From a virus, in the IMG/VR virus record IMGVR_UViG_3300040815_000208, positions 1 through 26,449 of that record: a stretch of 26,449 nucleotides of DNA. The stretch is one strand, 5' to 3'. A program made the position numbers and the translations under genes. Shown here piece after piece: positions 1-26,449 of the stretch. Below the pieces are notes generated by a model. It searched no databases and was not told the origin of the DNA. It saw only the letters and a list, made by a program, of their open reading frames with translations. How positions within the stretch are numbered: position 1 is the stretch's first letter; each line of letters starts with the position of its first letter.

Positions 1-2451
1 CGGAAATGTAACTTTAACTTTTTCACTGAGTACATAACCGTCTGATTCGATAACTTTATCGTCCACGTTCATAATATAGTTGTTATTCAGTGCACTACTA
101 TTATCAGGCTGTGCATTGACTTTTAGTATACTAATCTTATCTCTAATGGTTTTGCCAGTGCGTGGATCAAATATTTTTAAATCTTTATCAAAGTAAAAAC
201 GTGTTTCAAGATAGCTTTCAAATAGATAGGCCAAGCTGCGATAGTTTACTGTGTAAGTGCTACCATCATTTGTAAATTTAAATATCCAACTAGCATCTCT
301 GTTAAGATTCTGCTCGTTACCTGCATAGTCTAAACTAAATGTATTACTTTGATCTAGGTTAGCACCTGTAATAATCTTCCATTCGCTGGTTGCATAATCA
401 TAGCGTAAGCCAAATGTTTTGTATGTTAAAACATTATCAACAATGGTTTGTCTAAGTGTGCTAGAAAGCACCGTGTTCCATGGAGCAATGACACTATCTA
501 ACACTGCATCACTTGGAATGTTTTCACTTAATGTCACAGGTCCAGCACCAGTTGAGAGATTGCCTGTTCCTTGGTTGATACCGTCATCGATAACTGAGCT
601 AATACCACTCCAAATATAATCTTTGGTATTTGCAGTTCCACTAGTACCTGTAATCAAATTGTTGTTAAGATCAAATACTTTACCAGCTGGTGCAGTAAAT
701 TTTACTAAACTTCCTTGCTTTACATACTTCAAATTACTTGAAGTAAAGTTTCCAATAGGTTGCGGAGCATCACTGGTTGCATTCTTAAAGAAACCTGTAC
801 ATGAACCGCTTGCTTGTGTACTACGGTTCCAATCAACATCTAATCCTGTTACAACAATAAATGGATAATTTTCCAAATAATAATGATAGGTTTCTTTGTT
901 TTGTATAATTGGTTCTAAATTTTTGCTGATAGTATTACTAATATCGCCTGCTGTTGTGAAGTTAAACACAAAGTTTTTAAGTACATCTTCTCTATAGAAA
1001 ATACCATCTTCTGCTACAATATTCGTGCTTGAATATTTGCCTGTTGTATCTCGTACATCTAGATATCTACTGACACCACTAGCAGTACGGTTGACTGCTT
1101 TGGATTTAATAATATTATTAAAGCTAGTGTATGGGAGAATTTGATAGTCTTCTCCTGTTATCATACGCTGTTGAGTGTAATATTGCTGCTGAGCTTTGAG
1201 CTTGATGTCGTTTAAATTTTCTCTAGCACTAGCATTTGCAACAGTATATTCAAGACTGAGAACAACCGTAAGTGTTTCTACCTGACTGCTATGACTGATG
1301 TAAGGAATATCTAGTGTAACGTTTGTAATATCTTGTGGTGTGATCTTGTAGGTGAAGCCATTGCCTACTCTAAAGTATGCACGGAAATTACCTGTTGGGA
1401 TGTTACTAAACACACCGTCACCAAAACTAAGGCCAACCTGATCTGCTGATCTACTGTTTACTGCAAATTGATTCTTACTATTATTCAAACTGTTGTAGAT
1501 TACATTTGTGCCGTTGATAGCAGGAACCTTAGTCCATTGCTCGCTTTCAAGGCCATTTTCATCAACACTGTAAAGCCACACATCGTTGTTATCAATATTA
1601 TTTGTATCAATTTCTACTACACGATTAGGCAAGCTCTCTGAAATATTGAAGTCAACTGTTTGTAACTGTCCTTGTTTAAAGTAAAAGAAAAAGCCATTGT
1701 TCACACTAGCAAATCCTTGACTGTCATTTTTATAAATGCAGTTTAGGGTATTGCCAGGCTGTGGGCTAACCTCATAAAGGAAGTTGGTTCCACTGTATGT
1801 GCCGTTTACAATTTCAAATCCAAAGGTGTTACCGCCAACATCAGACTCAAATGGATATACCCCAACTGTGTTAGGAACAATACTAATGTGATATTCGTCT
1901 GTAGGCACACCGACGACAGTTGTTCTTAATGCGGGTGTACCAAAACGCTGTGTTTTATCAAAACTTGCATTTAGAACAGTTGTAAACTGTTCTAAGAAAT
2001 CTGGGTTAGTATTGTCTCCCCAAAAGATTTGTGTATTTTGTAAGTTATTTCCATTACTGTCAATTACGTTTTCTGTAGTTTGTACAGCTTGTATTTTTAG
2101 TAACCCGCGAGCAATTTGTGCACGTTTAGGCTGATAGTTAAGCATCTTAGCAATACGGAGAATACTATCTCTACGCTCTGCTGTTTCTAAAAAGTTTTCT
2201 CTAGCGTTTAGATCTGCACGGAAGCTAAGGCTCTGTGCAATATAAGCAATGAGATCGATAAGTGCAATATATTCACTTGATTCAATATAGTCATTGAAAT
2301 CCTCAGGATAATAAGTCCTGAGATAGTCTATCATTGTTTTGCGAATAGTTTGAAAATCGTAGGCTTGGAAGTCTATCTCTCTAAATGTTTCGTAGACTTT
2401 AGTCCAATCTTCACTAGCAAATAGGTTACTTTGTCTTGTAGTATGGGCCAT
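1..2451 (-). CDS. gp6: Baseplate wedge subunit gp6 (3' end outside window)
   Basis: The frame is open from the ATG at 2451 to the left edge, 817 codons without a stop, so the C-terminus is missing. Gp6 forms the dimeric ring that links baseplate wedges and drives the hexagon-to-star change on infection. The N-terminal 110 residues carry the family signature: DFNDYIESSEYIALIDLIAY, then FRADLNARENFLETAERRDS and LRIAKMLNYQPKR. The rest is a long beta-rich body, already longer than T4 gp6 (660 residues), as I would expect for marine relatives. It is the last gene seen in the minus-strand baseplate operon, 53 bases after gp25. A late-promoter-like CATAAATA lies 26 bases before the start, so it probably also has its own late transcript. 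Family identity is firm; the extent beyond the edge is unknown. Confidence 0.93.
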   Translation of the reverse strand, partial: MAHTTRQSNLFASEDWTKVYETFREIDFQAYDFQTIRKTMIDYLRTYYPEDFNDYIESSEYIALIDLIAYIAQSLSFRADLNARENFLETAERRDSILRIAKMLNYQPKRAQIARGLLKIQAVQTTENVIDSNGNNLQNTQIFWGDNTNPDFLEQFTTVLNASFDKTQRFGTPALRTTVVGVPTDEYHISIVPNTVGVYPFESDVGGNTFGFEIVNGTYSGTNFLYEVSPQPGNTLNCIYKNDSQGFASVNNGFFFYFKQGQLQTVDFNISESLPNRVVEIDTNNIDNNDVWLYSVDENGLESEQWTKVPAINGTNVIYNSLNNSKNQFAVNSRSADQVGLSFGDGVFSNIPTGNFRAYFRVGNGFTYKITPQDITNVTLDIPYISHSSQVETLTVVLSLEYTVANASARENLNDIKLKAQQQYYTQQRMITGEDYQILPYTSFNNIIKSKAVNRTASGVSRYLDVRDTTGKYSSTNIVAEDGIFYREDVLKNFVFNFTTAGDISNTISKNLEPIIQNKETYHYYLENYPFIVVTGLDVDWNRSTQASGSCTGFFKNATSDAPQPIGNFTSSNLKYVKQGSLVKFTAPAGKVFDLNNNLITGTSGTANTKDYIWSGISSVIDDGINQGTGNLSTGAGPVTLSENIPSDAVLDSVIAPWNTVLSSTLRQTIVDNVLTYKTFGLRYDYATSEWKIITGANLDQSNTFSLDYAGNEQNLNRDASWIFKFTNDGSTYTVNYRSLAYLFESYLETRFYFDKDLKIFDPRTGKTIRDKISILKVNAQPDNSSALNNNYIMNVDDKVIESDGYVLSEKVKVTFP

Positions 2452-2476
2452 AGTTATACCATTCCAATTCTAAATG

Positions 2477-2484
2477 TATTTATG
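2477..2484 (-). promoter_or_regulatory. Late-promoter-like octamer upstream of gp6
   Basis: The minus strand reads CATAAATA, one mismatch from the T4 late promoter consensus TATAAATA. It ends 26 bases before the gp6 ATG, in the only sizeable gap between gp25 and gp6. The octamer and spacing are seen directly; use by gp55-RNA polymerase is inferred. Confidence 0.5.
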
Positions 2485-2504
2485 GCTTTTAAAATATACT
2501 ACTT

Positions 2505-2900
2505 TTATAAAGTCGTTGCTGTTGCGTTTAGCAGTCCATCAGCGTTTAAGAAACGTACAAGCATGGTTTCTGATTGGTTTTGCTGTACATAAAGCAGACT
2601 TACTTGTGCACCTATGCCATTCCCTTGTGGTAATTCATCTATAATAAGTTCTTGTAGCTCTACCCTAGGATCACTTTCTATTACTGCCTGTATTTCTTCA
2701 AGTAAAAGATTTTTTGTTTCCTCAGTGAGAGGTTCCATAATAAGATCGTGAATGCTAGTACCAAAATTAGGATTACTTAATTTTTCGCCTCTGCGAATTC
2801 CAAAATGATTGAGCAAGTCACGTTTGATCAACTCGATATCTTCAAGCCTTACACTATCAAATGTGCTTCTTAATGTGCTATATCCTTTATACAGTGCCAT
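2505..2900 (-). CDS. gp25: Baseplate wedge subunit gp25 (lysozyme-like fold)
   Basis: Gp25 is the small baseplate wedge protein that nucleates sheath assembly; homologues (TssE, gpW) occur in all contractile injection systems. The signature is a central FGIRRGEKLSNPNFGTSIHD followed by IMEPLTEETKNLL and a C-terminal half with VIESDPRVELQEL. I chose the ATG at 2900 (protein begins MALYKGYSTLRS): it gives 131 residues against 132 in T4, and lies 7 bases after the gp5 stop. The same frame is open back to an ATG at 2948, which would add 16 residues and overlap gp5 by 41 bases; I think this is less likely. It follows gp5 in the minus-strand operon. Confidence 0.9.
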   Translation of the reverse strand: MALYKGYSTLRSTFDSVRLEDIELIKRDLLNHFGIRRGEKLSNPNFGTSIHDLIMEPLTEETKNLLLEEIQAVIESDPRVELQELIIDELPQGNGIGAQVSLLYVQQNQSETMLVRFLNADGLLNATATTL

Positions 2901-2907
2901 GACGTAT

Positions 2908-5403
2908 TTACTTATATCCTCTGCGTCTTGCTTCTCTAAGTAGCGCACCTTTGCTAAGTCCGGTTTCTGCTTTTAGTTTAGCAATATAAGCTCGTCTGTC
3001 TCTAGCGTTTTGCGCGGCTCTTTTATTTGACTCGTCGAGCTGTCTTCTACGTTCTTCGCTCATTGATCTAGTAGTACTGCCGCCTCCTGTGACTGTTTCA
3101 GTGGTCGTACTAGTTCCTGTTGATGTTTGTGTTACTGTAGTTGTGGTTTGATTAACTCCGGGAGTTTTTGTTACCACAGTACCAGTTACAGACTTATCGC
3201 CAGTAAAGTTATCATACCAGCCGTCGCTGTAACCTAAGCCGCCATCAGTATCACTTTGTACATTTGCACTAACACCTGTTTGGAAATAGTCGTCATAATA
3301 ACTAGTCATATCATTGTTATCTGGTACTATAGTTGTACCTGGAATAGGACGAGGGTCGATATAATTGCCTTCTCTGTATTCGGCTGCAATCTCCCCGGCA
3401 CCGCTTGCCCAACTAACCATTGTCATTCCTGCGATTGTATCCACATCGTCGTCTTCATCAAGTGCGCCATAACTATAAGCATCTTGCATGCTGTTAAATG
3501 CATCTGCGTAGAACATATTTTCTTGTGTAAATTCACTAGTTAAAAATGCTACCGCGCTGTCTATGCCGTCTTTACCTGTCCATAGTTTGTCATCGGTCAA
3601 CTGTCCATTGAAAAATGCTTCAGGCCTTACAAACCCATTCTTCTGCAGATTCTCTACTGTTGCTCCGTACTTGCCTAATGCGCCTGTAAGAGAATTAGTG
3701 AAGTTGTGTACACCATTGCTACCAGCTAGTGTTGCGGCGCCTGCTGCAAGATTTCTAGTTACTTTTGGATCTAATTTACCAAGCGCAACATTTGCAATGT
3801 TTTCTTTGGCAATTACAGTAGCTGGTATCTTTTTATCGTTAGTTAGATTTTTAACACGGTCAATGCCAGTAGTCTTTTTCTTAGATACACTTTTGGGTAT
3901 AGCAGGATTGAGTGCTGCGCCTCCTTTAATATCATCAATGTCAACCGCTGTATATACTGTTTCTTGAGTAGTGGTTTGATGCTCAACATATGGCTCGTGT
4001 GTTGGCACACGATCAACACTAGTGCGTAAGTCTTTGTTGGCGTCCCAAAATCCCTTTGCATTTGGTTGTGTATCTTTTTTATCTGTTTGTGCTGCTTTGT
4101 TCTGCTTACTTGCGGCAGCCGCTGGACTTTGTAGTGCAACACAACTACCTTGAATTGCGATAACACTTGCGGCTTTAATATTCATCATCGATCCTGCTTG
4201 GATATTAACTCCGCTACCACTTTTAACGTGCACGCCTGCTCCCCCATAAACAAAAGCAGAACCTTTGTCGCTGTAAAGATTTACCATACCTACACCTTCT
4301 AAATGTAAGTTAGCACCTGCTACCATTTGTATAGTTGAGCCTGCATGAAACTTCATACTACCATCTGTATGGAAGTTCATACTCTGACTACGTAGATTTA
4401 TATTAGTTTTGCTGTATACATCTACTTGTCCTAGACTGTCCATTTGTATCCATGCAGTACCTTTGCTGTTGCCGATATAAATTAAATCTTCAGTATCGTG
4501 TAAGAGTATCTGGTGTCCGGCGGCTGTACGGAAACGCATAAGGTTGTTATTACCTTCCATATCGCCATCATCTAAAACTAACGCATGACCTTTAGCTCGA
4601 GCATACCTACCTTCAACTGCACTTGCTTGTGATTCATTTAAATCTCCGCCTGCTGCTAGAGTTTGGTTAATGTTAGTTTGTTCTATCTTAGTACCGCCTT
4701 GAAGGATCCTGCGACCCTTGGTACTAATACCAATAACCTCACTGGGTGTTTCTCTTGTGTAACTACTTGTGGTTAAACCTCTAATTTCATCTTGGTCTAG
4801 TCCTTGATTTTTTAAAACTCTAGCAGTGTTTGTATCAAGTGCTCGTTTTGGTGTTAGAAAGTTGCTTAGTTTACCAACATCATTATCTGTGTCGTTGAAC
4901 TCGAGTGTTGGTGCTTTTGTATGTCTAACCAGATCCGGGTTCTTCGTAAAGTTTGTGCTTGCACTGCTCTCCGGTACACTTTGTACCATATAGATATCTG
5001 GTGCACACGCAAACCAAAATCCATCAGCGCCACGTCCTTCTGGAAACACGCATAAAACTCTTGTGCCAACATCTGGCGCAGGAAACATAATGCCACTAGT
5101 GTTTTTTACAGCTTCTAGGTTATCGCCGCTTTTGTCTAAAGTTTTTCCAAGTGCGTTTGTTTGTGTAGTTCTACTGTAAAAGGGAGTTGCATATTTTACA
5201 CTGCGCCATTGTGTCTTATCATCTTCTCTAGCTTGGTCACTGAAAGTAGGCACAAACACCATAATGGTGCCACTACGTGTTGGATGGCTGTTTACTTTAA
5301 CTACACCTATAACAACACCTTTATCTTCGCGGATACCTCTAACTTCTTCTGTTTTAAAGTCTCTATCGCCGCCTTTAGAGCCGCCTCTGATGTTAGTTGG
5401 CAT
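2908..5403 (-). CDS. gp5: Baseplate central hub / spike protein gp5, without a T4-type lysozyme domain
   Basis: This 831-residue protein is the trimeric spike and hub that pierces the outer membrane. Residues about 25-140 form the OB-fold-like N-terminal domain (GVVIGVVKVNSHPTRSG, then FPAPDVGTRVLCVFPEG). Residues about 260-430 are the repetitive triple-stranded beta-helix, rich in short strands such as GVHVKSGSGVNIQAG. T4 gp5 has a lysozyme domain between these; here residues 145-260 contain nothing resembling it. A later domain at about 560-690 (GKYGATVENLQKNGF, WTGKDGIDSAVAFL) matches a domain I recall from marine phage gp5 proteins. A Thr-rich stretch at 740-779 ends in TGGGSTTR, followed by a basic helical tail. 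AGGAG lies before the ATG, with gp25 7 bases downstream. Identity as gp5 is strong; the role of the C-terminal domains is unknown. Confidence 0.88.
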   Translation of the reverse strand: MPTNIRGGSKGGDRDFKTEEVRGIREDKGVVIGVVKVNSHPTRSGTIMVFVPTFSDQAREDDKTQWRSVKYATPFYSRTTQTNALGKTLDKSGDNLEAVKNTSGIMFPAPDVGTRVLCVFPEGRGADGFWFACAPDIYMVQSVPESSASTNFTKNPDLVRHTKAPTLEFNDTDNDVGKLSNFLTPKRALDTNTARVLKNQGLDQDEIRGLTTSSYTRETPSEVIGISTKGRRILQGGTKIEQTNINQTLAAGGDLNESQASAVEGRYARAKGHALVLDDGDMEGNNNLMRFRTAAGHQILLHDTEDLIYIGNSKGTAWIQMDSLGQVDVYSKTNINLRSQSMNFHTDGSMKFHAGSTIQMVAGANLHLEGVGMVNLYSDKGSAFVYGGAGVHVKSGSGVNIQAGSMMNIKAASVIAIQGSCVALQSPAAAASKQNKAAQTDKKDTQPNAKGFWDANKDLRTSVDRVPTHEPYVEHQTTTQETVYTAVDIDDIKGGAALNPAIPKSVSKKKTTGIDRVKNLTNDKKIPATVIAKENIANVALGKLDPKVTRNLAAGAATLAGSNGVHNFTNSLTGALGKYGATVENLQKNGFVRPEAFFNGQLTDDKLWTGKDGIDSAVAFLTSEFTQENMFYADAFNSMQDAYSYGALDEDDDVDTIAGMTMVSWASGAGEIAAEYREGNYIDPRPIPGTTIVPDNNDMTSYYDDYFQTGVSANVQSDTDGGLGYSDGWYDNFTGDKSVTGTVVTKTPGVNQTTTTVTQTSTGTSTTTETVTGGGSTTRSMSEERRRQLDESNKRAAQNARDRRAYIAKLKAETGLSKGALLREARRRGYK

Positions 5404-5421
5404 TAACTTCTCCTATTTACT

Positions 5422-8400
5422 TTACGCAATTCTAGTAGTGGTACCATCAGCTTCAGTTCTAATTACTGTTCCGTCCGCAAGTCTAGTTGTGCTGCCGCCA
5501 CCTGTTCTTATTTCTATGTTTTGTGTGAAAGTCCTCTGTTGTGGAGTATCTGCTGCAACAACATCAACTGCTGGCACAACAGGAAACTCTTGTAGAGGTG
5601 TTTGTTGTATTTCTTGTATATCAAAAGGAATACCAGTGCCTTCGTCTTGTAGCTCTTGAGGAGCTAATTGATCAAGCTCGGCGCCAATTTTTGGAACAGT
5701 ATTTGTTGCAATACTAGTTATAGAACTTTGCGCTGCACTAGATAGTTTTGCGGCAAGTCCGCTTAAGGGTAGATTGTTTCTACCACCTAGCAAACTAAGT
5801 AAGAATTGTTTTTGATCATCCTGTGCTTTTTGCCTGCGTTCTGAATTCTTCAGTGCTTCTTTACTACGAGCAATCTTGCCATTTACAGGTTGCATCTTGG
5901 CTCTAACACCACGAAGTTGTTGTCTAAATATACCTCCACTAAAGGTATTACTTACTTTAATAATCTGATAAACTCCGCTAAACTCTGCTGTGCCATACTT
6001 CTTATTAACATTAGGATCTGCAAATCCTGTTAAGTCATCATAGTCTGTTGGAGTTTTGAAATTCAATTGAACATAAGGAGGCGTTAGGTCATAGTTAATA
6101 GTTCCGTCTGGCATAAATGGTACACTATAAACTTTGCCTTGGTTTCCCTGTGGTTGGAAGAATCCATCTCCTGTGGGCAAGAAAGCAGGATCTCCTATAA
6201 TACTAAAATCACACTGAATCAAATCTGTACCATCATTAAGAATAGTACCCATTAAGTCTTTTGCACGTTTATCCTCTACAGTTTCATCATCTGCAACGGT
6301 CTGTCCTTGATTACTTTGTGGAGTGTCTTTTGTTTGCGGACTTATTGTATTTGGAGTTTTGTCATTCTCAGGATTACCAGTACCTAGAGTTACTGCTTGA
6401 TAGTAAGCCATGTTGAAATCAAGTTTAAGATCAAGTACATGCTTGTTCTGACCGGTGAAGATATAGTCATAAATTTTGTGTACACCTTCGCCTTTTGGTT
6501 TACTTTTGGGTGCCCATGGGTAATCATTGTAGAACACACCATTGGTTTGCACTGTCCATGTTATTTCAAATTTGTATCTACCTTGTTTTTTGTCCCAACC
6601 TAAGCAGTCAGTAATCTGAGGTACAACCTTAAACCATTTGATTGGTTTGTCTAACTGTTCTTTATTCGCTGCACTTTTTTGTAGATCACTTATAATATTT
6701 TCTTTTACATAAGAGCTAGCAACAATTATATAGTTTATTAAATTTATAACACTAGTACCGGCATTAATCTTGAACAGCTTTTTATTTTTTACAAGATTAA
6801 TTTTGCCTTTCATCACGCTACCATACTGCTGGTAAACGTTTTTAGTTTTTTGTGTGGTGTTCAGTGCATCTATTCTTTCGCCAACTAGTTTAGCATCTAG
6901 TATGCTGTCTGCAATATCAAACTTCCAAACTTCAGCAAGATTAGAACTGGGTTCTACCACACGATCTTTTTTGGTTTTTGGATCTTTGATAGTTTTTCTT
7001 TGAGTCTGTGCTTTGAAATGGTTATTAATAGCCTCAGGTAAACTGATTGCTTTTTCCCCTAGTACATCTCTGGTTTCTTCGTAAAATCCTAAACCGTTGG
7101 CAGCTTCATCGTCATCGATTCTAATAGTTTCAGTTGTAACTGCTTGTGCGGCACCTTTTAGAACATCTCCAACTGATCCTGCGCTTACCTGGACGTTCAC
7201 AGGTATAGTACTGCGTAAGGAACTGAATACATCATGGTGGTAAGGTATAGCTGTTATTCTATACTGTGTTCCTGTTGTATCAACGCTAAACTTTATGCTG
7301 GTAATCTTGATAGGGACGTATTTTGGCTTGGCGATATTTTGACTTGGCTTACCAAATTCGTCATATCCCTTAAATTTAATTTCCATTAGATAAGGGGTAT
7401 TGGTATAACTCTGATCTTCTTCTAGACTTTGTTCGCTCTGCTTCTTTAGTCGTTCGAGTAGCGTACACCCATTTGGCTCTGAGATCATAAATTTTATGTT
7501 GATGGCATTTGTGTTTCCTGTCCTAGTACTAGGGTTAGGTCCGATGTTGTCAAATGTAACATCATCTATAAAAAATTCTGTGTTACTGAATTCGCTAGCA
7601 AGTTCTGGATCATTCCCTACGCCACCATTACGCATTAATAAAAACTTAGGTGCTTGTGCTACTGTTTTAGGGGCCTTAAGCATTCTTACATACTCCTTAG
7701 GAGTAAGCATATACAGTGCTATATTATAGGTATAGCTTCCAAAGTTGTCTAGTTCATTTTGTCTTGGATTAATTTCTACAGTAAGATCAGCTTCTAACCC
7801 ACTAGCTTTTTTCTTTGCACTTTGAGCACTTGCGGTTTTTTGCGACTTTGTTATAGCATTTTTATCTTTTGCTGTAGCACTTGCTGGTTTTTCGCTTAAT
7901 TCAACAGCTCCGCTATCGCTATCTCCAAGGGGATCATCGTTTGGATCTAGATCTGCTTCCTGACCTGATGCTGTTTTTGTTGTTGGGGTGCCTGCAAATT
8001 CGCCGCCTTCACCGCCTATCTGTATAGGAGTGCCGCCACCAGATTCTTCTTCATTAATAGAAAAATCCTCATTGCCAAAGTCATCAAAATCGTTTGTAGC
8101 CAATGAATCGTCTTGGAAAAACGCTACCTCTTCTGCATCATCAGCAAGGAAATCGTCGTCGTCAGCAAAGAAACTATCATTACTAAATCCAGCATCTTCG
8201 GCAGCAAAGTCATCTAGCTCAGTACCAAAATCCTCATTACCAAAGTTGTCTAACTCATCATTAAAAAATGCATCATTACTAAATCCAGCATCTTCGGCAG
8301 CAAAGTCATCTAGCTCAGTATCTGTTTCTGTAGCTACTACTGGTTCGTTAGGCTCGCTGTCAAAATTCAAACCAAATTGTTCTAACTGTCCTTGATTAGG

Positions 8401-8529
8401 GCTGCCGTCAACATCATTTATAGCGTAGTTGTCTAGTTCGCCAGATTGTTCAGCTTCGTCAATAACATCTTGAGGAATATCTTTAAATGGCACACGTCTA
8501 CTAATAAAGTCTTGTAACCTTGTTGCCAT
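5422..8529 (-). CDS. Large baseplate-region structural protein with acidic N-terminal repeats
   Basis: This 1035-residue protein lies between gp53 and gp5, starting one base after the gp53 stop. Residues 1-28 form a short head. Residues 30-160 are very acidic and built from ELDNF/ELDDF-type repeats, including two near-identical copies of ELDDFAAEDAGFSND at 72-86 and 104-118. Residues 161-258 are a Ser/Ala/Lys linker. From residue 258 (NELDNFGSYTYNIALYML) the main beta-rich domain begins; it resembles structural proteins found here in marine T4-like phages. The C-terminus carries TGGGSTTR (1009-1016), also found in gp5, followed by two ADGT repeats. The position suggests a hub or wedge accessory part, possibly filling a gp27-like role, but I see no diagnostic gp27 motif. 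That it is a virion component is likely; its exact function is unknown. Confidence 0.75.
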   Translation of the reverse strand: MATRLQDFISRRVPFKDIPQDVIDEAEQSGELDNYAINDVDGSPNQGQLEQFGLNFDSEPNEPVVATETDTELDDFAAEDAGFSNDAFFNDELDNFGNEDFGTELDDFAAEDAGFSNDSFFADDDDFLADDAEEVAFFQDDSLATNDFDDFGNEDFSINEEESGGGTPIQIGGEGGEFAGTPTTKTASGQEADLDPNDDPLGDSDSGAVELSEKPASATAKDKNAITKSQKTASAQSAKKKASGLEADLTVEINPRQNELDNFGSYTYNIALYMLTPKEYVRMLKAPKTVAQAPKFLLMRNGGVGNDPELASEFSNTEFFIDDVTFDNIGPNPSTRTGNTNAINIKFMISEPNGCTLLERLKKQSEQSLEEDQSYTNTPYLMEIKFKGYDEFGKPSQNIAKPKYVPIKITSIKFSVDTTGTQYRITAIPYHHDVFSSLRSTIPVNVQVSAGSVGDVLKGAAQAVTTETIRIDDDEAANGLGFYEETRDVLGEKAISLPEAINNHFKAQTQRKTIKDPKTKKDRVVEPSSNLAEVWKFDIADSILDAKLVGERIDALNTTQKTKNVYQQYGSVMKGKINLVKNKKLFKINAGTSVINLINYIIVASSYVKENIISDLQKSAANKEQLDKPIKWFKVVPQITDCLGWDKKQGRYKFEITWTVQTNGVFYNDYPWAPKSKPKGEGVHKIYDYIFTGQNKHVLDLKLDFNMAYYQAVTLGTGNPENDKTPNTISPQTKDTPQSNQGQTVADDETVEDKRAKDLMGTILNDGTDLIQCDFSIIGDPAFLPTGDGFFQPQGNQGKVYSVPFMPDGTINYDLTPPYVQLNFKTPTDYDDLTGFADPNVNKKYGTAEFSGVYQIIKVSNTFSGGIFRQQLRGVRAKMQPVNGKIARSKEALKNSERRQKAQDDQKQFLLSLLGGRNNLPLSGLAAKLSSAAQSSITSIATNTVPKIGAELDQLAPQELQDEGTGIPFDIQEIQQTPLQEFPVVPAVDVVAADTPQQRTFTQNIEIRTGGGSTTRLADGTVIRTEADGTTTRIA
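8176..8224 (-). repeat. 49-base perfect direct repeat, copy A
   Basis: This segment is identical over 49 bases to 8272-8320, giving a 96-base (32-codon) period inside the acidic repeat region of the large structural protein. The period is a multiple of three, so gaining or losing a unit keeps the reading frame. Confidence 0.9.
8272..8320 (-). repeat. 49-base perfect direct repeat, copy B
   Basis: Identical partner of 8176-8224. Flanking bases differ on both sides, so the perfect match ends here. It encodes the first copy (residues 72-86) of the ELDDFAAEDAGFSND element. Confidence 0.9.
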
Positions 8530-8530
8530 T

Positions 8531-8836
8531 TTAGATTCCTAGTGCTTGTTCAAGTGCAGTCTGCTTTGGTATATAAATTTTCAATCCAGGTTTAAAGTCA
8601 AAGATAGGGTCTTGAATAGCGTTTGGATTACGTGCTTGGAACACCCACCATAAGTTTGGATTGTTGTATAAGTCATTTGCTAGTAGATCAGGACGATATT
8701 GGTAGGTCTTAGTAATTGTATAGATCACATCGTCATCTTGTACTGGGACAGGACGATTGGTCATTATATCTAAGTAGTCGCCATACATTTCTGTAAGTGC
8801 ATAAGGACTATCTTGAGTATAATCTACTGTTGCCAT
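8531..8836 (-). CDS. gp53: Baseplate wedge subunit gp53
   Basis: This 101-residue protein joins the inner baseplate wedge, helping to attach wedges to the hub. The signature is in the second half: TKTYQYRPDLLANDLYNNPN, then LWWVFQARNPNAIQDPIFDF and a closing GLKIYIPKQ, the LysM-like fold of the gp53 family. T4 gp53 is about 196 residues, so this is the short form. The ATG overlaps the gp48 stop by one base (TAATG), and the next gene begins one base after its own stop, so the three genes are almost certainly translationally coupled. Identification is firm from the motif and position. Confidence 0.9.
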   Translation of the reverse strand: MATVDYTQDSPYALTEMYGDYLDIMTNRPVPVQDDDVIYTITKTYQYRPDLLANDLYNNPNLWWVFQARNPNAIQDPIFDFKPGLKIYIPKQTALEQALGI

Positions 8837-9690
8837 TATGGTGTGCCTCCAAGTCCTCTACTACCTCCAACTAGTTTACCAGCAGCATAATTTTCCAATC
8901 CAAATCTTGTTTGTGCTGCACGACTTACTACAGGTTGTAGTGTAACGTTAATGGTCATCAGTGTAGGTACACGAGTCATATCACTTAGTGAGCCTGTGCC
9001 TGGTTGTATTGGAGCTTCAATGTAATCCACTCCATTTTCAAAGTCTTGAACTGTATTTGTAATAACCACAGGCACGCTCTTAAACATATAAGCGCCGTGA
9101 GCACTAAAGCGTAGCACAGGAGGCGGTGTACCTCTGTTTTGATCTACACCATAAAAACTTTTTGTGCAGCTCTTTAGGAACCAAAGTGTAGCAAGCAAGT
9201 ATCTTGCTTCATCTTGGTTGTTTGCTGTAAACTGTCCTACCACACTAATTTGATCAACTGTGCTCATTCCATAGCTTTGTTGAGTGTAGTTTGTGTGACT
9301 TGGATTCTGTCCAGCATAACTTGCACTATAGCTAACATTAATATTAGGAGTGTATGGCCATACAACACCGTCTGTTTTAGAAAGCTCTGCCATTAGTCTA
9401 TTCTTTGGATCTCTATAAAACAATGGGCCGCTTCTCGGACTTAGTGCAAGGCGTGCACGAATGTCGTTTTCTGCATTAAATCTTATGTTTGCTGCGCCTA
9501 GAGATTGACTGTTTTGTCCGCCAGGGAACAAACCATTTGCTAAAAGTCTTTCAGCTTGATTGCCTAGAAAGGATCGTGCACTCTTAGCAAGAAAACCGTC
9601 ACCAGGAATAGCTTTATTCAAACCCTCGTTAACGATACTAGTAGATCTACTAAATATCTTTGAGTTTAAATTGTCAAACAAATTAGCCAT
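8836..9690 (-). CDS. gp48: Baseplate tail tube cap gp48
   Basis: Gp48 sits on the hub, caps the baseplate and, with gp54, starts tail tube polymerisation. The 284-residue product starts MANLFDNLNSKIFSRS and has the core VWPYTPNINVSYSASY, then TVDQISVVGQFTANNQDEAR and ATLWFLKSC, a tube-protein-like beta fold. It is shorter than T4 gp48 (about 364 residues). It is the first gene of the leftward baseplate operon; AATAAATA, one mismatch from the late promoter consensus, lies 27 bases before its ATG. Gp53 overlaps its stop by one base. Gp54 is a paralogue, but the order gp48-gp53 and the sequence favour gp48. Confidence 0.88.
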   Translation of the reverse strand: MANLFDNLNSKIFSRSTSIVNEGLNKAIPGDGFLAKSARSFLGNQAERLLANGLFPGGQNSQSLGAANIRFNAENDIRARLALSPRSGPLFYRDPKNRLMAELSKTDGVVWPYTPNINVSYSASYAGQNPSHTNYTQQSYGMSTVDQISVVGQFTANNQDEARYLLATLWFLKSCTKSFYGVDQNRGTPPPVLRFSAHGAYMFKSVPVVITNTVQDFENGVDYIEAPIQPGTGSLSDMTRVPTLMTINVTLQPVVSRAAQTRFGLENYAAGKLVGGSRGLGGTP

Positions 9691-9707
9691 ATTCTACCCT
9701 TTAATAT

Positions 9708-9736
9708 TTGCTCTATGTATTTATTGGTTATATAAT
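9708..9736 (+). promoter_or_regulatory. Possible sigma70-type promoter for the gp55 operon
   Basis: In the divergent gap before gp55, TTGCTC (9708-9713) and a perfect TATAAT (9731-9736) are 17 bases apart. The -10 box is consensus and the -35 box matches at three of six positions. The start codon lies 23 bases further on. This fits early or middle expression of the late sigma factor by unmodified host polymerase; it is inferred. Confidence 0.5.
9718..9725 (-). promoter_or_regulatory. Late-promoter-like octamer upstream of gp48
   Basis: The minus strand reads AATAAATA, one mismatch from TATAAATA, 27 bases before the gp48 ATG. It lies inside the spacer of the opposing sigma70-like promoter, so the two transcripts would start from overlapping sites. 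Confidence 0.55.
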
Positions 9737-9759
9737 AGTAGCATATTTTAGGAATCATA

Positions 9760-10572
9760 ATGCGTCGTAAAAAGTATCTTAACAACAAAGACTTATTAAA
9801 AGAAATACACAAATCAAAGAATTCGTACAGTAGTTATGTGGATGAAGAGAATGATCATCAGTACGATATTATTCTTCCCAGCTTGGACAGGGTAAACATG
9901 CGTACTGCCGCACAAGCTAAACGCAATCGTGCAGACAGGCTAGCAAAACAAGCATATGAAGATGCTATTGAACAGGGTCAAAAGGTTAAACAAGCCGAGT
10001 TTGCCATAGATTGGAAGAAGATAAACAAGCAGGATCTGGTATTCCGTATCATGACATTTGATCACGTGCCTCTACAGCCAGGTCGTAAGAAGAATCCAAA
10101 AACAGTAGCAGATCATCATACCCAGGTAAACTTCCAACCTTTCCAACACTATCGTTATAACGACAAAGATGAACTAGTATGCGTTGGGAAAAGTCATTGG
10201 GTAGGTGGCATGGAGAATGGCTACTTCAGTAAAGATCATGGAGACATGACACGTAAACTTGCCATGATGTTTATGAAACTGGTAGAACGTTATGGCACAC
10301 GTTCAAACTGGAGAGGCTATACCTATAATGATGAGATGCAGAGTGCAGCTCTACTACAGTTGTGTCAGATTGGACTACAGTTTGATGAAAGCAAAAGTCA
10401 AAATCCATTTGCTTACTATACTGCAACCATTACTAATAGTTTCACAAGAGTACTAAACCTTGAGAAGAAGGGTCAAAACATACGTGATGATATACTTGAA
10501 CAGAATGGTCTGATGCCAAGTTACACACGTCAGTTTGCGAACGAGGACGCAAAGAAGAATGAATCTATTTAA
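9760..10572 (+). CDS. gp55: Late transcription sigma factor gp55
   Basis: Gp55 replaces sigma70 on host RNA polymerase and recognises late promoters. The sigma region-2-like core is at residues 164-240: MTRKLAMMFMKLVERYG, then RGYTYNDEMQSAAL, FDESKSQNPFAYYTATITNS and a basic LEKKGQNIRDD. The product is 270 residues against 185 in T4, mostly because of a long basic N-terminal part. The C-terminus (TRQFANEDAKKNESI) shows no hydrophobic clamp-binding tail of the T4 SLDFL type. Its last 14 bases overlap the ATG of the truncated gene 47, which points to an original gp55-gp47 junction. TTAGGA precedes the ATG. It is the first plus-strand gene, divergent from the baseplate genes its product is expected to switch on. 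Confidence 0.88.
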   Translation: MRRKKYLNNKDLLKEIHKSKNSYSSYVDEENDHQYDIILPSLDRVNMRTAAQAKRNRADRLAKQAYEDAIEQGQKVKQAEFAIDWKKINKQDLVFRIMTFDHVPLQPGRKKNPKTVADHHTQVNFQPFQHYRYNDKDELVCVGKSHWVGGMENGYFSKDHGDMTRKLAMMFMKLVERYGTRSNWRGYTYNDEMQSAALLQLCQIGLQFDESKSQNPFAYYTATITNSFTRVLNLEKKGQNIRDDILEQNGLMPSYTRQFANEDAKKNESI

Positions 10573-10888
10573 AAAAGCGATTTTCTTCACAGACATTCAC
10601 TTTGGCTTAAAGTCTAACAGTAAGACGCATAATCAGGACTGTTTGGATTTTATTGACTTTGTTATTGAACAGGGCAAAGCCAACAACTGTGAGACATGTG
10701 TGTTCTTGGGCGACTGGCATCATAACCGTGCCAGCCTAAACATCAGCACACTAAACTACAGTGTTCGTGCATTTGATAAGCTAAGTGAAAGTTTTGCACA
10801 GGTGGTATTCCTTCCTGGCAATCACGACGAGCACTATCGTGATACACGAGAAATGAACAGTGTGGTGTGGGCTAAGAAGTGGGACAAT
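10559..10888 (+). repeat. Gene 47 5' duplication, copy 1
   Basis: These 330 bases align without gaps to 11676-12005. I count 42 mismatches (about 87% identity). Twenty-two fall in the first 90 bases and only one in about the last 60. Similarity ends abruptly at the GACAAT shared by both copies. Confidence 0.9.
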
Positions 10889-10900
10889 CTTTTCCTATGA
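10559..10900 (+). pseudogene. gp47: Truncated 5' copy of gene 47 (Mre11-like nuclease fragment)
   Basis: These 113 codons repeat the N-terminal 110 residues of the full gene 47 downstream, with only four internal differences. The phosphodiesterase motifs D12-x-H14, GDWHH (51-55) and GNHD (87-90) are present. After residue 110 the frame adds three unrelated residues and stops, so the later metal ligands (GHFH in the full copy) and the C-terminal half are missing; nuclease activity is not expected. I chose the ATG at 10559 because it matches the full-length N-terminus; a start at 10535 would only add gp55-overlapping codons. The TGA overlaps the next ATG (ATGA). A remaining role could be to carry ribosomes to the SGNH gene, which has no clear ribosome binding site of its own. 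Confidence 0.85.
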
Positions 10901-11679
10901 AAGTTTTAATAACGGGTTGTTCATTTAGTGCAGGGGGGGGTTGGTTAGAATCTAACTTACACTATCATTATTCTCAAATATTGCAAAATAGCACAAATTG
11001 GCAATTGGTAAATCGAGCAGTTGGCGGATGCAGTAATAGAGAAATTTCCCTCCGTACTGTTGAAAACTGTCTGCTTGATTATTATGATTTCTGCATCGTG
11101 CAGTGGAGTAGCCTACACAGACTTTGGTTATACGAAGCCGAACACAATATCGACAACAAAACTCAAATTTTTCCTAGTACATGTGGGTGGGGGGACCTCA
11201 ATGCTGCTACCAAATTGTCAAAAATGATGATTGGAAGATATCTGAATGACTACATGGCACTTAAACAGTGGTTTTTGGATCAAATATCCTTGCAAGCATT
11301 TTTTGAAAAAAATCATATCAAACATGTTTTTATTAGAGGATTTCCTAACTATTGCCCGGATATACAAAAAATTCTAGACCAAGGGACGTTTTCATCGATT
11401 CCTGAGATAGAAATTCCCACTAATATCAAAAAAATTTTAAACTTTGAAGAGAACCCCGATGATTACTTGTACGATAAGATTTTAACTTTGATAAAATTGT
11501 ATCAGTTAATAGACAAATCAAAATGTATTGGGTATAATACTAACAATACCAACTATGGACTTTTGGAAAATTTTTCTAACGATCGGGCTGACGATGGGAT
11601 GCATCCTGGAAAACAACCCAATCAGTTACTATCGCAACTCATACTTGATTACTGCTATACTACAGGAATAAAATTTTGA
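10897..11679 (+). CDS. SGNH/GDSL-hydrolase-like protein inserted in gene 47
   Basis: This 260-residue protein has the blocks of SGNH-fold esterases: GCSFSAG at 7-13 (candidate nucleophile Ser9), GGCSNREI at 43-50 (candidate oxyanion Gly/Asn) and DDGMHPG at 232-238 (candidate D233-x-x-H236). Such enzymes remove acyl groups from sugars or lipids; the substrate here is unknown. It has no signal peptide or membrane segment. The ATG at 10897 overlaps the stop of the truncated gene 47 (ATGA), and its own TGA overlaps the TTG start of the full gene 47 (TTGA). The gene is more AT-rich than its neighbours (15 G/C in 11281-11340), suggesting transfer. A run of eight G at 10933-10940 follows the nucleophile codon. 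Fold family is likely; activity is inferred from motifs only. Confidence 0.75.
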   Translation: MKVLITGCSFSAGGGWLESNLHYHYSQILQNSTNWQLVNRAVGGCSNREISLRTVENCLLDYYDFCIVQWSSLHRLWLYEAEHNIDNKTQIFPSTCGWGDLNAATKLSKMMIGRYLNDYMALKQWFLDQISLQAFFEKNHIKHVFIRGFPNYCPDIQKILDQGTFSSIPEIEIPTNIKKILNFEENPDDYLYDKILTLIKLYQLIDKSKCIGYNTNNTNYGLLENFSNDRADDGMHPGKQPNQLLSQLILDYCYTTGIKF

Positions 11680-12005
11680 ATCTTTTTAAAAAAGCAATAT
11701 TCTTTACAGACATACACTTCGGGCTTAAATCAAACTCAAGAATACACAATCAAGACTGTTTGGACTTTATTGACTTTGTTATTGAACAAGGCAAGGCCAA
11801 CAACTGTGAAACTTGTGTGTTCTTGGGCGACTGGCATCACAATCGTGCCAGTCTAAACATCAGTACACTAAACTACAGTGTTCGTGCATTTGATAAGTTG
11901 AGTGATAGTTTTGCACAGGTAATATTTTTACCAGGCAATCATGATGAGCACTATCGTGATACACGAGAAATGAACAGTGTAGTGTGGGCTAAGAAGTGGG
12001 ACAAT
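11676..12005 (+). repeat. Gene 47 5' duplication, copy 2
   Basis: Partner of 10559-10888. This copy continues into the intact gene. Most of the 42 differences are third-position changes; the residue changes are K22R, T23I, E77D and V83I, plus ATG to TTG at the start. Confidence 0.9.
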
Positions 12006-12686
12006 GTTCGACTGTTTGATGACATCACAGAAGAAGGTGATGTCTGTGTTATGCCATGGTTAGTGGGTAAAGAGTTTGCTCGAGTTCCTAAGATTGAAGC
12101 CAAGTATATGTTTGGTCATTTGGAACTACCTAACTTCTACATGAACGCAATGGTGCGTATGCCCGACGTAGGTGAACTCAAGCGTGAGGACCTGCGTAGT
12201 GAAACAGTTTATACAGGACATTTCCACAAACGACAGACGCACAAAAACATCACATACATGGGTAATGCGTTTCCACACAACTATGCAGATGCAGGCGATG
12301 ATGAGCGCGGCGTAATGATCCTAGAATGGGGCAAAGATCCGGAATATATTGCCTGGCCTGATGCTCCCAAGTATAGACGTTACATGTTAAGTGATGTATT
12401 AGCAAACACAGACAATCTATTGAAACCTAACATGTATTGTCGTGTTGAACTGGACATTGACATCAGCTACGAAGAAGCAAACTTTATCAAGGAGCAGTTT
12501 ATCCCAGAGTTTAGTTTACGTGAACTTGCTCTTATACCTAGAGTTGGCGAAGAGGATCACGCACAAGAGTTCGAAGGCGAAGTCAACTTTGAGAGTGTAG
12601 ACAGCATTGTAACATCACACCTAACACAGTTAGACAGTCCCCAATACGACAAAACTCTCATGTTGGATATTTACAGGAATCTATAA
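11676..12686 (+). CDS. gp47: Recombination endonuclease subunit gp47 (Mre11-like), full length
   Basis: Gp47 is the nuclease subunit of the gp46/gp47 complex that resects DNA ends in recombination-dependent replication. Metallophosphoesterase motifs are all present: D12-x-H14, GDWHH (51-55), GNHD (87-90), FGHLE (146-150) and GHFH (181-184). The length of 336 matches T4 (339). The start must be the TTG at 11676: it aligns with the ATG of the truncated copy, AGGA lies 8 bases before it, and no in-frame ATG occurs until about residue 99. It overlaps the SGNH stop by three bases. Its partner gp46 is 1 kb downstream, separated by an unknown gene and a sulfotransferase gene. Identification is firm. 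Confidence 0.93.
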   Translation: MNLFKKAIFFTDIHFGLKSNSRIHNQDCLDFIDFVIEQGKANNCETCVFLGDWHHNRASLNISTLNYSVRAFDKLSDSFAQVIFLPGNHDEHYRDTREMNSVVWAKKWDNVRLFDDITEEGDVCVMPWLVGKEFARVPKIEAKYMFGHLELPNFYMNAMVRMPDVGELKREDLRSETVYTGHFHKRQTHKNITYMGNAFPHNYADAGDDERGVMILEWGKDPEYIAWPDAPKYRRYMLSDVLANTDNLLKPNMYCRVELDIDISYEEANFIKEQFIPEFSLRELALIPRVGEEDHAQEFEGEVNFESVDSIVTSHLTQLDSPQYDKTLMLDIYRNL

Positions 12687-12713
12687 ACTTATGACTCACT
12701 TGACTGTTCGTGT

Positions 12714-13097
12714 ATGATTAAAAGTTGGATAACTGTAAAATTTAAGGATCCTATCAATGCTAATATTCTAGCAGGAATTAATAACGACTTAGTGCCAGTA
12801 AACATAGGTGCTAGATCAGTTAGAATAAAATACAATAAAAACTACACAGATAAGTTTACGTTACGGCTAAAAGCAATAAATGATACTATCTATGACAATG
12901 GTATTACCATAGAGGAGATACAATTTGAGGATTTTTGGATAATTAAAGATGATAAAATTTTAATGACATCGATTCCTAATAACTCTAGAGTATATGTTGA
13001 ACATTCATCTGATCATAATTTATTGTTTTTTAAAGGGGATCTTACCCTATCATATTATCATCCAATAAGAGAATATTTAAATGATCCATTACGTTAA
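12714..13097 (+). CDS. Hypothetical protein, 127 residues
   Basis: I do not recognise this protein. It begins MIKSWITVKFKDPINANI and is mainly alternating hydrophobic and charged residues, suggesting a beta-rich globular protein; no signal peptide, membrane segment, cysteine cluster or catalytic motif is visible. It starts 28 bases after the gp47 stop without a strong ribosome binding site and overlaps the sulfotransferase ATG by 17 bases, so the two probably form a translational pair. Its AT-rich composition matches the sulfotransferase and SGNH genes rather than gp46/gp47, suggesting it arrived with the sulfotransferase. It is likely a real gene because of the tight packing. Confidence 0.6.
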   Translation: MIKSWITVKFKDPINANILAGINNDLVPVNIGARSVRIKYNKNYTDKFTLRLKAINDTIYDNGITIEEIQFEDFWIIKDDKILMTSIPNNSRVYVEHSSDHNLLFFKGDLTLSYYHPIREYLNDPLR

Positions 13098-13704
13098 CCT
13101 TGGCACTGCTAAGACTGGTACTACGTGGCTATATAATAACTTAATTAAGTCTGATCAAATTGATTATCAAGGGGAAAAAGAACCGGCCGTCTCTCTGTTG
13201 TCTAATGTGGATACCTATAAGTTATACTTTTCTGCGTATAGTTTTAGTCTAAACTTTAATCCCAACCTATGGTCACTAGATTATGATCAAATTGAATTTA
13301 TAAAAAAATATGCTAGTTATATAACTATTATACTAAGGAATCCTTATTCATATGCGAATAGCATGTATAACTTTCATGCCAGTACAAACGAAGACGCAGA
13401 ATATTTTCAGTCGATTACACAATCTTTAGATTATGTAGGAATCCTTAAACGATGGCAAAGTGAAAAACTTAAAGTTTTGTTCTATGACGACCTAGAGTAT
13501 AATCCCCAAGAGTTTGTAAATGGTATTACTAAGTATGTCGGGTTAAATGAGGTTTTAGTAGATACTGCTCCTAGTAATGTGACTGCCTACAAGAGAAATA
13601 TTAATCTTGACAGCAAAAGCAAACACCAGTTAGAATATAATATAAAGAATCTTGAGGATTTTATTAATAAAGATTTAGGACACTGGTATAATGTTCAAAC
13701 TTAA
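13081..13704 (+). CDS. Small PAPS-dependent sulfotransferase-like protein
   Basis: The 207-residue product has both cofactor-binding motifs of cytosolic-type and carbohydrate sulfotransferases. LGTAKTGTTWLYNNL at 7-21 is the 5'-phosphosulfate loop (K11, T12, T14, T15), and ITIILRNPYSYANS at 81-94 is the 3'-phosphate site (R86, S94). GEKEP at 31-35 resembles the KEP segment that supplies the catalytic base in carbohydrate sulfotransferases. It would move sulfate from PAPS to an unknown acceptor, perhaps a sugar of the host surface or virion. It is shorter than most family members (about 250-350 residues). It overlaps the upstream unknown gene by 17 bases and gp46 by 14. Composition is very AT-rich (16 G/C in 13201-13260, against 28 in 14341-14400 in gp46), suggesting recent acquisition. 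Confidence 0.75.
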   Translation: MIHYVNLGTAKTGTTWLYNNLIKSDQIDYQGEKEPAVSLLSNVDTYKLYFSAYSFSLNFNPNLWSLDYDQIEFIKKYASYITIILRNPYSYANSMYNFHASTNEDAEYFQSITQSLDYVGILKRWQSEKLKVLFYDDLEYNPQEFVNGITKYVGLNEVLVDTAPSNVTAYKRNINLDSKSKHQLEYNIKNLEDFINKDLGHWYNVQT

Positions 13705-15448
13705 TACTCTCACAGTGAAGAACTTCATGAGCGTGGGCAACCAAACCCAGGCCGTTGACTTTGATCGTAGAGACCTAACTCTTGTGCTTGGTGAAAACTT
13801 AGATCAAGGAGGTGACGATTCTGGCGCTAGAAATGGCACGGGTAAAACCACAATCATCAATGCACTGAGTTATGCTCTCTACGGTCAAGCTCTTACTAAT
13901 ATCAAGCGTGACAACTTAATTAACAAGACCAACAGTAAAAATATGTTAGTTACTGTTGACTTTGAGCTAAACGGCAAACAGTATCATATTGAACGTGGGC
14001 GGAAGCCTAATGTATTAAAGTTTACAGTTGGTGAGATTGAGACAGAAGAACAACAGGGTGAAAACCGTGAAACTCAGACTGAGATAGAACGCTTGTTAGG
14101 TATGAGCCACGAGATGTTTAAACATCTGGTTGCTCTTAATACCTATACACAGCCGTTCCTTAGTTTGAGTTCTAATGATCAGCGCACTATTATTGAGCAA
14201 ATGCTGGGCATCACATTACTAAGTGAGAAAGCAGATAAACTAAAGGAACTCGGCAAGCAGACTAAGGATATGATTACTGAAGAAGAGTATCGTATCAAAG
14301 CAGTTGAAGATGCTAACAAACGTATCGAAGAGCAGATTGACAGTCTTAAGAAACGTCAGCGACTCTGGCATGCAAAGCGTGATGAGGACGTAAAGAAACT
14401 AAAGTCTGGCATCGAGGATCTAGCACACATTGACATCGACAGTGAACTTGCTAATCATAAACTGTTAGAAGACTTTTATGCACAAAAGAAACGGCGTGAA
14501 GAAGCAGAGCGTTGGATTAGTAGCATTGATAGTGACAATGACAAGCAGAATAAACTTATCGGTAAACTAGATAAAGAAATTAGTTTACTTGAAGAACACA
14601 AGTGTCATGCTTGTGGGCAGGATATTCATGATACTACGCAGGAAGAAATTCTAGCCAGCAAACAGGAACAGAAGCAGGAAGCTGCAATGCAGATACTTGC
14701 TAACGAAACTCAACGTGCTAACCATATGGATGTATTGCAGGAAGGCGAACTTGGCGTTGCTCCGCAGGTATTTTACGACACTATAGACGATGCTTACAAT
14801 CATCGTACAACTGTCGCAAGTTTGGAAAAGGAACTAACCAAACGTACAGAAGATGAAGATCCATATGCGGAACAGATTGAGGAAATGGAAAGTCAGGGCA
14901 TTGAGCAGGTAAGTTGGGATACTATCAACGAACTTGCTAGACTACGTGATCATCAGGACTTCCTACTAAAACTGCTAACCAACAAGGACAGTTTCATACG
15001 TAAACGTATTATAGATCAGAATCTACAGTTCCTTAATGCACGTTTAACCTACTACTTGGGACGCATGGGATTGCCTCACAGTGTTCGTTTTATGAATGAT
15101 TTGACAGTCGAAATACAGGAACTAGGCCGTGACTTGGACTTTGATAATCTCAGTAGAGGCGAACGAAATAGACTCATTTTAAGTCTAAGCTGGGCGTTCC
15201 GTGATGTGTGGGAAAGCCTATATCATCCAATTAACCTACTATTCATTGACGAAGTTGTTGACAGTGGCATGGACGCTAGCGGTGTTGAAAATGCACTTGC
15301 AGCCCTTAAGAAGATGAGCAGAGATCGCAACAAGAGTGTGTGGTTAGTAAGTCACAAGGATGAGCTTGGTGGGCGTGTTAATAATATTATGAAAGTAATC
15401 AAAGAGAATGGTTACACCAGTTATGAAACGGACGTAGAAGTTGTTTAA
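13691..15448 (+). CDS. gp46: Recombination endonuclease subunit gp46 (Rad50-like SMC ATPase)
   Basis: Gp46 is the ATPase partner of gp47 in end resection and recombination-dependent replication. The 585-residue protein has an N-terminal Walker A (ARNGTGKT, 46-53) and a long charged coiled coil broken by a zinc-hook CHAC at 305-308. It ends with the ABC signature LSRGE (487-491), Walker B LLFIDE (D520, E521) and a final LVSHKDE containing the switch histidine. Length is close to T4 gp46 (560). The ATG overlaps the sulfotransferase end by 14 bases, and its stop overlaps the radical SAM start by 8 bases. All catalytic motifs are intact, so the complex should work despite the disturbed gene 47 region. 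Confidence 0.94.
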   Translation: MFKLNTLTVKNFMSVGNQTQAVDFDRRDLTLVLGENLDQGGDDSGARNGTGKTTIINALSYALYGQALTNIKRDNLINKTNSKNMLVTVDFELNGKQYHIERGRKPNVLKFTVGEIETEEQQGENRETQTEIERLLGMSHEMFKHLVALNTYTQPFLSLSSNDQRTIIEQMLGITLLSEKADKLKELGKQTKDMITEEEYRIKAVEDANKRIEEQIDSLKKRQRLWHAKRDEDVKKLKSGIEDLAHIDIDSELANHKLLEDFYAQKKRREEAERWISSIDSDNDKQNKLIGKLDKEISLLEEHKCHACGQDIHDTTQEEILASKQEQKQEAAMQILANETQRANHMDVLQEGELGVAPQVFYDTIDDAYNHRTTVASLEKELTKRTEDEDPYAEQIEEMESQGIEQVSWDTINELARLRDHQDFLLKLLTNKDSFIRKRIIDQNLQFLNARLTYYLGRMGLPHSVRFMNDLTVEIQELGRDLDFDNLSRGERNRLILSLSWAFRDVWESLYHPINLLFIDEVVDSGMDASGVENALAALKKMSRDRNKSVWLVSHKDELGGRVNNIMKVIKENGYTSYETDVEVV

Positions 15449-16304
15449 CCAAGACAGTGTAAGGGTATTACATTTAGAATCAACAACAGTGTGTCAAGCG
15501 CATTGCAGTCAGTGTGCTAGAGAAAATTTTGCTTGGTTTAATGGACAGGTTAAACATTTAACTATAGACAAAATAATTGAACATTTCACGCTACAACAGA
15601 TTGGTCAACTTGATAAAATGTTCATGTGTGGAAACTTTGGAGATCCTGCTGCTGGTGCAAACACATTGGACATATACCGTTGGTTTAGAACACAAAACAA
15701 AGATATCACATTGGGCATGAACACTAATGGTGCATTACAAAACACTGCTTGGTGGAAACAGCTAGCAGAGATATTTTGTTTACCACAGGACTATGTAGTG
15801 TTTAGTATAGATGGTTTAGCTGATACTAATCATATATATAGGAGAGGAGTCGACTGGGACAAACTGATAGAAAATGTTAAATCGTTTATTGCCAATGGAG
15901 GCAGTGCCCATTGGGACTATTTGATATTTGATCATAACAAGCATCAAGTCGAACAAGCAAAAGAACTTGCACAAGAGTTAGGCTTTAGTTGGTTTAGAAC
16001 TAAAGTTAGCAAACGCGGAAAACCTTTAGAATCTTATTCGGGCATTGACTGTTACGCACTAAAAGAATCTAGTATGTACCTAGCAGCAACTGGAGAGCTT
16101 TTTCCTTGTTGTTTTTTAGGCAACACAGTATTTGCAAGAGATAGACGTATAGACAATGCACTTCATACAGATAACTTCGCAGGTGTGTCAAACAGTTGGA
16201 CAGACAAACCTTTAGGCCCATGCGAAAGAGTGTGCGGGATTAGAAACTCAACTACTCCATTTGAAAAACAGTGGACTAGCGAGATTCAAATCAAAAAAGA
16301 TTGA
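15441..16304 (+). CDS. Radical SAM protein with SPASM-like C-terminal cysteines
   Basis: The 287-residue protein has the radical SAM motif CxxxCxxC (C18, C22, C25) at the end of the first strand, a GNFGDP segment (64-69) in the place of the usual GGEP, and SIDG at 122-125. The C-terminal part has C204, C223, C224, C261 and C265 in a SPASM/twitch-like arrangement, suggesting a second iron-sulfur cluster. Such enzymes modify peptides, cofactors or sugars by radical chemistry; no substrate can be named. The likely start is TTG at 15441, overlapping the gp46 stop by 8 bases; the next start-type codon is a GTG directly before C18, too late to keep the first strand. No precursor-peptide gene is evident alongside. 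Family is firm; function is unknown. Confidence 0.8.
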   Translation: MFNQDSVRVLHLESTTVCQAHCSQCARENFAWFNGQVKHLTIDKIIEHFTLQQIGQLDKMFMCGNFGDPAAGANTLDIYRWFRTQNKDITLGMNTNGALQNTAWWKQLAEIFCLPQDYVVFSIDGLADTNHIYRRGVDWDKLIENVKSFIANGGSAHWDYLIFDHNKHQVEQAKELAQELGFSWFRTKVSKRGKPLESYSGIDCYALKESSMYLAATGELFPCCFLGNTVFARDRRIDNALHTDNFAGVSNSWTDKPLGPCERVCGIRNSTTPFEKQWTSEIQIKKD

Positions 16305-16334
16305 TGTTGCAGACGCAAGAACTATATAATAAAC

Positions 16335-16760
16335 ATGACATGGCTATACAATGATGAACCAGTTGAGAATATACCCGAAGATGTAGTAGGGTTCGTTTAC
16401 TTAATTACAAATATTACTAATGGCAAAAAATACATAGGCAAAAAACTAGCTCAATTTAGGCGCACAAGGCCACCACTCAAAGGCAGAAAAAATAAACGAC
16501 GTTCAACAGTAGAATCAGACTGGCGCGATTATTACGGCTCATCAGACAATTTAACGGCAGACATAGAACTACTAGGCAAAGAAAACTTCAAACGTGAAAT
16601 ACTCTTCTATTGTTACAGCAAGGGAGAGTGTAGTTACATTGAAGCAAGAGAACAGTTCAGGCACCGTGTACTAGAATCTGACGAATGGTACAATGGACAT
16701 ATACGAGTCCGTGTACACAAGAGTCAGAAAATTATTACAGAATCAAACAAACAGGCTTAA
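16335..16760 (+). CDS. GIY-YIG family nuclease
   Basis: The 141-residue protein has the GIY-YIG core: GFVYLITN at 19-26 and KKYIGKK at 31-37, with ten residues between FVY and YIG. A basic segment follows (RRTRPPLKGRKNKRR, 42-56) with candidate catalytic arginines, then SDWRDYYGS (61-69) and a late SYIEAREQ (101-108) that can supply the metal-binding glutamate. Similar free-standing proteins are common in marine T4-like phages. It may be a homing-type nicking enzyme or a host/phage DNA-processing nuclease; no DNA-binding domain beyond the basic segment is visible. It starts 30 bases after the radical SAM gene and is directly followed by the structured non-coding stretch. Confidence 0.75.
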   Translation: MTWLYNDEPVENIPEDVVGFVYLITNITNGKKYIGKKLAQFRRTRPPLKGRKNKRRSTVESDWRDYYGSSDNLTADIELLGKENFKREILFYCYSKGECSYIEAREQFRHRVLESDEWYNGHIRVRVHKSQKIITESNKQA

Positions 16761-16839
16761 TATAGCAACTTTGAATCAACGCCTTGAGGCAGTAGAAATA
16801 CGGCTGGATCTGGCGAGTTGCAGGCAATACTCCTAAACA

Positions 16840-17004
16840 CTGTATCAACTAGGAACGAGGATACAGAGATAGCGTATGCTATCTGTCGACGTAGGTGGGA
16901 AAAGGTCAGAGTCCTTGGAGTGCTACAAATACCTACTTCCGGATGCTGGATAATGACGGGAAATGTCACCAGATTAGGCGGGACCATTACGTGGTTCCGT
17001 CTGA
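16840..17004 (+). ncRNA. Candidate structured RNA in the gene-free stretch 16761-17187
   Basis: The stretch 16761-17187 has no convincing gene. Within it, consecutive plus-strand helices can be drawn: 16840-46/16860-66 (7 pairs); 16867-73/16878-84 (7 pairs, GUAU loop), directly abutting the first; 16891-97/16930-36 (7 pairs with one G-U), enclosing 16902-05/16913-16; 16946-49/16969-72 stacked on 16954-57/16965-68; and 16974-86/16992-17004, a 13-pair hairpin with loop UUACG. The last contains three G-U pairs that become A-C mismatches on the other strand, favouring a plus-strand RNA. G+C in 16801-17020 is 108 of 220, higher than the flanks. I recognise no known RNA family (not tRNA, tmRNA or RNase P). 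It may be a stable RNA or a leader for the gene at 17188; the fold was drawn by eye. Confidence 0.5.
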
Positions 17005-17051
17005 CTGAAACTTCTGGGAAATATTAAATCATTAGTTATAAAGAAAAAATT

Positions 17052-17093
17052 AAACACGAACGTTAGTGAGTGTTTGGATGAACGTAGTTCATC
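17052..17093 (+). promoter_or_regulatory. Two inverted repeats just upstream of a consensus promoter
   Basis: AAACAC (17052-57) pairs with GTGTTT (17070-75) around a 12-base loop. A perfect 7-base inverted repeat follows: GATGAAC (17077-83), loop GTA, GTTCATC (17087-93). They end 9 bases before the -35 box at 17102. They could be a terminator for the upstream RNA (but no U-run follows) or an operator for the promoter. The repeats are seen; the role is inferred. Confidence 0.4.
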
Positions 17094-17101
17094 ACTTAAG
17101 G

Positions 17102-17129
17102 TTGACAAAACCAAATAGTAAGTTATAAT
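17102..17129 (+). promoter_or_regulatory. Consensus sigma70-type promoter
   Basis: A perfect TTGACA (17102-17107) and a perfect TATAAT (17124-17129) are separated by 16 bases, and the next gene starts 58 bases downstream. It is the best sigma70 match I saw in the window and should give strong early transcription of the small gene at 17188 by unmodified host polymerase. Confidence 0.8.
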
Positions 17130-17187
17130 GTAGTCTCAAGTAAAGTGTAAATAGTCTACCTAGAAAAAGTTTGTAAGAGATACACAC

Positions 17188-17406
17188 ATGGATAAACGTA
17201 CACAAAGTGATGCAGAACATGCATTTATTGAATTTATTGATAAAATTACAGAACTTGGCTTTAAGTTCGACATATATACTAAGATAGAGCTTACCTATGT
17301 TAAAGGAGATGCAGCAGAATCTCCTCATAATATGGCTAACAAACTAAATCTAAAAGCTGAAGACTTTTTACCAAATGAAAATACAAAAGACGCTGATGAT
17401 TTTTAA
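17188..17406 (+). CDS. Small hypothetical protein, 72 residues, with its own early promoter
   Basis: I do not recognise this protein. It begins MDKRTQSDAEHAFIEFID and is acidic and mostly helical at the N-terminus (IEFIDKITELGFKFDIY), with an acidic C-terminus ending DADDF; no cysteine, membrane segment or enzyme motif is visible. The consensus promoter at 17102-17129 and an AAGAGAT before the ATG support expression, probably early in infection, as for many small phage proteins that act on the host. Its stop overlaps the stop of the convergent gene by two bases. The leader between promoter and start is about 50 bases. Confidence 0.65.
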   Translation: MDKRTQSDAEHAFIEFIDKITELGFKFDIYTKIELTYVKGDAAESPHNMANKLNLKAEDFLPNENTKDADDF

Positions 17407-17615
17407 AAGAAAGGCATTCCGCTTTTCTTAGTAACTTCCAGATTGTCTTTAACAATGTCTTCTATCAAAGGCACATCGTTAACACCCATTTCAAGCATTT
17501 CACCATACGTTATACCGCCTCTCATATACCAGCATGCTTCAAGTAAACGACGTTTGAAACTTCTTATGTCGTTGTCGTAACCTTGTAACATTTTGCCAAT
17601 CTCGTCAGAAGACAA
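17403..17615 (-). CDS. Small baseplate hub-assembly-type protein downstream of gp26
   Basis: The 70-residue protein directly follows gp26 on the minus strand. Its core, RSFKRRLLEACWYMRGGITY, followed by IVKDNLEVTKKSGMPFF, resembles a small conserved protein that I recall next to gp26 in marine T4-like phages. In T4 the gene after 26 is 51, whose product is a hub-assembly catalyst, so a gp51-like role is possible, but T4 gp51 is far longer (249 residues) and I cannot show homology. The frame opens with TTG at 17615, two bases after the gp26 stop; an ATG at 17591 would give 62 residues and keep the whole conserved core. The 3' end overlaps the convergent gene's stop. Confidence 0.65.
   Translation of the reverse strand: MSSDEIGKMLQGYDNDIRSFKRRLLEACWYMRGGITYGEMLEMGVNDVPLIEDIVKDNLEVTKKSGMPFF
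17407..17429. terminator. Possible terminator hairpin between convergent genes
   Basis: AAGAAAGGC (17407-15) and GCTTTTCTT (17421-29) form a 9-pair stem with one G-U pair and a five-base loop, starting right after the plus-strand stop. On the minus strand the hairpin is followed by a T-rich stretch beyond the stop. The stem is GC-poor, so termination strength is uncertain. Confidence 0.3.
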
Positions 17616-17617
17616 GG

Positions 17618-18544
17618 TTAAGAGACGGATTCGAAAAAATTTGCTTGGTCAAACGTAAATGGTGTGTTATAGCTGTGATTGCAATCAGGGCAAGTTGTTG
17701 GGATGCTTTTTTCTGGCATACCTGAGTTAATTTGATTTTGATGCTTTTGAACAGCATCTATAACAGTTCTGTCGCTGTTTTCAATAAACTCATTTAGATA
17801 CAGCCTGTTGTCTACTTTTTCGCCATTGGGAAGAGTAACGTATTCTATTACATCTGCTAGCTGTTTTACGTTTAGCTCTGTCAACTTAGCAAAAACTTCG
17901 TTAAAACGTTTTAGTTTTTCTTCTTCTGACATATCAGTGGCTTGGACTACTGCAAACATTCTTTGCTGTTCAAATGCTTCCATATTGCTGGCGTTAATAC
18001 TGCGATAGGTAGCAGGTTTTAGTTTTAATCTAAGATCCTTGTAAACAGTTTCGTTTTGATAGCCACTGGTATCTACAGGCATATCAATGAACATGCGTAG
18101 ATCAATTTCATACTCATTAAGTTCATTGCACTGCGGACAAGTGCTTGTGTATTCCATCTGTTCGCCGTAACTGGCAATTCTGATACCTATTAGAATATGG
18201 TCAAAATCGCATACTGGAATCTCCCAAGCATCTTTGATAGCAGGTATGCAGTGTTCTATAACATCGACCACAGCTTGTCCATTCATTAGTGCATCAGGAC
18301 TTTTTAGCACAAGTTCATCTCTTGTACTCATAGCTAGCACTGGTAATTCGCCATTGCTGGGCCAGTCAACACTGTCTTCTTTCCAATACTTGCCTTTGCT
18401 TGGTAAAGACAAGTATATCTGTGGTGTTCTCATATAGCCTGCAAGAGGATTACCTGATTGTGTTGGCTGTGCCTGTGCTCTAGCTAGAGCTTCTTGCATA
18501 CTCCTGAGCTCCTCTGGTGTAGGGGATTCTGTACTCAAGGTCAT
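17618..18544 (-). CDS. gp26: Baseplate hub subunit gp26
   Basis: This 308-residue protein corresponds to the gp26 hub subunit of T4-like phages. Residues about 40-120 include RTPQIYLSLPSKGKYW, LPVLAMSTRDELVLKSPDAL and VIEHCIPAIKD, the typical family pattern. Two CxxC knuckles (C136/C139 in CPQC, C285/C288 in CPDC) could bind zinc. I placed the start at the ATG at 18544, with GGAG 7 bases upstream; the frame extends three codons further to a TTG, but that would place the ribosome binding site inside the gene. A perfect late promoter octamer lies 39 bases upstream. It is longer than T4 gp26 (208 residues). The neighbouring small gene downstream and divergent gp29 fit a hub-assembly cluster. Confidence 0.8.
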   Translation of the reverse strand: MTLSTESPTPEELRSMQEALARAQAQPTQSGNPLAGYMRTPQIYLSLPSKGKYWKEDSVDWPSNGELPVLAMSTRDELVLKSPDALMNGQAVVDVIEHCIPAIKDAWEIPVCDFDHILIGIRIASYGEQMEYTSTCPQCNELNEYEIDLRMFIDMPVDTSGYQNETVYKDLRLKLKPATYRSINASNMEAFEQQRMFAVVQATDMSEEEKLKRFNEVFAKLTELNVKQLADVIEYVTLPNGEKVDNRLYLNEFIENSDRTVIDAVQKHQNQINSGMPEKSIPTTCPDCNHSYNTPFTFDQANFFESVS

Positions 18545-18583
18545 TTTCTCCAAGGTAAATAAGTTATATATCTACGTGTATAG

Positions 18584-18591
18584 TATTTATA
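18584..18591 (-). promoter_or_regulatory. Perfect late promoter octamer upstream of gp26
   Basis: The minus strand reads TATAAATA, an exact match to the T4 late promoter element, 39 bases before the gp26 ATG, in the short divergent gap between gp26 and gp29. Confidence 0.65.
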
Positions 18592-18615
18592 TGCGTATAT
18601 AACTAGGACTAGAAA

Positions 18616-20703
18616 TTGGCAGTAACAGTTGACATTCCAGGGATAGGCTCAGTTGTAGCAAATAATGCTGCACAAGACAGTACCTTGACTGCTATTCTCG
18701 GCGCACTAAGGAATATGGATAGTGGCGGAGGCGGCGCTGGAGGCGCTGGCGCTCAACGATTTGATGTGAATGCCGGAAAAGCAGCACGTTCTGCCGGTAG
18801 ATTAAACCAATCATTTGATAGTTTAGATAGTTCAGTGCAAAACACATCTGGTGTGCTGGCGCAGTCTGCTAGGTATGCTAGTGGTTTTATTAGCAGCCTA
18901 ACAAAAGGTGCTGCTGGTATTGCTGCAAACTCTAGTAGTATGCAAGGTGCAATGGGCGACATTTCTGACACTGCTGCAAAATTAGCTAATGCTACAGTTG
19001 GCCGATTTGGTGCAATTGGAAAAATAGTAGGAGGGACTACTGTTGCTGCCTTCAGTGTTCTAAGTGGTGCGCTGGCCAAGCAGGTAGATTCTTATAACAG
19101 TGCAGCACAATCAGGATTTGATTTTGGTTACAGCATGGATAATATGCGTAATGTAGCTAATACAGCTGGATTACAGTTAGATCAATTAACCAATGCATTG
19201 AAACAAAGTGCTAGTTCTGTAGCACTTTTTGGCGGTGGTACAGCATCCGGCGCTCGAGTGTTTGCACAACTTAATAAGCAAGTTCGCGATGGCGCTGGCA
19301 AAAGTATGTTAAGAATGGGTATTGGATTTGAAGAACAAGCTGCAAGAACCGCTGAAACGATTGAAAATTTACAACTGGCTGGAATGAGCTTTGACGAAAT
19401 TTCACGTTCAGGAGATAGAGTTGCAGCAGTGACACAACAGCGAGCAGTACTAGAAAGTCAACTTGCTAAGATCAACGGTACCACACTTGCTCAGGAACGT
19501 GAAAAAGCCAAACAGCAAAACCAAGATGCTGTACTTCAGGCCACTCTGATGGGAGCAAATACTACACAACGTGAAGCTATGAAAGCGTTAGAAGGAAAAA
19601 TGAATGATTTGGCTCCGGGTATGGGCAGGCTGGCATTAGAATACTTTAAGTTTGGCGGTGCTGTAAGCGAAACCGGCGGCGTGCTAGAAAGTCAGTTTGG
19701 CGCTGTTGCAGGTCCCATGAAAGAATTTGTAGCACAGGTTAAATCAGGTCAAGCTAGTATGAGTGATCTACCTGCGTTCCTAGCAGGCATAGACAAAGGA
19801 GCACTAGATCAGCAGCGAGCAGGCATGGCTGATATTGCAAGTACCGCTGCACTAACAGGTACAAACTTGGGAACATTTGGACAGGTAGCTAATGACTCAG
19901 TAATAGGCATGCAAAGATTTGCAGCACAGCTTGGTCCAGATGGAGCTCTAGCAAAAGTAATAGAAAATACTAAAAAAATGGCAGAAACAGGCGGACCTAT
20001 TACTGAAAACATGCTTAGTATGCAAAAAGCCCTTCAAGACGCCAGTACTGCATTTAGTACAACAATGACAGATCTTATTGGCGGTCCAATAGGCACCCTA
20101 GTTGGAGACATAAACGTTGGAATTTTAGAATATACTAAGGAAGCAGCAGAGTACTCTGGAAAATTCGTCCGATCGTTTAATGATGCTGTAAAACAATTAG
20201 ATTCTACAAAAGGTTTGGCAGGAGAAGCAACAAAAACTACTCCAGAAAAAACTGCTACTACAACCCAAGAACCTGGATGGTTTGAATCAATCAAAGATTT
20301 CTTTGGTAATTTGTTAGAATTCAATGATGGTACTATGGGCAGTGGTAATTTATTTCAAGATTTTGGTAGCGGCACACTTGCTATGCTGCATGGTAGAGAA
20401 GCAGTTGTTACTGAAACTCAAATGGCAAATCTAATGGGTAATTTTAACGCCTTTAGAGAAGGTGTAGCCAATCAACTTGCACAAGAAAAAGCAGCATATG
20501 GCGGCGCTGTATCGGAAGATACAGCAATGCTAGAGGCCCAACAACTACAAACACCTGGTCCAAGTGTAATGTCACTTAAACCAGAAATTGAAGAAGCAAT
20601 TATGAATATTGCAATGGGTACGATAGAAAATGTCAATGCTACAACAAAAAGTGGTGATTCAATCGCAGAATTGCTAGAAGAACTAAATCGCAATACAGCT
20701 TAA
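18616..20703 (+). CDS. gp29: Tail tape-measure / baseplate hub protein gp29
   Basis: Gp29 is the hub protein that sets tail tube length. The 695-residue product begins AVTVDIPGIGSVVANNAAQ, a start I recall from marine phage homologues, then a Gly-rich linker (38-46). It continues as a long Ala/Ser/Gln-rich helical body with weak hydrophobic segments near 90-155, as in tape measures. It ends with a compact domain (GTMGSGNLFQDFGSGTLAML, HGREAVVTETQM) common at tape-measure C-termini. T4 gp29 is 590 residues, so this phage may have a slightly longer tail. The start is TTG at 18616, supported by AGGA 7 bases upstream; no ATG is near. It is divergent from gp26 and 35 bases before gp20. Confidence 0.8.
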   Translation: MAVTVDIPGIGSVVANNAAQDSTLTAILGALRNMDSGGGGAGGAGAQRFDVNAGKAARSAGRLNQSFDSLDSSVQNTSGVLAQSARYASGFISSLTKGAAGIAANSSSMQGAMGDISDTAAKLANATVGRFGAIGKIVGGTTVAAFSVLSGALAKQVDSYNSAAQSGFDFGYSMDNMRNVANTAGLQLDQLTNALKQSASSVALFGGGTASGARVFAQLNKQVRDGAGKSMLRMGIGFEEQAARTAETIENLQLAGMSFDEISRSGDRVAAVTQQRAVLESQLAKINGTTLAQEREKAKQQNQDAVLQATLMGANTTQREAMKALEGKMNDLAPGMGRLALEYFKFGGAVSETGGVLESQFGAVAGPMKEFVAQVKSGQASMSDLPAFLAGIDKGALDQQRAGMADIASTAALTGTNLGTFGQVANDSVIGMQRFAAQLGPDGALAKVIENTKKMAETGGPITENMLSMQKALQDASTAFSTTMTDLIGGPIGTLVGDINVGILEYTKEAAEYSGKFVRSFNDAVKQLDSTKGLAGEATKTTPEKTATTTQEPGWFESIKDFFGNLLEFNDGTMGSGNLFQDFGSGTLAMLHGREAVVTETQMANLMGNFNAFREGVANQLAQEKAAYGGAVSEDTAMLEAQQLQTPGPSVMSLKPEIEEAIMNIAMGTIENVNATTKSGDSIAELLEELNRNTA

Positions 20704-20738
20704 TTAGGGTAAATAGTAAAAAGGTGTTATAATAAGTT

Positions 20739-22469
20739 ATGAGTTGGAAAAAGCATTTTAAGGTTGTCAACAACAGCCCGTTGACTAACGCAGGTCCTAG
20801 AGACAGTGGCAGTGACGTTAAGTATGGGCACTATGCTAGTCATTTGCCTGAGGTTTATGTTGGACATCCAAACCGTATTGAGCGTTATAGCCAATATGAA
20901 AACATGGACGTTGACAGCGAAATCAATGCGGCACTAGACATCCTTGCAGAGTTTTGCACACAAGGTAACGAAGAAAACAACACCGGATGGGATATTCACT
21001 GGCATGATGATCCCAGCCAGAATGAAGTTGAAACCATTACCAAGCAGTTGGTTAACTGGAACAATCTAAACGACTTTAATCAAAGACTGTTTAAGATGTT
21101 CCGTAACACACTCAAGTATGGTGATCAAGTGTTCATTAGAGATCCAGAGACGTTTGAACTGTTCTGGGTTGACATGACCAAAGTAACTAAGATTATTGTA
21201 AACGAAAGCGAAGGCAAGGAGCCAGAGCAGTATGTTGTCAAAGACATTAATCCAAACTTCCAAAATCTAACTGCTACACAAGCCACACATGCTGACGACT
21301 ATCATCGTCAAGGTGATCACAAGCAAAGTGGTTACATTCAGCCTAGCAATGTGTACACAAGTGCAGGTTCGATGGCAGGTGGACGTTTTGACAATGCTAT
21401 GAATGAAAAAGCTATTGGCTCAGAACACATTGTACATGCTAGTCTCACAGAAGGCTTAGACACAAATTGGCCATTTGGTAACAGTATCCTTGAAAATGTA
21501 TTCAAAGTTTTCAAGCAAAAAGAACTACTAGAAGACGCTATTATTATCTATCGTATTCAACGTGCTCCAGAGCGTAGAGTGTTTTATGTTGATGTTGGTG
21601 ACATGCCGGCACACATGGCTATGGCTTTTGTTGAGCGTGTTAAAAACGAAATTCATCAGCGTCGTATTCCAAGTACAACAGGTGGTGGCACAAACATCAT
21701 GGACACTACCTACAATCCACTTAGCACAAATGAAGATTACTTCTTTCCACAAACTGCTGAAGGACGCGGATCAAAAGTTGAAACACTGCCAGGTGGTACA
21801 AACCTAGGCGAGATTGACGATCTCAAATTCTTCACCAATAAACTATTCAGAGGATTGCGTATCCCAATCAGCTATCTACCAACAGGGCCAGACGAAGGCG
21901 CCACAGGGTATAACGATGGCAGGGTAGGCACAGCTCTTATTCAAGAGTATAGATTTAATGAATATTGTAAGAGACTACAACGTCTTGTTAGTAAGACATT
22001 TGACAGAGAGTTCAAAATGTTCTTGCGTTGGAGAGGTTTGGAACTAGACAACAGTAGTTTTGAACTACGCTTTAATCCACCGCAGAACTTTGCCAAGTTC
22101 AGAGAAACTGAAGTAGATAATGCTAAGATTGGTACATTTACATCACTCGAAGCGTTCCCATACTTTAGTAAGCGTTTCTTATTAGAACGTTATCTTGGAC
22201 TTACTGAAGAAGAGATTGCAAAAAATAGTCGTATGTGGGCAGAAGAAAATGACGAGCCTGATGCAGAAATGCCAAACATGCGTAGTGTTGGTATTACTCC
22301 AGGTGGCATTGAAAGTGATTTGGACGCATTTACCGTACCTGACATACCAGAAGAAGGTGGCGAAGAAGGTGTCGAAGCACCAGAAGGCGAAGGTGCTAGT
22401 GCACCTGGGGAAATTACCGGATCTCCTCAGAGTCCTATCCCAGGTACGCCTGAGAACATTGGCACATAA
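20739..22469 (+). CDS. gp20: Portal vertex protein gp20
   Basis: Gp20 forms the dodecameric portal through which DNA enters and leaves the head. The 576-residue protein has the strongly conserved N-terminal pattern RIERYSQYENMDVDSEINAA, followed by LDILAEFCTQ, and later ERRVFYVDVGDMPAHMAMAF and DLKFFTNKLFRGLRIPISYL, which mark this family. It is slightly longer than T4 gp20 (524 residues) because of an acidic, Pro/Gly-rich tail (about 535-576). The ATG lies 35 bases after gp29 with only a distant AAGG upstream. It is the first gene of the head operon, followed by a small gene and gp67, gp21, gp22 and gp23. Confidence 0.95.
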   Translation: MSWKKHFKVVNNSPLTNAGPRDSGSDVKYGHYASHLPEVYVGHPNRIERYSQYENMDVDSEINAALDILAEFCTQGNEENNTGWDIHWHDDPSQNEVETITKQLVNWNNLNDFNQRLFKMFRNTLKYGDQVFIRDPETFELFWVDMTKVTKIIVNESEGKEPEQYVVKDINPNFQNLTATQATHADDYHRQGDHKQSGYIQPSNVYTSAGSMAGGRFDNAMNEKAIGSEHIVHASLTEGLDTNWPFGNSILENVFKVFKQKELLEDAIIIYRIQRAPERRVFYVDVGDMPAHMAMAFVERVKNEIHQRRIPSTTGGGTNIMDTTYNPLSTNEDYFFPQTAEGRGSKVETLPGGTNLGEIDDLKFFTNKLFRGLRIPISYLPTGPDEGATGYNDGRVGTALIQEYRFNEYCKRLQRLVSKTFDREFKMFLRWRGLELDNSSFELRFNPPQNFAKFRETEVDNAKIGTFTSLEAFPYFSKRFLLERYLGLTEEEIAKNSRMWAEENDEPDAEMPNMRSVGITPGGIESDLDAFTVPDIPEEGGEEGVEAPEGEGASAPGEITGSPQSPIPGTPENIGT

Positions 22470-22479
22470 ATAACATACT

Positions 22480-22704
22480 ATGAGATTAAACAGTTTAATA
22501 GAATCCAACAGTAATTTAACAACCTTAGAAAAGAATGCTAAGGATGATAAATCTGTTGCCGAAAAGACAGATACCCGCAAAACACGTTTAACACTAGAGC
22601 AGATTAACCGTTTGCGTATGCTCAATGACGTAAAAATTACAGAATACAAAAAAGAACTAGACGGTATTAAAAAACAATATAGTGTGCCTGTAGCGCCGCA
22701 ATAA
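22480..22704 (+). CDS. Small hypothetical protein between portal and core genes
   Basis: The 74-residue protein (begins MRLNSLIESNSNLTTL) is basic and helical, with a central RLTLEQINRLRMLNDVKITE likely to form a coiled coil. It has no enzyme motif. Marine T4-like phages often have a small gene here; it could be a minor prohead component, by position only. It begins 10 bases after the gp20 stop and ends just before a long inverted repeat. I cannot assign it to gp68 (which follows gene 67 in T4). Confidence 0.6.
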   Translation: MRLNSLIESNSNLTTLEKNAKDDKSVAEKTDTRKTRLTLEQINRLRMLNDVKITEYKKELDGIKKQYSVPVAPQ

Positions 22705-22758
22705 CACTATTTTTTTGGCTAAATTTCGTATATCAAATTTTTTGAGCCAAAAACAGTG
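22705..22758 (+). terminator. Long inverted repeat after the small gene, possible terminator or leader hairpin
   Basis: TTTTTGGCT (22712-20) pairs perfectly with AGCCAAAAA (22745-53), and the outer CACT (22705-08) pairs with AGTG (22755-58). The 24-base loop contains two AAATTT copies. It begins immediately after the stop of the small gene and ends 26 bases before the gp67 late promoter. No U-run follows on the plus strand, so it may be a pausing site, a 3' mRNA stabiliser or a weak terminator. Confidence 0.45.
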
Positions 22759-22784
22759 CATATAACCATAAAACTATCACAGAA

Positions 22785-22792
22785 TATAAATA
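22785..22792 (+). promoter_or_regulatory. Perfect late promoter octamer for the capsid genes
   Basis: TATAAATA, an exact match to the T4 late promoter element, lies 39 bases before the gp67 ATG. It would drive gp67-gp21-gp22-gp23 at high level late in infection. Confidence 0.75.
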
Positions 22793-22817
22793 AAATTACA
22801 CATTTGCCTTATGAACG

Positions 22818-22823
22818 AAGGAG
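22818..22823 (+). promoter_or_regulatory. Strong ribosome binding site of gp67
   Basis: AAGGAG is 8 bases before the gp67 ATG, one of the strongest Shine-Dalgarno matches in the window, consistent with high expression of a core protein. Confidence 0.7.
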
Positions 22824-22831
22824 CCCTATAA

Positions 22832-23533
22832 ATGTCAGATAAATTTAATCAGCTCATTGAGCTACTAATTGCAGAAGATGAGGAAAAGGCACAAGAACTT
22901 TTCCACGAAATCGTAGTAGAACGTAGCCGTTCAATTTACGAGAACCTAATTGACGAAGAAACCGTTGATGAGGAAGAAGAAGTTGCCGAAGACGAAGCAG
23001 TCGAAGAAAGTGACTTTGATGAAGAATTAGGCGGAGATGCAGCCGACGACATGATCGACGACATCGAAGCTGACGAACAAGGTTTAGCAGTAGAAGATGA
23101 CGAAGCCGACGACGAAGAGATCGAAGATCGTGTTGTTGACCTAGAAGACGCACTTGACGAACTCAAAGCAGAATTTGAGAAGATCATGGGCGGCGACGAA
23201 GAAGAAGGCCCAGAAATGGACATGGACATGGACGACGAAATGGACATGGACATGGATATGGAAATGGGCGACGACGCTGACGAAGACGAAGAAGAAGAAG
23301 AAATGGAATCAGTTGAAGAGACTGAGGAAATGGTTCGCGAGTATGCAGAAAAAGCAAAAGCACCTGTTACTAGCGAAGAAGGTGACGGCAGCGCCGGCCC
23401 AGTTGCAGGTAAGAACAACATGGGCGGTAAAGCAGTTGATCCAACAGGCGAAGAGTCAGGCGGAGCAGCACCAAAAGCAACAGTTCAAACAGATGCAGCC
23501 GATCCAAAAGGCGCAACAATGAGCAAAGCATAA
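22832..23533 (+). CDS. gp67: Prohead core protein gp67-like, very acidic
   Basis: The N-terminus (LIELLIAEDEEKAQELFHEI, then VVERSRSIYENL) matches the pattern of T4 gp67 (LIEAIKSNDLVAARKLF), an internal core protein that shapes the prohead and is degraded by gp21. The rest of the 233 residues is extremely acidic, with long Glu/Asp runs, a short helix near 96-115 and a Met-Asp repeat at 129-145. The C-terminal 60 residues are Gly/Ala/Lys-rich and low in complexity. T4 gp67 is only 80 residues, so this is a much extended form. A perfect late promoter and a strong ribosome binding site precede it, and gp21 follows 12 bases after the stop. Confidence 0.75.
   Translation: MSDKFNQLIELLIAEDEEKAQELFHEIVVERSRSIYENLIDEETVDEEEEVAEDEAVEESDFDEELGGDAADDMIDDIEADEQGLAVEDDEADDEEIEDRVVDLEDALDELKAEFEKIMGGDEEEGPEMDMDMDDEMDMDMDMEMGDDADEDEEEEEMESVEETEEMVREYAEKAKAPVTSEEGDGSAGPVAGKNNMGGKAVDPTGEESGGAAPKATVQTDAADPKGATMSKA
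23216..23266 (+). repeat. ATGGAC hexamer repeat in gp67
   Basis: ATGGAC occurs five times in the run, three before and two after a GACGAA unit, followed by near copies ATGGAT and ATGGAA and a final ATG. The units encode Met-Asp pairs. The period of six preserves the frame on expansion or contraction. Confidence 0.85.
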
Positions 23534-23545
23534 GGTAGAACACGT

Positions 23546-24169
23546 ATGAACTACCTTAGGGAACACCTTACTTTCGATCAAGCTCGTGTAGTAACAGAAT
23601 CTGCGAACGACGGTAAGGATCTCTTTATGAAGGGCATTTGTATTCAGGGCGGGGTAAAGAACGCAAACCAGCGTGTTTACCCTGTCGCTGAAATTTCCAA
23701 TGCCGTTAAGCAGCTCAATGACCAGATCACATCAGGTAACAGTGTGCTTGGTGAAGTTGATCACCCCGATGATCTAAAGATTAATTTAGATCGTGTTAGT
23801 CACATGATTACTGAAATGTGGATGGACGGCCCTAACGGCTATGGAAAGCTAAAGATATTACCAACTCCAATGGGTACTCTAGTAAAGACCATGTTGGAAA
23901 GTGGTGTTAAGTTAGGCGTTAGCAGTAGAGGCAGCGGCAACGTTGCAGAATCTACAGGTAACGTATCTGACTTCGAAATTGTCACAGTAGATGTTGTGGC
24001 ACAACCAAGTGCACCAAATGCATATCCTAAAGCGATTTACGAAGGACTTTTGAATATGCGTAATGGGCACAATGTACTTGAGATTGCTAGAGAAGCAAAT
24101 GGTAATCAAAAAGTACAAAAATACTTGAAGGATGAGGTAACTCGTCTTATCAAGGACCTTAAGATCTAG
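23546..24169 (+). CDS. gp21: Prohead core protease gp21
   Basis: Gp21 is the serine protease that degrades the scaffold and trims the capsid protein during head maturation. The 207-residue product (T4: 212) contains GEVDHPDD (69-76), with candidate catalytic His73, and GVSSRGSGNV (124-133), with candidate catalytic serine 126 or 127, plus SDFEIVTVDVVAQPSAPNA downstream, as expected for this family. It starts 12 bases after gp67, with AAGG upstream, and is followed 9 bases later by the scaffold gene gp22, the usual order. Confidence 0.93.
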   Translation: MNYLREHLTFDQARVVTESANDGKDLFMKGICIQGGVKNANQRVYPVAEISNAVKQLNDQITSGNSVLGEVDHPDDLKINLDRVSHMITEMWMDGPNGYGKLKILPTPMGTLVKTMLESGVKLGVSSRGSGNVAESTGNVSDFEIVTVDVVAQPSAPNAYPKAIYEGLLNMRNGHNVLEIAREANGNQKVQKYLKDEVTRLIKDLKI

Positions 24170-24178
24170 GAGAATATA

Positions 24179-25279
24179 ATGCTAGATGCTATCAAACCAC
24201 TTTTAGATAGCGACCTCATCAATGAGGACACTAAGCAAGAAATCCAGGAAGCCTGGGAAGCAAAGCTAAGTGAAACCAAAGAAGAGGTTAGGGCAGAACT
24301 CCGTGAGGAATTTGCTCGTCGCTATGAGCACGACAAATCCGTTATGGTTGAGGCCTTAGATCGCATGGTAACTGAAAACCTCACAAAGGAAATTGAAGAG
24401 TTCGCTTCTGAAAAGAAAGCAATCTCAGAAGATCGTGCCAAGTTTGTTGCAAAGATGCAAGAAACATCAAGCACTTTTGACAAGTTCCTTGTTACAAAGC
24501 TATCAGAAGAAATTAAAGAACTAAACCAAGACCGCAGTGCACAGGCCGCTACTGTTGAACGTCTTGAGCAGTTTGTTATTGAAAACCTAGCTAAAGAAAT
24601 TGAGGACTTCCAGACAGATCGTAACGATGTCGTAGAGACAAAGGTACGCCTAGTTAAGGAAGCACGTGAGCAGTTTGCTAAACTCAAAGAGTCATTCATT
24701 GAGCGTAGCGCAAAGATTGTTCAAGAGTCAGTTGCTAAGAATCTAGAAAAAGAACTAACTCAACTTAAAGAGGATATCGAAGCAGCCAAAGAAAACACCT
24801 TTGGACGCAAGATCTTTGAGGCATTTGCCAGCGAATTTAGCGCAAGCTATCTCAACGAAAACAAAGAAATTCGTCAGCTAGAAGCAGCCCTTGAAGCCAA
24901 GGACACTGAACTAGTTGAAAGTCAAGCAGCAAACGCTGAAAAGGCACAGATTATTGAGAGCAAAGAGCGTGAAGTTGAAGCCATTACAGAAAGCGTAACA
25001 CGCAAGGAAACAATGGACAAGATGCTCAGCAAGCTCAATAAAGAAAAGGGCGCAATTATGCGTGACCTTCTAGAAAGCGTACAAACAAGTAAATTAGAAT
25101 CCGCTTTCGATCGTTATCTACCCGCAGTATTAGACGGTGCTGCACCAAAGGCTAAGAAGGAAGTAATTTCTGAGAGCCGTGAGGTAACAGGAGATAAAGA
25201 AATCAAAACACAACCGGTTGTAGAAGAAAAGGACGATAGCAATATTGTTCAACTACGCCAGTTGGCAGGCCTGAAGTAA
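24179..25279 (+). CDS. gp22: Prohead scaffold core protein gp22
   Basis: Gp22 is the main internal scaffold around which the capsid assembles; gp21 later cuts it into small peptides. The 366-residue product begins MLDAIKPLLDSDLINEDTK, typical of the family, and is almost wholly charged helix with repeated segments such as ENLTKEIEEF, ENLAKEIEDF and KNLEKELTQL, consistent with a long coiled coil. It is longer than T4 gp22 (269). AGGAG lies 8 bases before the ATG. It ends 20 bases before gp23, the standard order. Confidence 0.92.
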   Translation: MLDAIKPLLDSDLINEDTKQEIQEAWEAKLSETKEEVRAELREEFARRYEHDKSVMVEALDRMVTENLTKEIEEFASEKKAISEDRAKFVAKMQETSSTFDKFLVTKLSEEIKELNQDRSAQAATVERLEQFVIENLAKEIEDFQTDRNDVVETKVRLVKEAREQFAKLKESFIERSAKIVQESVAKNLEKELTQLKEDIEAAKENTFGRKIFEAFASEFSASYLNENKEIRQLEAALEAKDTELVESQAANAEKAQIIESKEREVEAITESVTRKETMDKMLSKLNKEKGAIMRDLLESVQTSKLESAFDRYLPAVLDGAAPKAKKEVISESREVTGDKEIKTQPVVEEKDDSNIVQLRQLAGLK

Positions 25280-25299
25280 GGTACTAGAGGAGACTATAA

Positions 25300-26449
25300 A
25301 TGTCAGACGTACTATTAGAAAGCCGTTGGGGTGAAACCAAGGATGCTCTACTTGAGGGTCTAGAAGGTTCACGACGCAGCAGCATGTCAGTTGTCCTAGA
25401 GAATACTAAGAAGTATCTCGCAGAGGCAGCATCCACTGGCGCAACATCAAGTGGTAACGTAGCAACACTAAACCGTGTTATTCTACCAGTTATCCGTCGT
25501 GTTATGCCAACAGTTATCGCCAACGAAATCGTTGGTGTTCAACCAATGCAGGGCCCAGTTGGCCAGATTCACACTCTACGTGTTCGTTATGCTGAGACTG
25601 TTACATCAACAGCTAGCTCACCATTCGATACAGACACAGTAGCAGGTGATGAAGCACTAAGCCCATTCAAGATTGCAACCGCATATTCCGGTACAACCAG
25701 TGCAACAAGCACAACAGGTCGTGCAGGTACAACAGCAGCTATGGAAGGTGACGGTGGTAACCAGATCTCAATCCAAATCTTGAAGCAACCAGTAGAAGCC
25801 AAGACACGTAAGCTACAGGCTCGCTGGACATTTGAAGCCGCACAGGACGCACAGTCCATGCACGGTATCGATGTTGAGGCAGAAATTATGGCTGCCCTAG
25901 CACAAGAAATTACCGCTGAAATCGACCAGGAAGTTCTCGGTTCACTTCGCTCACTAGCAGCAACAGAAGAGACCTACAACCAGGCAGCAGTTAGTGGTAC
26001 AGCAACATACGTTGGTGACGAGCACGCAGCTCTTGCAGTTCTAGTCAACCGTGTTGCTAACAAGATTGCTCAGCGCACACGTCGTGGTGCAGGTAACTGG
26101 GCAGTTGTTAGCCCAGAAGCACTAACAGTTCTACAGAGTGCAAGCACAAGTGCTTTTGCTCGTACAACTGAAGGCACATTTGAGGCACCAACAAACACCA
26201 AGTTCGTTGGTACACTAAATGGCGCAATGCGTATCTATGTAGACAGCTATGCAGCAGATTCAACTGCCGTTCTAGTTGGTTACAAGGGTTCAAGTGAGAC
26301 AGATGCAGCAGCATTCTACTGCCCATATGTACCACTAATGAGCTCAGGTACAGTACTTGATCCAAGTACATTTGAGCCAGTTGTTAGCTTTATGACTCGT
26401 TACGGGTACGTAGAGCTATCAAATACTGCATCGAGCCTAGGTAATGCTG
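25300..26449 (+). CDS. gp23: Major capsid protein gp23 (3' end outside window)
   Basis: The frame is open from the ATG at 25300 to the right edge (383 codons), preceded by AGGAG. Gp23 forms the hexamers of the T4-type head. The N-terminal 42 residues (ending KKYLAE) form the removable delta domain; LAE at 40-42 fits the gp21 cleavage rule (cut after Glu, Leu/Ile two residues before), followed by AASTG. The mature part carries the HK97-fold family signature LNRVILPVIRRVMPTVIANE, VGVQPMQGPVGQ, then LKQPVEAKTRKLQARWTFEA and later CPYVPLMSS and FMTRYGY. The cleavage site is inferred. The remaining C-terminus lies beyond the window. Confidence 0.96.
   Translation, partial: MSDVLLESRWGETKDALLEGLEGSRRSSMSVVLENTKKYLAEAASTGATSSGNVATLNRVILPVIRRVMPTVIANEIVGVQPMQGPVGQIHTLRVRYAETVTSTASSPFDTDTVAGDEALSPFKIATAYSGTTSATSTTGRAGTTAAMEGDGGNQISIQILKQPVEAKTRKLQARWTFEAAQDAQSMHGIDVEAEIMAALAQEITAEIDQEVLGSLRSLAATEETYNQAAVSGTATYVGDEHAALAVLVNRVANKIAQRTRRGAGNWAVVSPEALTVLQSASTSAFARTTEGTFEAPTNTKFVGTLNGAMRIYVDSYAADSTAVLVGYKGSSETDAAAFYCPYVPLMSSGTVLDPSTFEPVVSFMTRYGYVELSNTASSLGNA

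Follow-up and report, generated by a model that had tools for sequence, protein, structure and literature searches.

The closest described parallels to the locus analysed here are the mobile open reading frames (mORFs) of fungal mitochondria, in which an endonuclease gene is joined to a foreign C-terminal end of the host gene and the native end is left behind (PMC3630166). They are found in atp6 of Allomyces macrogynus and in atp6, atp9, cox2 and nad3 of Glomus. The two copies of the gene end differ in nucleotides and encode near-identical protein, the remnant is unused, and transfer between species has been proposed (PMC3630166).

In phage T4, homology on one side of a break suffices for repair, and the other junction is illegitimate (PMC2988022). 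This was shown with introns and free-standing nucleases; that review also deals with intronless homing in T4 and cites Parker, Belisle and Belfort (1999). In the split-gene cases that it reviews (mobA, mobE and seg43) the genes stay split and are not restored by a second copy. T-even phages also readily make and lose repeated segments, as in SegB-driven amplification (PMC13096335). Phage HEG-islands have cargo near core replication genes that is bounded by homing nucleases, and duplicated and restored target-gene ends are absent from the passages that were searched (PMC10448857). For the T6SS clusters of Vibrio cholerae, homology-facilitated illegitimate recombination has been proposed to leave orphan immunity genes: a cassette would enter via a homologous anchor and leave a remnant of the displaced resident gene (PMC5361080). 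Synthetic home-and-rescue gene drives are Cas9-based and place a nuclease gene in an essential gene together with a restoring recoded end (PMC7968924). No description of a replace-and-restore layout in phages was found in the open literature searched.

The window, i.e. the whole stretch of DNA that was analysed, comprises 26,449 nucleotides (positions 1 to 26,449 of IMG/VR virus record IMGVR_UViG_3300040815_000208). It contains a gene for a predicted SGNH-fold protein flanked by a truncated and a complete copy of gp47. As with the mORFs, the insert lies inside a host gene with a divergent copy of one gene end, a foreign end replaces the native one, the remnant is unused, and an empty-site relative is present. 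However, mORFs encode their own mobilising endonuclease and replace the C-terminus, whereas the window insert has an SGNH gene, no homing endonuclease, and a replaced N-terminus. With T4 the window shares T4-type recombination machinery and co-transfer of flanking sequence, and perhaps also one-sided homology and an illegitimate junction. The V. cholerae case differs in that it concerns a bacterial chromosome, effector-immunity modules and array growth, with no reversible repeat pair shown.

Layout of the gp55-gp47 region

The first 330 bp of gp47 are present at 10559–10888 and again at 11676–12005, and 288 of the 330 positions are identical by exact comparison (Table 1). An independent repeat search also found the pair, as a 300 nt core at 87% and as 88% identity over 332 nt (E = 3e-118). 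The duplication around the SGNH-fold gene, which had been claimed in an earlier note on this DNA, is confirmed as real.

Homologues of gp55 in the same place in other phages are annotated 'sigma factor for late transcription', and contig L159 is ~97% identical to the window on the gp55 side and then runs into a plain gp47. The earlier note took copy 1 to be fused to gp55. This is not the case: the two are in different frames and overlap by 14 nt, and the same overlap in different frames is present in the empty-site contigs L001 and L159/L005. Copy 1 is a 113-codon ORF which starts with ATG at 10559 and has 110 gp47 codons, followed, as had been described, by three foreign codons (Leu-Phe-Leu) and TGA at 10898–10900; the remainder of the enzyme is missing. 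Copy 2 is intact, also as described, with a PF00149 metallophosphoesterase domain and a PHROG 100 match, and gp46 with AAA_23/SMC_N lies downstream. Copy 2 is thus a T4 gp47 (SbcD/Mre11-like), which adjoins the gp46 ATPase in the replication operon. The SGNH ATG overlaps the copy 1 stop codon (ATGA, 10897–10900), and the SGNH stop codon TGA (11677–11679) overlaps the TTG start of the full gp47.

Table 1. Features of the gp55-gp47 region, in positions of the window
Feature	Positions	Strand	Basis
gp55-like late sigma factor, intact	9760..10572	+	ORF; 3′ end overlaps start of gp47 copy 1 by 14 nt
gp47 copy 1, truncated, SbcD/Mre11-like N-terminal part	10559..10900	+	PHROG 100, SbcD-like, E=5e-28
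Native (recipient-like) part of copy 1, nt 1–120	10559..10678	+	Identical to L001, close to L003; tree
Presumed exchange interval in copy 1, gp47 nt 121–134	10679..10692	+	14 bp common to both copies; L001 passes here from copy-1 to copy-2 bases
Donor-like part of copy 1, gp47 nt 135–330	10693..10888	+	Groups with L005/L006
8 nt between end of gp47 homology and SGNH start	10889..10896	+	Sequence; comparison with L001; putative illegitimate junction
Cargo gene, predicted SGNH/GDSL-fold protein, 260 aa	10897..11679	+	Alignment, AlphaFold model, Foldseek
gp47 copy 2, complete, 336 codons, TTG start	11676..12686	+	ORF; TTG overlaps SGNH stop
Donor-like 5′ end of copy 2, nt 1–120	11676..11795	+	L005-like deciding sites; tree
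Presumed exchange interval in copy 2, gp47 nt 121–134	11796..11809	+	Sequence comparison with L001
Second cargo insert between gp47 and gp46: orf127 and sulfotransferase	12714..13704	+	28–32% GC

The sole ORF of the insert is the SGNH-fold gene. No nuclease is encoded, as the earlier note had stated, and therefore by the tests made this is not a homing element. An integrase-type insertion was rejected, as the insert has no integrase. The gene had also been described as AT-rich, which holds only moderately (35% GC versus 41% for gp47 and 40% for the window).

The SGNH protein has no match in Pfam, PHROG or NCBIfam, and a PDB sequence search with its profile gave nothing convincing (best E=0.1). 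An AlphaFold model from a seven-sequence alignment has a pLDDT of 76 and a pTM of 0.77, with residues 76–115 poorly modelled. With the model as query, Foldseek matched GDSL/TesA esterases among PDB chains (prob 1.0, best E=7e-5, TM of about 0.4–0.5) and, with a best E=3e-13, SGNH proteins from uncultured phages. The residues expected of an SGNH/GDSL hydrolase are the catalytic Ser (block I), a Gly (block II), an Asn (block III) and the Asp-x-x-His motif (block V). Across the seven sequences Ser9 (in GCS), Gly43/44 and Asp233-x-x-His236 are invariant, and a block III Asn is not evident. The cargo protein is predicted, with moderate confidence, to have an SGNH fold.

The second insert of the window, orf127 and the sulfotransferase gene, has no duplicated flank, and the same pair is found in the same place in L023. 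The pair is 87–90% protein-identical to L023:6008-6989, where gp46 is only 71% identical; it appears to be an AT-rich cargo pair that moves between phages without a scar. A SegE-like GIY-YIG gene (PF19835) is found at 16335–16760, downstream of gp46 and 3.6 kb downstream of gp47, a position that can be compared with the nucleases of HEG-islands. It is conserved across relatives and is therefore not evidently mobile; as it follows gp46 in most of them, it was taken to be resident and rejected as the mover. Its family is labelled NAD synthetase by PHROG 447, which looks like a misannotation. Compared with the window, cultured phages show weak matches only, to distant jumbo phages.

The two gp47 copies and the SGNH-less phage L001

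Copies 1 and 2 differ at 42 of the 330 nt (12.7%), with 33 of the differences in third codon positions. Thirty codons differ synonymously and four differ in the encoded amino acid, besides the change of the start codon from ATG to TTG; if 41 changes were placed at random, about 30 non-synonymous codons would be expected. The dN/dS between the copies is 0.038. When copy 1 is compared with the gp47 N-terminus of L003 and L006, there are one and two amino-acid changes, respectively, and dN/dS is about 0.015. Copy 1 therefore shows no decay. The near-synonymous divergence and the single residue difference from L003 imply that the copies diverged in intact genes and that the truncation is recent.

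Nt 1–115 contain 19 deciding sites, and at 16 of these copy 2 is L005-like. After nt 115 it is L005-like at 32 of 104 sites and L003-like at 72 of 104 (P=1.7e-5 for the contrast with 16/19). In a tree of nt 1–120, copy 1 groups with L001/L003, whereas L005 is the partner of copy 2 (0.987). In the tree of nt 135–330 copy 2 is with L001 (0.954) and copy 1 with L005/L006, a signal that comes from few sites (support 0.54–0.95). These sequence comparisons place the copies in different allele lineages and argue against a plain tandem duplication. If the gp47 5′ end had been duplicated in tandem in one phage, with insertion of the SGNH gene as a later step or as the cause, a 330-bp direct repeat with an insert between would at first sight be the expected product. 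This origin is very improbable, however, as the divergence is almost wholly synonymous in a copy that is too short to be the enzyme, the copies have different allele affinities, and copy 1 is undecayed.

A near-identical phage is L001 (IMG/VR 3300040751_002050, 4.9 kb), which starts at window position 10522 and downstream has one mismatch to the window in ~4.5 kb; on the gp55 side the overlap is only 37 bp, the last 37 nt before gp47, which are shared. L001 is without the SGNH gene, and its gp55 is followed directly by one complete gp47 that starts with ATG. Every one of the 42 variable sites has the copy 1 or the copy 2 base in L001, with no private base across the 330 nt. The blocks are, in order, copy 1 (24 sites), copy 2 (15), copy 1 (2) and copy 2 (1). 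The first switch is in a 14-bp identical stretch (nt 121–134) and the second in an 8-bp identical stretch. L001 is a pure two-copy mosaic, and therefore it and the window are related by homologous exchange between copies.

Foreign with respect to L001 are only nt 1 to ~120 of copy 2 and nt ~135–330 of copy 1; other gp47 sequence is L001-like. The earlier note envisaged a cassette made up of the SGNH gene and a replacement gp47. An insert that brought the SGNH gene with replacement gp47 sequence, left a scar on its left and has a working gp47 on its right is supported, but the arrival of a whole replacement gp47 is not. If the 'donor' (complement) allele is defined as the base absent from L001 at each of the 42 sites, it is closest to L005 at the 5′ end (91.7%, nt 1–120) and overall (92.7%), and over nt 135–330 the values are 96.9% for L006, 95.9% for L003 and 94.4% for L005. 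The L001 gp47 is closest to L003 throughout. The L001/complement pairing is more coherent than that of copy 1 and copy 2, and for this reason an L001-like recipient and an L005-like donor are preferred.

Thus an SGNH gene with a 5′ segment of gp47 was probably exchanged from an L005-like donor into gp47 at nt 121–134, and can be lost again there. The duplication would be what remains of a recent exchange, perhaps triggered by a DNA break, in which two related phages of the marine T4-like type took part. The recipient would be L001-like, with gp55 and then directly gp47, and the donor would have the SGNH gene immediately upstream of an L005-like gp47. The donor piece, made up of the SGNH gene and the first ~330 nt of gp47, would be in a head-to-tail form (a circle or a tandem copy) and would recombine with the recipient inside gp47, in the 14-bp interval. 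The product would have the truncated leftover copy on the left, the SGNH gene in the middle, and on the right a complete gp47 with the first ~120 nt from the donor. The left end of the SGNH gene has no gp47 homology (8 filler nt) and the right end is inside gp47; the donor-like nt 135–330 of copy 1 point to a pre-formed head-to-tail donor piece.

By such an exchange gp47 function would be kept, the gp55, copy 1, SGNH and gp47 frames would stay overlapped (coupled translation is plausible), and the SGNH gene would gain a place in the replication operon. The reverse exchange between the 330-bp repeats would remove the SGNH gene and restore one intact gp47, which is the L001 state. L001 may be ancestor or pop-out; the reaction would be the same either way. 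It should be pointed out that copy 1 has a patch at gp47 nt 267–270 (10825–10828) in common with L001, and the two C's shared at nt 267/270 need an extra patch event, which counts against this reading. The SGNH insert behaves like a passenger that homologous exchange has introduced and keeps harmless, and the locus gives a near base-by-base view of how a cargo gene may enter an essential gene of a lytic phage harmlessly and leave again.

A one-sided, homology-facilitated illegitimate acquisition is unlikely, but has precedent. Here the gp47 end would recombine by homology downstream, the SGNH end would be joined illegitimately at recipient codon 110, and L001 would be a later pop-out; the break was perhaps made by a homing nuclease in trans. 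Acquisition of this type is known in T4 (PMC2988022) and in E. coli conjugation (PMC3240628), and has been proposed for the V. cholerae T6SS arrays (PMC5361080). It is also a good fit for contig L002 (see below), whose left remnant is entirely native and whose insert starts near the presumed cut. However, in the window the recipient remnant would have to agree with the recipient sequence beyond the crossover, and the two differ at about 8–9% of sites: nt 135–330 of copy 1 group with L005/L006, and copy 2 from nt 135 is that of L001. It would be saved only if the crossover were beyond nt 330 and the allele switch in copy 2 matched the L001 switch by chance.

An assembly artefact, either two strains joined in one contig or a chimeric L001, has very little probability. 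Contigs of close phages do have an end in the repeat or close to it (L159 at 10590, L001 from 10522 and L027 from 11934), as expected with coexisting alleles. On the other hand, the copy 1-SGNH junction has no shared sequence for an assembler jump, the L001 switches are inside 14-bp and 8-bp stretches that are too short for a k-mer join, and the distant phage L236 has the SGNH-TTG-gp47 junction too. Assembly error in the window thus appears unlikely. As a separate point, the independent contigs L159, L001 and L027 from near-identical phages suggest that several alleles coexist in the samples.

Whatever its origin, copy 1 might be kept for a function, e.g. as a translation-coupling leader for the SGNH gene or as a gp47-binding regulator. 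The ATGA stop/start overlap, the open frame and the unchanged protein sequence are in line with this. Yet an undecayed state is equally expected from a recent event, and the fragment is in no other phage among 178 distinct loci, which makes a retained function quite improbable.

Gene order in other phages

In a profile scan, SGNH homologues were found on seven further contigs, from about five lineages and at 31–54% identity. In all seven the order is gp55-SGNH-gp47, with the gene cleanly between and no gp47 duplication. The earlier note had proposed a search for such phages as well as for relatives with plain gp55-gp47, and the latter are also present, i.e. L001, L003 and L159/L005. The window's overlap of the SGNH stop with a TTG start of gp47 is present in identical form in L236 (= L081). 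L011/L012 have a different cargo, a radical-SAM-like gene, cleanly in the same gp55-gp47 slot. A near-identical donor, with an L005-like gp47 and the SGNH gene, was not found; the nearest SGNH homologue has 54% protein identity, and its gp47 55%.

Among the 178 distinct loci (2.13 Mb), a partial duplicate at the protein level is present only in the window, L002 and L013, and the gp47 duplication of the window is in no other contig. Clean slots are the rule and the window is the scarred exception. The earlier note had said that an ancient and universal duplication among relatives would refute its proposal; with these loci, that objection does not apply. An exact search of IMG/VR with the copy 1-SGNH junction gave no match, and the window's own record may be excluded there. 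An insert with a partial copy of an adjacent gene at its side is a signature by which recently gained genes can be searched for in phages that are uncultured.

In L008, L013, L014, L018, L025, L045 and L106 the gp47-gp46 gap has a gene of a second SGNH-like family (DUF6071). Both gaps are occupied in L241, by one SGNH gene each.

The same layout around nuclease genes

The earlier note likened the arrangement to that of mobile genes that spare their host gene. This likeness is borne out by L002, L013, L277 and L289, where nuclease genes have the same layout. In L002 (= L084) a GIY-YIG/NUMOD3 homing-nuclease gene is inside gp46 on the opposite strand (6110–6910). L003 is the exact empty-site partner: the two show 100% identity across the 3.3 kb that end at gp46 nt 87, the left remnant included. 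The second gp46 start of L002 has 31 mismatches to L003, all at nt 6–96, and zero from nt 97 to 1758; the recoded 5′ end keeps 24 of 29 residues. The L002 element looks like a natural home-and-rescue element, with nuclease activity and target predicted. Synthetic drives are similar by layout; they are Cas9-based, whereas L002 is predicted from sequence, and the window is without the 'home' part.

In L013 an HNH-like gene (4023–4700), assigned by motif only whereas the L002, L277 and L289 nucleases are assigned by family match, follows about 10 gp46 codons and precedes a new gp46 start; the empty relative is L014 (95%). The same contig also has a radical-SAM/SDR gene with a duplicate of the gp46 3′ end behind it (6395–8290). 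L277 and L289 were found among loci retrieved with the L002 nuclease. L277:3104-4577 has an FkbM methyltransferase 5′ remnant, a GIY-YIG/NUMOD3 nuclease gene and the full gene, and L289:3828-5320 has a 3′ remnant of an ATPase-like gene, a GIY-YIG/NUMOD3 nuclease gene and the full gene. A partial repeat in L299 was not counted, as there is no nuclease between its copies. Since they encode nucleases, L002, L013, L277 and L289 are a closer match to the mORFs than is the window, and the fungal mitochondrial layout is thereby linked to phages.

A recurrent phage class of 'replace-and-restore' elements can be put forward only tentatively and with some doubt. The nuclease cases might be natural home-and-rescue drives, because the recoded end restores the gene and removes the target; the SGNH gene might be a nuclease-less passenger that uses the same route, is moved in trans and is lost via the repeats. 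The finding in the window is real, and the earlier interpretation is partly supported and largely right in spirit. Of greater interest is the wider pattern, and especially the L002/L003 pair, which is a testable natural counterpart of engineered home-and-rescue drives.

Rfam gave no match in the window, L237, L002 or L013, and there is therefore no known intron in these. L237 (1–1611) has a gp55 with no Pfam match to an in-frame insertion of ~310 residues, which starts with Cys and ends with Gly-Asn before Thr (GY/CVDHGTQALT...VYLTGN/TYNEE, with slashes at the insertion ends) and appears intein-like.
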